Positions 1 through 64,000 of a DNA stretch of 64,000 nt are shown here, one piece after another. The translations under genes and the position numbers were made by a program. Positions within the stretch are counted from its first letter, which is position 1; each line of letters begins with the position of its first letter. The stretch covers positions 2,025,501 to 2,089,500 of the forward strand of contig NZ_CP051630.1 of assembly GCF_012848855.1 (NCBI RefSeq). The letters are read 5' to 3'. Origin of the DNA: Pyruvatibacter mobilis. GTDB lineage: Bacteria > Pseudomonadota > Alphaproteobacteria > CGMCC-115125. The notes beneath the pieces were generated by a model. The model was given only the letters and a program-made list of their open reading frames with translations, ran no database searches and was not told the DNA's origin.

Positions 1-387
1 GGCCATGATGATGGGCGTCGCGCAGGTGATGGGCACGAAGCCGACGGACAGCTTGGTCTTCTCAAGCTGACCGGAAAGTTCCTGCGCCACAGCCTTTGCC
101 GCACCGAGGGGGAAGATGTCGCTCAGGGCGGTCATGGCTGTTGCCGCGCCCACGGCGGTGAGGAAGCTGCGGCGGGCCATATCCGTGCCGAAGACGGCCT
201 GCATGACGGCGGACTCGACGTGGCGGGACAGGATTTCTTCGGAGGTCACCTCCTCCGCCGGGTCATCTTCCTTGCCCTCGAGGCGGGCGACCGCTGCGTC
301 ATGGTCTTCCTGACTGTGGTGGCCGCCGCATGAACAGCCGCCCCACAGTTTGGCCTTCGGATCAAAAGGGTCCTGATCAAAGCTCAT
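1..387 (-). CDS. nrtA: Nitrate/nitrite ABC transporter substrate-binding protein (NrtA/CmpA family), N-terminal part
   Basis: Only the first 129 codons lie in the window; the gene runs off the left edge. The product begins with a Cys/His-rich segment (WGGCSCGGHH) and an acidic stretch, then a twin-arginine-like signal (RRSFLTAVGAA) at about residues 75-90, then EKTKLSVGFVPITCATPIIMA, the usual start of the mature NrtA/CmpA ligand-binding fold. The Cys/His-rich tail before a Tat-type signal is common in alphaproteobacterial members. The family captures nitrate or nitrite in the periplasm for an NrtBC-type importer. The start ATG follows an AGGAG ribosome site. It lies downstream of nasT and is preceded by a NasT-type antitermination leader. 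Nitrate as substrate is inferred from NasT and the family; bicarbonate (CmpA) is less likely here. Confidence 0.85.
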   Translation of the reverse strand, partial: MSFDQDPFDPKAKLWGGCSCGGHHSQEDHDAAVARLEGKEDDPAEEVTSEEILSRHVESAVMQAVFGTDMARRSFLTAVGAATAMTALSDIFPLGAAKAVAQELSGQLEKTKLSVGFVPITCATPIIMA

Positions 388-445
388 TGTTCTACGCTCC
401 TGCTGACAGGCATGGGGCCCTGTGACCCGCTGCCTGCTGCCCAAC

Positions 446-503
446 AAAAAAGCCGCATTCCCTCAGCGCACCTCATGGAAGAGATGCGAGACGGAAGCGG
501 CTT
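446..503 (-). terminator. Intrinsic terminator in the nrtA leader
   Basis: On the minus strand AAGCCGC (497-503) pairs with GCGGCTT (450-456) and is followed by a six-T run. Inside it sits a perfect 8-bp hairpin (466-487) with loop TTCCAT. It lies just after the second hexaloop hairpin and about 60 bases before nrtA, where NasT-controlled attenuators end. Confidence 0.8.
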
Positions 504-507
504 CGCT

Positions 508-565
508 CCAGGGGCCCGCCCTTGGACCCGGTATCTGGTGGGGCACACTCGACCTTGAGGCGCCC
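508..565 (-). promoter_or_regulatory. NasT/ANTAR-responsive leader RNA: two hexaloop hairpins
   Basis: Read on the minus strand, two hairpins lie 10-13 bases apart. The first (541-565) has a 9-bp stem with one bulged U and the loop AAGGTC; the second (508-531) has GGGTCC pairing with GGGCCC around the loop AAGGGC. Both loops have six bases with A at position 1 and G at position 4, the published signature of ANTAR-protein RNA targets. The terminator follows at once. ANTAR proteins stabilise the two-hairpin form and prevent termination. NasT is encoded immediately upstream. Confidence 0.88.
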
Positions 566-577
566 GCCCTTCTCCTT

Positions 578-593
578 AGCAACGGTCGTGCCA
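578..593 (-). promoter_or_regulatory. Sigma-54 promoter of nrtA leader
   Basis: The minus strand reads TGGCACG-ACCG-TTGCT, an exact match to the sigma-54 consensus TGGCACG-N4-TTGCW with correct GG/GC spacing. The expected transcription start, about 12 bases after the GC, falls at about 567-568, just before the first hexaloop hairpin. A leader starting there would consist of little more than the two hairpins and the terminator. Confidence 0.85.
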
Positions 594-727
594 GACTCCG
601 ACGTTGGCCGGAAGTGCCGCAACCACGCGGGTTTGCGGCGATGCGGACTTCAACAGGTACGCAAGATCACGCGGCGCGCTGCGCAAACAGGCAGCACCTG
701 CCCAAGGAACAGGCAAGCAGAATATAA

Positions 728-737
728 CCGTATACGG
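728..737. promoter_or_regulatory. Palindrome CCGTATACGG, candidate activator site upstream of nrtA
   Basis: A perfect 10-bp palindrome followed on the plus strand by AGGG. The same string recurs at 3091-3100 upstream of the second NasT-type leader. It lies about 160 bp upstream of the predicted sigma-54 start, a normal distance for an enhancer-binding protein. The cognate protein is unknown; it does not match the classical NtrC site. Confidence 0.4.
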
Positions 738-742
738 AGGGA

Positions 743-1330
743 TTAGAGACCGACGCGGGACGCGACGAGGATACTGTCGGCGATCTCGACGATGGGGCGC
801 TTCTGGTCCATGGAGGCCCGGCGCATGAGCGCATAGGCGTCCTTCTCGCTCAGGCCGCGCTGCTCCATCAGGATGCCCTTGGCCTTCTCGATGGTCTTGC
901 GGTGTTCAAGCTCGGTGGACAACGCTTCGACGCGGGTCTCAAGCTCGTGGAAGCGGTTGAAGCGGGCGATGGCGAGATCGACGATGGGCCTGATCCGGTC
1001 AGGCTGCATGCCGTCCACCACATAGGCGCTGACGCCCGCCTCCATGGCGGCCTGGGTCATGTCCGGGTCGCTCTGATCGACGAACATGACGACGGGACGC
1101 TGCACCTCGCGGGATACGCGGAACATCTGCTCCACCGTATCGCGCTTGGGGTTCTCGAGATCGACGATGATGACCGACGGGTTGAGCACGGCGATACGGG
1201 CGAGCAGATCAATCGTATCGGAAATGATGGTGACGTTTTCATAGCCGGCAGCCCCCAGTCCCGCGCGGATCAGCTCCGCGCGTTCGGGCATCTGGTCGAT
1301 GACGGCGATGGAAACGGGTGTGTCAGGCAT
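743..1330 (-). CDS. nasT: ANTAR-domain antitermination response regulator NasT
   Basis: 195 residues, normal NasT length. Residues 1-125 form a receiver-like domain (IAVIDQMPERAELIRAGL, then VIIVDLENP with a possible phospho-Asp). A coiled linker leads to the ANTAR domain at about 135-190 (TIEKAKGILMEQRGLSEKDAY, then LMRRAS). ANTAR proteins bind paired hexaloop hairpins in nascent RNA and stop intrinsic termination. In characterised systems NasT is held by the nitrate sensor NasS, which is not next to it here. The gene ends just upstream of the nrtA regulatory region, so read-through as well as the sigma-54 promoter may feed nrtA. A second target leader lies upstream of the beta-barrel gene. 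Confidence 0.9.
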   Translation of the reverse strand: MPDTPVSIAVIDQMPERAELIRAGLGAAGYENVTIISDTIDLLARIAVLNPSVIIVDLENPKRDTVEQMFRVSREVQRPVVMFVDQSDPDMTQAAMEAGVSAYVVDGMQPDRIRPIVDLAIARFNRFHELETRVEALSTELEHRKTIEKAKGILMEQRGLSEKDAYALMRRASMDQKRPIVEIADSILVASRVGL

Positions 1331-1562
1331 GCGCGCTCATTCTCAACAGGTCCGGCCCTGCCGTGCGTGCGCAACCTCCTGACATGTTCTTGTTTGCGCT
1401 CATCATCCGTCACATGCCCCCGGGCGTGCAAGTGTTTCCGCGCACGGGCTGCAATGCATCAGCGCTTTGCGTCCCCTCATGACAGGCACCGGTCATGAAC
1501 CGTGCGGACAGGCAGAACCGCAGGGCCGCGCATTGCAGCGCTGCCCTGCAGCGTGTCGTGGT

Positions 1563-1591
1563 AAACGGGCCTGCGTGCGAGGCACGGCCCT
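1563..1591 (-). terminator. Possible terminator after the beta-barrel gene
   Basis: On the minus strand GGGCC and GGCCC bracket a 14-base loop that can fold further (GTGC with GCAC-like bases), followed by GTTT. It lies just past the stop of the outer-membrane protein gene. The T run is short, so this is tentative. Confidence 0.35.
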
Positions 1592-1596
1592 TAGGC

Positions 1597-2844
1597 TCAG
1601 AGCTTCCAGTCGACCTGCAGCCAGAACTTCTGGCGGTCAGCCGGGCCGCCTGAGGGGCCGTCATAGTCCGCGTATTTCGCAGTGACCGAGAGCTTCTTGT
1701 TGATCACGCCCTTGAGGAGCAGGTCCACCTCATCACCCAGGCTGCCGCCGCCGGTCTCGGCTTCAAAGTCATGATAGATGGCGGCTGCGACGATCTTCTT
1801 GAACGGGCCGACTTCGCCCGTTGCATAGCCGATGCGGCCATAGAGATCCTCAATGCCGGTTGCCGGGGTGGCGAGGAAGACATCGGCCCAGCCCTGGAAC
1901 TTGTGCAGAGTAGCCAGCGGCGTGCTGAAGCCGCGGGTGCCGTCGCCCTCAAGCGACTCATAGCTCACCGATGCATCGAACCCGCCGACCTTGGTGCCGA
2001 TGGAGGCGAGGTAGTAGTCGAGGTCATAATCACCGGTATTGTCGCCATAGTCGGACTGGATGGCGTATTCACCGGACAGGGTGATGGGAATGTCCTCGGT
2101 GACATCGAAGGTGCCCTTGGCGCGCACGCCATAGCTCTGGGTGGAGAGCGCGGGCGATTCATCAAGGTCGAGCAGATAGCCATAGGCCCCGAGTTCAACG
2201 CCCGGCAGGCCCTTATAGGCCAAATTGACCACGTGGCTGCCCGAGGCATCGAAGCTGCCATTGGGGCTTTCATTGCCGAAGATGCGCTGCACCGAATCCA
2301 GATAGGCATATGTGGCGGTGAGGTCCGGCACCGCGGTCAGCTGAAGCAGCGCCGCATCGAAGGTCTGCTCGTTCTGGCGCCAGCCGACATTGCCGATGAA
2401 GCGGGCATTGTCGAGGATGATGCGCTGGCGGCCACCAATGAACTTGAGGCCGTCAATACCGGTATAGGTGATCTGGGCGCGGTTGAGCTCCGCATTGTCC
2501 GGGTCCGCCACAACGGGGTAGCGGGTGCGGCCATTGGTCGTGGAGTTGTAGCTGTTGTTGAGCCCGTCCACGACTTCCGCTTCCAGCAGAACGGAGAAAC
2601 CCTTGTAGGGCCGCGTCTTGAAGCCGGCGCGCACACGCGCGGTGACTGCGTTGGCATCCTCCGGCACGCCGTCCTGCGATACATGCTCGTAGCGCAGCCG
2701 CGTATCGAGGATGGGCGTGACGATGGGTTCGGTCCGCTCACTTTCGGCGGCCTGCGCGCTTGCGACAAATCCCCCGCCGGTTGCGGCCAGAAGGCCTGCC
2801 GCTATCAGCGATCCGGCTTTGGTAGTCAGTCTTTTCATGTTCAT
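1597..2844 (-). CDS. Outer-membrane beta-barrel (porin-like) protein under NasT-type leader control
   Basis: 415 residues with a signal peptide (MKRLTTKAGSLIAAGLLAA, cleavage near ASAQA). The rest is rich in alternating hydrophobic/polar strands and ends in the aromatic-rich QKFWLQVDWKL, as barrel proteins do. The pattern (LDTRLRYEHV near the N terminus, RAQITYTGIDGLKFIGGRQRI near residue 125) is that of alginate-export/phosphate-selective-porin-like families, without a firm match. A GGAG ribosome site lies 8 bases before the ATG; a second ATG two codons later is possible. The upstream region carries a sigma-54 promoter, a hexaloop hairpin and a terminator like those of nrtA, so a role in passing nitrate or nitrite through the outer membrane is inferred. 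Confidence 0.75.
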   Translation of the reverse strand: MNMKRLTTKAGSLIAAGLLAATGGGFVASAQAAESERTEPIVTPILDTRLRYEHVSQDGVPEDANAVTARVRAGFKTRPYKGFSVLLEAEVVDGLNNSYNSTTNGRTRYPVVADPDNAELNRAQITYTGIDGLKFIGGRQRIILDNARFIGNVGWRQNEQTFDAALLQLTAVPDLTATYAYLDSVQRIFGNESPNGSFDASGSHVVNLAYKGLPGVELGAYGYLLDLDESPALSTQSYGVRAKGTFDVTEDIPITLSGEYAIQSDYGDNTGDYDLDYYLASIGTKVGGFDASVSYESLEGDGTRGFSTPLATLHKFQGWADVFLATPATGIEDLYGRIGYATGEVGPFKKIVAAAIYHDFEAETGGGSLGDEVDLLLKGVINKKLSVTAKYADYDGPSGGPADRQKFWLQVDWKL

Positions 2845-2895
2845 TGCCCCACTCCAATCACGCGGCCGCCCTGCCCGGACCTGACCGCATGAAAC

Positions 2896-2964
2896 AAAAA
2901 ACGCTGCGCGATGGATGACCCGTCCCGGCGGACACCCGCGGGCAGGAACATCATCGGCAGCGTT
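2896..2964 (-). terminator. Intrinsic terminator in the beta-barrel gene leader
   Basis: On the minus strand AACGCTGC (2957-2964) pairs with GCAGCGTT (2900-2907), followed by a T run. The 49 bases between the arms contain smaller hairpins (GTCC/GGAC). Same design as the nrtA attenuator: long interrupted terminator stem right after the hexaloop hairpin. Confidence 0.75.
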
Positions 2965-2971
2965 GCCAGGC

Positions 2972-2991
2972 GGGGTCCGTCCTTGGACCCC
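2972..2991 (-). promoter_or_regulatory. ANTAR-type hexaloop hairpin in the beta-barrel gene leader
   Basis: On the minus strand GGGGTCC and GGACCCC form a perfect 7-bp stem around the loop AAGGAC, with A at position 1 and G at position 4. The nrtA counterpart loop is AAGGGC. The partner hairpin expected upstream is less clear: GGTCA/TGACC at about 3001-3023 can pair but its loop does not fit the rule. The terminator begins 8 bases downstream. Confidence 0.72.
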
Positions 2992-3029
2992 GATATGTGA
3001 AGGTCACCTTGTTGTGGCCTGACCCGACC

Positions 3030-3047
3030 AAAGCACAGGCCGTGCCA
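3030..3047 (-). promoter_or_regulatory. Sigma-54 promoter of the beta-barrel gene leader
   Basis: The minus strand reads TGGCACG-GCCT-GTGCT, matching TGGCACG-N4-TTGCW with one mismatch and correct GG/GC spacing. The predicted start at about 3021-3022 lies just before the leader hairpins, exactly as for nrtA. Confidence 0.75.
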
Positions 3048-3090
3048 GCCAGCGGAAAGGCCGGTGCACTGCGGTTTTTCAGCCAAAAGA

Positions 3091-3100
3091 CCGTATACGG
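3091..3100. promoter_or_regulatory. Second copy of palindrome CCGTATACGG
   Basis: Identical to 728-737, including flanking ACC before and AGGG after except for one base at the start of the match. It lies about 70-80 bp upstream of the predicted sigma-54 start of the beta-barrel gene and downstream of tonB. Candidate binding site for a shared activator. Confidence 0.4.
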
Positions 3101-3183
3101 AGGGGTGACTGCGCCTGTTTGTTGTTCAGATGCCCCTTGTGCGTGCCGAAAAACCGGGCAGGCACAGCGTCGTAGCCTCCCAC

Positions 3184-3993
3184 CTAGTGAGCCAGGCTGA
3201 AAACGATAGGCAGGTTGAGCCGGTAGGGCGCACGGGGCGGCGGCGGAAAGGGCGCAGCCCGGCTGACCATGCGCTTGGCCATGCGGTCGAGGGAATATGA
3301 CCCGGACGTTCCCGTGATTGAGACCGAGGCCAGGCTGCCGTCAGGCGCGATCACGATCGCGGCGGTGGCCACGCCTTCATCGCCGCGGCGGCGGGCATCG
3401 GCAGGGTAGCGGCGCTGGCGCTCAATCCGCGCACGGAGGTCAGCCAGATAAGCGGCATCATTGTCCACGGTGCGCGTCTGCTGGCCACCGAGGCCGACGG
3501 TCGGGGCGGCGGCCCCTTCTCCCCGCGTGGGCGCGGCGGCGCGCGTGGCCGGGGCGGGCTCGGCTTCCGTCTCGGGCTGGATCACCGGCGGGGCGGGCCG
3601 GGGTGCCTGTTGCACAGGCTTTTTCGGCTGCGGCTTTTTTGGCTGCGGCTGGGGTTTCTTGAGCTTGACCGGTTTCGGTTTCACCGGCCTGGGCCTGGTC
3701 GCAGGCTTCTTCGGCTCCGGCGGTGCCTTTTCAATAACAGGGTCGGGCTCAACCGGGCTGTCGGGTTCCTCGACCGGGTCGGGATCAGGCAGGGGCGCTG
3801 ACGCGAGGTTCATGCTGATCTGCCCCAGCACGCGGCCGCCGCCGCCTGCTTTGATGTCCGGTGCCGTGTCGAGGGCGAACACCCAGGCGGCAAGTGCCGC
3901 GTGCACGAGGATGGCAAGGCCCAGCATCCAGGGCCACAGGCGCTTCAGCGGCGTGACATGTGACCGGGCGGGCGGCGCTTTTTGCGCGGTCAT
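3184..3993 (-). CDS. tonB: TonB family energy-transducing protein
   Basis: 269 residues. One N-terminal membrane anchor (LWPWMLGLAILVHAALAAWVF, residues 19-39), then a long Pro/Lys/Glu-rich periplasmic spacer (about 68-150) and a C-terminal TonB domain (about 178-269, with YLADLRARIERQRRYPADARRRG). It transmits energy from an ExbB/ExbD motor to outer-membrane receptors. It is the last gene of the haem operon and overlaps the second exbD by four bases (ATGA), so it is translationally coupled. Here it most likely serves the haem receptor encoded at the operon's start. Confidence 0.9.
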   Translation of the reverse strand: MTAQKAPPARSHVTPLKRLWPWMLGLAILVHAALAAWVFALDTAPDIKAGGGGRVLGQISMNLASAPLPDPDPVEEPDSPVEPDPVIEKAPPEPKKPATRPRPVKPKPVKLKKPQPQPKKPQPKKPVQQAPRPAPPVIQPETEAEPAPATRAAAPTRGEGAAAPTVGLGGQQTRTVDNDAAYLADLRARIERQRRYPADARRRGDEGVATAAIVIAPDGSLASVSITGTSGSYSLDRMAKRMVSRAAPFPPPPRAPYRLNLPIVFSLAH

Positions 3994-4397
3994 TCGACGC
4001 GGTCCATGGTGACCACCACGGCGTCGGTCACGCCCTTGTCCTTTGCGGTCTTGAGGATCGCGAAGACGCGGGCGGCGGGCGCGCGGGCATCGGCCTTCAC
4101 CGTCAGGCCGTGGGTGCGGGCCGCCTCCCCGGCAAGAATGGCGGGCAGCTCAGCCGCCGAGACAATACCACCGGGAGCACGGACGTCCCCCGCACGGGTG
4201 ACGAACAGGATCAGCGGGTCGCCGCCTGTTTGTTCCGGTGTGCCTTCCGAAGAGATCAGCGGCTCAAACCCTTCAGGCAGGGGGGCCGTGACGGTGCCTG
4301 CGATCATGAAGGCGAGGACGAGGAGCAGCACGATATTGATCAGCGGCAGGGTGCCATCGGGCGCGTGATGCGGCTTGCGGGTGCGCAAAGTGGTCAT
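3990..4397 (-). CDS. ExbD paralogue lacking the conserved membrane Asp
   Basis: 135 residues with the ExbD layout: short cytoplasmic tail, one membrane helix (about 18-38), then a periplasmic domain. The helix reads LPLINIVLLLVLAFM where the neighbour ExbD reads TPLIDVVFILLVFFM, so the proton-carrying Asp (Asp25 in ExbD) is Asn21 here; the codon is AAT. The periplasmic part has the usual ExbD secondary-structure pattern (GLTVKADARAPAARVFAIL). It overlaps exbD by four bases upstream and tonB by four downstream. A motor-inactive, structural or regulatory subunit in a mixed ExbD dimer is inferred. Confidence 0.78.
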   Translation of the reverse strand: MTTLRTRKPHHAPDGTLPLINIVLLLVLAFMIAGTVTAPLPEGFEPLISSEGTPEQTGGDPLILFVTRAGDVRAPGGIVSAAELPAILAGEAARTHGLTVKADARAPAARVFAILKTAKDKGVTDAVVVTMDRVE

Positions 4398-4807
4398 GGC
4401 TGCGGCCCCGCTTCGACCGATACGGCGGTGATGCCGCCTGCGGCCAGCGTTTCAACGAGATCGACCACCGGCTGCACGGCAACATCCGCAGCCGGACGAA
4501 TGAGCACGGACTGGCCCTCGGTGCGGCGGGCCATGACAAGATCAAGAGCGGATGCGGGTGTTTCAACGCGGTCACCGCCAATCACGATCATGCCGCCTGT
4601 CTCCATCACCAGCACGATGGGCGGCTTGCCGGAGCCGGTGCCCTCTCCTGCCGAGACGGGAGTGACATCGATCACCTGCCAGCGGGCGAACTGGGATACC
4701 AGCATGAAGAAGACAAGCAGGATGAACACGACGTCGATCAACGGCGTGAGGCTCAGCACGACGCGTGTGCGGCCATGGCGGCCGATGGGCTGTGTCAGCG
4801 GTTCCAT
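4394..4807 (-). CDS. exbD: Biopolymer transport protein ExbD
   Basis: 137 residues. A basic N terminus leads into one membrane helix (about 18-40) with LTPLIDVVFILLVFFM; the Asp is residue 25, the same number as the essential Asp of E. coli ExbD. The C-terminal periplasmic domain follows (QSVLIRPAADVAVQPVVDLVETLA). ExbD with ExbB forms the proton-driven motor for TonB. It starts 33 bases after exbB and overlaps the ExbD paralogue. It is the functional partner by sequence. Confidence 0.9.
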   Translation of the reverse strand: MEPLTQPIGRHGRTRVVLSLTPLIDVVFILLVFFMLVSQFARWQVIDVTPVSAGEGTGSGKPPIVLVMETGGMIVIGGDRVETPASALDLVMARRTEGQSVLIRPAADVAVQPVVDLVETLAAGGITAVSVEAGPQP

Positions 4808-4840
4808 TGCGGTGTGTGCCGTGTTCGAGGCCTGGGCCGG

Positions 4841-5599
4841 TTACTCGGCTGCCAGGCGCAGGTCGGGCTTTGCCGGGGCCAGATGCGCCACCGTGTCGCC
4901 GATGGTGCATTCGGCATCGTCGGCGAAGCGGGACAGGCGGCCCTCGAACCAGCCATGGCCGAGGGTGGCCGGGATGGCGACCACGAGGCCTGCGGCGGTG
5001 GTGAGCAGCGCCACCCAGATGCCGGCGGACAGGAGCGACGGATCAACCGTGCTGCCGGCTGTCTCCAGCGCCTGGAAGGCATCGATCATGCCCAGCACCG
5101 TGCCGAGCAGGCCGATCAGCGGGCTGAGCATGGCGATCATGCCGAGAGTGGCGAGGCCGCCTTCCAGCGGCTGCATGATCCGGCGGGCCAGGCGGCGGCC
5201 CGCATCAGCGGCCAGTGCCCTGTCGGCCCCGGTTGCCGAATAGGCTTCGGTCGTGGCGGTGGCGATGGCGGCCAGCGGCGCCCTGCCCTTGCGGCCATTG
5301 AGGCGGGCGGTCGAGAACTGGAGGAACTTGGCGAGGATCAGCGCAAGCGTCACCACGGACAGGATGCCGAGAAGCCAGAGGACCGGGCCGCCGACATCAA
5401 GGAAACTGATGACGGCATCCAGGGTGGAGGCGGGAGCATCCGGGGTGGCGGCCGCAGCTTCGAGTGCTGCGGGATCGATCGCGGCCGGATCAACCGGGCC
5501 TGCGTCAACGGGCGCTGTGTTTGCGGGCATCGTGTTGGCAGGAGCGGTGTTGGCAGGAGCCGGGGCGGTATCGATGGCGGGTGCGGGAGTGTCGGTCAT
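4841..5599 (-). CDS. exbB: MotA/TolQ/ExbB proton channel family protein
   Basis: 252 residues. An Ala/Pro-rich N-terminal extension of about 60 residues precedes the first membrane helix (VLWLLGILSVVTLALILAKF, about 73-92). Two more helices follow (GGLATLGMIAMLSPLIGLLG near 150, GIWVALLTTAAGLVVAIPAT near 195), with the TolQ/ExbB core between and after. It forms the pentameric channel around ExbD. Its ATG overlaps the hmuV stop (ATGA). The Ala/Pro-rich leader resembles the periplasmic N-terminal extensions of several alphaproteobacterial ExbB proteins. Confidence 0.88.
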   Translation of the reverse strand: MTDTPAPAIDTAPAPANTAPANTMPANTAPVDAGPVDPAAIDPAALEAAAATPDAPASTLDAVISFLDVGGPVLWLLGILSVVTLALILAKFLQFSTARLNGRKGRAPLAAIATATTEAYSATGADRALAADAGRRLARRIMQPLEGGLATLGMIAMLSPLIGLLGTVLGMIDAFQALETAGSTVDPSLLSAGIWVALLTTAAGLVVAIPATLGHGWFEGRLSRFADDAECTIGDTVAHLAPAKPDLRLAAE

Positions 5600-6444
5600 T
5601 GCGCGGCTACCCTCACAGGTTTCTGGTCCGGGATATCGGCCTCACCGGCATGATGGCCGGTGGGCAGGATGAGATGGCGGCCGCATTCCGCGTCGTGGAT
5701 GCGGCGCACCGTCAGGCCGAAGACGGTCTGGATGAGATCTGGGAAGAGCACATCAGAAGGATGACCGAGCGCTGCGAGCTTGCCGTGGGACACAACGGCG
5801 ACCGTGTCCGCGTAAAGCGCTGCGAGGTTGAGGTCGTGCACCACGGCGACGACACCGGCGCCCTGGCCCGCCAGCTCACCAGCGAGATGCAGGGTGGCGT
5901 GCTGGTGGGCGAGATCTAGGCTTGCGGTCGGCTCGTCCAGCAGCAGGAAGCGCGGGGTGATGTCGCCGGGCTGACGCCAGGTCTGCGCCAGGACGCGGGC
6001 AAGCTGGGTGCGTTGCTGTTCACCGCCGGACAGGCGCGTATAGGGGCGGTTTGCCAGCTTGCGGGTGTCCGTCACCTCAAGCGCCCAGTCGATGGCGGTG
6101 CTGTCGGCGTCCGGGTCGGTGAAATGCCGGAAAGGCTCGCGGCCCATGGCGACAACATCGCGGACCTTGAAGGGGAAGCTGAGGGAGGCGTGCTGCGGCA
6201 TCAGCGCCCGCTTGCGCGCCAGCCGCGACGGCGACATGTCGGTGATCCGTGTGCTCCCGATGACAACTTCACCGTCGGCTATGCCCTGCTCGCCGCTGAG
6301 CGCCCGCAGGAGCGTGGACTTGCCCGCCCCATTGGGGCCGACGATGATTGTGACGGCACCGGGTTTCACATCCAGCGACAGGGCATCGAGCACGCGCCGG
6401 CCGCCGAGATCGATCGACACATTGTCTGCGCTCAACATCACCAT
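5596..6444 (-). CDS. hmuV: Haem ABC transporter ATP-binding protein HmuV
   Basis: 282 residues from the ATG at 6444; one two codons later (6438) overlapping the hmuU stop is equally possible. Walker A is GPNGAGKST, the signature LSGGEQQR, Walker B FLLLDEPT, and the switch His is in VVAVVHDLNLA. It powers import of haem (or a ferric chelate) through HmuU. It sits in the operon between the permease and exbB with overlaps at both ends. The frame is open further upstream, but that stretch overlaps hmuU deeply and has no ABC similarity. Confidence 0.9.
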   Translation of the reverse strand: MVMLSADNVSIDLGGRRVLDALSLDVKPGAVTIIVGPNGAGKSTLLRALSGEQGIADGEVVIGSTRITDMSPSRLARKRALMPQHASLSFPFKVRDVVAMGREPFRHFTDPDADSTAIDWALEVTDTRKLANRPYTRLSGGEQQRTQLARVLAQTWRQPGDITPRFLLLDEPTASLDLAHQHATLHLAGELAGQGAGVVAVVHDLNLAALYADTVAVVSHGKLAALGHPSDVLFPDLIQTVFGLTVRRIHDAECGRHLILPTGHHAGEADIPDQKPVRVAAQ

Positions 6445-7529
6445 GCGGAGCCGTCCCGTCCCGCGCGGCGCAGGAGCCAGAGGAAGAAGGGCGCGCCCAG
6501 GAGCGCCGTGAGAATGCCGATGGGCAGTTCTGACGGCGGGACCAGCGCGCGGGCGACAACATCCGCCCACAGAAGAAGCGCTGCGCCGCCCAGCATGGAC
6601 GCGGGCAGCAGCACCCGGTGATCCGGCCCCAGCACGAGACGCAGGAGGTGCGGCACGACGATGCCCACGAAACCGATCATGCCGCTGACCGCAACGGCGG
6701 CCCCGACACCGGCTGCCACCAGGACGACTGCCATGTTCTTGAACTTCTCGACCTCGAGGCCGAGGGAGGCGGCCTCGCGCTCACCGAGGAGGATGAGGTT
6801 GAGATTGCGCGAAAGGGCCGGAACGAGGGCGAGCACGAGGCTCATGAACAGGAGCGCCGGGATGATGGCGGCCCAGGTGGCGCTGCCGAGACTGCCCAGC
6901 ATCCAGAAATTGATGGCGCGCAACTGCTCGTCATTGCTGAGGAACATGATGAGGCCCATGAGGGCGCTGCCGATGGCGTTTACCGCAATGCCGGCCAGCA
7001 GCATGGTGAGCACCGGTGTCTGCCCGCCGACGCGCGCAACCGCCATGACGGCGAGGGTGGCGACAAGGCCGCCGAGAAATGCCGAGACCGGCATGAGATA
7101 GAGGATGGCAGCTGAGCCAACGGCGACCACACCCCCGAAGGAGATGGTGGCCACTGCCGCAGCGCCTGCGCCAGCGGAGACGCCGATGACGGCAGGCTCT
7201 GCCAGCGGGTTGCGGAACAGGGCCTGGAGCACTGCGCCGGACACCGCCAGCGTGGCCCCGACAAAGACCGCGAGGATGACGCGCGGGGCGCGGATATCGA
7301 AAAGCACCGTGTGGGCAATGCGGTCGGCGGGCTCAGCGCCTGTGACCAGCAGCCAGCACTCACGCAGCAGGACACCAAGGGACAGGTCGGCCGAGCCGAG
7401 CGTGAGCCCGGCGATGGCGCCTGCGATGGCCAGCATGAGGAGGAAGGGCAGCAGCAGGACGCCGGCCGGCATATCCGCGCCTTCATCCGGGTGCTGGCCG
7501 GTCCCCTGCCATGTGTGGGTGCTTGCCAT
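6438..7529 (-). CDS. hmuU: Haem ABC transporter permease HmuU (FecCD family)
   Basis: 363 residues with about nine to ten membrane helices. FecCD/BtuC signatures include LFDIRAPRVILAVFVGATLA near residue 80, FRNPLAEPAVIGVSAGAGAA near 110, FVGIVVPHLLRLVLGPDHR near 290 and the ending ELPIGILTALLGAPFFLWLL. It forms the inner-membrane channel. Its ATG overlaps the hmuT TAA by one base. The first 20 residues are hydrophilic and a later start at MPAGVLL is possible. Confidence 0.9.
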   Translation of the reverse strand: MASTHTWQGTGQHPDEGADMPAGVLLLPFLLMLAIAGAIAGLTLGSADLSLGVLLRECWLLVTGAEPADRIAHTVLFDIRAPRVILAVFVGATLAVSGAVLQALFRNPLAEPAVIGVSAGAGAAAVATISFGGVVAVGSAAILYLMPVSAFLGGLVATLAVMAVARVGGQTPVLTMLLAGIAVNAIGSALMGLIMFLSNDEQLRAINFWMLGSLGSATWAAIIPALLFMSLVLALVPALSRNLNLILLGEREAASLGLEVEKFKNMAVVLVAAGVGAAVAVSGMIGFVGIVVPHLLRLVLGPDHRVLLPASMLGGAALLLWADVVARALVPPSELPIGILTALLGAPFFLWLLRRAGRDGSAW

Positions 7530-8473
7530 TACTTCGCCAATTGAATGAGCGGGTGGTCGCCGCCGGCGCTCTCAAGCGGAATGTCCGCGTCCGGATGGAA
7601 GATGCGGGCGAGATCCGCCGCTGCCTGCGGCGCGCGCGGGCCGAAGCCGAGAAGGTAGAGGCTGTCAGCGATGATGATGCGGCCGTTGCGGCCCGCATTG
7701 GTTTCGGCGATGACATCCAGCTCGCGCAGGCCGTCCATGCCGCCGAGGATTTCGACCACATGGCTCGGGACGATGATGTAGTCCGGGTCCGCCGCCAGGA
7801 CGGGCTCGAGGGACAACGGCTTGTAGCCTTCAAGCGTGGGCAAGGCGAGGCGGCCGCCGGCAAGAGAAATGGCCACTTCTGCAGCGGTATGGGTGCCCGC
7901 GCCGAGCAGCGGGCCTGCGCCGGCACTGATGACCAGCAGGACTGTGGGCCCGTCTTCCTGGGGGACCGCGTCAGCGAGGGCTGCGAAATCAGCGGCGACG
8001 CTGTCCGCCAGGGTGCCGGCCCGGTCACCGGCACCGGTAGCATCACCCACCTTGCGGATCATGGTGGTGACGCTCTCAGGCGACCAGCCTATGGCGATGT
8101 TCTCGACGGCGAGGCCCGAATTGGTGATCTGCTCGACGGCGGAGGCAGGGCCTGCGCCTTCACCAAGCAGCACCATGTCCGGCCGCTGGGCGAGCACGCC
8201 CTCGGAGGAGAGTTGGCGGAGATAGCCCACCTGCGGCAAGGCTGTGGCCTCGGCCGGGTAGAGGCTGGTGGAATCCACCGCCACGATCCGGTCGCCCAGG
8301 CCGAGGGCAAAGAGCGTTTCCGTGACGGCGCCGCCGACGGAAATGATGCGCTCTGGTGCTTCGGCGGCCACGGCATGGGGCCCGGCACCGGTCAGGACCG
8401 CAGCAAGAACGCCTGCGAGTGCTGACCGGACGCGCCGGGACATGAAGAAGGACATGGAACCGGAGAGGGACAC
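7529..8473 (-). CDS. hmuT: Haem-binding periplasmic protein HmuT
   Basis: 314 residues from a GTG overlapping the hmuS stop by one base, with AGGGGG upstream; ATG codons at residues 7 and 11 are alternatives. A signal peptide (RSALAGVLAAVLTGAGPHAVA) is followed by a class III binding fold: RIISVGGAVTETLFALGLGD, DSTSLYPAEATALPQVGYLR and the helix-rich C-terminal lobe. This family carries haem to HmuUV, and the Tyr of SLYP is a typical haem ligand position. Gene order hmuSTUV supports haem rather than siderophore. Confidence 0.9.
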   Translation of the reverse strand: MSLSGSMSFFMSRRVRSALAGVLAAVLTGAGPHAVAAEAPERIISVGGAVTETLFALGLGDRIVAVDSTSLYPAEATALPQVGYLRQLSSEGVLAQRPDMVLLGEGAGPASAVEQITNSGLAVENIAIGWSPESVTTMIRKVGDATGAGDRAGTLADSVAADFAALADAVPQEDGPTVLLVISAGAGPLLGAGTHTAAEVAISLAGGRLALPTLEGYKPLSLEPVLAADPDYIIVPSHVVEILGGMDGLRELDVIAETNAGRNGRIIIADSLYLLGFGPRAPQAAADLARIFHPDADIPLESAGGDHPLIQLAK

Positions 8474-9540
8474 TAGGCAGCAACCCCCTGGCCGAGAACG
8501 GCTTCGGCGACCAGCGACCGCCAGTCGTCGCGCTCGGTCATGCCGGGCTTGCGTTCACCGAAGAACTGCACAATCAGGTCACCGGCGGCGTCATAGATTT
8601 CGACCGAGGTCACGTCTCCGTCTTCAGTTGGCTTGCGGACGACCCAGGCATCGGCCACGAGATCGGTGCGCAGGTGCAGGTTGAAGCCCTCGTCCAGCAC
8701 ATTGATCCACGGGCCCATGGGCTCGATGCGCGAGACGGGGCCGGTGTGGATCTGGATGCAGCCCTTGCTGCCGACGAACACCATGATGGGGGCGCCGGAC
8801 GCGGAGGCGGCTTCGAGCACGCGGGTGACGGCATCAACCGGTGCGCGCTGGGCGAAGCGGCCCTCGGCAAGGCGCAGGGCCTGCTGGCGGCCCACCTTGT
8901 GCTTGCGCAGAAGCGGGAAGAAATCGTGGGTGTCCTTGAGAGCTGCCCAGTCAGCCAGCATGTCATCCCGGGCGATTTCCGTATCCGGACGGTCTGCCGC
9001 CGGGGCGGGCACGGGCGAGGTCTCGATCAGGCTATCCTGATCCTCGTGGCGGAACTGGGCGACGAGGGCGTCATAGGCCTCGGCATTGCTGCCCTCGCGG
9101 AGATAGACCTTGTGGACGGCAACGCCGTCGCGGTTGAAGAACTGGAGGCTGCGGCGCGGGCCGGAGCGGGTGTCTTCGGAGACGGCAAACCCGAAATGCC
9201 AATGGGAGAGGAACAGGCGCAGGTCGATATCGTGGTTGAGCACGATGCCGCCATGGGCGCTGAACTCGATATTGGCGTATTCGCCGACTTTCTCATGCAC
9301 AACGGCATGATTGCGGGTGAGCGCCATGACTTCGCCGAGATTGCCCAGCCCGGTGATCACTTCCGACCACGGCCCCTTGAGGCGTGTGGCGGTGCGTCCC
9401 AGGCCTGCACAGACCAGCTCGCCTTCCGAGATGCCGAGTTTCTCGGCGACGTCGCGGGCACGCAGTTTGGGCGTTGCGGCGCGGGTGTCTTCAATCTTGG
9501 TAAAGAGCTCGTCCTTGGTCAGGCGGGTCATGGCGCTCAT
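8473..9540 (-). CDS. hmuS: Haem-degrading/haem-handling protein HmuS (HemS/ChuS family)
   Basis: 355 residues, normal for HemS/ChuS, which consist of two repeated halves. Typical segments are LGISEGELVCAGLG (about 48-61), NHAVVHEKVGEYANIEF (about 88-105), and in the second half MVFVGSKGCIQIHTGPV and LNVHLRTD-like LHLRTDLVADAWVVRKPTEDG. Homologues bind haem in the cytoplasm and cleave it or pass it on. It lies 14 bases after the receptor gene and overlaps hmuT. Whether this member has haem-oxygenase-like activity cannot be read from the sequence. Confidence 0.9.
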   Translation of the reverse strand: MSAMTRLTKDELFTKIEDTRAATPKLRARDVAEKLGISEGELVCAGLGRTATRLKGPWSEVITGLGNLGEVMALTRNHAVVHEKVGEYANIEFSAHGGIVLNHDIDLRLFLSHWHFGFAVSEDTRSGPRRSLQFFNRDGVAVHKVYLREGSNAEAYDALVAQFRHEDQDSLIETSPVPAPAADRPDTEIARDDMLADWAALKDTHDFFPLLRKHKVGRQQALRLAEGRFAQRAPVDAVTRVLEAASASGAPIMVFVGSKGCIQIHTGPVSRIEPMGPWINVLDEGFNLHLRTDLVADAWVVRKPTEDGDVTSVEIYDAAGDLIVQFFGERKPGMTERDDWRSLVAEAVLGQGVAA

Positions 9541-9554
9541 CCTTTTTCTGGCGC

Positions 9555-11753
9555 TTACCAGGACATCGTGTAGCTGACATCGACGAGGACGGAGCGGCCC
9601 TCCTCGAGCGTGTCAGACGCGACGCGCTGGTATTCTTCATCGAACAGGTTTTCGGCGGTTACGCCGATGCTGAAGCCTGCAAGCGCCCCTTCCTGGGCGC
9701 GCCAGCGGGCATAGACTTCGTGCAGCTGGTAGGAATCCCGGTCATTGGTCGTCACCGAGCCGCCGTCATGGTCGTCGGCGAAGGTGGCCTGCCAGCCGAC
9801 ATAGCTGTCGACTTCCGGCAGCTTCAGGCGCAGGTCAGCGGTAACCTGGTCGGGCTGCTCAATGCCGATGGGATCACCGGTCTGCTTGTTCTTGGTGTCC
9901 ATGGTGGCGCCGGCCAGCTTCACGCGGAAGCGCGGGGCGTCGTAGGTTGCTTCCAGCTCCACGCCGTCAAGCTCCGCCTTCGGAATGTTGACGATCTGGG
10001 TGGTGCCGCCGCAGCCGGTGGGATCGACGGTGATGGACACGAAGGCCCGGCAGGTGAACCCGGGCACCAGGAACGGGGCCGGGAAGAACTGCGGGTTGGT
10101 GGTGTCGGCGGTCTGGATCACTTCGGTGGAGAGGAAGTTCTCGCCCTCGGTGGAGTAGTAGCCCAGCTTGGCCTGGAAGATGTCACCGTCGTCGATGACA
10201 TCATCGAACTCGATGCCGGCGCCGATTTCCCACGTGTCGGTGGACTGGGCCTCAAGCGTCGTGTTCGGAATGAAGGTGTTAAAGCCGACGGGCGCGCCGC
10301 CGACGATCACCGGGAAGTGGGTGCCGGTGGGGAACAGCTCGTCGAGGCGCGGGGCGCGGAAGGCCTCGGCATAGGAACCATAAACAAAGCCCCACTCGAC
10401 CGGCGCGAACCGGGCGCTAACCTTCGGCGAAAGCTGGTTGTCGCCCTGCGAGCCGCCGGCGGCGATCTTGCTGGTGAAGCGGTCGTAGCGCACGCCCGGC
10501 GTCAGGGTGAACTCGGAGCCTTCGAGGCCGAGCACATCGTAGAAGCTGAAGGCGGACTGGACGAAGAAGCCGTAGAACTCCTGATCGCCGGAGACGACGC
10601 CGCTGCGGGCCCCGCCGCCGAGGGCGCCTTCGGCCTCCTCGCGGTAATAGTCCATGCCCGCGGTCAGCGCGACATCGACGGCTTCACCGATGGCGAAGCG
10701 GGAGGTGTTGTCGGCATTGAAGCCGAAGGTCTCGACGGTGCGCTCCTGCAGCACACCGGCATTGGTGCCGGTCTCGTCGGTTTCATCAACGGCGTTCTTG
10801 GACCGGTAGACATCCACCTTTGCATCAAGCAGCGGATTGTTTTCCGGATTGAAGAAGAAGCCGACATTGAAGGTTTCGGAATCGATTTCCTTCTCGGCGA
10901 TGTTGCCGGTGAGGGCCTGGCCGTTGTTCGGCTCCTTGGCGTCATTGTGGAAACGGTTCCAGCCGAGCTTGATGCCGGCGCCGGTTTCCGTGCGGAAGGT
11001 GCCGCGCAGGAAGCCGGACAGGATGTCGTCTTCGCTGTCGAGCTTCACATCGTTGCCGAGCCGCACATCATCGGAGCGGCGGCGCACCACGCCACCGGAG
11101 ATGTCGGTCATGTCGTTCGGCTTCCAGGCCCCGATGAGGCGTTGGGCGAACTCGTCATTGCCGGTGCGGTAGGACAGGCCGACACGGCCGCCGATGGTGT
11201 CACCGTCGCGCAGGAGGTCTTCCGCCGTGAGCGTGCGCAGGGCGATGACGCCGCCGGTGCCGCCGGAGCCATAGAGCGCTGAGCTGGAGCCGCGCACGAT
11301 TTCCGCCTCGCCGATGAAAGCCGGGTCGATGAAGACGCGACCATCATGGCCGGACACGAAGTTCTGGCGGCTGCCATCGAGGGTGACGATCACGTCCGGA
11401 CCGGAGAAGCCGCGGATGGTCGGCACCTCGCCGGTGCGGCGCGGGCCGCCGAAGCTGGAGACACCGGGGATGTCGTCGAACAGGTCATCAAGGCTTGCGG
11501 GAATCTCGTCTTCGATCTCCTGCGCGCCCTTCACCGTCACCTGGCCGGGGACGCTAAATGCCTCCATGGGGGTGCGGGTTGCGGTGACGCTGATGGGCGC
11601 CGCATTGACGGATGCCTCTTCCGCGTCCGCGGCCAGCGCCGTTGCCGGCAGCAGCAGTGCAAGCGCCACGGCACCGGCGCCAGACAGGCTGGTGCCGCTC
11701 CGCATCATGGTGCGCAGGCTGCGGCCCGCGCGGTCGGTTTGTGTCAGTGCCAT
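9555..11753 (-). CDS. hmuR: TonB-dependent haem receptor HmuR
   Basis: 732 residues from the ATG at 11753, which has GGGGA just upstream; an earlier ATG at 11807 would add 18 residues. Signal peptide to about residue 42 (ATALAAD). The plug starts with a TonB box-like APISVTATRTP and contains TIRGFSGPDVIVTLDGSRQNF and the end VDPAFIGEAEIVRGSSSALYGSGGTGG-type motif. The barrel carries the FRAP box of haem receptors (YAEAFRAPRLDELFPTGTHF) with a following His, and a looser NPNL-like PNTTLEAQ. It ends in YTMSW. First gene of the operon; iron control is expected. Confidence 0.92.
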   Translation of the reverse strand: MALTQTDRAGRSLRTMMRSGTSLSGAGAVALALLLPATALAADAEEASVNAAPISVTATRTPMEAFSVPGQVTVKGAQEIEDEIPASLDDLFDDIPGVSSFGGPRRTGEVPTIRGFSGPDVIVTLDGSRQNFVSGHDGRVFIDPAFIGEAEIVRGSSSALYGSGGTGGVIALRTLTAEDLLRDGDTIGGRVGLSYRTGNDEFAQRLIGAWKPNDMTDISGGVVRRRSDDVRLGNDVKLDSEDDILSGFLRGTFRTETGAGIKLGWNRFHNDAKEPNNGQALTGNIAEKEIDSETFNVGFFFNPENNPLLDAKVDVYRSKNAVDETDETGTNAGVLQERTVETFGFNADNTSRFAIGEAVDVALTAGMDYYREEAEGALGGGARSGVVSGDQEFYGFFVQSAFSFYDVLGLEGSEFTLTPGVRYDRFTSKIAAGGSQGDNQLSPKVSARFAPVEWGFVYGSYAEAFRAPRLDELFPTGTHFPVIVGGAPVGFNTFIPNTTLEAQSTDTWEIGAGIEFDDVIDDGDIFQAKLGYYSTEGENFLSTEVIQTADTTNPQFFPAPFLVPGFTCRAFVSITVDPTGCGGTTQIVNIPKAELDGVELEATYDAPRFRVKLAGATMDTKNKQTGDPIGIEQPDQVTADLRLKLPEVDSYVGWQATFADDHDGGSVTTNDRDSYQLHEVYARWRAQEGALAGFSIGVTAENLFDEEYQRVASDTLEEGRSVLVDVSYTMSW

Positions 11754-11870
11754 GGTCCCCAGGCCCCCTTCGGTATCTATGCATATCATAGTCAGACTCA
11801 CTCGCAATAAAGATCGGGAGTTTTGTGCGGAATTTCCGATCCGTCATGCGGGGTATGGAGCGGCTTATAT

Positions 11871-11885
11871 TGCGAGTCACTTGCA
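11871..11885. promoter_or_regulatory. Candidate iron-regulator box between hmuR and the PRC-barrel gene
   Basis: TGCGAGT-C-ACTTGCA is a 7-1-7 inverted repeat with one mismatch, the geometry of Fur-type boxes. A related half (TATTGCGAGTGA read on the minus strand) lies at 11798-11811, closer to hmuR. Their position about 70-130 bases upstream of the hmuR start fits iron control of the haem operon, but the match to any alphaproteobacterial consensus is partial. Confidence 0.3.
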
Positions 11886-12137
11886 TTTACAAGAGGGTCG
11901 ATGGGGCATGCCCCGTTTTGCCGCGCCCGGTGCGGCGGAGATGCACCAATTCGGGCGCTGCCTCTGTCCAGTCAGCCGGCTGCCACAGGAGGGGTTCGGG
12001 GGTGTCCGGCGAGGGTGCGGCAGAGACGCGCACGGGGATGGTTCAGGCCCCCTGCCCTACTGAGCGCATGGATTTTTCGCGGCCTGGGCCATCCGGCAGG
12101 CGCGGCCAAAGGCGGATGGACGATTTGCTCCAGACGC
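11886..12137. other. Gene-free stretch upstream of the PRC-barrel gene
   Basis: Open frames cross this region on the plus strand, but they are rich in Arg, Cys, Gly and Pro and match nothing I recognise. I see no RNA gene or terminator in it. It separates the candidate iron boxes from the EcfG promoter of the PRC-barrel gene. Confidence 0.5.
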
Positions 12138-12162
12138 GGAACATCTGTGTCAGCGCCGGGTT
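12138..12162 (+). promoter_or_regulatory. EcfG-type stress promoter of the PRC-barrel gene
   Basis: GGAAC, 17 bases, GTT (extended GGTT). The alphaproteobacterial EcfG consensus is GGAAC-N16/17-(C)GTT. It gives a 5' leader of about 45 bases before the ATG at 12215. Confidence 0.7.
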
Positions 12163-12214
12163 AACTGGCCATGCAGCGCCCACGCGCGCCGCTCCACAGA
12201 AAGAGGAGACTATT

Positions 12215-13090
12215 ATGCGTCGTTTGATGATGAGTGTGTCCGCCCTGGCCCTGATGATGGGTACGGCCCATGCCGCTGGCGCCCCGGATGTGACCGAAGG
12301 GTCGCCGGAGGAAATCACCTATGAAGAGGCTGCCACGGCTGTTGAAAATGCTGCCGAGGACACTGCCGATGCCGCCGGCGACGCGCTTGAGGCCACCGGC
12401 GACGCCATCGCCGATGCCGCCCAGTACGTGACCAACGGCCTGGAAGAAGTTGAGGTTGCCGACACCACCTATGTGACGCCGGAAGCCAACAGCTACAGCG
12501 CCAACGACCTGATCGGCTCTGCCATCTATGGTGCTGAAGGTGACGTTGTTGCCCGCATCGACGATGTGTGGATCAACGCCGAAGGTGACGTGAATGCGTT
12601 CCTGGTCAGCGAAGGCGGTTTCTTCGGCGTTGGTGCCGATGATGCGGCCATGACCACCGGCTCGATCACCTTCAACCGTGACAATGCCGGCAACCTGTCG
12701 GGCTATGTGGGCCTGAGCGAAGAGCAGATGGCCGAGATCGCCGAGCAGCGCTATGACGCCAAGGCCGAGTACCGCGCTGATGCCGACGCTTACGAGGGTC
12801 TTACCCTTGAGGACCACGTGATCGGCAAGAACGTCGTCAACGCCAAGGGTGAAGAGATCGCCACCGTGCGCGACGCCCTTATCTCGCGCGACGGCAAGGT
12901 GAGCCACCTGGTGCTGGCCCGCGGCGGCGTGCTGGGCTTCGGCGGCGAGCTGACGGCCGTGCATGTCAACGAACTGCAGTTCGAGCAGGGCGACTCCGAA
13001 GGTGCGCTGGTGATGAACACCACCGCCAAGGAGCTGATGGACATGCCGTCCTTCCGTTACAACATCGAGGCGCAGGCCGAGATGAAGTAA
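12215..13090 (+). CDS. Secreted PRC-barrel domain protein
   Basis: 291 residues from an ATG preceded by AAGAGGAG. Signal peptide (MRRLMMSVSALALMMGTAHAA), then an acidic Ala-rich helix (AEDTADAAGDALEATGDAIAD), then two PRC-barrel-like units: about 92-160 (DLIGSAIYGAEGDVVARIDDVWI) and about 200-275 (HVIGKNVVNAKGEEIATVRDALI, then SHLVLARGGVLGFGGELTAV). PRC barrels are small beta folds used in adaptor and envelope roles. A strong terminator follows. The open frame extends far upstream, but the ribosome site, signal peptide and EcfG promoter fix this start. Stress-induced envelope function is inferred. Confidence 0.85.
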   Translation: MRRLMMSVSALALMMGTAHAAGAPDVTEGSPEEITYEEAATAVENAAEDTADAAGDALEATGDAIADAAQYVTNGLEEVEVADTTYVTPEANSYSANDLIGSAIYGAEGDVVARIDDVWINAEGDVNAFLVSEGGFFGVGADDAAMTTGSITFNRDNAGNLSGYVGLSEEQMAEIAEQRYDAKAEYRADADAYEGLTLEDHVIGKNVVNAKGEEIATVRDALISRDGKVSHLVLARGGVLGFGGELTAVHVNELQFEQGDSEGALVMNTTAKELMDMPSFRYNIEAQAEMK

Positions 13091-13115
13091 CAGCGGTCAC
13101 ACCCGCGTATCCAGG

Positions 13116-13146
13116 AAAGAGGTGGGAGAAATCCCACCTCTTTTTT
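13116..13146. terminator. Strong, probably bidirectional terminator
   Basis: AAAGAGGTGGGA pairs with TCCCACCTCTTT around a GAAA loop, with T run on the plus side and A run on the minus side. It separates the PRC-barrel gene from the convergent kinase-like gene. Confidence 0.92.
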
Positions 13147-13311
13147 GTTGCGCGATGTGTGGAGGAGCAGCGACTGCGCTGCGCGCAGCTGACGCCCTGC
13201 CCCACCTGCCAAGAGTGCAGCGGTCGGGTCGCGACGGTTACTGCGGAAGTGGACGATAGAGAGGCGCGGGGCCTCAGGACTGCGGCCGCAGGGCTGGAAC
13301 GAGAAGAATGA

Positions 13312-15054
13312 TCAGATCACGTCGTCTTCATCGAGCGGCAGGTCCAGCACCACTTCGCTGAGATCCGTTGCCGCCTGGAGATGGCCGCCGAGCTGGCGCG
13401 CAAAGGCGCTGACAAGGGAACGGCTCAGACGCAAGCGGCGATCTTCCTCTTCCTTGCTTTTCACCGGCGCCGGCTCGCAGTCTTCCTGCGGCTCGGTTTC
13501 GGTCGTCAGGGACAGGACCGCCCAGCCGGGGCGGTCGCGGCGCAGGGAGATGTCGAGTTCGGTCGGGACGTCGGCCGTCTTGCGCAGGAACGAGATGACC
13601 TCAAGGATGATCTGCGCCAGCGGAACTGCCTGATCCATGGGCAGGCGCAAGGCGTCCGTCTGGATCGGACGCAGGGACAGGCAGTCCTCGTCCTCCAGCA
13701 TCACGCGCGCATGCTCCATCAGGGACGGCAGAAACTCATCCATCGGCATGAGCTGCATGTCGCCGGACTGATAGGCCGCATGATGGGCCAGGGCCAGGCT
13801 CTCGACGCGGACCTGCATGTCGCGCAGCTGGGCACGCTCGTGCTCATCCTCGGTATTGCGGGCGTTGAGATTGAACAGGCTGATGACGATCTGCAGGTTG
13901 TTCTTCACCCGGTGGTGGATCTCACGCAGCAGCCGCTCGCGCTCGGAGATGGATTCAACAAGGCTGGCCTGGCGGCGCTCGATAGCATCCGCCATGGAGT
14001 TGAAGGCTTCGCCAAGCTCGCGATATTCGATGGGCGCCTTTTCGAGGTCGCGGGCGCGCACCGTGGACATGCCGCGGCGCTGGGCGATGGCAACGGCACG
14101 CAGATGCTTGACCCAGCGGATGGACATGCGCTCGGTCGCCAGCCAGACGATGAGAAGCGTGACGGCGAACAGGACGAGCAAGGCGGCGACATCCGCCAGA
14201 AGCTCGGTGAGAACCGGCAGGCTTGCGGACAGGGCCGGGCGCGCCAGCACCACATAGACATCACTCTCGTCCAGGCGGATGGAGGCATAGAGCCTGTCCT
14301 TCCCGTCATCGCCCGTGGTGGAAAGGATGCCGCGGTCGCCGGTCAGATATGTCGTCAGCACTTTTTTCGGGGGCAGCTTGCGGCGCTGCTGGCCGGGGAG
14401 AAGCGACCGGCCCTCGAGATTGATGAGGAACAGTTCGAGTTCCTGATCACCATCGCCGATATCCAGCGTCTCGCCGATATAGTCGGTGCGGATCGACAGG
14501 CTGATGACGCCCTCTTCCATATTGCCTTCCGGCGACAGGGGTTCGGCTGCGACGATGATCACCTCGCCGCTGAGCTCACCGAGGATCGGGCCACCGACGA
14601 TAAAGTCCTTCCGCGCGTTAACGGACCGGAACCACTGGTCGCCGAAGACGTTGACCGGCTGGTCCGCCGGCAGTGCGCTGCACTGGACGTCACCGGCGGG
14701 GGAGATGGTGGCGATATTGCCCATGTGGGGCAGGCCCGCGATGGTGCTTTGCAGGAAGCGCGAGCAGGCGGGCTCGACATTGTTCTTCACGCCGGGCTGG
14801 GTGCGGGCGATCTCGAGCACCTGCTTGGCGCCGAGAAAGAGCGATTGCAGTTCCTTGGAGACGAGCTCCGCCTTGCCGAGGAGCTGCTGCTCCACGGCTT
14901 CGCTGCGGTCGTAATATTGGGAAACGGCACTCGCGATCCCGAAGGCGAGGACGGGGAGCATGGACAGCGCCAGCACGGTGGACAGGCGTGTCCGGACTGA
15001 ATCAATCGCCTCCAGCGGCCGGGCAGCCTGTTCACCGAGTTTCAGGTCAGGCAC
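13312..15054 (-). CDS. HisKA_2 sensor kinase-like protein of the GSR locus with degenerate ATPase domain
   Basis: 580 residues. Membrane helices at about 25-46 and 283-306 enclose a periplasmic sensor of about 235 residues. A HAMP-like linker leads to a HisKA_2 domain with LLREIHHRVKNNLQ (His380 or 381). The C-terminal ATPase part is eroded: the N box position reads QIILEVISFLRK with no Asn, no DxGxG is present, and the G2 region reads RRLRLSRSL. Such proteins beside phyR act on PhyR: PhyK as kinase in Caulobacter, PhyP as a negative, phosphatase-type regulator in Sphingomonas. The decay favours a phosphatase or signalling partner role. It is the third gene of nepR-ecfG-HK, 7 bases after ecfG. 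Confidence 0.85.
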   Translation of the reverse strand: MPDLKLGEQAARPLEAIDSVRTRLSTVLALSMLPVLAFGIASAVSQYYDRSEAVEQQLLGKAELVSKELQSLFLGAKQVLEIARTQPGVKNNVEPACSRFLQSTIAGLPHMGNIATISPAGDVQCSALPADQPVNVFGDQWFRSVNARKDFIVGGPILGELSGEVIIVAAEPLSPEGNMEEGVISLSIRTDYIGETLDIGDGDQELELFLINLEGRSLLPGQQRRKLPPKKVLTTYLTGDRGILSTTGDDGKDRLYASIRLDESDVYVVLARPALSASLPVLTELLADVAALLVLFAVTLLIVWLATERMSIRWVKHLRAVAIAQRRGMSTVRARDLEKAPIEYRELGEAFNSMADAIERRQASLVESISERERLLREIHHRVKNNLQIVISLFNLNARNTEDEHERAQLRDMQVRVESLALAHHAAYQSGDMQLMPMDEFLPSLMEHARVMLEDEDCLSLRPIQTDALRLPMDQAVPLAQIILEVISFLRKTADVPTELDISLRRDRPGWAVLSLTTETEPQEDCEPAPVKSKEEEDRRLRLSRSLVSAFARQLGGHLQAATDLSEVVLDLPLDEDDVI

Positions 15055-15061
15055 GTCATTC

Positions 15062-15610
15062 CTATCCGCGGGCTACGAGTTTGCCGTCCGGGCCGGAGGA
15101 TGACATGGCGCCGGCCGCGGCCGGACCGATGTCCGCCCCGTCAAGCTGCGCTTCAAGCTCGCGACGCGCGCGGGCGACACGACTCTTGATGGTGCCGACT
15201 GCGCATCCACAGATATCAGCCGCCTCGTCATAGGAAAAGCCATCAACCGAGGTGAGGATCAGGGCTTCGCGCTGGTCCGGCGGCAGCTTGCCCAGTTCGC
15301 GGACCAGATCCTTCAGGTGAAGGCTGCTGAGCTGCGACTCGTGCACCGCGTTTTCCGGCGCGGTCTCACCGTCGCCCACATCCTGGTAGCGCTTGTTCTT
15401 GCGCACCTCGTTGTAGAAGTGATTGCGCAGGATGGTGAACAGCCACGCCTTGAGGTTGGTCCCTTCCTGGTATTTGTCCTGGTTCGCCCAGGCGCGCATC
15501 ACCGCTTCCTGGACAAGGTCATCGGCCCAGACACCATCGCCGCACAGGGAGCGCGCGAAGGCACGCAGATTGGGGAGAAGGGCCGTCAGGTCGGACTTGA
15601 ATGTCGACAT
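15062..15610 (-). CDS. ecfG: General stress ECF sigma factor EcfG
   Basis: 182 residues. Region 2 spans about 12-75 (FARSLCGDGVWADDLVQEAV, LKAWLFTILRNHFYNEVRK) and region 4 about 110-165 (LPPDQREALILTSVDGFSYD, CAVGTIKSRVARARREL). The long linker and the G-rich C terminus fit EcfG (ECF15). It directs transcription of the alphaproteobacterial stress regulon from GGAAC-N17-GTT promoters and is held by NepR. It follows nepR by three bases and shares its promoter at 15963-15987. Confidence 0.95.
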   Translation of the reverse strand: MSTFKSDLTALLPNLRAFARSLCGDGVWADDLVQEAVMRAWANQDKYQEGTNLKAWLFTILRNHFYNEVRKNKRYQDVGDGETAPENAVHESQLSSLHLKDLVRELGKLPPDQREALILTSVDGFSYDEAADICGCAVGTIKSRVARARRELEAQLDGADIGPAAAGAMSSSGPDGKLVARG

Positions 15611-15613
15611 GAT

Positions 15614-15907
15614 TTACTGCGCCTCGTTGCCGGAGGACGGATCAGACGCATCTGATTTCCGGCCTGGCGCCGCCTGGACACCGCCAGGCTCGGTTTCATC
15701 AAGCTTGTCCAGAAGGGACGCCAGATCATCGGGGATCGGCTCTTCCGCATATGACGAGTAGAGGTCGCGCAGCTGGTCGCCGAGCCAGTCCTTGCGAGGG
15801 GCCGGGCCAGCATTTTCGGCGGCCGCGCCGGTCTTTTCAGACCCGTTGGCAGCACCGTTTCCCGGCGGAGCGCCGGCGCCGTTGCGCGTTTCATACTCAG
15901 TGGACAT
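15614..15907 (-). CDS. nepR: Anti-sigma factor NepR
   Basis: 97 residues from the ATG at 15907. The conserved NepR core is DWLGDQLRDLYSSYAEEPIP near residues 40-60, followed by DDLASLLDKLDE; both tails are low-complexity and probably disordered, as usual. It binds EcfG in unstressed cells and is pulled away by phosphorylated PhyR. The promoter and the conserved length set the start; the open frame extends another 41 codons upstream across the promoter. Confidence 0.93.
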   Translation of the reverse strand: MSTEYETRNGAGAPPGNGAANGSEKTGAAAENAGPAPRKDWLGDQLRDLYSSYAEEPIPDDLASLLDKLDETEPGGVQAAPGRKSDASDPSSGNEAQ

Positions 15908-15962
15908 CAGACAGTTTCCTTGCGACCCGGGCAGGGCGGTTAGCGTATTCGTACGGGTGTGA

Positions 15963-15987
15963 AACGCGGCTGCCAGAAAAAAGTTCC
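15963..15987 (-). promoter_or_regulatory. EcfG promoter of nepR-ecfG-HK
   Basis: On the minus strand GGAAC-N16-CGTT, an exact consensus match. It is arranged divergently with the phyR promoter eight bases away, and both have GGAAC followed by a run of T. This is the autoregulated promoter seen in other alphaproteobacteria. Confidence 0.9.
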
Positions 15988-15995
15988 GCGACGGG

Positions 15996-16020
15996 GGAAC
16001 TTTTTTTCGCGGGCCCGGTT
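15996..16020 (+). promoter_or_regulatory. EcfG promoter of phyR
   Basis: GGAAC-N17-GTT (with G before GTT). Expected start near 16027, 30 bases before the phyR ATG. Confidence 0.88.
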
Positions 16021-16056
16021 TTCCTTCCATCGTTTAACGCTTTCAAGGAATTCCAC

Positions 16057-16866
16057 ATGTCTTTGGCTGAGGAAATTGGCCCGCATCTGCCGAGCCTGCG
16101 CCGCTATGCCCGAGCCCTGTCCGGCTCGCAGGCCAGCGGCGACACCTATGTACGGGTAATGCTGGAGACACTGGTCACCAACCCGAACCAGTGGGAACAA
16201 GCCGGGAACGCCCGGTTTTCGAGCTTCAAGCTGTTCCACGCCGTCTGGAACGCGGTCGGCCAGGATGTGCCCACCGCCGCGCCGGACCACAGCGGCAGGT
16301 TCACCATTGCCGATGAGCGGCTGTCGAGCCTTGCAGCGCCGAGCCGCCAGGCCCTGCTGCTGACCGCCATGGAGGGTTTCTCCGATGCGGAAGCCGCCAG
16401 GATCATGGGGCTCAGCGAGGCTGACTTCCGCGCGCTGATCAAGGACGCGGACGACGCCATCAAGGCGCTGACCCGGTCGGACGTGATGATCATCGAAGAC
16501 GAGGCGATCATCGCGCTGGATATTCAGGGTCTGGTTGAGGAGCTCGGCCACAATGTCACCGGCGTTGCCGCGACACGGACCGAGGCGCAGAAGCTGGTGG
16601 CGCAGAAGAAGCCCGACATTCTGCTGGCCGACATTCAGCTGGCGGACGGATCGTCCGGCATTGACGCGGCGTCGGACATCCTCGCGGAGCTCGACATTCC
16701 GGTGGTGTTCATCACCGCCTTCCCCGAGCGCCTGCTGACCGGCCGCCAGGTGGAACCGACCTTCCTGATCACCAAACCCTTCCAGCCGGCCGCCGTGCGT
16801 GCCGCGATCTCGCAGGCGCTGTTCTTCAAGCAGACCGCCCGCCGGCTGACCGCCCCCGCCGCATAA
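16057..16866 (+). CDS. phyR: Stress response regulator PhyR
   Basis: 269 residues from the ATG at 16057 with AAGGA upstream. Residues 1-130 mimic an EcfG-type sigma factor (SLRRYARALSGSQASGD, LLTAMEGFSDAEAARIMGLS); residues 141-260 form a receiver with acidic pair Glu147/Asp148, phospho-Asp192 in LLADIQLADG, and the switch Thr and Lys in FITAFPE and LITKPFQ. When phosphorylated, the sigma-like part binds NepR and frees EcfG. Divergent from nepR-ecfG. The small YqjD-like gene follows 36 bases later and may be co-transcribed. Confidence 0.95.
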   Translation: MSLAEEIGPHLPSLRRYARALSGSQASGDTYVRVMLETLVTNPNQWEQAGNARFSSFKLFHAVWNAVGQDVPTAAPDHSGRFTIADERLSSLAAPSRQALLLTAMEGFSDAEAARIMGLSEADFRALIKDADDAIKALTRSDVMIIEDEAIIALDIQGLVEELGHNVTGVAATRTEAQKLVAQKKPDILLADIQLADGSSGIDAASDILAELDIPVVFITAFPERLLTGRQVEPTFLITKPFQPAAVRAAISQALFFKQTARRLTAPAA

Positions 16867-16902
16867 GCCGCGGGGCTGCCACGCCAGCTACAGGAGACAG
16901 AC

Positions 16903-17226
16903 ATGGCTACCGCCGAGAAGACCGTGAACGACGCCGGCAAGCAGATGGACGCCGTCAAGGCTGACATGGACGCGATCCGCTCCGACCTCAAATCACTGAT
17001 GGACGACGTGAGTTCGCTGCGCTCCGCTGCAGCCTCGGAAGCCAAGGCCCAGCTTGATGAGCGGATGGCCGACATCTCCGCCCGTGCGGCGAAGGCCCGC
17101 AAGGACATGTCCGCTGCTGCATCCGAACAGGCGGACACCGCCCGCAAGGTCGTGCAGGACAACCCGATCGCCTCCGTGGCGGCGGCTTTCGGTCTTGGTC
17201 TTCTGGCTGCCCGCCTCCTGAAATAG
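16903..17226 (+). CDS. YqjD/ElaB-like (DUF883) membrane-anchored protein
   Basis: 107 residues. A long amphipathic coiled coil (about 5-75: VKADMDAIRSDLKSLMDDVS, AKAQLDERMADISARAAKAR) ends in the DNP motif and one C-terminal membrane helix (NPIASVAAAFGLGLLAARLL). This is the layout of ElaB/YqjD proteins, which are tail-anchored and stress-induced in enterobacteria. An AGGAG lies before the ATG. Position directly after phyR and before another small membrane protein suggests a GSR-controlled operon. Confidence 0.8.
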   Translation: MATAEKTVNDAGKQMDAVKADMDAIRSDLKSLMDDVSSLRSAAASEAKAQLDERMADISARAAKARKDMSAAASEQADTARKVVQDNPIASVAAAFGLGLLAARLLK

Positions 17227-17236
17227 GGACGACGCC

Positions 17237-17623
17237 ATGCGTGCCGGACCAATCATCGCCTGGATGGCCGCAGGCCTGTTCGGGCTGGGATGCCTCCTTG
17301 CCCTCATCTGGGGCGTGGCGGTGTGGTTCGGCACGTGGCTGCCGCCCGTGGCAGTGCCGTTTGCCCTGGCGGGTTTCCTGGCCTTCATGGGGCTGGTGGC
17401 AGGTCTCATCGGACAGGCCTATGCGGCGCGCCCGGCACCGGCAGCCGCTGCGGGGGGCATTCCGCTCTCCATGGTGGCGGCCACCCTATCCGGTGCCCCC
17501 TCCCCTGCCGAGATCGAAGCCCTGTCCCGTGTCTGCACGACGCGGCCCGTGACCGGCATGGCAACCGCCTTTGCGCTGGGGATCATCCAGGGTCTCGATC
17601 TCGATAAACCGCGCCGCAAATAG
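17237..17623 (+). CDS. Small integral membrane protein, YqjE-like
   Basis: 128 residues with two adjacent N-terminal membrane helices (about 7-32 and 36-62), an Ala/Pro-rich turn and a soluble helical tail with a final membrane-proximal Gly-rich segment (GMATAFALGIIQGLDL). It starts 10 bases after the YqjD-like gene. In many proteobacteria a YqjD-like protein is followed by a two-helix YqjE-type protein, and this pair fits; the sequence match itself is weak. Function unknown. Confidence 0.6.
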   Translation: MRAGPIIAWMAAGLFGLGCLLALIWGVAVWFGTWLPPVAVPFALAGFLAFMGLVAGLIGQAYAARPAPAAAAGGIPLSMVAATLSGAPSPAEIEALSRVCTTRPVTGMATAFALGIIQGLDLDKPRRK

Positions 17624-17636
17624 CGCGGGCGACCCC

Positions 17637-18770
17637 TTACATTTCATCTCCGGGACGCCGCACGGCGGAGGCCGGGAACACCGGCCTGAGACCGCCCGTG
17701 CGCACCATGACATCGGCGAGGGTCTCCCCGTCGTCAAGGATCAGGCTGCGCGCTGTCACCACGCAGGCGACGAGGATAGGCACGGCGAGGAAAGCGCCGG
17801 CGAGACCGAGGATCCAGCTCCACAACAGCACGAAGATGAAGATGGCGACCGGGTGCAGCATCAGCACCTTGCCCAGCACCATGGGGGTCACCAGCTCGGA
17901 CTCGATGAGATTGATCACCACATAGGCGAGGACCGGCATGAGCATGGCCGTCCATGTGTCGAAAGTGACCATGGCGGCACAGCCGATGATGGTGGCAACA
18001 ATCAGCGGACCCACATAGGGAACGAGCCCCAGCACGGCGGCGATGACGCCCCACAGGAGCGGTGTCGGCATGTCGAGCAGATACATGGCGCCGGCGGTGA
18101 GCAGGCCGACCACGAGATTGACCAGCGCCAGGGCACCCATATAGCGCGACATCTGCACCTCGATCTCATCAAGGCTCTCGCGCAGCCTGCGGCCACGGTC
18201 ACCCATCTTGTCGGTGACAGCAGTGGGCAGGAGGGGCGCTGAGAAGGCCAGCATGAACAGAACGAGGACGAGGGTAACGGCGACCTGAGCAAGGAAGACG
18301 CGCGATGTTTCAAAGACCTGCTCGAGCAGCGAGGTCTGCTTGACCCGCACCGGTTCCACCACCGCAGCGCCCGACAGCTCGGTCGCCTTTTCGAGCCGTT
18401 CAGCGGTGTTCTGCGCTTCCTCGATGGTATCGCGGATGGGCGTCAGATTGCGTTCGATCTTGGTGATGACATTGGGGATTTCGCCAATCCAGCGGGAGGC
18501 CGGTTCATACAGCGTCACCACGAGAATGATCAGCGTTGCGAGAAAGCCCAGGAACACCGCCGCGGCCGCGAGCGGCCGGGGTACATTGAAACGCAGAAGC
18601 GCGCGCACCGGCGACCGCAGGACGGACGCCAGGAACGCGGCCATAAGGATGGGAGTGGCGACAGGGGCCGCAACGGCTATGAGCGTGAGCACCGCGCAGA
18701 GCAGCAGGCCGCCCAATAGCCAGTTGCGGGTTGTGTCGTGAACTTCCTGCGGCTCAGTGTTTACGGCCAT
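17637..18770 (-). CDS. AI-2E family (PerM/YdiK-like) transporter
   Basis: 377 residues from the ATG at 18770; an ATG at 18800 would add 10. Eight membrane helices are arranged in the family's usual way: two pairs at the N terminus (LLGGLLLCAVLTLIAVAAPV and VFLGFLATLIILVVTLY), a large extracytoplasmic loop with WIGEIPNVITKIERNL, then the conserved LVNLVVGLLTAGAMYLLDMP, LWGVIAAVLGLVPYVGPLI and VVINLIESELVTPMVLGK. Members are broadly annotated exporters; autoinducer-2 export is shown for few and is not implied here. It overlaps the DUF1328 gene upstream and is probably in the CsbD operon. Confidence 0.85.
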   Translation of the reverse strand: MAVNTEPQEVHDTTRNWLLGGLLLCAVLTLIAVAAPVATPILMAAFLASVLRSPVRALLRFNVPRPLAAAAVFLGFLATLIILVVTLYEPASRWIGEIPNVITKIERNLTPIRDTIEEAQNTAERLEKATELSGAAVVEPVRVKQTSLLEQVFETSRVFLAQVAVTLVLVLFMLAFSAPLLPTAVTDKMGDRGRRLRESLDEIEVQMSRYMGALALVNLVVGLLTAGAMYLLDMPTPLLWGVIAAVLGLVPYVGPLIVATIIGCAAMVTFDTWTAMLMPVLAYVVINLIESELVTPMVLGKVLMLHPVAIFIFVLLWSWILGLAGAFLAVPILVACVVTARSLILDDGETLADVMVRTGGLRPVFPASAVRRPGDEM

Positions 18771-18945
18771 CGGTGAACCTGTCGCGCTCTCGGGCGACAT
18801 CCACCAGGAAGGCGCCGATCATCCCCAGCACGCCGAGGGCGAGCGCGGCCTGACCGATCCAGGCAAACCCTGCCGTCAGGCCGCCAAGCCCGATGGCTGC
18901 GGCTGCGACCGTCAGCGCCAATATCGCTATCACCCAGTAAAGCAC
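18754..18945 (-). CDS. DUF1328 small membrane protein
   Basis: 63 residues from a GTG with AGAGGAG upstream. It begins LYWVIAILALTVAAAAIGLG, with two membrane helices and a charged tail (VDVARERDRFTDGRKH). DUF1328 proteins (YtjA-like) are short two-helix membrane proteins of unknown function, often in stress regulons. It lies between csbD and the AI-2E family gene; all three follow the EcfG promoter at 19288-19312. A paralogue is at 20193-20369. Confidence 0.8.
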   Translation of the reverse strand: MLYWVIAILALTVAAAAIGLGGLTAGFAWIGQAALALGVLGMIGAFLVDVARERDRFTDGRKH

Positions 18946-18994
18946 GTGCTTCTCCTCTTTCGGCTTTCAGTCGGCCGGCATTCAGTTGGCCCGG

Positions 18995-19186
18995 TTACGC
19001 CAGCCAGTCATTGACTTCCTTCTTCGCGGCATCGCGGGTCTTGCCGTATTTCTTCTGGATGGTGCCGACGAGTTCCTCGAAGCTGCCATCGACGCGGTCG
19101 ATGTCATCATCGGTGAGCTCGCCCCATTTCTGCTTGGCGCTGCCCTTGAGTTCGTGCCATTTGCCTTTGAGAACGTCGGACGACAT
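18995..19186 (-). CDS. CsbD family stress protein
   Basis: 63 residues from the ATG at 19186 with AAGGAGA upstream. The whole protein is the CsbD helical fold: LKGKWHELKGSAKQKWGELT, then DDIDRVDGSFEELVGTIQKK and YGKTRDAAKKEVNDWL. CsbD is a small hydrophilic stress protein in many bacteria; its molecular task is not settled. An earlier in-frame ATG would add 16 residues but has no ribosome site. An EcfG promoter lies about 100 bases upstream. Confidence 0.93.
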   Translation of the reverse strand: MSSDVLKGKWHELKGSAKQKWGELTDDDIDRVDGSFEELVGTIQKKYGKTRDAAKKEVNDWLA

Positions 19187-19287
19187 CGGCTTCTCCTTCT
19201 GTCTCTCTATCTGTTCAAATCTGTGTCGGTTCATGCGCCCTGCGCCGCCCTTTTCTGACGGCGATGCACGGCGCGAGATGACTGGGA

Positions 19288-19312
19288 AACCGCCAAAATC
19301 GCCTTTTGTTCC
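19288..19312 (-). promoter_or_regulatory. EcfG promoter of the csbD-DUF1328-AI-2E unit
   Basis: On the minus strand GGAAC-N17-GTT (extended GGTT). Expected start near 19281, giving a leader of about 95 bases. Divergent from the promoter at 19347-19371. Confidence 0.78.
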
Positions 19313-19346
19313 GGCGGCTTAGGGCATCTGCCCCGACTCACTGCAT

Positions 19347-19371
19347 GGAACCCAGGGCCGCCTGCCGTGTT
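19347..19371 (+). promoter_or_regulatory. EcfG promoter of the secreted protein at 19380
   Basis: GGAAC-N17-GTT. The expected start, 7-8 bases after GTT, coincides with the ATG at 19380, which suggests a leaderless or nearly leaderless mRNA. Confidence 0.6.
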
Positions 19372-19379
19372 TGATAGGC

Positions 19380-19955
19380 ATGGCATATGAAGCAGCACAC
19401 AGGACCGGACTTACCGCCCCATTCGCCGCCCCGGCGCGCGCCCTCACCTTTGCGGGTGTCGTTGCCCTCGGCTTGGGTCTGAGCAGCACCGCGACCGGCG
19501 CCGAGGAATTTGACCGCGCGGGCCTGCTGGATGACGGCGCCCACTTCGTCGTGGCGCTGCATGACGCTTTCGAGACCCAGGCGCGCGACTGCGCGGCGGT
19601 GGAAAAGACCGAATGCACCTATTACTTCGACACCCGCGCGCGGGACATCCGCAACGGCGCGGAAGCCTACGCCCTGCCCCTGCCGCAGGATGCTTCGGTT
19701 AATGCGTTGCCCGATGAGTTTCACGAGACCTATGCGGTGATCACCTCGGAGGCGGCCGACGCCGAGCCCTATCTCACCGCTGAACTGCAGCTCTCCTACG
19801 AGGGCTGGGTGATGGCGGGGCTTGCATCTGACACGGGCGAAGCCGAGGCGTGGCACGACCGGTGGGAGCGCTCCTTGTCGGCACTGTCGCCGGACACGCT
19901 TGAGGCCGGTGAGCAGCTCGTGTCGTTCAACTATAGCGGCGTGCAGACGCGCTAG
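19380..19955 (+). CDS. Secreted protein of unknown function, EcfG-promoter gene
   Basis: 191 residues from the ATG at 19380; a TTG three codons earlier is also in frame. A hydrophobic signal-type segment (ALTFAGVVALGLGLSSTATGA) ends near residue 43. The mature part is acidic, with one Cys pair (DCAAVEKTECTYYFDTRARD) that could form a disulphide and a helical C-terminal half ending WHDRWERSLSALSPDTLEAG. I do not recognise the family. The start lies only about 9 bases after the EcfG -10 element. A strong terminator follows the gene. Confidence 0.7.
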   Translation: MAYEAAHRTGLTAPFAAPARALTFAGVVALGLGLSSTATGAEEFDRAGLLDDGAHFVVALHDAFETQARDCAAVEKTECTYYFDTRARDIRNGAEAYALPLPQDASVNALPDEFHETYAVITSEAADAEPYLTAELQLSYEGWVMAGLASDTGEAEAWHDRWERSLSALSPDTLEAGEQLVSFNYSGVQTR

Positions 19956-19976
19956 ACCAAAGGGCTATACAAACAG

Positions 19977-20018
19977 AAATCCGCACGCGGACATTCTCCG
20001 TGTGCGGATTTTTATTTT
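19977..20018 (+). terminator. Intrinsic terminator
   Basis: AAATCCGCACGCGGA and TCCGTGTGCGGATTT pair around a short loop, followed by TTTATTTTTC. Ends the secreted-protein gene. Confidence 0.92.
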
Positions 20019-20053
20019 TCGCTGATTGCCTTACGCACTTTTTTGTCTCCGCG

Positions 20054-20078
20054 GGAACCTGATATCGGCCTGCGGGTT
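20054..20078 (+). promoter_or_regulatory. EcfG promoter of the second DUF1328 gene
   Basis: GGAAC-N17-GTT. Expected start near 20085, about 108 bases before the ATG at 20193. The small lipoprotein gene downstream probably shares it. Confidence 0.75.
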
Positions 20079-20192
20079 TAATTGGCAGGCAGCGCAGACG
20101 CGCTGTTGGCCATGACGGATGCAGCAGCCCGCCCCACCCAGGGCGGCACGGTTTCAAACACCGGGCGGCGCATCCCCAAAGGAGAGTTAGAG

Positions 20193-20369
20193 ATGCTGTA
20201 CTGGGCAGTTGTTTTCTTCATCGTCGCGATCATCGCCGCCGTGCTGGGCTTCGGCGGTGTGGCGGGTGCCGCTGCGGGCATCGCCGAGATCCTGTTCTTC
20301 GTGTTCCTCGTGCTGCTGGTGATCAGCCTGATCATGCATGTGGTCCGCGGCCGTGCCCCGCGACCGTAA
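20193..20369 (+). CDS. DUF1328 small membrane protein (second copy)
   Basis: 58 residues from the ATG at 20193, preceded by AAAGGAGAG. It starts [20 protein letters not shown] and continues with a second helix ([19 protein letters not shown]) and a basic tail (RGRAPRP), the standard DUF1328/YtjA form. A longer open frame upstream lacks a ribosome site and runs into the promoter. Same family as 18754-18945, with a different tail. GSR membership inferred from the promoter. Confidence 0.85.
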
Positions 20370-20427
20370 CCGGCACGACCTTGCATACGCCTGACGTCAC
20401 GATCCATCATTCAGAAAGGACATCACA

Positions 20428-20556
20428 ATGAAACGCTTCCTTCTCGTTCTCGGCCTCGTTCTTCCGATCACCGCGCTGGCTGCCTGCGACCAGGACGGCC
20501 CGGCCGAGGAAGCCGGCGAGGACATCGATAACGCTGTCGAAGAGCTGCAGAACTAA
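20428..20556 (+). CDS. Entericidin-like small lipoprotein
   Basis: 42 residues; too short for many gene finders. The ATG follows AGAAAGGA. The signal MKRFLLVLGLVLPITALAAC has a lipobox (LAAC) whose Cys would be lipidated, leaving a mature acidic peptide DQDGPAEEAGEDIDNAVEEL. This is close to the entericidin A/B pattern of tiny stress-induced membrane lipoproteins. It lies 58 bases after the DUF1328 gene and ends before a clear terminator, so the two likely form a transcript from the EcfG promoter at 20054. Confidence 0.8.
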   Translation: MKRFLLVLGLVLPITALAACDQDGPAEEAGEDIDNAVEELQN

Positions 20557-20612
20557 GCTGCCGCCAGACAATGCCCGCAGCGGCCTCACCCGCCGGGCAG
20601 AGACGACACGAC

Positions 20613-20654
20613 AACGGCGGATGCAGACGATGAATGTCGGCATCCGCCGTTTTG
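20613..20654 (+). terminator. Intrinsic terminator
   Basis: AACGGCGGATGC pairs with GCATCCGCCGTT across a 15-base loop, followed by TTGCGTT. Ends the DUF1328-lipoprotein unit, about 40 bases before the phospholipase gene. Confidence 0.85.
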
Positions 20655-20691
20655 CGTTGACGCGATAATTCGCGAACAGGGGACCCAGACA

Positions 20692-22911
20692 ATGGGCACA
20701 CGCTTCACGGCACCGGACCGGCCTGAGGACATCCACCGATGGGCGCATACGCCCAGGGCGGCGGTGCTGGTGGATGCCGACGGCTATTTCGGCATGCTGG
20801 CAAAGATGCTCCCCGAGGCGCGTCACTCCATCAAGATCGTGGGGTGGGATATTGACGGGCGGACGGAACTGACGCCGCAGGACCCGGATAATCCCAATCG
20901 CCTGTGTGACGTGCTTCAGTCCATCGCCGACGACAAGCCGGACGTGGACATATCGCTTCTGCAATGGGATTTCGCGCTCATCTATGCGCTGGAGCGGGAA
21001 TGGCTGCCGTCGCTGCAATTCGACTGGCGCGGGCATCCGGGCATCACGTCCCAGCTGGACGGGCATCTGCCGCCTGGCGCGAGCCACCATGAGAAGATCG
21101 TCATCATTGATGACGAGATTGCCTTTGTGGGCGGCATCGACCTCACCACCGGCCGGTGGGATGAAAGCACCCATCCGGCGGATGACGACAGGCGCACGAC
21201 GCCGGAGGGCGAGCGCTATGCGCCCTGGCATGACGTGCAGATGGTGGTGAGCGGCGACGCGGCCCATGCCATGGCAGAGCTTGTGGACGCGCGCTGGCAG
21301 AACGCAATCGGCAAGGGCCCCGCCTTGCGGCCGCGCGAGGACACCGCCGATGACCGCTGGCCCGAGGGCCTGGAGCCGGATTTCGAGGATCTTGAGATCG
21401 GGATCGCTCGCACCCGCGCCCCGTTCCGGCATGTGGAGGAGCGGCGCGAGATCGAGCTCTTGCATCTCGATATGATTTCCCAGGCCGAGCGCTACATCTA
21501 CCTGGAGAACCAGTATTTCACCGCAGACGTGCTGATCGAAGCACTCACGGACCGGATGAAGGACGTGCCGGACCTGGTGCTGATTGCCATCATGCCGCAG
21601 ACGCTGCCGGGCATGGTGGAGGAGCTGAGCATGAATGCGGGACGCTACCGCGCCATGCAGCATCTCGAAGACGCCGGGCTGGGCGACCGGGTGATGCTGG
21701 TGCATCCGATCTCCTGCCCGGAGGATGGCGGCGGCGATATCAATGACGACGACACGGCGCAGATCATGGTGCATGCCAAGGTGCTGATCGTAGACGGCAG
21801 GATGCTGCGCGTCGGGTCGGCCAATTTCAACAACCGCGCCCTTGGCCTCGACAGCGAATGCGACCTTACGATCTATGCGGGGGATGAGGACCAGGTAGCA
21901 CGCGTGGGCGCCATCGCCGCGCGGCTGCTGGGCGAACATCTGGGCGGCGATGAAGACGCGGCCCGCGCGATCTTCGAGGCAGACGACATTCTGCAGGCGC
22001 TGGAAGACCGGCGCCTGGGCGACGAGACGCGCAGGCTGGTGAAGAGCGAGCAGCTGGACGCCCATGACACGCCGCTGGCCCATGCCCTGTCGGTGGTGGG
22101 TGATCCCGCATCCCCGCCGCCGACGCTCGCCTTTCTGGGTGCCAAGGTGCGGCTGGCCTTCGAGGAACTGGGCGTGCTGCGGCGGGCGGATGATCCCGAG
22201 GGGCGGGACAGCCCGGATGCCCGATCCTCCCACGGGGGCAACGAGCTTGCCCTCTCCGGTGCTGCAGCAGCGGTGCGCACGACGCTTGCCGCTGTGGCAC
22301 TCCTGGTGCTGACGGCGCTCATTGCGCTGACGCCGATCGGGGACTGGACGGGCCTTGAAAGCCTGCCGCGCTGGACGCCCGGCCCGTGGCTGCTCGCCGG
22401 GATATCTCTCGTGATGGTGGTGCTGGGCGTCTTTGCCTTCCCACTCGGCGTGATGGTGGCCGTGTGCGGGTTCCTGTTCGGCTGGCAGGGAGGCATCGCT
22501 GCGGGGCTTGCAGGCGGTGCAGCGTCGGCGCTTGTGTTCTTCCTTGCCGGGCGGCGGATGAAATCCCGCGTCCTTAAGAATTTCCTCAGCACACGGATGC
22601 GGCGCATCGTGCGGCACCTGTCGCGGCGCGGGGCCACGGGGATTGCCGCGCTGCGGGCCGTGCCGGTGGTGCCATTCTCAGTGGTGACGCTTGCGGCGGG
22701 CGCTTCGGAGATCAGCCTTTGGCGGTTCCTCGCCGGTACGGCGCTGAGCATGGTGCCGGCCATCTGCGCGCTGGCGGTGATGGGCGACCGGCTGTGGCTG
22801 TTCTGGCATGAGCCGGGGCTTGTGCCGGTGCTTCACTTCGCAGCGGCGACCCTGGTGCTGGGTGTGCACCTCACCATCATGTCGCAGCTCACCAAATGGG
22901 TGAACGACTGA
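20692..22911 (+). CDS. Phospholipase D domain fused to a VTT/DedA-like membrane domain
   Basis: 739 residues. Two HKD motifs define a PLD/transphosphatidylase: HHEKIVIIDDEIAFVGGIDL near residue 140 and HAKVLIVDGRMLRVGSANF near 360. Residues about 515-739 form a membrane domain with VMVVLGVFAFPLGVMVAVCG, LFGWQGGIAAGLAGGAASAL, and the LRAVPVVPFSVVTLAAGAS motif of the VTT (SNARE-associated/DedA) family, whose members are linked to lipid scrambling or flipping. Fusion of these two is known in proteobacteria. Action on membrane phospholipids is inferred. AGGGGA precedes the ATG. I see no EcfG site directly upstream; it may be read from elsewhere. Confidence 0.88.
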   Translation: MGTRFTAPDRPEDIHRWAHTPRAAVLVDADGYFGMLAKMLPEARHSIKIVGWDIDGRTELTPQDPDNPNRLCDVLQSIADDKPDVDISLLQWDFALIYALEREWLPSLQFDWRGHPGITSQLDGHLPPGASHHEKIVIIDDEIAFVGGIDLTTGRWDESTHPADDDRRTTPEGERYAPWHDVQMVVSGDAAHAMAELVDARWQNAIGKGPALRPREDTADDRWPEGLEPDFEDLEIGIARTRAPFRHVEERREIELLHLDMISQAERYIYLENQYFTADVLIEALTDRMKDVPDLVLIAIMPQTLPGMVEELSMNAGRYRAMQHLEDAGLGDRVMLVHPISCPEDGGGDINDDDTAQIMVHAKVLIVDGRMLRVGSANFNNRALGLDSECDLTIYAGDEDQVARVGAIAARLLGEHLGGDEDAARAIFEADDILQALEDRRLGDETRRLVKSEQLDAHDTPLAHALSVVGDPASPPPTLAFLGAKVRLAFEELGVLRRADDPEGRDSPDARSSHGGNELALSGAAAAVRTTLAAVALLVLTALIALTPIGDWTGLESLPRWTPGPWLLAGISLVMVVLGVFAFPLGVMVAVCGFLFGWQGGIAAGLAGGAASALVFFLAGRRMKSRVLKNFLSTRMRRIVRHLSRRGATGIAALRAVPVVPFSVVTLAAGASEISLWRFLAGTALSMVPAICALAVMGDRLWLFWHEPGLVPVLHFAAATLVLGVHLTIMSQLTKWVND

Positions 22912-22922
22912 GCGGTGGCGTG

Positions 22923-22962
22923 AGGCCCGTGTCAGAAGGCCCGTGTCGGAAGGTCCGTATCA
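22923..22962. repeat. Short 14-bp tandem repeat between convergent genes
   Basis: Nearly three copies of a unit like AGGCCCGTGTCAGA, the last diverged and overlapping the LysR stop codon. Too short to assign a role; probably slippage. Confidence 0.6.
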
Positions 22963-23922
22963 GGCGGTGCCGTCTTCCTCGTCGCCTGCGATAACCTCGA
23001 AATTCATCACCCGGGACGCGCTGCGCAGCACAGACAGCATGCGCTCGCGCAGCCACTGATGCCCGCGGTCGCTGTCGGCGGCCAGTGTCCAGGCCAGGTG
23101 CAGGTCGATTTCCGGCAGCTCGAACGGTATATCGAGGACCACCAGCTGGCCGTCGATGTTGTGATGGTTGACGAAGCTGCGGCCGGTGACGGCGGCGATG
23201 TCCGTCAGGGCGACGAGCTTGTAGATCGATTCCGTGTCGGGAACCGTGCAGGCGCGGCGGCGCTCAACGCCATGCTGCTCGAAATAGCTGTTGATGTACT
23301 GGTTCACCGCCGGCAGGTGGGTGGTGAAGACGAATTCCATCTCCTTCAGCTGGTCGATGGTGACCGACCCGGCATTGGCAAGCGGGTGGGTGCGGGAGAC
23401 GACGAGCGCCATGCGCTCGCGCCAGACCGGTGCTGACCGGATGTCCTCCTCCACCAGGAAGGGTGGCACACAGCCGATGTCGAGCTGCCGGGCCCGCAAT
23501 GCCTCAATGACCGCACCGCCCTGATGCACGACGAATTCCAGCCGCACATTGGGCGCTTCCTCGCGCACGACACGGGTGAGCGCGGGGATGACCGTGGGGC
23601 GGATGATGTCGGCCGCGGCGATTCGGAAGACCCGGTCAGAGGTTGCCGGATCGAAATTGCGGACCGAGGACAGGCCCTGCTCGACGGAATCAAGGGCATG
23701 GCCGATGGGGACCGCCAGGGTGATGGCCGCGCGGGTGGGCGCGACGCCCTGCCCCGACCTGTAGAACAGGGTATCTCCGGTGAAATGGCGCAGGCGCTTG
23801 AGCGCGCTGCTGACCGCGGGCTGGGACATGCCCAGCTTCTTGGCCGCGCGGCTGATGCTGCGCTCCGCATAGATGGCGTTGAACACCAGCAGGAGATTGA
23901 GGTCGAGGTCTCGGAAATTCAC
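22960..23922 (-). CDS. LysR family transcriptional regulator
   Basis: 320 residues. The N-terminal winged helix is typical (LDLNLLLVFNAIYAERSISRA, KKLGMSQPAVSSALKRLR), followed by a ligand-binding domain similar to the NodD/PgmR branch (FRIAAADIIRPTVIPALTRV, ARQLDIGCVPPF, and the final HLAWTLAADSDRGHQWLRERM). It is transcribed away from the tolC-adhesin operon across a 286-base AT-rich spacer. LysR proteins commonly control the divergent neighbour, so regulation of the adhesin operon is a reasonable inference; the ligand is unknown. Confidence 0.9.
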   Translation of the reverse strand: MNFRDLDLNLLLVFNAIYAERSISRAAKKLGMSQPAVSSALKRLRHFTGDTLFYRSGQGVAPTRAAITLAVPIGHALDSVEQGLSSVRNFDPATSDRVFRIAAADIIRPTVIPALTRVVREEAPNVRLEFVVHQGGAVIEALRARQLDIGCVPPFLVEEDIRSAPVWRERMALVVSRTHPLANAGSVTIDQLKEMEFVFTTHLPAVNQYINSYFEQHGVERRRACTVPDTESIYKLVALTDIAAVTGRSFVNHHNIDGQLVVLDIPFELPEIDLHLAWTLAADSDRGHQWLRERMLSVLRSASRVMNFEVIAGDEEDGTA

Positions 23923-24208
23923 GTACGCACCCGGATACAGAGGAGAGGGAAAAGGCGGGAATCAACCGCCAAGTGTAGGCCGCGTGAGGGTGACTGCGAA
24001 AGGCGGCCAGCATGGGTGAAGCATAACTCTATTCATCCCATGAATACATATCATAAATACAAGTAATAAATACCCTCCATTGTAATGATTCCCATTGAGA
24101 GATGATATTTTGATCGCGTTTGTAAAGTATATTCCATTGGTTTTATTGAATTAATCGTCTGTTTACATTTGAATGCCCGGAGATCAACGACAGTCTCACG
24201 AGGCAAAA
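23923..24208. promoter_or_regulatory. AT-rich divergent promoter region between the LysR gene and the T1SS operon
   Basis: Roughly 24010-24170 is much richer in A and T than the rest of the window (runs such as ATACATATCATAAATACAAG and GGTTTTATTGAATTAATC). It holds several inverted fragments but no terminator or single clear sigma site that I can defend. It is the natural place for the LysR site and for silencing or activating proteins acting on the adhesin operon. Confidence 0.5.
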
Positions 24209-25561
24209 ATGAGCGGCGGCCTTTCCGCATCCCCCCGGCTTATTTCCGAATTTGCCAAGACAAGCGCCCGCTGCACGGGCCTGCTGGCCACCCTCGCCGC
24301 CTTTGCGGCGCTGGCGTCGCCGGCCCATGCCATCACCATTGATGAAGCGATGGAGATCGCCATCAGGTCCCATCCGGAGCTGAAGGCTGAGATGCTGGAG
24401 GCCGAGGCCGCCGACAGGACGGTGGGCGCGGCGCGCTCCGGCTATTTCCCCTCCATTTCCTTTGACGGCTCGCTCCGCGACGAGCGTACGGAGCGGCCGA
24501 CCTTCGACCGCACGCTGACGGCACGGGAATATTCCGTGACCGTGACCCAGCCGATCTTCGACGGGCTGGCAACGCCGGCGCGGGTGTCTGAAGCGCGCTC
24601 CGACGCGGAGGCGGAAGCCTTCGAGGCAGGCGCCGTGCGCAACGATATTGCCCTTGAAGTGACTGATGCCTTTCTGGGGGCGCTGGAGGCGCGCAAGCGG
24701 CTTGAGATCTTCTCCGCGCAGGAAGCCCGCGCGCGGGACATCTTCGACAAGCTGCAGAAGCGCGCCGAAGTGGACCGCGGCCTGCGCTCCATCGTGGTGG
24801 TCGGCCGCAGCCAGGTGGAGGAAGCGCGCTTCCTGACCCTGGAAGCCCAGCGCGACGTGACGCTGGCGGACGCGCGTTACAGGGAACTTGTGGGGGATGT
24901 GCCGGGCGAGCTGGTGGAACCGGTACCTCCGGTGGAGCTTGTAGGCCTTGATGATGACGCGGCACTGGCGCGCGCTGAAGCCGCTCATCCGGTGCTGGCG
25001 GCTGCCCGGGCCCGGGCGGAGGCTGCCGGCGGCAGCAAGCGGGTGACGCGCGCGGCGCTGATGCCGCGCCTGGATGCCGAGCTGCGTGCCCGCAAGGGTG
25101 ACAATATCGAAGGCATTACCGGCCGCGACAACGACTATTACGCAGGCTTGCGGGTGACCTATCAGTTCGCGACCGGCGGGGCCGCCTTCTATGACCTGAG
25201 CGCTGCGAGCTACCGGGAGAAGGCGGCGCTGGCCCGCGTTTATGATGCGGCCCGCGACGTGCGGCTTGAAGTGCTGACGGCGCTTGAGACCTTCCGGTCG
25301 CAGTCGGCCACCCATGCGGTGCTGGCCAGCCGCCTGGCGGCAACGTCCGAGCTGGTGCGTGTCTACGACGCGCAATTCGTCTCCGGCCGCCGCGACCTCA
25401 TCGATCTTTATTTCGTCCTGTCCGAGGAGCGGAGCGCCGCCCGCGCGGAACTTGAAGCACGCTTCGAGCGGCTGCGGTCGGCCTATGCGCTGATGGCCGC
25501 GCTTGGCGATCTCGGCCCCTCGGTGACGGCGGCGCCGTCGCTGGACAACGACGACCGCTGA
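24209..25561 (+). CDS. TolC-family outer-membrane channel of the adhesin secretion system
   Basis: 450 residues from the ATG at 24209 (GAGG upstream); an ATG at 24173 would add 12. Signal peptide ends near ASPAHA. The mature protein has the TolC double repeat: ITIDEAMEIAIRSHPELKAE, then QPIFDGLATPARVSEARSDA in the first half, and in the second AAHPVLAAARARAEAA and LRVTYQFATGGAAFYDLSAA, with long coiled-coil helices. It provides the outer-membrane exit duct for type I secretion. It precedes the adhesin by 57 bases, and the ABC and HlyD genes follow, giving a self-contained secretion operon. Confidence 0.9.
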   Translation: MSGGLSASPRLISEFAKTSARCTGLLATLAAFAALASPAHAITIDEAMEIAIRSHPELKAEMLEAEAADRTVGAARSGYFPSISFDGSLRDERTERPTFDRTLTAREYSVTVTQPIFDGLATPARVSEARSDAEAEAFEAGAVRNDIALEVTDAFLGALEARKRLEIFSAQEARARDIFDKLQKRAEVDRGLRSIVVVGRSQVEEARFLTLEAQRDVTLADARYRELVGDVPGELVEPVPPVELVGLDDDAALARAEAAHPVLAAARARAEAAGGSKRVTRAALMPRLDAELRARKGDNIEGITGRDNDYYAGLRVTYQFATGGAAFYDLSAASYREKAALARVYDAARDVRLEVLTALETFRSQSATHAVLASRLAATSELVRVYDAQFVSGRRDLIDLYFVLSEERSAARAELEARFERLRSAYALMAALGDLGPSVTAAPSLDNDDR

Positions 25562-25618
25562 CCGGCGTATCCGGACGACCCCAAGAGCGCATCCAGGCGT
25601 AGTGTGGAGTAAGGCAAC

Positions 25619-28600
25619 ATGAATATCGTCATCAGACTGACCGCAGCAGACGGGTCTTCGGACCTCGTGGTGGTTGAGGCGGGGGAGCGTTTCGTCATCC
25701 CGTCAGGCGTGATTGCCGAACTCGTGTCGTTTGAAGGCGCGGACGATGCCCGCGTGGAAAACGGCGACCTGGTGTTGAGCGGGCCGGAAGGACAGATCCG
25801 CATCAGCGGATTTGCGCCGGAAGAGCTGGATGCCATTGCCACGACCACGGCAAGCATCGGCGCACCGGGTCTTGATGGTCCGCTGCCGGACGGTTTCCTG
25901 CAGCTTCTCAACTGGTCGTCGCTGGATGGCGAGCGGGACGAGGGCGGCGCCAACGGGGCGTCGTTCGGGCCGAATGGCTTCCGCTCCCTGGACACGGGCA
26001 CCGGGCCTGACTTCGAGAGCGTGTCACGCACAGGCGACGAGGAAGAAGTGGCGGAGGTTTCGCCGCCTGCCATCTTCGGTTACTCGGCGGACACGGGTAT
26101 TGCCGGTGACCGCCTGACGGCGGACGCAACTCTGACGCTGCGCGGCACAGCAGACCCGCTGGCGCAGGTCGAGATCTTTGACGGCGGCGTGTCGCTTGGG
26201 CGGGTGACGGCGAGCGCCACGGGCGTGTGGAGCTTTACCACCGAGGAACTGGCCGACGGTGCGCATGACTTCACCGTGATTGCGACGGATGCCGTGGGGA
26301 CCGTAAGCGCGGAATCCGACATCTATACCGTCAGCATTGATACGGCGGCACCGGAGAAGCCGGTGATCGCCACCTTCTCCACCGATACGGGCGCGCTGCT
26401 GGACGGCATCACGGCCGATGACACGCTGACGCTTACAGGTGCGGCGGAAGCCGGAGCCCGGGTGGATGTGTTTGACGGCGGCGTGCTGCTGGGCAGCGCC
26501 ACGGCTGACGGAGCCGGCCTGTGGTCGTTCACCACCGCAAGCCTGGGTGACGGGGCACACAGCTTTATCGCCCGGGCAACGGATGCGGCAGGCAATGCCA
26601 GCGCTGTCTCAGATCCGCTGGTGGTAAGCATCGACGCCACCGCACCGGCGGCGCCGGTCATTGCCGGCTATTCAGACGACACGGGCGCGGGCGGCGACGG
26701 CATCACGTCTGACACGACATTGGTGCTGACCGGCACCGCGGAAGCGGGCGCACGGATCGAGATTTTCGACGGGGCCACCTCGCTTGGCACGGTCACCGCG
26801 AATGGTGCCGGGGCGTGGAGCTTTGCGACCGCAGCCCTTGCCGACGGCGCGCACAGCTTCAGCGCGACGGCGACGGATGCGGCAGGCAATGTGAGCGCCG
26901 CCTCCCCTGCCCTTGTGGTGACGGTGGACACAGCTGCGCCTGCGGCGCCGGTTATCACGGGCTTTGCCTCTGACACGGGCGTCGGCGGAGACGGCATCAC
27001 GGCGGACAACACGCTGACCCTGAGCGGTACGGCGGAAGCCGGTGCTGCAATTGAGATTTTCGATGGCGGCGTGTCGCTCGGCACGGTGACGGCGACCGGC
27101 GCGGGGGCCTGGAGCTTCACGACGGCGGCGCTGGGCGACGGCGCACACAGCTTCACGGCACAGGCCACCGATGCGGCGGGCAATAGCGGCGTGCTGAGCG
27201 GCGCGCTGGCCGTGACGGTGGATACTTCGGCCCCGGCCACGCCGGTGATCACCGGCTGGACCGACGACACGGGTGCCGCGGGCGACGGCATCACCAGTGA
27301 CAACACGCTCACGTTCACCGGCACGGCGGAAGCAGGCGCGATCATCGAGCTGTTCGACGGCGCGACCTCTCTCGGCACGGTGACCGCCGACGGCACGGGC
27401 GCGTGGACCTTCGTGACCGGGGCGCAGGCGGATGGCACGCACAGCTACAGCGTGACCGCGATGGATGTGGCGGGCAACAGCAACGGCATCGCGTCAGCGC
27501 CGCTGATCATCAATGTGGACACGTCGGCACCGGCAGCCCCGGTGATCACCGGCTATTCGGATGATACGGGTGCGGCAGGCGACGGCATTACGCGCGACAC
27601 GACACTGGTGCTGACCGGCACCGCGGAAGCGGGCGCGCGGATCGAGGTATTCGACGGGGCGACGTCGCTCGGCACGGCGACGGCGACCGGCGCCGGGACA
27701 TGGAGCTTCACCACGGCGGCCCTGACGGACGGGGCGCACAGCTTTACCGCCGTGGCCACAGATGCGGCAGGCGGCACCGGACCTGCGTCCGCTGCCCTTG
27801 CGGTGACGGTGGACAGCGCGGCGCCGGCGGCACCCATCATCACCTCCATCAGTGATGATGCAGGCGTTGTGTCGGGTGCGACGAATGACACGACGCTGAC
27901 CCTGGCGGGGACAGCGGAGGCCGGGGCGACCATCACCATCCTGCGCGGCGGGCTGGCGATCACCACGACGACAGCGGACGGCGCGGGCAACTGGAGCGTG
28001 ACGACGCCAGCCAACCCGGATGGCGTCTTTACCTTCACGGCGCAGGCACAGGATGCGGCCGGCAATAGCAGCACCCCTTCCGCCGGCGTGGCCGTGCAGA
28101 TCGACACGGCGGCCCCCGGCACGCCTGTGATCACCGGCTATTCAGCCGATACGGGCGTGAGCAATTCGGATGACCTGACCAATGATCGCCAGCTCCTGCT
28201 GAGCGGCACCGCGGAAGCGGGCGCGACGGTGGTTATCTATGCCAATGGGGCGGAGATCGGGACTGCCTTTGCCGGCGGCGGGGCGTGGAGTTTCTCGACG
28301 CCGGTGTTGGCGGACGGGGACTACACCTTCACCGTGATGGCGCGGGACAGTGCAGGCAATGAGAGCGGCGTCTCCGCCGGGCTCGACGTGACGGTGGACG
28401 GCACGGCCCCTGCGGCGCCGGTGATTACCGGTTATGCGGACGATACGGGCTCATCGGACTTCCGCACCTCGGACAACACGCTCGTCTTCTCAGGCACCGC
28501 GGAAGCGGGCGCGACGGTGAATGTCTATCTCGGCGCCAGCCTAGTCGCGACGGGCGTGGCTGACGGCGCGGGCAACTGGACGACGGCAGCCAGCGGCGTG

Positions 28601-31600
28601 ATCGCTGACGGGTTCCACACCTTCTTCGCGCGGGCAACGGATGCGGCGGGCAATCAGAGCATGCCTTCCGGCGGCTTCGTCGTGCAGGTGGACACGGTTC
28701 CGCCGCCGGCCCCGGCCATCACGGGCTATACGAATGACAACGGGCTTGATGCCAATGACGGCATCAGTTCGTTCAACTGGACGACATTGTCCGGCACGGC
28801 TGTGCCCGGGACGCGCTCGGTCATCATCTATCAGGATGGTGTCGAAGTGGCGACGGCACTGGTGAATGCGGGCGTGTGGCAGGTGACCGTGACCGGCATT
28901 GCCGAAGGCGCGCATGTGTTCACCGCGACGGGCGTGGATTTCACCGGCAATGAGGGGGCGGCCAGCGCGGGCGTGACCTTCACCGTGGACCGTACGCCCC
29001 CTGCCGTGCCGACGATTACCGCCATTGCGGATGACACGGGCGTTGCGGGCGACTTCCGCACCAATGACACGGACATCACCCTCTCAGGTACGGCGGAAGC
29101 CAATGCGCTGGTGACAGTGCGTGTCGGGGCGACGGTGCTGGGCACCGCGCAGGCCGATGGCGCGGGCAACTGGAGCTTTGCGACAGGCGTGCTGGCGGAG
29201 GGCGCGCATGTGTTCACCGTCAAGGCGACGGATGCGGCGGGCCTTGAGAGCAGCTATTCCGGTTCGCAGATCATCGTGATTGATACGACGGCACCGGCCG
29301 CACCGGTGATCACCGGCTTCAGTGACAATTCGGGCTCGACCGGCGATACCATCACCAATGACACGACGCCGACCCTGAGCGGCACGGCGGTGGCGGGCGC
29401 CTCTGTCGAGATCTTCCGCGACGGGGTGTCCGTCGGGACAACCACCGCCGATGGCAGCGGCGACTGGAGCTTCACCTCAGCAGCGCTCGGCTCCGGCAGC
29501 TACGTTTTTACGGCCCGGGCCACCGACAATGTGGGGAACACAGGCGCTGCATCGTCGGGCTACACGATCACGGTCGATACGGTGCCGACAGCAGCTCCTG
29601 TCATCACGGGCTTCACGCCGGATACCGGGACCAATGGCGACGGGATCACGCGCTTCGGGAATGTGACCCTGTCGGGCACCAATGCCGCGGATGCGCGCGA
29701 GATCATCATCTACGACAATGGCGCGGAAATCGGCCGGGTGACGCCGGTCGGCACGGCCTGGTCATTTGCCGCCAACGGGCTGAGCGAGAGCGCGCATTCC
29801 TTCACGGCAGTGGCCGTGGATGCGGCGGGCAATGAAAGCGCTGCATCTGCGACCTTCGGCGTGACCGTGGATGCGACGGCCCCGGCCGCCCCCGTGATTA
29901 CGGGGTATGCAGACGATACGGGCTCGTCGGACTTCCGCACCTCCGACAACACGCTGGTTTTCTCCGGCACCGCGGAAGCAGGCGCGACGGTGAATGTCTA
30001 TCTCGGTGCGACAATCGTCGCGACGGGCGTGGCAGACGGCGTGGGCAACTGGACGACGGCTGCCAGCGGCGTGATCGCGGACGGGTACCACACCTTCTTT
30101 GCGCGGGCGACGGATGCGGCAGGCAACCAGGGCATGTCTTCAGGCGGCTTTGTGGTGCAGGTCGATACGGTTCCGCCGCCAGCTCCGGCCATCACGGGCT
30201 ACACGAATGACAACGGGCTGGACCCCAATGACGGGATCAGCACGCAGACCTGGACGACCCTGTCCGGCACGGCTGTGGCCGGGACACGGTCGGTCATCAT
30301 CTATCAGGACGGTGTCGAGGTCGCGACGGCGCTGGTGAATGCGGGCGTGTGGCAGGTGACCGTGACCGGCATTCCCGAGGGCGCGCATGTGTTCACGGCG
30401 ACCGGCCTTGATTTCACCGGCAATGAGAGCGTGCCGTCCGCGGGCATCAATTTCACTGTGGACCTGACGGCGCCAGCCGTTCCGGTGATCACGGCGATTA
30501 CGGATGACACGGGCATTGCGGGTGACTTCCGCACCAGTGACACCGAGATCACCCTTTCGGGCACCGCAGAAGCCAATGCGCAGGTGACCGTGCGCGACGG
30601 GGTGACCGTGCTGGGGACCGTGCAGGCCGATGGCGCCGGCAATTGGAGCTTCGTCACGGGTGTTCTGACCGAAGGGGTGCACAGCATCACCGTTCGGGCA
30701 ACGGATGCCGCGGGGCGCACAAGCCCCTACTCGTCCGCGCAGAACGTGGTGATCGACACCACGGCGCCCGCAGCGCCGGTCATTACTGGGTTTTCGGATG
30801 ACAGCGGGGTTCTGGGTGACGGCGTCACCAATGATGACACCCCCACCCTTTCAGGCACGGGGCCTGCTAACACCTCCATCGAGATCTTCCAGGACGGTGT
30901 GTCGGTGGGCACGACCACGTCGGACGGGACGGGCAGTTGGAGCTTCACTTCGGCGGCGCTGGGGGAAGCGACCTACAGCTTCACCGCGCGGGCGACAGAC
31001 GGTGTGGGCAATGTGAGCGGGCCGTCGGCGGCGCTCGACATCACCATCGATCTTGGTCCGCCGCCCGCCACCGCGACGCCGTCCATTACCGGCTACAGCA
31101 CCGACACGGGTGCGGGCGGCGACGGCATCACGAGCGACACCACGCTGACCTTTACCGGGACGGCGGTGGCCAATGCCTCGGTGGAAATATTCGACGGAGC
31201 GACGTCCCTCGGCACGGTGACGGCAACGGGCGCAGGCACCTGGACGTTCACCACCGGCGTGCTCAGCGAGACGGCGCACAGCTTTACCGTTGTTGCGACA
31301 GCTGCGGGGTTCAGTGCCAGCGCCGCATCAGCGCCGCTGGCCGTAACCGTGGACGCTACCGCACCGGGGGCCGCCACCATTACCGGCTTCTCGGACAACA
31401 CCGGCCTTCTGTCCTATGCAACGTCCGACAACACGGTCACCCTCACGGGCACGGCGGAGGCCAACAGCACGGTCCGCATCCTGAATGGTGGCGGGCTGAT
31501 GGACACGGTGACGGCGGACGGCACCGGGGCGTGGACCTACACCACGAACCCTCTGGCGGACGGATTTTATTATTTCGGCGTTCAGGCTGTTGATGCCGCC

Positions 31601-33649
31601 GGCAATGTCGGCAGCGCCTCAAGCGTGACCGCGGTTCAGGTGGATACCACCGCCCCGGCGGCTCCGGTCGTTGTCGATTTCAGTTCCGACACCGGCGTCC
31701 AGAATGACGGCATCACCCGGTCCAACCAGATTCAGGTTTCCGGTACCGCTCAGGGCGGGACGCGTCAGGTCATCATCTATGACAATGGCGTCGAGATCGG
31801 CACGACCAATATCGGTGGCACGAACTGGTCCTTCCAGACAAATGTCCTGTCGGAAGGGACGCACAGTTTCACTGCCGTTGCCGTCGACGGCGCGGGCAAC
31901 CAGGGCGCCCTGTCAACAGCCCTGCCTGTCACGATTGATCTGACACCGCCGGCAGCGCCGAGCATTACAGGCTTTACCGATACGGGCATTTCCAACGGGC
32001 AGACCTCCGATGTGCGGCCGACCTTCACCGGCACGGCGGAGGCGGGCGTTACCGTGCGGCTGTTCCGCGGGGCCACGGAGATTGCCTCCACCGTGGCAGA
32101 TGGCTCCGGCAACTGGTCGACCACACCGACTTCGGACCTGCCTGAAGGGTTCTACAGCGTGACGGCCCGTGCCTATGACGCGGCGGACAACGGCAGCGCG
32201 CCGGACCAGATCACGGTGTGGATCGATACGACGCCGCCCGAGGCTCCGGTGGTGTCCGGCTTCACGACGAATACCGGCAATGGCGCGGACAACATTACCT
32301 CCGACACCACCCCCACCTTCACCGGCACCCGCCCCGGCGGCACGCTGATAGAGGTTTTTGACGGGGCGACGCTGATCGGTACGGTGCCGATGACCGGAAC
32401 GTCATGGTCGTTCACGTCTGCACCGCTGGCTGACGGCACACACTTGCTGAGTTTCGTGGCAGTGGACGGTGCGGGCAACCGCAGCGCTGCGACCAATTTC
32501 AGCATCACCATCGATAACACGCCGCCGGTGACCACCATCACGGGCCTTGATACGGACCCGGGCGTGCAGGACGGCATCACCGGCGATACAACACCCACCA
32601 TCACCGGCACGTCCGAGCCGCTGGGCACTGTCAACATCTACCGTGATGGCGCCTTTGTGCAGACGGTTCTGGCGGACGGGTCCGGCAACTGGCAGTTCAC
32701 CGATGGGGCACTGGCCACGGGCACCTACAGCTACACCGCCAGAAGCACGGATGCTGCCGGGAACACCGGAGCCACATCCGGGGCCTTCGTGGTAGGGATC
32801 GCCGACGCGCCGGAGGTGGGGCCGGCTCCCGCCCGGCTGGACTACACGGTGGGGGATGAGCCGGGCGCGCTGCACAACTTCGTTGAACTGACCGACAATG
32901 TGGGGACGGGCTTTTCAGGGGCGACGATTCGAATCCTCGACGGCATTGCCGGGGACGTTCTGAGCATCACGGATATGGGCGGGTTCACCGGCAGCTGGGA
33001 CCCGAACACCTACACGATTACCATCACCGGCAATGGCTCGCTGGCGGATCTCCAGGCGATGATCCGCAGCACCACCTATCACTCGACCTCCAATGACCCC
33101 GGGGTTGGCGGAACGGATGGATCACGGCAGGCCCATATCACGGTCTTCCAGGACGGCACCGATATCCCGTCCGATCCTCTTCTAGCGCAGGTGGCGGTAT
33201 TTGGTGTGAGTGGTTTTGTCCATATCGGGGACGACAGTACCGAGCAGATTGTGCTGACCACCACGGACATCGGCCGCATTGTCGGCGGCAACGGGCCGGC
33301 GACGTCCATCGATGTGATCGACTTCCAGGGATTCAGCAATCTCACGCTCGACTTCACCACTGTGGCGCCCAATGCGGTGCGGGAGATCGAGCGGATCGAC
33401 CTGGTGAACGGCACCAACAATCTGGTGCTGACGGCGCAGGATGTGCTGGAGATGTCCAATAATGTCGTCTCCGGCCAGACGCGGCTGGCGGTGCTGGCGG
33501 ACAGCGACAACAGCGTGACGACTGCGGATGCCGGCTGGGTCGCAGCGGGCCAGACCAACTATCTGTCGCAGGACTACAACGTGTTCAACAACGGCAACGC
33601 GCAGTTGCTGTTGCATGTGAGCGCTGATGCGTCCGGCATTGTGGCCTGA
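25619..33649 (+). CDS. Giant repetitive surface adhesin (BapA-like, 23 Ig-like domains), type I secretion substrate
   Basis: 2676 residues. Residues 1-150 form a non-repetitive acidic head (IVIRLTAADGSSDLVVVEAG) with no signal peptide. About 155-2395 hold 23 Ig-like units of 90-105 residues, each running from APVITGYSDDTG through LTGTAEAGA, VEIFDGATSLG, WSFTTAALADGAHSFTA and ATDAAGN. Units 9-13 and 14-18 are copies of a five-unit block with a period of 1473 bases. The last 280 residues contain a cadherin-like domain and a target-like end (IERIDLVNGTNNLVLTAQDV, LLHVSADASGIVA). I see no RTX nonapeptides, no Cys and very few Lys. Its stop overlaps the ABC gene start. Role in cell-surface adhesion or biofilm is inferred from the family. 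Confidence 0.9.
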   Translation: MNIVIRLTAADGSSDLVVVEAGERFVIPSGVIAELVSFEGADDARVENGDLVLSGPEGQIRISGFAPEELDAIATTTASIGAPGLDGPLPDGFLQLLNWSSLDGERDEGGANGASFGPNGFRSLDTGTGPDFESVSRTGDEEEVAEVSPPAIFGYSADTGIAGDRLTADATLTLRGTADPLAQVEIFDGGVSLGRVTASATGVWSFTTEELADGAHDFTVIATDAVGTVSAESDIYTVSIDTAAPEKPVIATFSTDTGALLDGITADDTLTLTGAAEAGARVDVFDGGVLLGSATADGAGLWSFTTASLGDGAHSFIARATDAAGNASAVSDPLVVSIDATAPAAPVIAGYSDDTGAGGDGITSDTTLVLTGTAEAGARIEIFDGATSLGTVTANGAGAWSFATAALADGAHSFSATATDAAGNVSAASPALVVTVDTAAPAAPVITGFASDTGVGGDGITADNTLTLSGTAEAGAAIEIFDGGVSLGTVTATGAGAWSFTTAALGDGAHSFTAQATDAAGNSGVLSGALAVTVDTSAPATPVITGWTDDTGAAGDGITSDNTLTFTGTAEAGAIIELFDGATSLGTVTADGTGAWTFVTGAQADGTHSYSVTAMDVAGNSNGIASAPLIINVDTSAPAAPVITGYSDDTGAAGDGITRDTTLVLTGTAEAGARIEVFDGATSLGTATATGAGTWSFTTAALTDGAHSFTAVATDAAGGTGPASAALAVTVDSAAPAAPIITSISDDAGVVSGATNDTTLTLAGTAEAGATITILRGGLAITTTTADGAGNWSVTTPANPDGVFTFTAQAQDAAGNSSTPSAGVAVQIDTAAPGTPVITGYSADTGVSNSDDLTNDRQLLLSGTAEAGATVVIYANGAEIGTAFAGGGAWSFSTPVLADGDYTFTVMARDSAGNESGVSAGLDVTVDGTAPAAPVITGYADDTGSSDFRTSDNTLVFSGTAEAGATVNVYLGASLVATGVADGAGNWTTAASGVIADGFHTFFARATDAAGNQSMPSGGFVVQVDTVPPPAPAITGYTNDNGLDANDGISSFNWTTLSGTAVPGTRSVIIYQDGVEVATALVNAGVWQVTVTGIAEGAHVFTATGVDFTGNEGAASAGVTFTVDRTPPAVPTITAIADDTGVAGDFRTNDTDITLSGTAEANALVTVRVGATVLGTAQADGAGNWSFATGVLAEGAHVFTVKATDAAGLESSYSGSQIIVIDTTAPAAPVITGFSDNSGSTGDTITNDTTPTLSGTAVAGASVEIFRDGVSVGTTTADGSGDWSFTSAALGSGSYVFTARATDNVGNTGAASSGYTITVDTVPTAAPVITGFTPDTGTNGDGITRFGNVTLSGTNAADAREIIIYDNGAEIGRVTPVGTAWSFAANGLSESAHSFTAVAVDAAGNESAASATFGVTVDATAPAAPVITGYADDTGSSDFRTSDNTLVFSGTAEAGATVNVYLGATIVATGVADGVGNWTTAASGVIADGYHTFFARATDAAGNQGMSSGGFVVQVDTVPPPAPAITGYTNDNGLDPNDGISTQTWTTLSGTAVAGTRSVIIYQDGVEVATALVNAGVWQVTVTGIPEGAHVFTATGLDFTGNESVPSAGINFTVDLTAPAVPVITAITDDTGIAGDFRTSDTEITLSGTAEANAQVTVRDGVTVLGTVQADGAGNWSFVTGVLTEGVHSITVRATDAAGRTSPYSSAQNVVIDTTAPAAPVITGFSDDSGVLGDGVTNDDTPTLSGTGPANTSIEIFQDGVSVGTTTSDGTGSWSFTSAALGEATYSFTARATDGVGNVSGPSAALDITIDLGPPPATATPSITGYSTDTGAGGDGITSDTTLTFTGTAVANASVEIFDGATSLGTVTATGAGTWTFTTGVLSETAHSFTVVATAAGFSASAASAPLAVTVDATAPGAATITGFSDNTGLLSYATSDNTVTLTGTAEANSTVRILNGGGLMDTVTADGTGAWTYTTNPLADGFYYFGVQAVDAAGNVGSASSVTAVQVDTTAPAAPVVVDFSSDTGVQNDGITRSNQIQVSGTAQGGTRQVIIYDNGVEIGTTNIGGTNWSFQTNVLSEGTHSFTAVAVDGAGNQGALSTALPVTIDLTPPAAPSITGFTDTGISNGQTSDVRPTFTGTAEAGVTVRLFRGATEIASTVADGSGNWSTTPTSDLPEGFYSVTARAYDAADNGSAPDQITVWIDTTPPEAPVVSGFTTNTGNGADNITSDTTPTFTGTRPGGTLIEVFDGATLIGTVPMTGTSWSFTSAPLADGTHLLSFVAVDGAGNRSAATNFSITIDNTPPVTTITGLDTDPGVQDGITGDTTPTITGTSEPLGTVNIYRDGAFVQTVLADGSGNWQFTDGALATGTYSYTARSTDAAGNTGATSGAFVVGIADAPEVGPAPARLDYTVGDEPGALHNFVELTDNVGTGFSGATIRILDGIAGDVLSITDMGGFTGSWDPNTYTITITGNGSLADLQAMIRSTTYHSTSNDPGVGGTDGSRQAHITVFQDGTDIPSDPLLAQVAVFGVSGFVHIGDDSTEQIVLTTTDIGRIVGGNGPATSIDVIDFQGFSNLTLDFTTVAPNAVREIERIDLVNGTNNLVLTAQDVLEMSNNVVSGQTRLAVLADSDNSVTTADAGWVAAGQTNYLSQDYNVFNNGNAQLLLHVSADASGIVA
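28421..31366 (+). repeat. Internal duplication of a five-domain block in the adhesin gene
   Basis: Ig-like units 9-13 (from 28421) and 14-18 (from 29894) correspond in order, with a spacing of 1473 bases (491 codons). Units 9 and 14, and 10 and 15, are nearly identical in protein and DNA; 11/16 and 12/17 are close; 13/18 are more diverged. Adjacent units are much less alike than units five apart. Confidence 0.8.
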
Positions 33650-35790
33650 TGCCGGGAGGTGCGGGCGACAGCTATCTGCCGGCGCTGAAGGCGGTTCTGC
33701 GGGTCTTCGGCAAGAGTGCCGATGTGTCCGCCATGCTGGCGGGCCTGCCGCTGCGCGGCGGTGAGCTGACGGCTGACTACCTGGCCGAGGCAGCAGAGCG
33801 GGCGGATGTGTCCGCTGCCGCCTATGACGGCACTATTGCGGCCATCACCCGGACGCAGCTGCCGATGATCGTGTCCGCTGTGGATTACGGCCCTGTCGCG
33901 CTTCTGACGCGGCATGCCAATGGCTTTACGGCGGCGCGCGGGCCGGACGAGACCTTCTGGCTGCCGGATGACACGATTGATGCGGCGGCGCCGATGTTCC
34001 GCCTCGCGCCGGCCTATTACTTTGACCAGCGCAGTGAGCTTCTGGACCTTGAGCGACCGCATCAGTGGTTTCGCGGGTCGCTGTTCGCCAACAGGGCGCT
34101 TTATGGCTACGCGATCCTGGCGGGGCTGTTCGTCAATCTGGCGGCGATCGCCATCTCGCTGTTCACCATGGCGGTCTATGACCGGGTGATCCCCAACAAT
34201 GCCCTGTCGAGCCTGGTGGCGCTGCTGATCGGGATTATCGTCATTGTGCTGACGGATGCGGGGATGCGCATGGTGCGCGGCTACCTGGTGGATGCGGCGG
34301 GGCGGCGCTTCGACGTATCGGTGGGGGCGCGCATCTTCCGGCAGCTTCTGGCGATGCGCGGGGCGACGCGGCCGCAGAGCGCCGGCACACTGGCCAACAG
34401 CGTGCGCGACTTTGAAACGGTGCGGGAGTTTTTCACCTCCGCGACGCTGGTGACGCTGGGGGACGTGCCGTTCGTGCTGCTGTTTCTCGGCATCATCTTC
34501 TGGATCGGCGGGTGGCTGGTGCTGGTGCCGCTTGCGGCCATCTGCGTGCTGGTGGGGGCCGGGCTGCTGCTGCAGACGCCCATTCACACAGCGGTTGCGC
34601 AGGCGCACCGGGAGGCCGCGCATAAATCCGCCTTCCTGCATGAGGCGATGGCGGGGATCGACACCATCAAGGCGGTGAATGCGCAGGCCTGGGCGCGGCG
34701 GCACTGGGAAGCGATCATTGCGCGTAATGCGGAGACGAGCCTTGTCTCGCGCCAGTGGACGAGCTTTTCGGGATCGCTGTCCTCGGCGGTGATGAATTTT
34801 GTGACCATCGGCACGGTGGCGCTGGGGGCGGTGCTGGTGGCGGAGGGGCTGATTACGTCCGGCGCGCTGATTGCCGCCGTCATCCTGGCGGGGCGGACGA
34901 TCCAGCCTTTCGTGCAGGTGGCGGGGCTGATGGCGCGCTGGCAGCAAACGCGGCTGGCGGTGGAAAGCCTCGACGTTTTCATGACAGCGCCGGGCGAGGA
35001 AAAGTCCGGCCAGCTGCAGCATGTGGCCGCGAAGGGGGCATTGTCCTTCCGCAACGTCACCTTCTCCTATCCGCCGGCGGCCGACGACGTGCCGCCGCAG
35101 ACAGCGCTGGAAGGCGTGAGCTTCGAGATCGAGGCGGGCAGCTGCGTGGCCATTCTGGGCCGCGTCGGCTCGGGCAAGTCCACCGCGCTGCGGCTGGCGC
35201 TCAATCTCGATGAGCCGCAATCGGGCCATGTGCTGCTGGACGGGGTCGATGTGCGGCAATACCACCCGGCGGCCCTGCGCGCGGCCATCGGCTATGCGGG
35301 CCAGGAGGCGGTGCTGTTTCACGGCACGATCCGCGACAACATTCTGGCGGCGCGGCCGGGAGTGTCTGATGCGGAGTTGCTGGCGGCGGCCCGCACGGCC
35401 GGGCTTGATGATCTTCTGTCGCGCTCGGTGACTGGATTGCAGACACCGGTTGGGGAGCGGGGTGGGCGGCTGTCCGGCGGGGAAAGGCAAGCGGTGTCAC
35501 TGGCCCGCGCGCTGGCCGGGCAGCCGCCTGTGCTCCTGCTCGATGAGCCGACCTCGGCCATGGACAACACGACCGAACAGCGGGTGATTGCCGGGCTGGC
35601 GGAGGCGCGCCGGGGGCTGACCACGCTGATCGTCACGCACAAGCCGGCCCTGCTGCCGCTGGCCTCGCGCATCATCGTGCTTGACCAGGGCAAGGTTGCG
35701 ATGGACGGGCCGCGGGACGCGGTGCTGGCGCGACTGACGGGCAAGCCGCCGCAGCAGGCGCTGAATGTCGTGACGCAGACAGCGCATTAG
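33649..35790 (+). CDS. Type I secretion ABC transporter (LapB/HlyB type)
   Basis: 713 residues. An N-terminal peptidase-C39-like domain (about 1-125) has no catalytic Cys, as in HlyB/LapB transporters that export uncleaved substrates. The membrane domain spans about 150-430 (LYGYAILAGLFVNLAAIAIS, MAVYDRVIPNNALSSLVALL). The nucleotide domain has Walker A GRVGSGKST, signature LSGGERQ and Walker B VLLLDEPTSA, with His in IVTHKPA. Its ATG overlaps the adhesin stop (TGATG), so translation is coupled. It exports the adhesin with HlyD and TolC. Confidence 0.92.
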   Translation: MPGGAGDSYLPALKAVLRVFGKSADVSAMLAGLPLRGGELTADYLAEAAERADVSAAAYDGTIAAITRTQLPMIVSAVDYGPVALLTRHANGFTAARGPDETFWLPDDTIDAAAPMFRLAPAYYFDQRSELLDLERPHQWFRGSLFANRALYGYAILAGLFVNLAAIAISLFTMAVYDRVIPNNALSSLVALLIGIIVIVLTDAGMRMVRGYLVDAAGRRFDVSVGARIFRQLLAMRGATRPQSAGTLANSVRDFETVREFFTSATLVTLGDVPFVLLFLGIIFWIGGWLVLVPLAAICVLVGAGLLLQTPIHTAVAQAHREAAHKSAFLHEAMAGIDTIKAVNAQAWARRHWEAIIARNAETSLVSRQWTSFSGSLSSAVMNFVTIGTVALGAVLVAEGLITSGALIAAVILAGRTIQPFVQVAGLMARWQQTRLAVESLDVFMTAPGEEKSGQLQHVAAKGALSFRNVTFSYPPAADDVPPQTALEGVSFEIEAGSCVAILGRVGSGKSTALRLALNLDEPQSGHVLLDGVDVRQYHPAALRAAIGYAGQEAVLFHGTIRDNILAARPGVSDAELLAAARTAGLDDLLSRSVTGLQTPVGERGGRLSGGERQAVSLARALAGQPPVLLLDEPTSAMDNTTEQRVIAGLAEARRGLTTLIVTHKPALLPLASRIIVLDQGKVAMDGPRDAVLARLTGKPPQQALNVVTQTAH

Positions 35791-35799
35791 GACCGCCGC

Positions 35800-37137
35800 A
35801 TGAGCCAGACCGAGACCTCTCGCCTCCCCTCCCTGATGAACCCGGGCGCAGCCCTGCTGGACCCGGTGCGCGGGCCGGCACAGGCCGTAACGGCGCTGCT
35901 GGTGGCGGCGGCGGGGCTGCTTGTGTTCCTGCTCGTGTGGGCGGCCTTGGCGCGGCTCGACATTACAGCCTCCGGCCAGGGCAGCGTGGTGCCGTCATCG
36001 CAGATCCAGCTGGTGCAGAACCTTGAAGGCGGCATCCTGCAGGCGATCCTGGTGCGCGAGGGGGACCGCGTGGCACGGGGCGACGTAGTGGCGCATATCG
36101 ATGATACGGGCATTGCCTCGTCCTATCGCGAGGACCTCTCCACCTTCCGCTCCCTGCAGGCGAGCGTGGCACGGCTGACGGCGGAGGCGGAGGGGGCTGC
36201 CCTCGCCTTTCCGCCCGATCTGGCAGCGGCCGATGACGGGCCGGCGCTGATTGCGGCGGAGACCGCGTTTTACGCAAGCCGGGCGCAGGAGCTGCAGGAC
36301 ACGATCACGGTGCTGGAGCGCCAAAGCGAGCAGGCACGCGCCGGCCGCGAGGACGCGCAGGAGCGCATCCGCTTTCTGGACAGCAAGCGGCGCTCGGCGG
36401 TGTCGGAGCTGGTGCTTGTGCGCAAGCAGGTGGACCAGGGGCTTATTTCCGTGGTCGAACAATTGCAGCTTGAGCGGCTGATTGCGGATACGGATGAAAA
36501 ACTGAGCGGGGCGCGCGGCGACATCACCCGGTTTACCATCGAGATAGAGGAACTGGCCTCACGCATTGCCGAGCAGCGGTCGATCTTCGTGGCCGAGGCG
36601 CGCGAGCAACTGGCGATGCGGCAGGCGGAGCTGGCGGCGCTGCGCGAGCGGCTGGTAGCCCATCGCGACCGGGTGGGCCGCCGGGACGTGCGGGCACCGG
36701 CCAATGGCATCGTCAAGCGCGTGGCGACACTGACGCCTGGGGCTGTGATCGAGCCGGGGGGCACGATCATGGAAATCGTGCCGGTGGATGACGCGCTGTC
36801 CATCGAGGTGCGCATCGCGCCTGCGGACATTGCCTTCATCCAGCCGGGCCAGGAGGCCAAGGTGCGGCTGACGGCCTATGATTTCTCCGTCTATGGCGCC
36901 CTGCCCGGCCGGGTGGAGCGCGTGGGCGCGGACACGATCACCACCCGCGATGACGAGCGCTACTTTCCGGTGACCGTGCGGGTGGACGAGACGGCCCTGC
37001 AGGACCGCCAGGCCGACCTGCCGATCATCCCCGGCATGGTGGCGGATGTGAGCGTGGTGACCGGGGAGCGGACGATCCTCGACTACATCCTGAAGCCCGT
37101 GCTGAAGCTCCAGGAGCGGGCGCTGCAGGAGCGCTGA
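35800..37137 (+). CDS. HlyD-type membrane fusion protein
   Basis: 445 residues. One N-terminal membrane helix (LLVAAAGLLVFLLVWAALAR, about 31-50), then a lipoyl half (GSVVPSSQIQLVQNLEGGIL, then VREGDRVARGDVVAHID), a long coiled coil (about 110-290), the second lipoyl half (DVRAPANGIVKRVATLTPGA) and the beta barrel (EVRIAPADIAFIQPGQEAKV, YDFSVYGALPGRVERVGADT), ending in the conserved VLKLQERALQER. It bridges the inner-membrane ABC protein and TolC. It starts nine bases after the ABC gene. Confidence 0.93.
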   Translation: MSQTETSRLPSLMNPGAALLDPVRGPAQAVTALLVAAAGLLVFLLVWAALARLDITASGQGSVVPSSQIQLVQNLEGGILQAILVREGDRVARGDVVAHIDDTGIASSYREDLSTFRSLQASVARLTAEAEGAALAFPPDLAAADDGPALIAAETAFYASRAQELQDTITVLERQSEQARAGREDAQERIRFLDSKRRSAVSELVLVRKQVDQGLISVVEQLQLERLIADTDEKLSGARGDITRFTIEIEELASRIAEQRSIFVAEAREQLAMRQAELAALRERLVAHRDRVGRRDVRAPANGIVKRVATLTPGAVIEPGGTIMEIVPVDDALSIEVRIAPADIAFIQPGQEAKVRLTAYDFSVYGALPGRVERVGADTITTRDDERYFPVTVRVDETALQDRQADLPIIPGMVADVSVVTGERTILDYILKPVLKLQERALQER

Positions 37138-37253
37138 TGGGCATCCCTGTCGGCCATGGCGGCACGACCGCATGACACATGGTGTTTGCCGCGTGTTCGG
37201 GGCTAGGCTTCCCTGTCGGGCGCCGTGCGCCGGAGAAGAGGGATCGTGACCTG

Positions 37254-38396
37254 ATGTTCGGCAAGAACCTCACGCTGGGCCGTATTCTCGGCATCGAGAT
37301 CCGCATCAATGTCAGCTGGCTGTTCATTGCCATGCTGCTGTCCTGGGCGCTGGCGCGCGGCTATTTTCCCGCCGTCCACGAGGGATTGCAGCAGATCGAC
37401 TACTGGTCGATGGGCATCGTGGCGGTTGTCGGGCTGTTCCTGTCGATCCTGCTGCACGAGCTGGCGCATTCGGTGGTGGCCAAGGCGTTCGGCCAGGACA
37501 TCAAGAGCATCACCCTGTGGATGCTGGGCGGCATGGCGGAGATGCGGGATGAGCCGCCGAGCCCACGGGCGGAGTTCCTGATGGCGATCGCGGGGCCGGC
37601 GGCGAGCTTCGTGCTGGCCGGGCTGTTTCATGCCCTTGGTGCGGCGCTGGGAGGGGACGGGTCGATGGCGCTGGCGGGCATCGTGGCGGTCTATCTGGGC
37701 AAGCTCAATCTGATCCTGGCGATCTTCAACCTGGTGCCGGCCTTTCCGCTGGATGGCGGCCGGGTGGCGCGCGCGGCGCTGTGGGCGTGGACGGGTGATT
37801 TCACCCGCGCAACGGCGACAGCGGCGCGGATGGGCTCGCTGTTCGGGCTCGGGCTTATCCTGCTGGGGGTGTTCGCGCTGCTGGCGGGCGGGGATCTGAG
37901 CGGGCTGTGGCTGGTCATCCTGGGCCTGTTCATCCGCTTCGCCGCCGACGCGTCACAGGCGCGGGCGGAGACGCAGCACGCGCTGGAGGGCGAGCCGCTC
38001 CGCCGGGTGATGGTGCCCGACCCGGTCGTGGTGGCGCCCGGCCTCACCGTCGCTGAGCTGATCGACGGGTATATCTACAGGCACGCTTTCGAGTTCTTTC
38101 CTGTGGTGGAGGCCGGACGGCTTGTGGGCAGCGTCAGCCTGCACGAGGTCCGCACAGTGCCGCCCCACGCGCGGGAGACGACGCGGGTGGCGGACATCCT
38201 GCGCCCGATGACCCGGGACTGCGTGATCGCCGCCGACGCTTCCGCCGCAGAGGCGCTGGCGCACATGCAGGGCACAAAGCGGACGCTGCTGATGGTGGTG
38301 GACGGCCCGCGCCTTGTGGGCGTCATCGCCCTGCGTGACATCATGCGGCTGGTGTCGCTGAAATCGGTCCTGGCCGGGACGGCGCACGGGGACTGA
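37254..38396 (+). CDS. Site-2 protease family (M50) membrane metalloprotease with CBS pair
   Basis: 380 residues from the ATG at 37254 with GAAGAGGG upstream. Six or so membrane helices carry the zinc site HELAH (LLHELAHSVVAKAFG) and the second motif NLVPAFPLDGGRV. Residues about 255-375 form two CBS domains (MVPDPVVVAPGLTVAELIDG, ILRPMTRDCVIAADASAAEA). M50 proteases cut within membranes, often releasing anti-sigma or signal proteins; CBS pairs usually sense nucleotides. It lies 116 bases after the HlyD gene; a link to adhesin release is possible but not shown. Confidence 0.9.
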   Translation: MFGKNLTLGRILGIEIRINVSWLFIAMLLSWALARGYFPAVHEGLQQIDYWSMGIVAVVGLFLSILLHELAHSVVAKAFGQDIKSITLWMLGGMAEMRDEPPSPRAEFLMAIAGPAASFVLAGLFHALGAALGGDGSMALAGIVAVYLGKLNLILAIFNLVPAFPLDGGRVARAALWAWTGDFTRATATAARMGSLFGLGLILLGVFALLAGGDLSGLWLVILGLFIRFAADASQARAETQHALEGEPLRRVMVPDPVVVAPGLTVAELIDGYIYRHAFEFFPVVEAGRLVGSVSLHEVRTVPPHARETTRVADILRPMTRDCVIAADASAAEALAHMQGTKRTLLMVVDGPRLVGVIALRDIMRLVSLKSVLAGTAHGD

Positions 38397-38456
38397 CGGC
38401 GCCTGCTTTCTCCGCAGACGGACAGGTGGACCAGCGCGTGGATTGTTCAGGACATC

Positions 38457-38531
38457 TGGCTGGGGCGGCAGGATTCGAACCTGCGAATGGCGGCACCAAA
38501 AGCCGCTGCCTTACCACTTGGCGACGCCCCA
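38457..38531 (-). tRNA. tRNA-Gln (anticodon TTG)
   Basis: 75 bases including an encoded CCA. The acceptor stem TGGGGCG pairs with CGCCCCA; the anticodon arm is CGGCTTTTGGTGCCG with TTG in the loop; the T arm is GCAGGTTCGAATCCTGC. All four arms fold. Confidence 0.95.
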
Positions 38532-38713
38532 GCAGGCGGTGGACGGGTGAGTGTCCCGCTGCCGCGAGAGCGGGAACATAAAGAGGTCGGACCGGCTTCG
38601 CAACGGCGGGAATCGCCCCCCGCGAGCAGGGTTTGAAAAGCTGTCACAAAACCCCACTTTCGGGGTTGCGGCGGGGGGCTGGCACCCGCTATAACCCCGC
38701 CTCCGCGCGGTTT

Positions 38714-38790
38714 CGGAGTGTAGCGCAGCCTGGTAGCGCACCTCGTTCGGGACGAGGGGGTCGCAAGTTCGAATCTTGCCACTCCGACCA
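38714..38790 (+). tRNA. tRNA-Pro (anticodon CGG)
   Basis: 77 bases including an encoded CCA. CGGAGTG pairs with CACTCCG; the anticodon arm is CCTCGTTCGGGACGAGG with CGG; the T arm is GCAAGTTCGAATCTTGC. Divergent from tRNA-Gln. Confidence 0.95.
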
Positions 38791-38877
38791 CCGCGGGCCT
38801 TTCCCGACATTTTTGAGACTTCCCTGCCCGATCCGGACGGACCGGGCGCGCCGGTGCGATGCGCGGAAAAGCCGCCC

Positions 38878-40290
38878 TCAGGCCGGCAGGGCGCTGGGGG
38901 TGTCGTGGCCGAAGGTGAGGGCTGCGACGTCGGCGCGGGCGGCGGGCAGCGCGATGGCGACGGCTGTGCCGGCGCCGGGGCGGCTGTCGAGGGTGAAGTC
39001 GCCATCCATCAATTCGGTCAGCGACTTGGCCAGCGGCAGGCCGAGGCCTGTGCCGTCCTGGTTGCGGGTCAGGGCGTTGGCGACCTGGCCGAAGGGCGCG
39101 AGCACACGCTCGATATCTTCCTCGGCGATGCCGACGCCGCTGTCGCGCACGCGGATGCACCAGTTGTCGTTGGTGCGGGTGACCTCCAGCGCCACCTCCC
39201 CGCCCTTGCCGGTGAACTTCACCGCGTTGGACAGGAGATTGAGCAGGATCTGCCGCAGGGCGCGCGGGTCAGCCATCACGGCGGCATCGACCGGCACGTC
39301 CGGGGTCAGCAGGCGCAACTCCTTGCGGCTGGCCTGCGGGGCAATCATGGACGCGCACTCGCCCAGCAGCGGCTTGAGCTGCACGGGTTCGAGGAACACC
39401 TCGAACTTGTTGGCCTCGATCTTCGACAGGTCGAGAATGTCGTTCACCAGGTTGAGCAGGAAGGTGCCGCTCGAATGGATGTGCTCGGCATATTCGCCAT
39501 AGCGGTCATCGCCCAGGTTCCCGAAGATGCGGTGCTCCATCAGTTCGGAAAAGCCGATGATGGCGTTGAGCGGCGTACGCAGCTCGTGGCTCATATTGGC
39601 GAGGAACTGGCTCTTGGCGCGGTTGGCGCTGTCGGCCTGGCGGGCGGCGCGCTCGGCGTTGCGTGTGGCGTCCCTCAACAAGGCCTGCTGTCGCTCCAGC
39701 CGCATCATGGCCCGGTTGCGGCGCAGCTCGCTGGCGCCGCGCTGGCGAATCTGCCGCATGCGGACCACGAAGATCAGGAGCGCAAGCCCGGCGCTCAGCA
39801 CGTAGTGGATCGCGTAATGCACCTGCTCCGCATAGGGAACACCGGGGGCGGCCAGCATATAGGTGACGGCACCCACGCCGATGAGAATGGTGCCCGCCAT
39901 GGCAAAGCCCGAATGGCTGACGAGGCCGGCGGCGATGATGACCAGCGACATGGTGGTGGTGAGGCTCGGATCCGGCAGGATGACCGAGTGCAACACCGTG
40001 TTGATGGCGAGGATGGCGATGAGCCCCGTCTCCGCCGCGCGGGTGGAGGCGGGCGTGGCCGTGATGTCGTCGAGCCGCGCCCGCATGGCGAAGCAGGCCG
40101 CCGCGGAGGCGAAGGCGATGGCTGCGAGCAGCGGCCAGACATCTTCCGGCAGGGAAACCGGGCGGATCAGCGTCAGGGTGGCATAGAGCATGCCCGCGCC
40201 CATCGTGAGATAGCGCAGTGCCTGGCGGCCCTGTTCATGCTTCAGGCGCTCAATGGCCGGTGACAGCCTGCGGCGCCGGTAGATGGTCAT
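38878..40290 (-). CDS. Membrane sensor histidine kinase
   Basis: 470 residues from the ATG at 40290. An N-terminal block of five or six membrane helices (about 30-190) has no large external sensor. A coiled linker follows (ASELRRNRAMMRLERQQALL), then HisKA with NMSHELRTPLNAIIGFSELM and a full ATPase domain: N box LLNLLSNAVKFT, G1 DSGVGI, G2 GTGLGL. It resembles PleC/DivJ-type kinases in the kinase core, a common resemblance in alphaproteobacteria. No response regulator is adjacent. The signal is unknown; the membrane block may sense membrane state. Confidence 0.88.
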   Translation of the reverse strand: MTIYRRRRLSPAIERLKHEQGRQALRYLTMGAGMLYATLTLIRPVSLPEDVWPLLAAIAFASAAACFAMRARLDDITATPASTRAAETGLIAILAINTVLHSVILPDPSLTTTMSLVIIAAGLVSHSGFAMAGTILIGVGAVTYMLAAPGVPYAEQVHYAIHYVLSAGLALLIFVVRMRQIRQRGASELRRNRAMMRLERQQALLRDATRNAERAARQADSANRAKSQFLANMSHELRTPLNAIIGFSELMEHRIFGNLGDDRYGEYAEHIHSSGTFLLNLVNDILDLSKIEANKFEVFLEPVQLKPLLGECASMIAPQASRKELRLLTPDVPVDAAVMADPRALRQILLNLLSNAVKFTGKGGEVALEVTRTNDNWCIRVRDSGVGIAEEDIERVLAPFGQVANALTRNQDGTGLGLPLAKSLTELMDGDFTLDSRPGAGTAVAIALPAARADVAALTFGHDTPSALPA

Positions 40291-40448
40291 GTATCTGATC
40301 CTGCCGGTTTGACGGCGGATCATCCCAGCCCGGCGTTAAGAAGCGGTAAGACGCGACGATAGAAGGCGACGCGCGGGGATCCTTACCCGATGGCAACAGC
40401 GCGCAACCGGCGGGCTTCTCCGGATTCCCATAACTTTCTTATGGCTAT

Positions 40449-40462
40449 TTGATGCAGATCAA
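40449..40462. promoter_or_regulatory. FNR/FixK-type operator upstream of the diiron protein gene
   Basis: TTGAT-GCAG-ATCAA is a perfect match to the FNR/FixK/Anr palindrome TTGAT-N4-ATCAA. Its centre is about 90 bases before the ATG at 40546, a position compatible with activation (near -41) given a leader of about 50 bases. Confidence 0.8.
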
Positions 40463-40545
40463 CGCCAAAAGTGACGCCGGCGTCATGATTTCTCTCAGGT
40501 TGCGGATATCCCGGTGGATATCCAGAGAAACCGGGAGGATTTTCC

Positions 40546-41679
40546 ATGGCTGAGACGCAAAAAGACCAGATCACCAAGGACAATATCTACAACACCGTGG
40601 AGCCGGACGACTTCGCGGCGATGATCGAATGCGACCGCTACCTGGAGCGGGCCAGCGCGTTCGACAAGATCATTTCGGCGACCCATGACCATTTCTGGGA
40701 CCCGATGGACAAGCGCTATATCGACTTCTCCACTCCGTTCGACATTGAAAACGAATACATGGTGGAGCCGGAGATGACCGTCGGCTTCGGCACCGCGGTG
40801 TGGGACAAGCTGGACGAGAAGAACCGGATCAAGCTGACCAATCTAGACACCCATTGGTCGCTGTCCAACATCCTGCATGGCGAGCAGGGCGCGATGGCCC
40901 TGTCGGCCTCGCTCTGCCACATCCTGCGGGACCCCGGCGCGCAGGAATATGCTGCCAACCAGGCGCGCGAGGAAGCGCGCCATGTAACGGCCTTTATCGA
41001 GATCGTCCGCGCCCGGTTCGGCAAGCCGATGGCCTGTGGCCCGGTGCTGCGCGACACGCTGACGGAGCTGGTGAACTCCAAGCTTGCCTGGAAGAAGATC
41101 GTCGGCATGCAGCTGCTGATCGAGGGGCTGGCCATGGGGGCGTTCGCCACCTTCTACAACAAGGGCCGCGACCCGCTGATCATCCGGCTGGCGCAGCTGG
41201 CGATGACGGATGAGGCGTTCCACCACAAGTTCGGCAAGATCTGGGCGGACCGCACCATCCCGCACCTCAATGAGGAAGAGCACAACAAGATCGAGGACTG
41301 GGCATGGCAGGTGTTCTCGAACCTGCTCTACAACCTCGCCTCCCCGGACCAGAAGAAGCACATCTATGAACAGGTGGGCCTCGACTGGGAATGGGTGCAG
41401 GGCGCCTTCATGGAAGGCATGACGGACGAGAAGGTGCGCGAGAACATGCAGCAATCGTCCAACATCTTCCGGGTACTGGTGAAGACGCTGCTGATGTGCG
41501 GCATCATCACCAAGCGGACGGCGGGCAATTATGCCGCCTATATCGACATGCAGCAGCTGCACATGGAAAGCGACGAGATGGTGGGCGATTCCATCGCCGC
41601 CGCCGGCATCGAGCAGCTGCGCAAGATCAACTCCCGCAATGAAGCCCTGCGGTCGCTATCCGGCCAGGCGGCGGACTGA
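40546..41679 (+). CDS. Ferritin-like diiron protein (R2-like/oxygenase type) with FNR box
   Basis: 377 residues, AGGA upstream of the ATG. The diiron ligands appear twice at equal spacing: Glu113 with Glu143-x-x-His146 (EEARH) and Glu193 with Glu223-x-x-His226 (DEAFHH). This E-(x29)-ExxH pair defines the carboxylate-bridged diiron helical bundle of R2-like and AurF-like oxygenases and desaturases. Flanking segments include LHGEQGAMALS and FSNLLYNLASPDQKKHIYEQ. No signal peptide. The substrate cannot be read. It appears monocistronic and ends before the inverted repeat at 41832. The FNR-type box implies higher expression at low oxygen. Confidence 0.82.
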   Translation: MAETQKDQITKDNIYNTVEPDDFAAMIECDRYLERASAFDKIISATHDHFWDPMDKRYIDFSTPFDIENEYMVEPEMTVGFGTAVWDKLDEKNRIKLTNLDTHWSLSNILHGEQGAMALSASLCHILRDPGAQEYAANQAREEARHVTAFIEIVRARFGKPMACGPVLRDTLTELVNSKLAWKKIVGMQLLIEGLAMGAFATFYNKGRDPLIIRLAQLAMTDEAFHHKFGKIWADRTIPHLNEEEHNKIEDWAWQVFSNLLYNLASPDQKKHIYEQVGLDWEWVQGAFMEGMTDEKVRENMQQSSNIFRVLVKTLLMCGIITKRTAGNYAAYIDMQQLHMESDEMVGDSIAAAGIEQLRKINSRNEALRSLSGQAAD

Positions 41680-41831
41680 GGGAGCATCGACCACGCGATG
41701 CGGTGATCCCGCGTTCCGGTGACTGTTCCTCCAAGATCGTCACCGGGACGCAGGGCCTGCACCGATCCCCCCAACTGTCTTGCCGGGCAACGACCCTAGC
41801 CCAGTCCGGTACGGCCCGAGGAGGGGACACG

Positions 41832-41866
41832 CGGCTCCGGCATTGCCTCGCGCAGTGCCGGAGCCG
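41832..41866 (+). terminator. Likely terminator after the diiron protein gene
   Basis: CGGCTCCGGCA pairs with TGCCGGAGCCG, with an inner TGC/GCA extension, followed by TTGCTCTTTG. The stem is strong and the T tract broken. Confidence 0.6.
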
Positions 41867-41929
41867 TTGCTCTTTGTACGGAGTTCCTTCTGTGCACAGC
41901 CTTCCTTCTGCATACGGCGTGATGCAGGC

Positions 41930-42802
41930 CTACTTTCCGGTGAAGTTCGGTGCCCGCTTCTCGACGAAGTGGGCCACCCCTTCCTTGAAATCGGCCGAGG
42001 CAAAGCTCTTGTTCATCTCGTCATCGCCGGTGTCGATTGCCTCGCGCAGGGACTGGAACCTGGCCTTCCAGACCTGGGCCTTCATGACGGCGACGGAGCG
42101 CGGGCTGACACTGTCGGCGAGGTCCTGGCCATAGGCCAGTGCCTGGTCGACAAGCCCTTCTGACGGTGCCACCGCGTTGAGCAGGCCGACGCTGCGGGCC
42201 TCGTCCGCCTCGACGCGGCGGGCGGAGAACAGCAGGTCCATCGCCACCGAATGGCCGGTAAGTTCCGGCAGCAGCCAGGAAATGCCGTGCTCGGCGATCA
42301 GGCCGCGTTTGGAAAAGGCGGTGGTGAAGAAGCAGTCTTCCGCGCCGATGCGCATGTCACACCACAGGGCGAACACCATGCCGAGCCCCGCGCAGGGGCC
42401 GTTGATGGCGGCGATGACCGGCTTGGGGATCTGCGGCACATAGCCGAAACGGCCACCCATGTGGGACGAGATGTCGGGGCCGGCGGAGCGGTCCCAGTCA
42501 TAGGTCACGCCAGAGGACGCCGAGGCCAGCGAGCGCTTTTCGCCGGCGTCCGGGTCGATCTCCTGCAGCAGGTTCATGTCCGCTCCGGCACAGAAGCCCC
42601 GCCCTGCCCCGGTAACGACGATGGCGCGCACCGCGGGATCATTGGCGGCGGCGGCCATGGCGATACGCATGGAGCGCTCCATGGCAGCCGTCCAGGCATT
42701 GAGCTTGTCGGGCCTGTTCAAGGTGATGAGGGCGACGCTGCCTCGGGTCTCAAGCGTCAGGTCTTCGAGCGGTTCCGGCGGCGATGCTGCGGCCATGCTC
42801 AT
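41930..42802 (-). CDS. Enoyl-CoA hydratase/isomerase (crotonase) family protein
   Basis: 290 residues from the ATG at 42802 (a second ATG two codons later). Crotonase signatures: SVALITLNRPDKLNAWTAAM, VVTGAGRGFCAGADMNLLQE (oxyanion-hole turn), KPVIAAINGPCAGLGMVFAL and the catalytic region FTTAFSKRGLIAEHGISWLL with Glu in the position used by hydratases. Likely acts on a fatty-acyl or branched enoyl-CoA. It is divergent from a second crotonase gene across 110 bases. The open frame extends 48 codons upstream but covers the other gene's promoter side. Confidence 0.88.
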   Translation of the reverse strand: MSMAAASPPEPLEDLTLETRGSVALITLNRPDKLNAWTAAMERSMRIAMAAAANDPAVRAIVVTGAGRGFCAGADMNLLQEIDPDAGEKRSLASASSGVTYDWDRSAGPDISSHMGGRFGYVPQIPKPVIAAINGPCAGLGMVFALWCDMRIGAEDCFFTTAFSKRGLIAEHGISWLLPELTGHSVAMDLLFSARRVEADEARSVGLLNAVAPSEGLVDQALAYGQDLADSVSPRSVAVMKAQVWKARFQSLREAIDTGDDEMNKSFASADFKEGVAHFVEKRAPNFTGK

Positions 42803-42912
42803 GGTGGTCCTCCCGTCCTGGTGTCGGATGGCCGGTGTTTTTTCCCCGGTCTCGATCCGTTTTTGTATCCTCACCTGCAATTGCGCCTCACCCGGACACA
42901 GAAGGCAAGCCC

Positions 42913-43719
42913 ATGGCCCAGTTGGAAACGCTCCTCGTCTCGTCACCCCATGACCATATCCGCGTGGTCAGCCTTAACCGGCCGAAACAGATGAACGCCT
43001 ATTCCACGCGCATGTGCGAGGAACTCTGCGCGGAGATTGATGCCTATTTGAAAGACGACGCGCTGCGGGTGCTGGTGCTGACCGGCGAGGGCCGGGCCTT
43101 TTGTGCCGGCGGCGACGTGTCGAACGCGGATGATGACCGGGACCATTTGATGGCGCAGCAGCTCTCCCATGGCCGGGAGATGCGCGACGGGATGCACCGG
43201 GTGATCCAGGCACTGCATCATCTCGACAAGCCCGTGATTGCCGCCATCAACGGCGCAGCGGTGGCCGGTGGGCTGGCCCTGGCGCTGGCATGCGACATGC
43301 GCATCGCGGATGAAAGCGCGAAGCTGGGGGATACGTCCGGGCGGTTTGCCTTGCTACCCGATGAGGGCGGCGCGTGGCTGTTCCCCCGCGCCATGGGTCT
43401 TGACCGGGCGCTCAAGATGACGCTGCTGGCGGAGACCTATCCGGCGCGCGAGGCGCAGGCGCTGGGGCTTGTGACCGACGTGGTGCCGGACGGCACGTCG
43501 CTGGAGGCCGCGCTTGACCTTGCGACACGGCTGGCGGCGCAGTCACCGCTGGCGGTGCGGCTCGCCAAGGCGATGATGGTTCAGGGGCTTGATGTGACGC
43601 TGGAACAGTCGCAGCGCGAGGCGGCGCTGTCGGTGATGATCGCCAATGAAAGCGACGACGTGAAAGAAGGCGTGCGGGCCTTCTTCAATAAGCAGAGACC
43701 GCATTTTACCGGGCATTGA
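42913..43719 (+). CDS. Enoyl-CoA hydratase/isomerase (crotonase) family protein
   Basis: 268 residues from the ATG at 42913. Signatures: RVVSLNRPKQMNAYSTRMCE, VLTGEGRAFCAGGDVSNADD, KPVIAAINGAAVAGGLALAL and, at the catalytic position, RFALLPDEGGAWLFPRAMG. The Asp-Glu pair in LPDEGG is common in this branch. It probably acts in acyl-CoA degradation with the divergent paralogue at 41930-42802. The exact reaction (hydratase, isomerase or hydrolase) is not decided by the sequence. Confidence 0.88.
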   Translation: MAQLETLLVSSPHDHIRVVSLNRPKQMNAYSTRMCEELCAEIDAYLKDDALRVLVLTGEGRAFCAGGDVSNADDDRDHLMAQQLSHGREMRDGMHRVIQALHHLDKPVIAAINGAAVAGGLALALACDMRIADESAKLGDTSGRFALLPDEGGAWLFPRAMGLDRALKMTLLAETYPAREAQALGLVTDVVPDGTSLEAALDLATRLAAQSPLAVRLAKAMMVQGLDVTLEQSQREAALSVMIANESDDVKEGVRAFFNKQRPHFTGH

Positions 43720-43743
43720 TGTGAGGGCGTGCTGATTTTCAGC

Positions 43744-44154
43744 CTAGCCATCCTCCGGGGCGTGTTCGTCATAGCAAGGCGCGCCCTGGGGCATGGGCTC
43801 CCAGGCGGCGCGGGAGCCGACGAAGATGTGCCGCTCAAGCCTGACGCCCGGATCGGTGTCATCGAGGCAGCCAAGGGTGACCCCGTGCACCTTGCCATCG
43901 ACAATGCCCGCAAGGGTCGAGCCGCAGCGGCTGCAGAAGCACAGCCCCTCGCCCGCTTCGCTGACAAAGGAAGTCAGCATGTCTTCGCCTCCTGTCCATT
44001 CAAAACTGCCGGGGGCGACCAGCGCATAGGCCGAGGCCTGGGCGCTGAACACCTTGCGGCAGCGTGAGCAATGGCAGGAGCGCGCGTCCTGAAGAGGTTC
44101 GGTGACGCGATAGGTGATGCTGCCGCAGGCGCAGCCGCCGGTAAGGGAGGTCAT
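43744..44154 (-). CDS. GFA (CENP-V/glutathione-dependent formaldehyde-activating) family protein
   Basis: 136 residues. Zinc-binding Cys are placed as in GFA proteins: GCACGSITYRV near the N terminus, SCHCSRCRKVF near residue 30 and CFCSRCGSTLAG near 75. Members of this family bind zinc; spontaneous formaldehyde-glutathione chemistry has questioned the enzyme activity of the namesake. It overlaps the TetR gene by four bases (ATGA) and so is coupled to it. Confidence 0.88.
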   Translation of the reverse strand: MTSLTGGCACGSITYRVTEPLQDARSCHCSRCRKVFSAQASAYALVAPGSFEWTGGEDMLTSFVSEAGEGLCFCSRCGSTLAGIVDGKVHGVTLGCLDDTDPGVRLERHIFVGSRAAWEPMPQGAPCYDEHAPEDG

Positions 44155-44786
44155 GGGGTGTGCTTGTCCGTAATGGGCGCGCGCGCCAGCGCTGCGCTGA
44201 TGATGGTCACGATATCATCAGCCACGTGGTCCGTGACAGGGCCATGTAATGTCAGCAGGCGGAAGAATATCGGACCGTAGATCATGTCCAGGGCGACATC
44301 GATCGAGGTGCCGGGGTCAATCTCGCCTGTTTCGATTGCTTCAAGCAGGATCACGCGGCCGTCTTCGCGCGCCTTCATGATGACCTGGTTGCGGAATGCT
44401 TTGGCCATTTCGCTGTCGCGCTCGGCGGTGGCCAGCATCAGGGCCGTCTGGCGGCCGCGGGGCGAAGAAAATCGTTCAATAAGATGGCGGAGGTGGACTG
44501 TTAGGCGGCTCTGGAAGTCCGCCCTTTCTGATGATGGGGTGCCGGGTGCATGGCTGGATGCGTGATCGGATTTCGTGCCGTCATCCATCAAGGCCGCCAT
44601 GGCCAGCTCGCGGGCATTGGCCCAGTAGCGATAGATGGTCGGCTTGCCGACCCGGGCGCGGGCGGCAACGGCTTCGACGGTCAGGCGCGCGGGTCCTGCT
44701 TCATCAAGGAGATCGCGGGCCGCCTTGAGGATCGCCTGGCTGGCCTGCGCGCTTCTTGGGCGGCCGCGCTTTTTCGTTTCCGGCAT
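44151..44786 (-). CDS. TetR family transcriptional regulator
   Basis: 211 residues. The HTH is in LTVEAVAARARVGKPTIYRY, followed by WANARELAMAALMDDG; the C-terminal ligand domain is of the AcrR/TetR_C type (IDPGTSIDVALDMIYGPIFF, RLLTLHGPVTDHVADDIVTI). It is divergent from a VOC protein gene, and an 18-bp palindrome lies between them at 44808-44825. Autorepression and control of the VOC gene are expected. The overlapping GFA gene belongs to the same transcript. Confidence 0.92.
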   Translation of the reverse strand: MPETKKRGRPRSAQASQAILKAARDLLDEAGPARLTVEAVAARARVGKPTIYRYWANARELAMAALMDDGTKSDHASSHAPGTPSSERADFQSRLTVHLRHLIERFSSPRGRQTALMLATAERDSEMAKAFRNQVIMKAREDGRVILLEAIETGEIDPGTSIDVALDMIYGPIFFRLLTLHGPVTDHVADDIVTIISAALARAPITDKHTP

Positions 44787-44807
44787 AAATGCTCTTGCTT
44801 ATTTATG

Positions 44808-44825
44808 AAACGGTACGTAACGTTT
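44808..44825. promoter_or_regulatory. TetR operator between the TetR and VOC genes
   Basis: AAACGGTACGTAACGTTT is an 18-bp palindrome with a single mismatched pair (positions 6 and 13), centred on TACGTA. It lies 21 bases upstream of the tetR start and ends 21 bases before the VOC ATG, where it would overlap both promoters. Similar GAAACG-N-CGTTTC operators are known for AcrR/TetR proteins. Confidence 0.75.
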
Positions 44826-44846
44826 TATTGCACAGGAGAGGATGCC

Positions 44847-45314
44847 ATGCCAGATACAGCCGCACAAATGCCGAAGGGGACCGGCCTTGCGCCTTACATC
44901 ACCGTCAACGGGGCGGCGGAGGCGATCGAGTTCTACAAGCGGGCCTTCGGTGCCGAGGAGCATTTCCGGCTTGAGGACCCCGACAGCGGGCGGATCGGGC
45001 ATGCGGAACTCTCCGTCGGCGGCCAATTGCTGATGGTGTCGGACGAATATCCGGATTTCGGCGCCCTCAGCCCGGACAGCCTGGGGGGATCGCCGGTGAA
45101 GCTTCATCTCTATGTGGCGGATGTCGATGCAATGTTCGCCAGGGCGCTGGCCGCCGGCGGCACGGAATTGCGGGCGGTGAAGGACGAGTTTTACGGCGAC
45201 CGCACCGGCACCCTGTCGGACCCGTTCGGCCACACATGGATGCTGGCCAGCCACCGGGAAGAGGTGAGCCCGGCGGAGATGCAGACGCGCTGGCAGGAGA
45301 TGATGGGCGGCTGA
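44847..45314 (+). CDS. VOC (glyoxalase/PhnB-like) family protein
   Basis: 155 residues from the ATG at 44847 with AGGAGAG upstream. The PhnB-like VOC fold is clear: LAPYITVNGAAEAIEFYKRA, HAELSVGGQLLMVSDEYPDF, KLHLYVADVDAMFARALAAG and the closing DRTGTLSDPFGHTWMLASH. Metal-site residues (His in GHAEL, Glu in VKDEFYGDR, Asp/His in DPFGHTW) are partly kept. Substrate unknown. Divergent from tetR and likely its target, perhaps in detoxification with the GFA protein. Confidence 0.88.
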   Translation: MPDTAAQMPKGTGLAPYITVNGAAEAIEFYKRAFGAEEHFRLEDPDSGRIGHAELSVGGQLLMVSDEYPDFGALSPDSLGGSPVKLHLYVADVDAMFARALAAGGTELRAVKDEFYGDRTGTLSDPFGHTWMLASHREEVSPAEMQTRWQEMMGG

Positions 45315-45368
45315 CCGCAAACCGGCTACAGTCCGGCAAACACTTGATCTGCCGGAGGACCGCCAACC

Positions 45369-46637
45369 ATGACCGACACCACATCTTCTCGCGTTTCCAT
45401 GCCCAGCCACGGCACCGACTGGGAGACCCTGTCGGCGCAGATGAACGAGATGGCGACCGGCGACGTCAAATGGCGCGAGGGCAAGACGGCGGTCTATGTC
45501 TTCAATGCGGGCGAGGACGTATCGCGGGTGCAGAAGGAAGCCTATACGCGCTTCATGTCCGAGAACGGGCTGGGGCCGATGGCGTTCCCCAGCCTCAAGC
45601 GCATGGAGGAAGAGATCATCCAGATGGCGCTGTCGCTGCTCAATGCACCGGATGGCGCGGATGGGAGCGTGACATCGGGCGGCACGGATTCGATCACCAT
45701 GGCGATCAAGACGGCGCGGGAGTATGCGCGCGCCAAGGGCCGGCTGAAGCCCGGCTGCCAGGGCAATATCGTTCTTCCGTGGTCGGCGCATCCGGCGTTC
45801 GACAAGGCGGCCGAGATGATGGATCTCGAACTGCGGCGTATTCCGGTGACGGATGATTTCCTCGCCGATCCAAAGGCCATGGGCGAGGCTGTGGATGACA
45901 ACACCATCATGATGGTGGGCTCCGCGCCGTGCTTCCCCTACGGGCTGATCGACCCGATTGCCGAGATCGGCGAGGTGGCAGCCGCCCATGATGTGTGGGT
46001 ACATGTGGATGCCTGCGTGGGCGGGTTCTTCGCGCCGTTTGCGCGGATGAACGGGGCAGACCTTCCGGCGTTCGATTTCTCCGTCGCGCAGGTGCATTCG
46101 ATGTCGGCGGACCTGCACAAATACGGCTATTGCGCCAAGGGGGCGTCGACGGTGCTGTTCCGCTCGGCGGAGCTCAAGGAGCACATGATCTTCGACACCA
46201 ATGACTGGCCCGGCGGGCGGATGATCACCCCGACGCTGGCCGGCACGCGGCCCGGCGGCGCGATTGCCGCGGCGTGGGCGGTGATGAACTATCTCGGCGT
46301 TGACGGCTATCGCGACAAGCAGGGGCTGGTGGTGAAGACGCGCGAGAAGATCGAGGCCGGCGTCACCGCGCTGGGCTTCGTGGTAATCGGCAAGCCGCAG
46401 CTGGGGCTGATCGGCTACCGGCATCCGGATCTCGACAGCTTTGCCATCTGGGGCAAGCTGTTCGAGCGCGGCTGGTTCACCTCCATCGTCTCCAAGCCGC
46501 AGGGCATTCACCTGATGCTGTCGCCCAAGCACGCCGAGGTGGCGGACACCTATCTGGCGGATGTCGAATGGGCGATGGAGCAGGTGCGCGGGGCGAACAG
46601 CCCGGCGGAGCAGCAGGAAATCCGCTACGGCGGCTGA
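45369..46637 (+). CDS. PLP-dependent decarboxylase/lyase related to sphingosine-1-phosphate lyase
   Basis: 422 residues, GGAGG upstream. The group II decarboxylase fold is seen in GSVTSGGTDSITMAIKTARE, VPVTDDF-type region, VWVHVDACVGGFFAPFARM (PLP-binding Asp) and the Schiff-base Lys in MSADLHKYGYCAKGAS. The DLHKYGY form is that of S1P lyase-like enzymes rather than of glutamate decarboxylase. These enzymes cleave phosphorylated long-chain bases. The C-terminal part reads GIHLMLSPKHAEVADTYLAD. No sphingolipid gene is near, so the substrate is uncertain. Confidence 0.82.
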   Translation: MTDTTSSRVSMPSHGTDWETLSAQMNEMATGDVKWREGKTAVYVFNAGEDVSRVQKEAYTRFMSENGLGPMAFPSLKRMEEEIIQMALSLLNAPDGADGSVTSGGTDSITMAIKTAREYARAKGRLKPGCQGNIVLPWSAHPAFDKAAEMMDLELRRIPVTDDFLADPKAMGEAVDDNTIMMVGSAPCFPYGLIDPIAEIGEVAAAHDVWVHVDACVGGFFAPFARMNGADLPAFDFSVAQVHSMSADLHKYGYCAKGASTVLFRSAELKEHMIFDTNDWPGGRMITPTLAGTRPGGAIAAAWAVMNYLGVDGYRDKQGLVVKTREKIEAGVTALGFVVIGKPQLGLIGYRHPDLDSFAIWGKLFERGWFTSIVSKPQGIHLMLSPKHAEVADTYLADVEWAMEQVRGANSPAEQQEIRYGG

Positions 46638-47107
46638 GTCCTGGTGCAGCGCAGCACGCGGCCATGCAGCCGCTGCGCAGGTGCAGAATGATACGAACAC
46701 GAACCATCTGGGCGCATAGCTGTTAACCTGGCTATGCGCCTATGCATGGCTTGTTCGCCAAAATGCACGACTCATACCTTATGCACAGTATAAACCGCTG
46801 ATTTAATTAGAATTTTAGGGGTTGTGAACAGTTTTTGAAATATTCAGCGTTTCACAAACTCTTCGCAGTTGCGGTATTGCCGACGCCGCAGGATGGGCCC
46901 ATCTTGATTTCACGGTTCGCGATTGATGCGGCGCACACACCGGCCCCGGCCGGACGGATCCAGAAGGGTCCGGGTGCGGGACGAACCGGGAAGAACAAGA
47001 CCAAGACGGCCTGAGAACAGGCCAAACCGCCCGGCCCGGCCGGGCACGAAACGCGACTGAATGGTTTTTATGTGGCTGAGCACACCGGTTCCGAAAGGAC
47101 TTGTCAC
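46638..47107. other. Intergenic region with two inverted repeats and an AT-rich block
   Basis: 470 bases without a credible gene. It holds a perfect 10-bp inverted repeat at 46711-46740, an AT-rich block at about 46770-46860 with a second inverted repeat TTGTGAA/TTTCACAA (46822-46857), and short GC hairpins such as GGCCTG-AGAA-CAGGCC at 47008-47023. It probably contains the promoter of the 63-residue protein; no sigma consensus is clear. Confidence 0.5.
46711..46740. repeat. Perfect inverted repeat GGCGCATAGC-N10-GCTATGCGCC
   Basis: Ten-base arms with a ten-base spacer containing GTTAAC, 74 bases after the PLP lyase stop. There is no T run after it, so it may be a weak terminator, an RNA-stabilising hairpin or an operator. 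Confidence 0.55.
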
Positions 47108-47299
47108 ATGAGCGCGAGCACGAACATGGCCTCTAACCTCTCCTCTGCACGGACGTCGGCACAGTCCGCTTCCATCCTCGACCGCGCCGCCCAAGCGGTG
47201 AAGTCGGCCAAGGCCGGCGACATGGTCGTCAATGCCCTGTGGGCGGTTCTCGCCGTCTACGGCCTGGCTGCCACGGTCAACGTCTTCCTCACCTACTAA
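47108..47299 (+). CDS. Small single-helix membrane protein of unknown function
   Basis: 63 residues from the ATG at 47108 with GAAAGGA upstream. The first 40 residues are Ser/Ala-rich and polar (SSARTSAQSASILDRAAQAV); the last 23 form one membrane helix (MVVNALWAVLAVYGLAATVN). I do not recognise it. It is flanked by a 470-base intergenic region and a strong terminator at 47354, so it looks like an independently expressed gene. Codon use resembles its neighbours. Confidence 0.65.
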   Translation: MSASTNMASNLSSARTSAQSASILDRAAQAVKSAKAGDMVVNALWAVLAVYGLAATVNVFLTY

Positions 47300-47353
47300 G
47301 AGGCGGACGCCCACCCCTGCCGCCCTCACCGGCGGAATGCAGGTGACGATATG

Positions 47354-47400
47354 AAACGGCCCGGGGCATCCCATGCGGGGGGATGCCTGCCGGGCCGTTT
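47354..47400 (+). terminator. Strong intrinsic terminator
   Basis: AAACGGCCCGG and CCGGGCCGTTT form the outer stem; GGCATCC and GGATGCC form the inner one. It ends the small membrane protein gene and may also serve the convergent GST gene. Confidence 0.88.
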
Positions 47401-47436
47401 GCGTTTGCGGACCCTTGATCAGGGCGCGGCCCCGCC

Positions 47437-48048
47437 TCAGGCCGCAGCTGACGGGCGCGCGGCGACGCGGTCGTACCAGGCCTTGAGATTGGCCAGGTCA
47501 TCGGCGATGGGCTGGCCCACAGTGGTGCCGAACTCGAGGAAGCAGTAGAGCAGGATATCGGCCAGGGTGAAGCGGTCCCCGGCAAGCCAGGTGCGGCCTT
47601 CCAGGGCGCGGTCAAACCACTGCATGCCGTTGGCGGCCATGGCCTTGAGGCCGTCGGCGGCTTCCGGGCGGGTCAGCATGCGCGGCTCAAACAGGGCAAG
47701 ACCCTCGGAGAAACGGAAGCCGTTGGCCAGGGGCTCACACACATATAGGTCGGCGCGGCGCGTCCACATGCGGGTTTCGGCGCGGGCCTCCGGCGTGGTG
47801 CCGATAAGGTCGGACTGGCCGTTCAGCTCATCCAGATATTCGCAGATGACGGTGATCTCGGCGACATAGGTGCCGTCGTCGAGTTCCAGGCAGGGCAGCT
47901 GGCCGCGCGGGTTGCGCTTCACATATTCCTCGCGCCGGTTCTCGCCGCCCATCAGGTCGACCTCCACCGTATCAAGGGTGATGCCGCGCTCGGCCATGAA
48001 CATGCGAACCATTTTGGGGTTCGGGCCGATGGAATTGTAGAGCTTCAT
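47437..48048 (-). CDS. Glutathione S-transferase family protein
   Basis: 203 residues from the ATG at 48048. The thioredoxin-like N-terminal half reads MKLYNSIGPNPKMVRMFMAE, then NPRGQLPCLELDDGTYVAEI (the cis-Pro and glutathione gamma-glutamyl site) and ICEYLDEL; the all-helical half contains WFDRALEGRTWLAGDRFTLA with the N-capping box. Ser in the SIGPNP turn is the likely catalytic residue. Detoxification or redox role, substrate unknown. No co-transcribed partner. Confidence 0.9.
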   Translation of the reverse strand: MKLYNSIGPNPKMVRMFMAERGITLDTVEVDLMGGENRREEYVKRNPRGQLPCLELDDGTYVAEITVICEYLDELNGQSDLIGTTPEARAETRMWTRRADLYVCEPLANGFRFSEGLALFEPRMLTRPEAADGLKAMAANGMQWFDRALEGRTWLAGDRFTLADILLYCFLEFGTTVGQPIADDLANLKAWYDRVAARPSAAA

Positions 48049-48290
48049 GGGTGACGTCTCCCTGGAGTGCCCCGCTGCCGCCCGATAGACGGGCCCCACG
48101 GGGCAAGGTTTTGTTGGTGCTTCCGGCATAGCCTGTGGCCGGGCCGCAGGTCCAGAGAGGCACGCGATTTCACGCGAAATTCACGCAACCGGCGCCCGGT
48201 CTTCCCGGCGGGGCGGGTCCGGAGGCTTGTGTTCACAGCCGCCGCTTGCCATGTAATTCATGGCGATCGGCATCAACGGGTCAGCGAAAC

Positions 48291-48695
48291 ATGCGCATCA
48301 TCACCCATACCTTCATGATCACACTGGGGTGGCTCCTGCTCATCCCGGGCCTGGTGATCGTGATCCTGCCGCCGCCCTTCGCCTTCGGCGTTTTCCTGGT
48401 GGTGCCCGGCGTCGCCATTCTCGTTGCCCATTCAAAGTTCATGCGCCGCCTGGTGCAGGGCGTCCGGGCGCGGCACACGGTCGTGGACCGCGCCCTCGGC
48501 GCGTTCGAAAGCCGCGTCCCCGGCTGGCTGAGCCGCAGCCTCAAACGCACCAACCCGGCCGCCCGTTTCCGTGCCCTGCGCCAGAAGCACCACCGCAGGG
48601 TGGCTGCTGCGGCCGCTGCCGACGCGGCTGCCTTGCGCGCTGCTCCCGCCGCCCCCGCGCCCTCCCCTCTCAAGACGGATACCGCCCATGGCTGA
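48291..48695 (+). CDS. PGPGW-type small transmembrane protein
   Basis: 134 residues from the ATG at 48291. Two closely spaced membrane helices (about 8-28 and 30-52: ITLGWLLLIPGLVIVILPPP and GVFLVVPGVAILVAHS) match the PGPGW family layout, in which a Pro-Gly-rich turn joins two helices. The C-terminal half is basic and Ala-rich, probably disordered (KHHRRVAAAAAADAAALRAA). Its end overlaps the hydrolase gene by eight bases. Function unknown. Confidence 0.65.
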   Translation: MRIITHTFMITLGWLLLIPGLVIVILPPPFAFGVFLVVPGVAILVAHSKFMRRLVQGVRARHTVVDRALGAFESRVPGWLSRSLKRTNPAARFRALRQKHHRRVAAAAAADAAALRAAPAAPAPSPLKTDTAHG

Positions 48696-49590
48696 CCTGC
48701 CCCTCACCCGCGATTTCGAGCCCGACTACGGCCACATGGTCGAGGTGTCGCCGCTGGTGCGCCGCGTGGTGGCGCAGAACCCCAGCGCCTTCACCTTCAA
48801 GGGCACCGGCACCTATGTGATCGGCCGCGGCAAGGTGGCGGTGATCGATCCGGGGCCGCTGGATGACGCCCATGTGCAGGCGATCCTCGATGGTCTTCCG
48901 GGCGAGACCATCACCCACATTCTCATCACCCACACCCACAACGACCATTCCCCCGCCGCAGCCCCGCTCAAGGAAAAGACCGGCGCGCCCACCTATGGCT
49001 TCGGCCCGCACGGCTCCGGCCAGCCCGCGCCTGAGGGTGCCAAGATGGACGAAGGCGGCGACATGGCGTTTGTGCCTGATCACGTGATCGCCGACGGCGA
49101 TGTCATCGGGGGCGATGGCTGGACCGTCGAGTGTGTCTTCACGCCGGGCCATACCTCCAACCACATGTGCTTCGGCCTGCGCGAGGAAAAGGCGCTTTTT
49201 ACCGGCGACCATGTGATGGGCTGGTCCACCGCCGTCATCGCCCCGCCCGATGGCGACATGCGCGCCTATATGGCCTCGCTCCGCAAGCTGCTGGAGCGCG
49301 ACGACGCGGTCTATTATCCCACCCATGGCGCACCCGTGGACAAGCCGCAGTCGCTGGTGCGCGGCTACATCACCCACCGCAAGGCGCGCGAAGCGCAGAT
49401 CCTCAAGCGCCTTGAGGAAGGCGACCGCACCATCACCGCCATGGTGCCGGTGATGTATGCTGAAACCGACAAACGCCTCTACCCCGCCGCCGCCCGCTCC
49501 GTCTTCGCCCATATGAAACAGATGGCCGAAGAAGGCCGTGTGCTGACGAATGGCACACCGGAAATCAGCGGCGAATACTGGCTGCCGTGA
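48688..49590 (+). CDS. Metallo-beta-lactamase fold hydrolase (LACTB2/glyoxalase II-like)
   Basis: 300 residues from the ATG at 48688. Metal motif HTHNDHSP is preceded by VIDPGPLDDAHV; further ligands lie in FTPGHTSNHMCF, FTGDHVMGWSTAVIAPPDGD and YYPTHGAPV. The C-terminal winged-helix segment (LKRLEEGDRTITAMVPVMYA) is typical of the LACTB2-like branch, some of which act on RNA or thioesters. Cytosolic, no signal peptide. Overlaps the small membrane protein gene upstream. Confidence 0.9.
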   Translation: MADLPLTRDFEPDYGHMVEVSPLVRRVVAQNPSAFTFKGTGTYVIGRGKVAVIDPGPLDDAHVQAILDGLPGETITHILITHTHNDHSPAAAPLKEKTGAPTYGFGPHGSGQPAPEGAKMDEGGDMAFVPDHVIADGDVIGGDGWTVECVFTPGHTSNHMCFGLREEKALFTGDHVMGWSTAVIAPPDGDMRAYMASLRKLLERDDAVYYPTHGAPVDKPQSLVRGYITHRKAREAQILKRLEEGDRTITAMVPVMYAETDKRLYPAAARSVFAHMKQMAEEGRVLTNGTPEISGEYWLP

Positions 49591-50254
49591 TTACGCATAC
49601 CAAACCCTCCGCACACGGCATTGCCGTTGCGGGCATAGGGGAGAGCAGGACGCGCCCGGCGCTCACGCGGCGCCGGTAGGAGCAATAAACAAATTTGGGT
49701 CGCAAGCCTCAGGCGCGTCCCGCGCGGATGGCTGCCAGCGGTGACCGGACCGGGGCGGGGCAGGCATTACCCTGCGTGTCCAACCCCGCGAACCCTGCTT
49801 CCACCCTCCACACTTTGGAACGGGCCTGGACGCGGTGGGGCCAGCTTTTTCAGGGCGTGACCGGGTTCGGGACACCACCACCCATCTAATGCGCACCCGT
49901 TACTTGCGCATCGCGGCTGAGCGCGCGCACCCCACGTTCCCAAGGGGCCGCCTCTCGCCCGGCCTTCCGGGCATCCGCCCTCCCACCCAGGTCCGGTCGG
50001 CCCGGCTGCCCGTGCGGCAGGAGGTCATGGGATGAGTATGCGGCAAGAGGCAGGGGGCGGGGAAAACTTGCCCTCATACCCTCTTAAACCCCCGCATCCC
50101 TCCGGCTTGACCGGAGGGTCTCTCTCCCCCTGCCTGAGCCTCTATGAGATCCTCCGGTCAAGCCGGAGGATAAGCGGAGGGGGCGGGCCGTGGAGCGGAA
50201 GGTGGACCGGACAGGGGAGCTGGCATGGAGCTGGCGAGGAAAAAGACTCCCGTC
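49591..50254. other. 664-base region without a recognisable gene
   Basis: No open frame here has a protein I recognise, and no tRNA or tmRNA arms fold. The only structure is the inverted repeat at 50099-50169. The sequence is Pro/Arg/Gly-coding in all frames, as expected for GC-rich non-coding DNA. Confidence 0.6.
50099..50169. repeat. Paired 19-bp inverted repeats (REP-like)
   Basis: CCTCCGGCTTGACCGGAGG (50099-50117) and CCTCCGGTCAAGCCGGAGG (50151-50169) are exact reverse complements, and each is itself a hairpin (7-bp arms, 5-base loop). The 33-base spacer is C/T-rich. The pair resembles REP/BIME-type extragenic elements. Confidence 0.75.
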
Positions 50255-51007
50255 CTACAGCCGCCCCTTCAGCCCGTCGAAGAAGCCCTCAATGCGGGCG
50301 GCGTTCTTGCCGAGGTCGGAGATGCCGACACGGCTGACGGAGCGCATGTCCACCAGGGTCCTGTCCGGACCGTCATCGGCGATGCGGATGACCACGTCGT
50401 CCTTGAAGCCGAACAGCAGCGTCGTGTCGGTCGCCTCGATGCGGCCGGCTTCGCCGTTCTCCGGTTCGGCGGCATCGACGATGTCCCAGCCCTGGGCGGT
50501 CGCTTCCTCAAGGGCTGCGGCGAACACCGTCGCGATGTCGTCTTCCACGATCAGGGTCTGCAGTTGCGGATAGGCCGCGCGCTGCTGCTCCGCGAGGTCC
50601 GCGGGCTCCGTGCGGGTCAGCGGGTTGCTGTCCTCGCCGCGCAGGGCGACGACGGAGACGAAGTCCGGCGGGGTTTCGAGATCGGTCGAGATATCGTGGA
50701 TCGGCGGCACGGACCCGCCGCCCAGCGCGTTGGACACCGGCACGGCGAGGATCACGATGCCGGCCACAGCGGCAATGGCGGAGGGCGCAAGGCCCGGCTT
50801 GCCCATCACCCCGCGGATGATGCCGATGATGCCGAGCAGCGTGCCCGCGCCCACCACCAGCATGCCGCCGGCAACGCCGATCAGGCCTGACCGGAAATGC
50901 AGCACGCCGAAACGGGTGAGAAGAAGCGCGATCACGGCGACAATAATGCCGGCAATGACAAAGCGCAGAGACAGGCCCGCGATACGCGAGCGCGATGCAT
51001 CACTCAT
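50255..51007 (-). CDS. DUF1499 family membrane protein
   Basis: 250 residues from the ATG at 51007 (an upstream start adds four). Three membrane helices at the N terminus (about 12-32, 41-66, 77-95) are followed by a soluble DUF1499 domain (PPIHDISTDLETPPDFVSVV, DIVDAAEPENGEAGRIEATD, LLFGFKDDVVIRIADDGPDR and SRVGISDLGKNAARIEGFFD). The domain is widespread and uncharacterised. Downstream of nothing in the same direction but the AMP-ligase gene 130 bases away. Confidence 0.85.
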   Translation of the reverse strand: MSDASRSRIAGLSLRFVIAGIIVAVIALLLTRFGVLHFRSGLIGVAGGMLVVGAGTLLGIIGIIRGVMGKPGLAPSAIAAVAGIVILAVPVSNALGGGSVPPIHDISTDLETPPDFVSVVALRGEDSNPLTRTEPADLAEQQRAAYPQLQTLIVEDDIATVFAAALEEATAQGWDIVDAAEPENGEAGRIEATDTTLLFGFKDDVVIRIADDGPDRTLVDMRSVSRVGISDLGKNAARIEGFFDGLKGRL

Positions 51008-51139
51008 TGACCCAACCAACGGGGCCTTGCGCCCCGCTCCCCTTCGCGCCCGGCCCGTTCGGGCTCGCCACCGGCGCCTTCAGTTCAACAAAACGCCCCG
51101 GCCAGCGTGACCCGGCCGGGGCGATGAGACGGATGCGGA

Positions 51140-52792
51140 CTATTCAGCCGCGCCCTTTTCGAGATTGGCCGTCGGCAGCTCATAGCCTTCGAACTGCTTG
51201 CGCAGCGCCAGCTTCTGGATCTTGCCGGTGGCGGTGTGCGGAATCTCGTCCACGAACACCACGTCATCCGGCATCCACCACTTGGCGATCTTGCCGTCCA
51301 TGTAGCCCAGGATCTCGTCCTTGGAAGGAGACTTGCCCTCCGCCGCCACACAGATGAGCAGCGGGCGCTCGTCCCATTTGGGATGCACCACGCCGATGAC
51401 GGCGGCTTCCGCCACGTCCGGGTGGCCCACGGCGAGGTTCTCGAGCTCGATCGACGAAATCCATTCGCCGCCGGACTTGATCACGTCCTTGGCGCGGTCG
51501 GTGATGGTCATGTAGCCGTCGGCGTCGATGGTGGCGACGTCGCCGGTGTCGAACCAGCCGTCCTCGTCGAGGATCTGACCGCCCTCGCCCTTCAGATATT
51601 CACCGGCAATGGCAGGCCCGCGCACCATCAGGTGACCGAAGGCCACGCCGTCGCGGTCCAGCTCCTTGCCGTCGTCATCGGTGATCTTCATTTCCACCGT
51701 GTAGACCGGGCGGCCCTGCTTGATCTTGACGTCGATCTGCTTGTCGAAATCCATCTCTTCCATGCCGGCCTTGAGCGAGCCGAGCGTGCCCAGCGGCGAC
51801 AGCTCGGTCATGCCCCAGGCGTGGAACACCTGCACGTCATAGTCACGCTCGAAGGCTTCGACCATCATGCGCGGCGCAGCGGACCCGCCGATGACGACGC
51901 GGTTGAGATAGGGCAGCTGCTTGCCGGTCTCCTGCAGGTGCTGCAGCAGCATCAGCCACACGGTGGGCACGGCGGCTGTGACGCTGACTTTCTCCGTGTC
52001 CAGAAGTTCATAGATCGACGCACCATCCATGTTGGCGCCCGGCATCACCAGCTTGGCGCCGGTGGCGGGGGCCGCGAAGGCAATGCCCCACGCATTGGCG
52101 TGGAACATGGGCACCACCGGCAGCACGTTGTCGATGGAGCGCATGCCGAGGGCGTCGGCGTTGTTGACCGCCAGCGAGTGGATGACGTTGGAGCGGTGCG
52201 AGTAGAGCACGCCCTTGGGGTTGCCCGTGGTGCCGGAGGTGTAGCACAGGCCGCAGGCGTCGTTCTCGTCCACCTTCACCCAGGCGAAGTCCTCGGAGAA
52301 GCCGTTGATCAGCGTCTCGTAGCAATGGGCGTTCTTCAGCTTGGTTTCCGGCATCGACGCCTCGTCGCACATGACGATCACGTGCTTGAGGTGCGACAGC
52401 TGGTCGGCAATGCCTTCGATGATCGGCACGAAGGTGAGGTCAACGAAGATGACCTTGTCCTCGGCGTGATTGGCGATATAGACGAGCTGCTCGGCGAACA
52501 GGCGCGGGTTGAGCGTGTGGCACACAGCGCCGAGGCCCATGATGCCGTACCAGGCTTCCAGGTGACGGTCCGTGTTCCACGCCATGGTGGCCACCACGTC
52601 GCCCTTGCCGATGCCCAGATGCTTCAGCGCATTGGCCACCTTGCGGGCGCGCTTGTGCACATCCATGTAGGTGGTGCGGCGGATCGGACCTTCGATCGAA
52701 CGGGTCACGATTTCGCGGTCGCCGTGATACTGCGCGGCGTGATCAATGATGGTGTGGACCAGCAGCGGCCAGTCCTGCATCAACCCTTTCAT
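51140..52792 (-). CDS. Acyl-CoA synthetase (AMP-binding, medium/long-chain type)
   Basis: 550 residues from the ATG at 52792; the open frame upstream is not coding by content. P-loop [16 protein letters not shown], adenylate motif [20 protein letters not shown], and the hinge [20 protein letters not shown] with catalytic Lys near the end in [15 protein letters not shown]. The [13 protein letters not shown] segment marks the medium/long-chain fatty-acid ligase branch. It activates a carboxylic acid to acyl-CoA, feeding beta-oxidation enzymes such as the crotonases in this window. Confidence 0.92.
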
Positions 52793-53019
52793 GGGCTCTC
52801 TCCCTGATGACGTGGCGTCGCGTGGCGGGTGAGCCCGCGGCCTTCTTGATTGCATGGGTCTTCAGCCTGCCGCATTGCGCGGACCCGGCATTGGCCCGTA
52901 CCTTAAGCGACGTGAGCGAGGTGCTCAACGCAGCAATCGCGCCTTACGCCCTGAAAAACCCCGGATACCCGGCGGAAAACGCAAAAAAGACCCCAGGAAA
53001 CAAAAGGAATACCCGCCCG

Positions 53020-54480
53020 ATGAGCGATCTGAGCTTCGCCCCGGCCCATGTTCTGGCCGCCATGATCCGACGCCGCGAGATTTCCGCGGTGGAATTGCTG
53101 GATCACTTCACGGCGCGGCACGCTGCCCATAACGGCAAGGTCAACGCCATCGTGGCCACGGATTTCGAGCGCGCGCTGGCGCAGGCGGAGGAAGCGGACC
53201 ACGCCCTGTCGCGCGGCGAATTATGGGGCCCCTATCACGGCGTTCCGATGACCATCAAGGACGCGCTGGAAACCGAAGGTCTCACCACCACCGGCGGCTC
53301 GCCGATGTTCAAGGATCACGTGCCGGAGCGCGACGCGGATGCGGTGGCGCGCATCAAGGCGGCCGGTGCGATTGTCTTTGGCAAGACCAATGTGCCGCTC
53401 TTTTCCGGCGATCTTCAGAGCTACAACGAGGTCTACGGCACCACCAACAATCCCTGGGACCTGACGCGGGGGCCGGGCGGGTCGTCCGGCGGGGCGGCCG
53501 CGGCGTTGGCGGCGGGGTTGACGCCGCTAGAGATCGGCTCGGACATTGGCGGGTCGATCCGTACTCCCTCACATCTGTGCGGCGTGTTCGGCCACAAGCC
53601 GAGCTATGACCTTGTGTCCAAGCGCGGGCATCTGCCCGGCCTGCCGGGGTCGCTGTTCCAGCCGGACCTGTCCGTGGTCGGGCCGCTGGCGCGCTCGGCG
53701 CGCGATCTGGAGATCACCCTGTCGATGATCATGGGGCCGGATGACTTCAACGCGGTGGGCTATGCCCCCGCCCTGCCGGAGCCGCGGGCGCGCGACCCAC
53801 GGGAACTCACCATCGCCACCTGGTTCGATGACCCGTTCTGCCCGGTGGAAAGCGAGAATGTCGCGATCATGGAACAGGCGGCGGACGCGCTCGAAAAGGC
53901 CGGCGCCACCGTCCACCGCGACGCGCGGCCGGACTTCGATTTCGCCGAGGCGTTCGAGATCTATTCGACGCTGCTGCATGGCGGCACCACGCGCGGCTTC
54001 CCGGCGCCTGTCGTCGCGCGCATGAAGGAGGCCGCGGCAACGCTGGATCCGTCGGACACAAGCCATGAGGCCATGCAGGCGCGCGGCGCGGCGCTGACCC
54101 ATCACCGCTGGCTCGAACTGAAGGAAGAGCAGGCGCAGATGCGCGCCAAGTGGGCGCAGTTCTTCGACACCTATGATGCGGTGCTGATGGCGGTCATTCC
54201 CGTGGCGGCCTTCCCGCATGACCAGCAGTCCAACTTCCACAAGCGCGCGCTGACGGTGAACGGCGAGGCGCGGCCCTATCTCGATCTCGTGAGCTGGGCG
54301 GGCCTGCCGCTCGTCTCCTACCTGCCGAGCACGGCCGTGCCGGTGAGCCGCACCAAGGCGGGCCTGCCGGTGGGCGTGCAGGTGGTCGGCCCCTATCTCG
54401 AGGACTTCACCACCATCGCCATCGCCTCGATGCTGGAGCGCGAGCTCGGCGGTTTCGTGGCCCCGCCGGATTTCGCCTGA
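53020..54480 (+). CDS. Amidase (amidase-signature family)
   Basis: 486 residues from the ATG at 53020 with AAAGGA upstream. The catalytic triad is visible: Lys in GVPMTIKDALETEG, cis-Ser and Ser in GPGGSSGGAAAALA and SDIGGSIRTPSHLCG. The C-terminal part carries the usual GLPVGVQVVGPYLEDFTTIA. It hydrolyses an amide; the substrate could be a small amide or aryl acylamide. The GatA role is unlikely because no GatB or GatC is near. The open frame continues upstream by 71 codons without support. Confidence 0.9.
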   Translation: MSDLSFAPAHVLAAMIRRREISAVELLDHFTARHAAHNGKVNAIVATDFERALAQAEEADHALSRGELWGPYHGVPMTIKDALETEGLTTTGGSPMFKDHVPERDADAVARIKAAGAIVFGKTNVPLFSGDLQSYNEVYGTTNNPWDLTRGPGGSSGGAAAALAAGLTPLEIGSDIGGSIRTPSHLCGVFGHKPSYDLVSKRGHLPGLPGSLFQPDLSVVGPLARSARDLEITLSMIMGPDDFNAVGYAPALPEPRARDPRELTIATWFDDPFCPVESENVAIMEQAADALEKAGATVHRDARPDFDFAEAFEIYSTLLHGGTTRGFPAPVVARMKEAAATLDPSDTSHEAMQARGAALTHHRWLELKEEQAQMRAKWAQFFDTYDAVLMAVIPVAAFPHDQQSNFHKRALTVNGEARPYLDLVSWAGLPLVSYLPSTAVPVSRTKAGLPVGVQVVGPYLEDFTTIAIASMLERELGGFVAPPDFA

Positions 54481-54482
54481 TC

Positions 54483-55295
54483 TCAGGATTGCGCCGGGAA
54501 GCCCGCGCGCAGAAGATCAAACGTCTCATCGAAATTGTCCCGCGTGCGGTCATCGGGCACGATGCAATGCATGTCGCCGGCATCAATCGCCGCCATGGCG
54601 CGGGCGGCGACATGCTCAACCGTCATGCCTTCGTCCCGCCAATGCGCCCCGGCTTCCTCGGGCTGATGCCGGGGCCCGCCGAACTTGTCCGGCCGGGCGC
54701 GGGCGGCGTCCCAGATGCGGGTGTTGACGAGGCCCGGATAGATGGTGGTGACACCGATCCCGTGCGGCGCAAGCTCTGCCCGGATGCCTTCCGCCAGCCC
54801 CGCCATCGCCTTCTTGCTGGCGCCATAGGCGGCGAGCCCTGCGTCCAGTTGCGCGAAACAGGCCGAGGACGCGGTAAAAGCCACATGGCGGTCGCCGTCC
54901 GTCTCCATCATGGCCGGCACAAAGGCGCGGGCGGTGTTGATGGGGCCGAGCACATTGACGTTCAGCAGCCAGTCCACGGCGCGGCGCGATGCCCCGATAT
55001 AGCCGCCGCCAATCCCCACGCCTGCATTGATGATCAGCAGGGCAACCGGGCCGAGGTCCTTCACCACTTGCTCCTGGGCCGCGGCAAGGCTCGCCGGGTC
55101 CGTGACATCCGCATGAACAGCGATCGATTTGACGCCTCTGTCCGCCACCGCCTGGGATGTCTCCGCTGCCTTGTCGTCCAGCACATCCAGAACCGCGACA
55201 TGGACACCCGCATCCGCCAGCGCCAGCGCATAGGCGGCGCCTATGCCGTCCGCCCCGCCGGTGATCACGGCTGTCTTTCCTGCAAATCGTGACAT
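54483..55295 (-). CDS. Short-chain dehydrogenase/reductase (classical SDR)
   Basis: 270 residues. Nucleotide site TGGADGIGAAYALALADAG, NAG motif LLIINAGVGIGGG, catalytic Ser in AFTASSACFAQ and Tyr-x3-Lys in YGASKKAMAGLAEG. The Asp at the end of beta 2 (VAVLDVLDD) suggests NAD(H). Substrate unknown. It is convergent with the amidase gene (gap two bases) and faces the aminotransferase gene across 168 bases. Confidence 0.9.
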   Translation of the reverse strand: MSRFAGKTAVITGGADGIGAAYALALADAGVHVAVLDVLDDKAAETSQAVADRGVKSIAVHADVTDPASLAAAQEQVVKDLGPVALLIINAGVGIGGGYIGASRRAVDWLLNVNVLGPINTARAFVPAMMETDGDRHVAFTASSACFAQLDAGLAAYGASKKAMAGLAEGIRAELAPHGIGVTTIYPGLVNTRIWDAARARPDKFGGPRHQPEEAGAHWRDEGMTVEHVAARAMAAIDAGDMHCIVPDDRTRDNFDETFDLLRAGFPAQS

Positions 55296-55463
55296 TGACC
55301 TCTCCCCTGGTCCGGCGGAAACATTGACCGCCGGTCACATATTGGTCGGCGGTGCGCCGGGCGCAAGGCTTTGACTTTGCGTGTCGGCACATTGCTAACT
55401 GTCGGCGCCAAGTCTCGGCGCGCTGTCCTGATGCCAGGCTGCGGAGTAACAGGAGGATGCCCC

Positions 55464-56849
55464 ATGGATCTCACCAATGCGCAGATGCGCGACATCGAAA
55501 CGCTGATCCACCCCTACACCAATCTCGATGCCTTCCGGCAGACGGGGCCGGTTGTGATGGAGCGCGGCGAGGGCATCCATGTGTGGGACACCAACGGCAA
55601 GCAATATATCGAGGGGCTGGCCGGGCTGTGGTGCACGTCGCTCGGCTACAACGAAAAAGAGCTGATCGAAGCAGCCACCCAGCAGCTGGCCACCCTGCCC
55701 TACACGCACACTTTTGCCGGCAAGAGCCATGAGCGCGCCATCGAGCTGGCCGAAGCGGTGAAGGAAATCTCGCCGCATCCGACCTCGAAAGTGCTGTTCT
55801 GTGGCTCGGGCTCGGAGGCCAACGACCAGCAGATCAAGCTCATCTGGTACTACAACAATGCCCGCGGCAAGACGGAGAAGAAGAAGATCATCTCCCGCAA
55901 GCGCGCCTATCACGGCGTCACGGTCGCCACCGCCAGCCTCACGGGGCTTGTGCCCAACCAGCGCGATTTCGACCTGCCGATCGACCGCATCCACCACGTC
56001 AACTGCCCGTTTGCCTATCGCGAGGCGGAACCGGGGGAGACGGATGATCAGTTTACGGACCGTCTGGCGAAGGAGCTGGACCAGTTCATCGAGCATGAAG
56101 GCCCGGACACGGTGGCGGCGTTCTTCGCCGAGCCCATTCAGGGTGCGGGCGGCGTGCTCATTCCGGCGGACGGCTACTTCCCCAAGATCAAGAAGGTGCT
56201 CGATAAGCACGACGTTTATTTCGTGGCGGATGAAGTGATCTGCGGCTTCGGGCGCACGGGCAACATGTTCGGGTCGCAGACCTTCGACATGCAGCCGGAT
56301 TCGATTTCCGTCGCCAAGGCGCTGTCATCGGCCTATCTGCCCATCGGCGCGATCACCATCGGCGACCAGATGTATGAGGCGATGCTGGAGGAAAGCCGGA
56401 AGATCGGCACCTTCGGCCATGGCTATACCTATACGGCGCACCCGGTCTGCGCGGCGGTCGCCATCAAGACGCTCGAAATCTACAAGAAGCGCGACATCGT
56501 CGGCCATGTGCGCAAGCTCGCGCCGGTTTTCGAGGGCCGCTTTGCAAAGCTCGCCGACCACCCGCTGGTGGGCAATGCGCGGGCCAAGGGGCTCATCGGC
56601 GCGGTGGAGCTTGTCGCCGACAAGGCCACCAAGCGGTCGTTTGATCCGGCGCAGAAGGTCGGCATCACCTGCCAGATGAATGCGGAAGCAGAGGGTCTCC
56701 TGTCACGCGCGCTGGGCGGCGACATCGTGGCCCTGTGCCCGCCGCTGATCATCCAGGAAGACGAGGTCAACGAGATGTTCGACCGGCTGGAGCGGGCGCT
56801 GGATGCCACCGAGCACTGGGTCACCAAGGAGGGCCTGCGCACCGCCTGA
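55464..56849 (+). CDS. Class III (omega) aminotransferase
   Basis: 461 residues from the ATG at 55464. PLP motifs: LFCGSGSEANDQQIKLIWYY, KKIISRKRAYHGVTVATASL, FFAEPIQGAGGVLIPADGYF, VADEVICGFGRTGNMFGSQT and the Schiff-base Lys in ISVAKALSSAYLPIGAI. The layout is that of beta-alanine/putrescine-pyruvate type transaminases (SpuC/OATA group). It transfers an amino group between an omega-amino compound and a keto acid. Two SDR genes flank it, which may act on the resulting aldehyde or keto product. Confidence 0.9.
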   Translation: MDLTNAQMRDIETLIHPYTNLDAFRQTGPVVMERGEGIHVWDTNGKQYIEGLAGLWCTSLGYNEKELIEAATQQLATLPYTHTFAGKSHERAIELAEAVKEISPHPTSKVLFCGSGSEANDQQIKLIWYYNNARGKTEKKKIISRKRAYHGVTVATASLTGLVPNQRDFDLPIDRIHHVNCPFAYREAEPGETDDQFTDRLAKELDQFIEHEGPDTVAAFFAEPIQGAGGVLIPADGYFPKIKKVLDKHDVYFVADEVICGFGRTGNMFGSQTFDMQPDSISVAKALSSAYLPIGAITIGDQMYEAMLEESRKIGTFGHGYTYTAHPVCAAVAIKTLEIYKKRDIVGHVRKLAPVFEGRFAKLADHPLVGNARAKGLIGAVELVADKATKRSFDPAQKVGITCQMNAEAEGLLSRALGGDIVALCPPLIIQEDEVNEMFDRLERALDATEHWVTKEGLRTA

Positions 56850-56875
56850 GGGTGTTCCCGTCAGACGTCCTCCTG

Positions 56876-57631
56876 TCAGACGTGCTGGCCACCATTGATG
56901 TGGATTTCCGCACCGGTGACATAGCTCGACTGCGGTGAGCACAGATAGAAGATCGTCTCCGCCACTTCGGCAGGCTGGCCGAGGCGGCGCATGGGGATTT
57001 CCTCGACGATCTTCTCGGTGCCCGGCGACAGGATCGAGGTATCGATCTCGCCCGGCGCGATGGCGTTGACGCGGATGCCGCGGGGGCCGAAATCGGACGC
57101 CATCTCACGGGTCAGCGCGGCCAACGCCGCCTTGGAGGTGGCATAGGCGGCCCCGGCAAACGGGTGCACGCGGCTGCCGGCAATCGACGTCACATTCACC
57201 ACCGCCCCTTGCGCCTTTTCAAGCTCGTCCACCAGCCCGCGCGCCAGGAAGACCGGGGCGAAGAGGTTGACGTGGAAGACGTGCAGCCAGTCGGCCAGCT
57301 CGGTGTTCATCGTCCCCAGTCGGCCGCCATCGGGCCCCTTGGGGCTGATGCCCGCATTGTTCACCAGCGCATCCAGGCAGCTGTCCTGATCGCGCAGGCG
57401 GTTGCGGATTTCCGCCACCGCGCGCTCGGTATCGTCCGGGTCCGACAGATCGACCTGGATGTGATCCTCCGGTCCCGCTTCCCACGGGCAGTTTTCCGGG
57501 AAGGCGTGGCGCGAACAGGTGATGACCCGCCAGCCTGCCTGCGAAAACCGCATGACGGTGGCGTGGCCGATGCCGCGGCTGGCGCCGGTAAGGATGAGGG
57601 TGCGTTTGCGCGTGTCCGGGGGCGTGTTCAT
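56876..57631 (-). CDS. Short-chain dehydrogenase/reductase (classical SDR)
   Basis: 251 residues from the ATG at 57631; a TTG three codons earlier is in frame. TGASRGIGHATVMRFSQAG, NNAGISPKG, catalytic Ser in NVTSIAGSRVHPF and YATSKAALAALTRE, with the C-terminal YVTGAEIHINGGQHV. Arg in the glycine motif and the following SRHAFPEN region favour NADP(H). Substrate unknown. Ten bases separate it from the cation transporter gene upstream on the same strand. Confidence 0.9.
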   Translation of the reverse strand: MNTPPDTRKRTLILTGASRGIGHATVMRFSQAGWRVITCSRHAFPENCPWEAGPEDHIQVDLSDPDDTERAVAEIRNRLRDQDSCLDALVNNAGISPKGPDGGRLGTMNTELADWLHVFHVNLFAPVFLARGLVDELEKAQGAVVNVTSIAGSRVHPFAGAAYATSKAALAALTREMASDFGPRGIRVNAIAPGEIDTSILSPGTEKIVEEIPMRRLGQPAEVAETIFYLCSPQSSYVTGAEIHINGGQHV

Positions 57632-57641
57632 GGACCGCAAT

Positions 57642-58616
57642 CTAGGCGGTCGGCGGGGTGGGCGCCAGAGGACTTTCCGGGTGCATGGCCTCCGGCACGT
57701 CTTCGTGACCGGCCGGGTCCTGGTGGATCAGGATTTCCGCATCCGGAAACTCCGTCGCGATGGCCAGCTCGACCGTATCCGCCACGTCGTGGGCATGGCG
57801 TAGGCTGAGGTCACCGGGGATTTCCAGGTGGAACTGGATGAACACCGTGCGGCCCGATGTGCGGGTGCGCAGATCGTGGATCGTATGCACCTGCGGGTGA
57901 GACAGGGCGATCTCTTCGATCCGCAGCCGGTCTTCCTGCGGCAGCTCCCGGTCCATCAGCTCGCTGGTGGCGCGGGAGACAATTTCCCAGGCCGCGTAGC
58001 CAATCCAGAAAGCCAGCGCCAGCGCGATGACCGGATCGGCCCAGACGATGCCGAGGGTGCCCGCGATGACGAGGGCGGCGATGACACCAAGGTTGAGAAT
58101 GAAGTCGCTGGCGTAGTGCAGGCTGTCGGCGGCAATGGCCAGCGAGCCTGTCACCCGCTGCACATAGCGCTGATAGACCACCAGCACGGCGGTGAAGCCC
58201 AAGGACACGACGATGACGGCGATACCCAGGGTGGATTGCTCCACCGGCGTCGGGTCCAGCAGGCGGCTGACGCTTTCAACCCCCAGATAAAGCGCCGACG
58301 CGCCGATCAGCGCTGCCTGGCCGAGCCCCGCCAGCGCTTCCGCCTTGCCGTGGCCGAAGCGGTGCTGCCGGTCCGCCGGGGTCAGCGCCACGCGCACGGC
58401 GAACAGGTTGACGAGGGACGCCGCCCCGTCGAGCAGGCTGTCGAGAAAGGTCGCCAGCAGCGCCATGGAGCCTGTCACCCACACGGCCCAGGCCTTCATG
58501 GAGATGAGCACGACCGCCACCGCCACCGAGGCATAGGTGGCGCGCTTCATCAGCGTCGCGGCGCGCTCGGGGCTCACCGAGCGGCGATAGGACCGGGGAC
58601 CATCAATCGTCTTCAT
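57642..58616 (-). CDS. Cation diffusion facilitator (FieF/CDF) efflux protein
   Basis: 324 residues from the ATG at 58616. Six membrane helices with the metal site in SMALLATFLDSLLDGAASLV (Asp-x3-Asp) and SLAIAADSLHYASDFILNLG (HxxxD), the typical FieF/YiiP pattern DxxxD plus HxxxD. The histidine-rich link at HRFGHGKAEALAGL is conserved. The cytoplasmic domain follows (VHTIHDLRTRTSGRTVFIQF). Exports Zn, Fe or Cd in exchange for protons. Confidence 0.92.
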   Translation of the reverse strand: MKTIDGPRSYRRSVSPERAATLMKRATYASVAVAVVLISMKAWAVWVTGSMALLATFLDSLLDGAASLVNLFAVRVALTPADRQHRFGHGKAEALAGLGQAALIGASALYLGVESVSRLLDPTPVEQSTLGIAVIVVSLGFTAVLVVYQRYVQRVTGSLAIAADSLHYASDFILNLGVIAALVIAGTLGIVWADPVIALALAFWIGYAAWEIVSRATSELMDRELPQEDRLRIEEIALSHPQVHTIHDLRTRTSGRTVFIQFHLEIPGDLSLRHAHDVADTVELAIATEFPDAEILIHQDPAGHEDVPEAMHPESPLAPTPPTA

Positions 58617-58741
58617 GGGCGGCCTCATAGCACAGCCCGGCGGGACACTTAAGCCCTTGATTTGAAACGAATTTTGAGAGGCGTTTGCATTTGCAGGTCA
58701 CCCCGGCTCCGCAGGGGCACTAGGCCGCCTCTGCGCGCGCC

Positions 58742-59386
58742 TCACGGAAACAGGCGTTCCGTTGTCCAGTTCCAGTTCTCCGCCGTCAGGTCGCCGCTGC
58801 GGCGGAACACCAGCCGGTCATGCAGGCGGAAAGGCCGGTCGCGCCAGAACTCGATCTGCTGCGGCAGGATGCGGAAGCCGGACCAGTGCGGCGGGCGCGG
58901 CACATGGCCGATGGCGTATTTGGCGGCGTAGCGGGCCACTTCCTTTTCCAGCTCGAACCGGCTTTCCAGCGGTCGCGACTGGCGTGACGCCCAGGCGCCG
59001 ATGCGGCTGTCGCGGGCGCGGCTGTCGTAGTAGGCGTCCGCCTCGGCATCGGTCACCCGCTCCACCGGGCCGCGCACACGGATCTGGCGGCGTAGGCTCT
59101 TCCAGTGGAAGCACAGGGCGGCCTTGCCGCTGGCGGCGAGTTCCCGGCCCTTGGCACTTTCAAGGTTGGTGTAGAACACGAAGCCCGCCTTGTCCGCGCC
59201 CTTGAGCAGCACCATGCGCACATCCGGCAGGCCGTCCTCGTCCACCGTGGCCAGCGCCATGGCATTGGGGTCGTTCAGCTCGCTCTTGCCGGCGGTTGCC
59301 ATCCACTCGTCAAACAGGGCCATGGGGTCCTGCGAGGTGAAGATTTCGTCCGCATCCTGTTCTGCGTGCTGGTCAGGCGTGGTCAT
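58742..59386 (-). CDS. pdxH: Pyridoxamine/pyridoxine 5'-phosphate oxidase
   Basis: 214 residues, normal length. FMN and substrate motifs: [66 protein letters not shown] and the C terminus ERLFP with [20 protein letters not shown]. It makes the active cofactor PLP, used by the aminotransferase and lyase in this window. Divergent from the Sel1 gene. In many alphaproteobacteria pdxH, a J-domain gene and fabI are neighbours, as here. Confidence 0.95.
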
Positions 59387-59561
59387 GAAATGGTCCCAAT
59401 AAAAGCGTGCGGTTGAACGAAACGTGCCGCGACGGCGTATTCGTTATCATGGCATATAGGGTTTGCACGCGCGCGGGCCATGACCGCGCAAAGCGTACGC
59501 GCCAATTGCCCCGTCCCGCAGGCGGTCCCCAGCCGCCCGCACCATGCTGCCAGAGAGCCTT

Positions 59562-60728
59562 ATGCCCATGCCGCTCCCCTCTCCTTTTCTTCCCCTCGTT
59601 GCTCTCGGCCTCGGCCTCGCGGCGGCCCTTGCAGCCCCCCTGCCCGCCACAGCACAGGAAGGCGACGGGACGCGGCCGAGCAATGCGGTGCTGGAAAAGC
59701 AGTTCGCGGACGGGGTGAAGGCCTATGACGCGGAACGCTATGGGCGGGCCTTCGAGCTGTGGCTGCCGCTGGCGCAGAATGGCGACCTCGCCGCCCAGCG
59801 CAACGTGGCGCACATGCTGCGGCGCGGCCTCGGCGTCGAGAAGGATGCATCGCGCGCCCGCTTCTTCTACCGGCAGTCAGCGGAATATGGCTTCGTCACC
59901 GCGCAGACAGACCTCGCCATGATGCTGCTGGCCGGTGAAGGTGGCGACAAGGACGAGGAAGAGGCCGCCTACTGGCTGGATCTCGCCGCCCGCGGCGGCC
60001 ATCCGCTGGCGCAGTTCCACCTGGCGCAGCTTTACGAGACGGGTCTCGTGGAAGCGCCCAATCCCGGCCGCGCCCTTGGCTGGTACGCCCTGTCCGCCCG
60101 TGCCGGATACCAGCCCGCCCTCGACCGGCTTGCCGAGCTTGTAATGATCCTGCCAGGGCCGAGCAGCGAGGGCCATCCGGATAAAATTACTCCGTCTCCT
60201 GACGAAAAAGCGGAACCGCCCGAAGCACCTGCCGGTGCAGCGGACACGGAGGAACGCGCCGAGGACAGGCAAGAGAGCGCGACCCCGGCGGACGACACGT
60301 CGAACGCAGATGATGCGGCGGAGACAGCGGACGCTACGGCAGAGAGTGAAGAGGCTGCTGCGGCTCCCGAGGCAGCACCGAAAACGATGGCCCTGAGCTT
60401 TCCCGAGGCGGTGACCGGCCTCCCCGACGGCAAGGATGCCTATGCGCGGCGGGAATACCGGGCGGCGCTGGCACAGTTCGAGGCCCGGGCCTATCGCGGC
60501 GATGCGGACGCCCAATACATGCTGGGGCGCATGCGCAATCGCGGCGAAGGCGAGCCGCGGGACCCGGTGGCAGCGCTTGCCTGGTGGCAATTGGCGGCAG
60601 GCCAGGGGCATGCAGAGGCGCAGAAGGCCGCAAGCAGCCTGTCCGGTGAGCTGGGGCCGCGGCGGCGCGGGGAAGCCGAGCGCGAGGCCGCCCAGTTCCA
60701 GGCGCTGATCGACCAGATGCCGAAATAG
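59562..60728 (+). CDS. Secreted Sel1-repeat protein
   Basis: 388 residues from the ATG at 59562; another at 59544 adds six. Signal peptide ends near ATAQ. Three Sel1-like repeats lie at about 40-170 (AFELWLPLAQNGDLAAQRNV, ARFFYRQSAEYGFVTAQTDL, AAYWLDLAARGGHPLAQFHL), then an acidic low-complexity linker (about 205-275), then a further pair of repeats (FEARAYRGDADAQYMLGRMR, ALAWWQLAAGQGHAEAQKAA). Sel1 proteins act as scaffolds in protein complexes, often periplasmic. The partner is unknown. Confidence 0.85.
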   Translation: MPMPLPSPFLPLVALGLGLAAALAAPLPATAQEGDGTRPSNAVLEKQFADGVKAYDAERYGRAFELWLPLAQNGDLAAQRNVAHMLRRGLGVEKDASRARFFYRQSAEYGFVTAQTDLAMMLLAGEGGDKDEEEAAYWLDLAARGGHPLAQFHLAQLYETGLVEAPNPGRALGWYALSARAGYQPALDRLAELVMILPGPSSEGHPDKITPSPDEKAEPPEAPAGAADTEERAEDRQESATPADDTSNADDAAETADATAESEEAAAAPEAAPKTMALSFPEAVTGLPDGKDAYARREYRAALAQFEARAYRGDADAQYMLGRMRNRGEGEPRDPVAALAWWQLAAGQGHAEAQKAASSLSGELGPRRRGEAEREAAQFQALIDQMPK

Positions 60729-60832
60729 GCCTGTAACCACGCTGGCGTGATGCGGCGTTAACCCTATGGTATGGCGCTTTCGGCCAGACTCTGCCCCGTA
60801 ATTTTCACGGATTTCCGGGCTTTCAATACTTC

Positions 60833-61834
60833 ATGCGTGATCCGCACCAGGTTCTGGGCGTCGCCAAGGGCGCCGATGCCGAGACGGTCAAGCGCGCCTA
60901 TCGCCGGCTGGCCAAGCAGTATCATCCCGATACGGCCGGCGGTGACCGGCGCGCGCAGAGCCGTTTTCAGGAAATCACCGAGGCCTATCGCGCGCTCCGG
61001 GCGCTGGCGGATGCGGAGGAACGCATCACCGCGAGCGCCGCTGAAGCCACCCGCGCCTATGAACAGCCCCGCGCCGACGGGGAGGACGATGCCGAACCGT
61101 CATCGGGCGATACGTCCCGCCCCGGCAGGCAGCCGCGTACAAAGGCGTCCGGTACGGCCCGCAAGGAGCAGCCGGCGCGGCGGAGTTCGGTCAGGGCCGA
61201 TGCCGACAGGCCATCGGATGAGAAGGACACGGACGACAAATCCGGCCGGGGCTTTTTCGAGAATATCAGGCGGGCGGGCTTCAAGCCGTTTGAGCGGCGC
61301 GGCGATGACATTGCCTGCACCCTGCCCCTGCCCTTCCTGGACGCAGCCAAGGGCGGCACGCACCGGGTAACGCTGCCCACGGGCCGCACGGTCGACGTGA
61401 CGCTTCCGGCGGGGATTGAAGACGGCAAGCAGGTGCGCCTGCGCGGTCTCGGCGCTGCGGGGTCCGCCGGCGGCAGTGCGGGCGACGCGCTGGTGACGGT
61501 GGATATCGAGCCGCACCCCTATTTCAGCCGCGAAGGCCACGACATTCATTTGGCGCTGCCGATTTCCATCGCCGAGGCCATTGAAGGCGCAAAGGTGCAG
61601 GTGCCGACCGTGACGGGGCGGGTGTGGGTGACGATCCCCGCAGGCTCCAATTCAGGCACGGTGCTGCGTCTCACCGGCAAGGGCCTCAAAAAACCCGACG
61701 GCAGCGACGGGAATCAGCTGATCGAGCTGATCGTCATGCTGCCGGACACGCCGGATGCCGACTTGCAGGCCTTTGTGCGCCGCTGGGCCGGGGCCAAATC
61801 CCATGATCCGCGGGCGGCCTTCGGCCTGGGGTGA
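60833..61834 (+). CDS. J-domain protein with DnaJ C-terminal domain (CbpA-like)
   Basis: 333 residues. J domain at residues 1-65 with HPD in LAKQYHPDTAGGDRRA; a charged low-complexity linker (about 75-150); then two DnaJ C-terminal beta domains (CTLPLPFLDAAKGGTHRVTL, then RVWVTIPAGSNSGTVLRLTG and KGLKKPDGSDGNQLIELIVM). There is no zinc domain, as in CbpA-type co-chaperones of DnaK. It sits upstream of fabI. No ribosome site is obvious at the ATG at 60833. Confidence 0.9.
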   Translation: MRDPHQVLGVAKGADAETVKRAYRRLAKQYHPDTAGGDRRAQSRFQEITEAYRALRALADAEERITASAAEATRAYEQPRADGEDDAEPSSGDTSRPGRQPRTKASGTARKEQPARRSSVRADADRPSDEKDTDDKSGRGFFENIRRAGFKPFERRGDDIACTLPLPFLDAAKGGTHRVTLPTGRTVDVTLPAGIEDGKQVRLRGLGAAGSAGGSAGDALVTVDIEPHPYFSREGHDIHLALPISIAEAIEGAKVQVPTVTGRVWVTIPAGSNSGTVLRLTGKGLKKPDGSDGNQLIELIVMLPDTPDADLQAFVRRWAGAKSHDPRAAFGLG

Positions 61835-62051
61835 CTCAAGGCGCCACGGGGTGTTTCGCCACCAGCGCCACGGGCCGGGGCGGGACCGTTAAAATCTGCC
61901 ACAATTGAACACATGTCGTGATGGGCTTGTGCTGGCCAGCACTGGCGGGATCGGCTATGGCATGGGGTCAAATCACGTGGTTTGCGCGGTCCGGCGGTGT
62001 TCGGAGTGTCCGCGCGCATAATTCTGCCAAGAGCAAGAAGACGAGGTCCAG

Positions 62052-62861
62052 ATGAGCGTTTCGGGTCTGATGGAAGGCAAGCGCGGCCTGATCATGGGGG
62101 TCGCCAATGACCGGTCCATCGCATGGGGCATTGCGAAAGCAGCAGCCGAAGCGGGCGCGGAACTGGCCTTCACCTATCAGGGCGATTCACTGAAGAAGCG
62201 GGTGGACCCGCTGGCCGAGCAGCTGGGCGCCAAGCTGGTGCTGCCCTGCGACGTGACGGATGCAGCCTCCATGGATGCTGTGTTCGAAACGCTCGAGAAG
62301 GAATGGGGCAAGCTTGATTTCGTGGTCCACGCCATTGCCTTTGCCGACAAGGCGGAGCTCAAGGGCCGCTATGTGGACACCTCGCTCGACAATTTCCTGA
62401 TGAGCATGAACATCTCCTGCTACTCGTTCACGGCCATCGCCCAGCGGGCGGAGAAGCTGATGCATGACGGCGGCTCGATGGTGACGCTCACCTATTACGG
62501 CGCCGAGAAGGTGATGCCCCACTACAATGTGATGGGCGTGGCCAAGGCGGCGCTGGAAGCCAGTGTCCGCTACATGGCCGAAGACCTCGGCAAGCGGAAC
62601 ATCCGCGTCAACGCGATTTCCGCGGGCCCCATCAAGACGCTGGCCGCCAGCGGCATCGGTGATTTCCGCTACATCCTCAAATGGAACGAGTACAACGCCC
62701 CCATGCGGCGGACCGTGACCATCGACGAGGTGGGCATGTCGGCGCTGTATCTCCTGTCCGACATGGGCAAGGCCGTCACCGGCGAAGTGCATCACGTGGA
62801 TGGCGGCTATCATGTGGTCGGCATGAAGGCGGAAGACGCGCCGGACATCGCCGTCTCCTGA
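62052..62861 (+). CDS. fabI: Enoyl-[acyl-carrier-protein] reductase (NADH)
   Basis: 269 residues. FabI signatures: MEGKRGLIMGVANDRSIAWG, LAFTYQGDSLKKRVDPLAEQ, DFVVHAIAFADKAELKGRYV, and the catalytic Tyr-x6-Lys in HYNVMGVAKAALEASVRYMA, with GPIKTLAASGIGDFR as the substrate loop. It carries out the last reduction of each fatty-acid elongation round. AGGTCCAG precedes the ATG. The aroC gene follows 45 bases later. Confidence 0.95.
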   Translation: MSVSGLMEGKRGLIMGVANDRSIAWGIAKAAAEAGAELAFTYQGDSLKKRVDPLAEQLGAKLVLPCDVTDAASMDAVFETLEKEWGKLDFVVHAIAFADKAELKGRYVDTSLDNFLMSMNISCYSFTAIAQRAEKLMHDGGSMVTLTYYGAEKVMPHYNVMGVAKAALEASVRYMAEDLGKRNIRVNAISAGPIKTLAASGIGDFRYILKWNEYNAPMRRTVTIDEVGMSALYLLSDMGKAVTGEVHHVDGGYHVVGMKAEDAPDIAVS

Positions 62862-62906
62862 GGGAGCCCCTAGCCTCTTTGGCGCTGCCGCACTAGCTTA
62901 GCCTCC

Positions 62907-64000
62907 ATGAGCCACAACACTTTCGGACATCTCTTCCGCGTCACCACCTGGGGCGAGTCGCACGGGCCCGCGCTCGGCTGCGTGGTGGATGGCTGCCCGC
63001 CGGGTATTCCGCTTGAGGAAGACGACATCCAGGTGTGGATGGACAAGCGCAAGCCCGGGCAGAACAAATACACCACCCAGCGCCGCGAACCGGACCAGGT
63101 CCGCATCCTCTCCGGCGTCTTCCCGCGCGAGGAGGACGGTGTGCAGGTAACAACCGGCACGCCGATCAGCCTGATGATCGAGAACACCGATCAGCGGTCG
63201 AAGGACTATGGCGACATCAAGTCCAAGTTCCGGCCGGGGCATGCGGATTATGCCTATTACGCCAAATACGGTATCCGCGATTATCGCGGCGGCGGGCGGC
63301 AATCAGCCCGCGAGACCGCCGCGCGCGTGGCCGCCGGGGCCATCGCCCGCAAGATCCTGACGGCCATTCTTGGTGACGGCGTCGAGATCCGCGGCGCTCT
63401 CGTGCAGATGGGCCCGCACAAGCTCACCCTGCCCCGCGCCGACTGGGACTGGTCGATCCTCGAGGACAATCCGTTCTGGTGCCCGGACGCTGCCACGGCA
63501 GACATGTGGGCGGAGTATCTCGACGGCATCCGCAAGGCAGGCTCGTCCTGCGGCGCGGCCATCGAGGTTCAGGCACGTGGGCTGCCCGCCGGTCTCGGCG
63601 CGCCAATCTACGGCAAGGTCGATGCGGAGCTGGCGCAGGCGCTGATGAGCATCAACGCGGTGAAGGCCGTTGAGATCGGCGACGGCATGGATGTGGCGGC
63701 GCTGACCGGCGAGGAAAACGCCGATGAGATGCGCATGGAGAACGGCAAACCTGTCTTCACTGCCAACCATGCGGGCGGCGTGCAGGGCGGCATTTCCACC
63801 GGCCAGGACATCATCGCCCGCTTTGCGGTGAAGCCCACCTCCTCCATCCTCACCCCGCGCGATACGGTTGATCTCGACGGGCAGGACACCAGTGTCATCA
63901 CCAAGGGACGGCACGACCCCTGTGTCGGCATCCGCGCGGTGCCGGTCGGTGAAGCGATGATGGCCTGCGTGCTGGCGGACCAGCTCCTGCGCCACCGGGC
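62907..64000 (+). CDS. aroC: Chorismate synthase, cut by the right window edge
   Basis: 364 codons are present with no stop, so the gene continues past the window. Signatures: [80 protein letters not shown] and [20 protein letters not shown]. It makes chorismate from EPSP with reduced FMN, the last common step to aromatic amino acids. Normal family length is about 350-400, so little is missing. It follows fabI in the same direction. Confidence 0.95.

Follow-up and report, generated by a model that had tools for sequence, protein, structure and literature searches.

The window, that is, the whole stretch of 64 kb that was analysed, carries on its minus strand a gene for an outer-membrane channel (the barrel), which is followed downstream by nasT as the next gene. 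The stretch at 2896-3047, in front of the barrel gene, appears from its sequence to be a NasT-type (ANTAR) transcription-antitermination leader, and a sister leader precedes nrtA. In the order of transcription, the leader and gene comprise a palindrome, a sigma-54-like site, the hairpins P0, P1 and P2, a terminator and the barrel. These features and their neighbours are as follows:

3184-3993, minus strand: TonB-like gene, upstream of the leader
3091-3103, minus strand: palindrome CCTCCGTATACGG, which may be an upstream activator site; its centre is about 74 nt upstream of the predicted +1
3032-3047, minus strand: putative sigma-54-type -24/-12 promoter TGGCACGGCCTGTGCT, predicted +1 near 3021
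3001-3020, minus strand: P0 hairpin AGGCCAC-AACAAG-GUGACCU, A1 of the loop kept and G4 lost, one C.A mismatch
2971-2992, minus strand: P1 hexaloop hairpin CGGGGUCC-AAGGAC-GGACCCCG (A1/G4), 8 bp, -16.3 kcal/mol
2955-2968, minus strand: P2 hexaloop UGGC-AACGCU-GCCG (A1/G4), overlapping the 5' arm of the terminator; putative antiterminator element
2896-2964, minus strand: predicted intrinsic terminator, interrupted stem and T6 (2896-2901)
1597-2844, minus strand: gene for the outer-membrane channel of 415 aa, modelled as a barrel of 18 strands
743-1330, minus strand: nasT (NasT1), receiver and ANTAR domains (Pfam ANTAR 73.2 bits, Response_reg 37.3 bits)
728-740, minus strand: another copy of the palindrome CCTCCGTATACGG, upstream of the nrtA leader
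446-593, minus strand: nrtA sister leader, with sigma-54 site (578-593), P0 (541-565, AAGGUC), P1 (512-529, AAGGGC), P2 (494-509, GAAGCC) and terminator (about 446-503)

The original prediction had given the barrel gene the same order of parts as nrtA, and the matching sigma-54 site, hexaloop hairpins and terminator at 446-593 confirm this. The AAGGAC hexaloop that it placed on a perfect 7-bp stem is P1, whose 8-bp stem includes those seven pairs, and the interrupted terminator is present as a long stem with its T run. The first hairpin does depart from the A1/G4 rule, as had been noted, with A1 but A4 in the P0 loop AACAAG. Three elements had been overlooked, namely the hexaloop at 2955-2968, the palindrome, and nasT as the next gene downstream. 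Because AAGGAC and the overlooked AACGCU supply a canonical A1/G4 pair in the leader, the weaker or different recognition that had been proposed need not be invoked, though it could still apply. P0 and P1 as the sole canonical ANTAR site were considered and set aside; P0 breaks G4, and P2 offers a better-placed A1/G4 hexaloop. A C:G pair closes the stem beneath the hexaloops of both P1 and P2, as in ANTAR targets, and the 3' arm of P2 is the 5' arm of the terminator, which is the known ANTAR layout. The linkers measure 8 nt between P0 and P1 and 2 nt between P1 and P2. The GGTCCAAGGRCGG segment of P1 has only two exact copies in the genome, both of them in the window leaders.

Both strands were scanned with a strict rule (an A1/G4 P1, then an A1/G4 P2 with its 3' arm overlapping the 5' arm of a terminator), which returned a single match in 64 kb, the barrel leader, and one match in all in 400 dinucleotide shuffles; these and the following scan figures are descriptive, because the rules were drawn up with the leader already known. 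Allowing A or G at loop position 1 gave three matches in the window (the barrel leader, the nrtA leader and a site at 42.7 kb) and nine in 400 shuffles, a first run of this looser rule having given one match in 60 shuffles; across 84 loci (1.0 Mb), 33 matches were found versus 2 in three shuffles of each. The site before the barrel has GG and GC elements near the sigma-54 consensus at -24/-12, with one mismatch, and is kept in a related genome (G003, below), but the match is not significant alone, with two sites of up to one mismatch in the window versus 0.9 per shuffle (200 shuffles). The nrtA site has no mismatch. Four strong sigma-54 activator domains were found in the source genome. Rfam at gathering thresholds reported only two tRNAs in the window and no match to the leader.

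Structure prediction had been suggested as a check on the leader, and minimum-energy folds of an RNA grown from 3020 show P0, P1 and P2, and then the terminator in place of P2. All three hairpins are present at 66, 72, 78, 86 and 110 nt, P0 being rearranged at 95 nt, and P2 as drawn in these folds has one extra A-U pair closed inside its loop. Once the 3' arm of the terminator has emerged, at 125 nt, the terminator is predicted to replace P2, and the 141-nt RNA folds at -68.7 kcal/mol when free versus -55.4 kcal/mol with P2 forced. In the predicted folds, P2 and the intrinsic terminator are mutually exclusive.

The comparison covered four genomes of the family, all from a single genus: the source genome (G000) and G001 to G003. 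The orthologous barrel of G003 (75% identity over residues 11-415) is preceded by a leader with the same palindrome, a sigma-54-type counterpart (TGGCACGGTTTCTGCT), P0 (AAAGUU), P1 (AAGGAC), P2 (AACGCU, on a 6-bp stem) and terminator, the P1-P2 linker being 0 nt. Gene order in G003 is nasT2-nasS-(leader)-barrel-(second leader)-nrtA2-nrtB-nrtCD-nirB. The source genome has a separate nasT2-nasS-leader-nrtA2-nrtB-nrtCD-nirB cluster without the barrel; the barrel itself precedes nasT1 and nrtA1. No barrel or NasS match was found in G001 (one contig), where only a weak response-regulator match to NasT1 was obtained, and no barrel match in G002 (81% complete), which has nasT2-nasS and a sigma-54-like site at a contig end.

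When the six leaders of G000 and G003 were aligned, the core pairs of P0, P1 and P2 were paired in 60 of 60 cells, 8 of them changed on both sides, and none of 500 shuffles scored as high. The base helix of the terminator covaries as well: pairing holds in 94.4% of 72 cells, and in 6 of the 13 pairs both partners are changed. The top three pairs of P0 are formed in all six leaders, and its closing C:G pair and loop A1 are identical throughout, with G4 in four. At the base of the terminator, all six have the P2 hexaloop with G4, which begins with A1 in four and with G1 in the two nrtA1 leaders. The middle hairpin of the G000 nrtA2 leader pairs, but without an A1/G4 loop. A covariance model (R1) found above 90 bits in the four genomes only its six founding leaders, the next match scoring 19.7 bits (E 0.08); its P1 pairs are misplaced by two columns, and divergent leaders could escape it.

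The palindrome CCTCCGTATACGG occurs exactly three times in the 3.33-Mb genome, twice before the two window leaders, and is also exact before the G003 barrel leader. Its distance to the predicted start is about 165 nt for nrtA and about 61 nt (hand count) for the G003 barrel, next to the 74 nt given above. The third exact copy in the source genome lies at a gene junction (G000:C1:2760566). A general role as a nitrate element was rejected, because no copy with up to one mismatch occurs in the stretches, of at most 400 nt, that precede 80 other barrels; with one mismatch, the palindrome has 15 matches in the genome, hardly above the 13 of a reversed-pattern control. We regard it as a candidate activator site, with a putative role at these leaders.

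The barrel models as an 18-stranded channel of the Occ/OprD/AlgE type. Its AlphaFold2 model (52 sequences) has a mean pLDDT of 89.9 and 18 strands of at least 8 residues. Over about residues 36-415, Occ/OprD chains match the model with Z scores of about 29-33, but at 12-19% identity, and AlgE with Z scores of about 28-30. Among the sequences of solved structures, profile A3 found no match at E up to 0.1. The Pfam family Alginate_exp (PF13372) is barely over its cut-off for the barrel (26.1 versus 25.2 bits) and is matched by 49 of the 52 aligned members at E up to 0.001; no other protein of the source genome matches PF13372. A similar predicted fold is found in OpdQ of Pseudomonas aeruginosa (3t24, Z 31.4), a nitrate-responsive channel of the OprD family. 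The link between nitrate and a porin is not new in itself, because OpdQ is nitrate-induced through NarXL (PMC4694141). Control of OpdQ is exerted via NarL, whereas the barrel described here would be governed by a predicted ANTAR-type RNA switch.

Two ANTAR proteins are encoded in the source genome, NasT1, which is in the window, and NasT2; they are 42% identical and both have the ANTAR domain. The paralogues lie at 743-1330 and at G000:C1:2630175-2631886, and only the distant one has a NasS neighbour: no NasS was found beside NasT1, and the one close NasS match in the source genome is about 0.6 Mb away, beside NasT2. A simple terminator scan of the gap between the barrel and nasT found no terminator-like site; because the same scan misses both leader terminators, co-transcription of the two genes is something that we infer. 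In the source genome, NCBIfam cut-offs are passed by NirB (nitrite reductase NirB model), by the ABC ATPases (nitrate transport NtrCD) and by the permease NrtB1 (nitrate permease); NrtB2 is the best of the matches to the permease model that fall below its cut-off (160.6 versus 209.05 bits), and the NirB of G003 passes its cut-off too. The name NasT is based on the Pfam ANTAR and receiver domains. For NrtA and NasS, Pfam gives the binding-protein family NMT1_2 and no model specific to nitrate, and they are named by gene order. By eye, the NrtA at the left edge of the window (L003:14488-15888) has a Cys/His-containing start and then a twin-arginine-like signal. Besides this nrtA, a second cluster, nrtA2BCD-nirB, is found elsewhere in the source genome.

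A wider homologue set was formed from the best 80 of 292 barrel relatives in a genome scan. Matches to nas/nrt/nir genes lie in the examined flanks of 53 of these 80 loci and nasT in those of 41, the corresponding counts being 42 and 35 for the 56 loci with at least 12.5 kb. In 22 of the 80, as in the window, the first matched gene to follow within 1.5 kb is nasT, the commonest arrangement with a named neighbour, and in 15 the barrel lies within 1.5 kb after nrtCD. A P2-terminator attenuator stands directly before the barrel in 19 of 79 regions, in 8 of them with a sigma-54-like site; the background over all loci is 0.018 per 350 nt. The proposal that the barrel is part of a NasT-type regulon is supported by its leader, by the orthologous leader in G003 and by the nas/nrt/nir genes at these 53 loci. 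Among 114 genomes of the class, 16 have the barrel (E up to 1e-60), 18 have NasT (E up to 1e-25) and 5 have both, with 2.5 expected (P 0.08); in four of the five, barrel and NasT lie within about 8 kb on one contig. A barrel family tied to nitrate or NasT throughout was discarded on this weak co-occurrence, because of which a mixed family with a nitrate-linked subset is the safest wording. At L095:5636-5741, a NasT-type leader precedes a barrel, with no nas/nrt/nirB match in flanks of about 6 kb. Four other loci (L131, L140, L143 and L144) have two hexaloop hairpins about 40-165 nt before the estimated barrel start, with no T-run terminator in a simple scan, and these perhaps serve translation control.

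Leaders were compared in a set of 29, made up of 27 of the 33 scan matches in the 84 loci and the two window leaders. Left out were the L003 copy of the window nrtA leader, a double entry of L116, the 42.7-kb window match, and L076 +1452, L109, L129 and L152, which by eye were judged not to be nitrate leaders. Within the set, L131 resembles L140 and L111 resembles L116, and the hairpin taken as P1 of the G000 nrtA2 leader (L004) corresponds to P0 in alignment A5. A third A1/G4 hexaloop lies 9-15 nt before P1 in 10 of the 29, with 0.05 expected from single-base shuffles of the upstream 60 nt (400 each). Six of the ten have A1 in all three loops, and the remaining four have a G at the start of P1 or P2. 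These three-hairpin relatives may represent a leader class of their own; alternatively, P0 could be a spare site or a relic. It is conceivable, although we hold it to be doubtful, that the NasT leaders of Alphaproteobacteria are a three-hexaloop class in which P0 and P1 (a steady 9-15 nt apart) dock a NasT oligomer and P2, at the base of the terminator, switches. NasT would then control a dedicated channel through these leaders, which would give nitrate assimilation a regulated entry point of its own in the outer membrane, and nasT, lying behind the leader, would be subject to positive feedback.

Among known systems, targets of EutV, NasR and AmiR have two successive hexaloop hairpins, the second of which occupies the 5' base of the terminator and prevents the terminator from forming (PMC3369931), and a C:G closing pair is described in a NasR selection (PMC7496416). 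The leaders of eutP (EutV) and nasF (NasR) share with the barrel leader the A1/G4 hexaloops and a second hairpin that excludes the terminator; the barrel leader differs from them in its 2-nt linker, its extra hairpin P0 and its outer-membrane channel target. Its linker compares with 5-12 nt in eut leaders, where a eutP linker shortened to 3 nt gave much weaker induction (PMC3369931), and with the 2-25 nt accepted in an actinobacterial survey (PMC8164766). In the NasS-NasT system of Paracoccus denitrificans, NasT was shown to bind the nasA leader RNA (PMC3795266; PMC5424462). That system resembles the present one in the NasT family and in leader hairpins before nitrate assimilation genes, and the barrel leader is distinguished from it by the barrel-gene target and a local NasT1 without an adjacent NasS. 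Because the leader in Paracoccus is said to consist of several hairpins in series, with data not shown there (PMC3795266), a multi-hairpin leader may not be unique to the species studied here. An NtrC regulon has been listed that includes nasT and several porins, a case of control by NtrC and not by NasT (PMC5491218), and a paper on a NasT regulon gives leader hairpins for coxS and nirA, with no porin in the section concerned (PMC6759348). The retrieved portions of the open-licence PMC literature contained neither a NasT joined to a porin of the barrel family, nor an ANTAR leader controlling such a channel, nor a three-hairpin ANTAR leader.

NasT antitermination of the barrel, perhaps together with nasT, in the service of an outer-membrane step for nitrate or nitrite has in our judgement a high probability. 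The parts, their predicted exclusion, their conservation and the nitrate linkage are read from the sequence, and NasT binding, the nitrate response, the activator, co-transcription and the substrate are the portions that we infer. The sigma-54 RNA polymerase, driven by an activator bound upstream, would start near 3021, and the nascent RNA would fold into P0, P1 and P2. When nitrate is absent, the much stronger terminator would displace P2, and transcription would end at the T run before the barrel. When nitrate is present, NasT1, or NasT2 released from NasS, would bind the hexaloops and hold P2, resulting in read-through into the channel gene and probably into nasT1 too, which would amount to positive feedback. 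The channel would then let nitrate or nitrite through the outer membrane, ahead of uptake by the NrtABC transporters. Standing against this NasT model are the 2-nt linker between P1 and P2, a NasT1 without a neighbouring NasS, the weak class-wide co-occurrence, the 27 of 80 loci without nas/nrt/nir genes, the 60 of 79 regions without an attenuator, and a sigma-54 site that is insignificant alone.

Other readings of the leader may be weighed against these points. NasT could bind P0 and P1, and not P1 and P2, so that P2 would be a switch element released indirectly; a P0 without G4 would then make the barrel leader respond weakly or differently. The P0-P1 linker, 8 nt here and 9-15 nt in the ten three-hexaloop leaders, is near that of eut leaders, and P1-P2 linkers vary from 0 to 39 nt across the 29 leaders, but we consider this arrangement unlikely, given that P2 keeps its G4 hexaloop in six of six aligned leaders, P0 has lost G4 in two, and the middle hairpin is without an A1/G4 hexaloop in one. 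That the regulator of the barrel is not the adjacent NasT1 but NasT2, released by the NasS of the distant nasT2-nasS operon, has nearly an even chance. The orthologous leader of G003 lies directly downstream of nasT2-nasS and the two NasT proteins share their ANTAR domain, but in the window the barrel stands directly before nasT1, and at 22 of the 80 homologous loci nasT comes next among the matched genes, within 1.5 kb. A terminator that acts as a constitutive attenuator, or as the end of an upstream transcript, in a manner unrelated to nitrate seems very improbable to us; lone terminators are common, but the hexaloops, the covariation, the conserved order of promoter and leader and the nitrate gene neighbourhood speak against a plain terminator, and a promoter-like site separates it from the upstream TonB-like gene.

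Under the preferred reading of NasT antitermination, nitrate control probably reaches the outer membrane, because the leader looks switch-like and relatives of the channel are often found in nitrate-uptake clusters. If true, NasT control would include the outer membrane in addition to transporters and reductases, and the barrel would be a testable candidate for how nitrate crosses the outer membrane at low concentration. The recurring three-hairpin leader may offer a way to ask how many ANTAR units engage one RNA.
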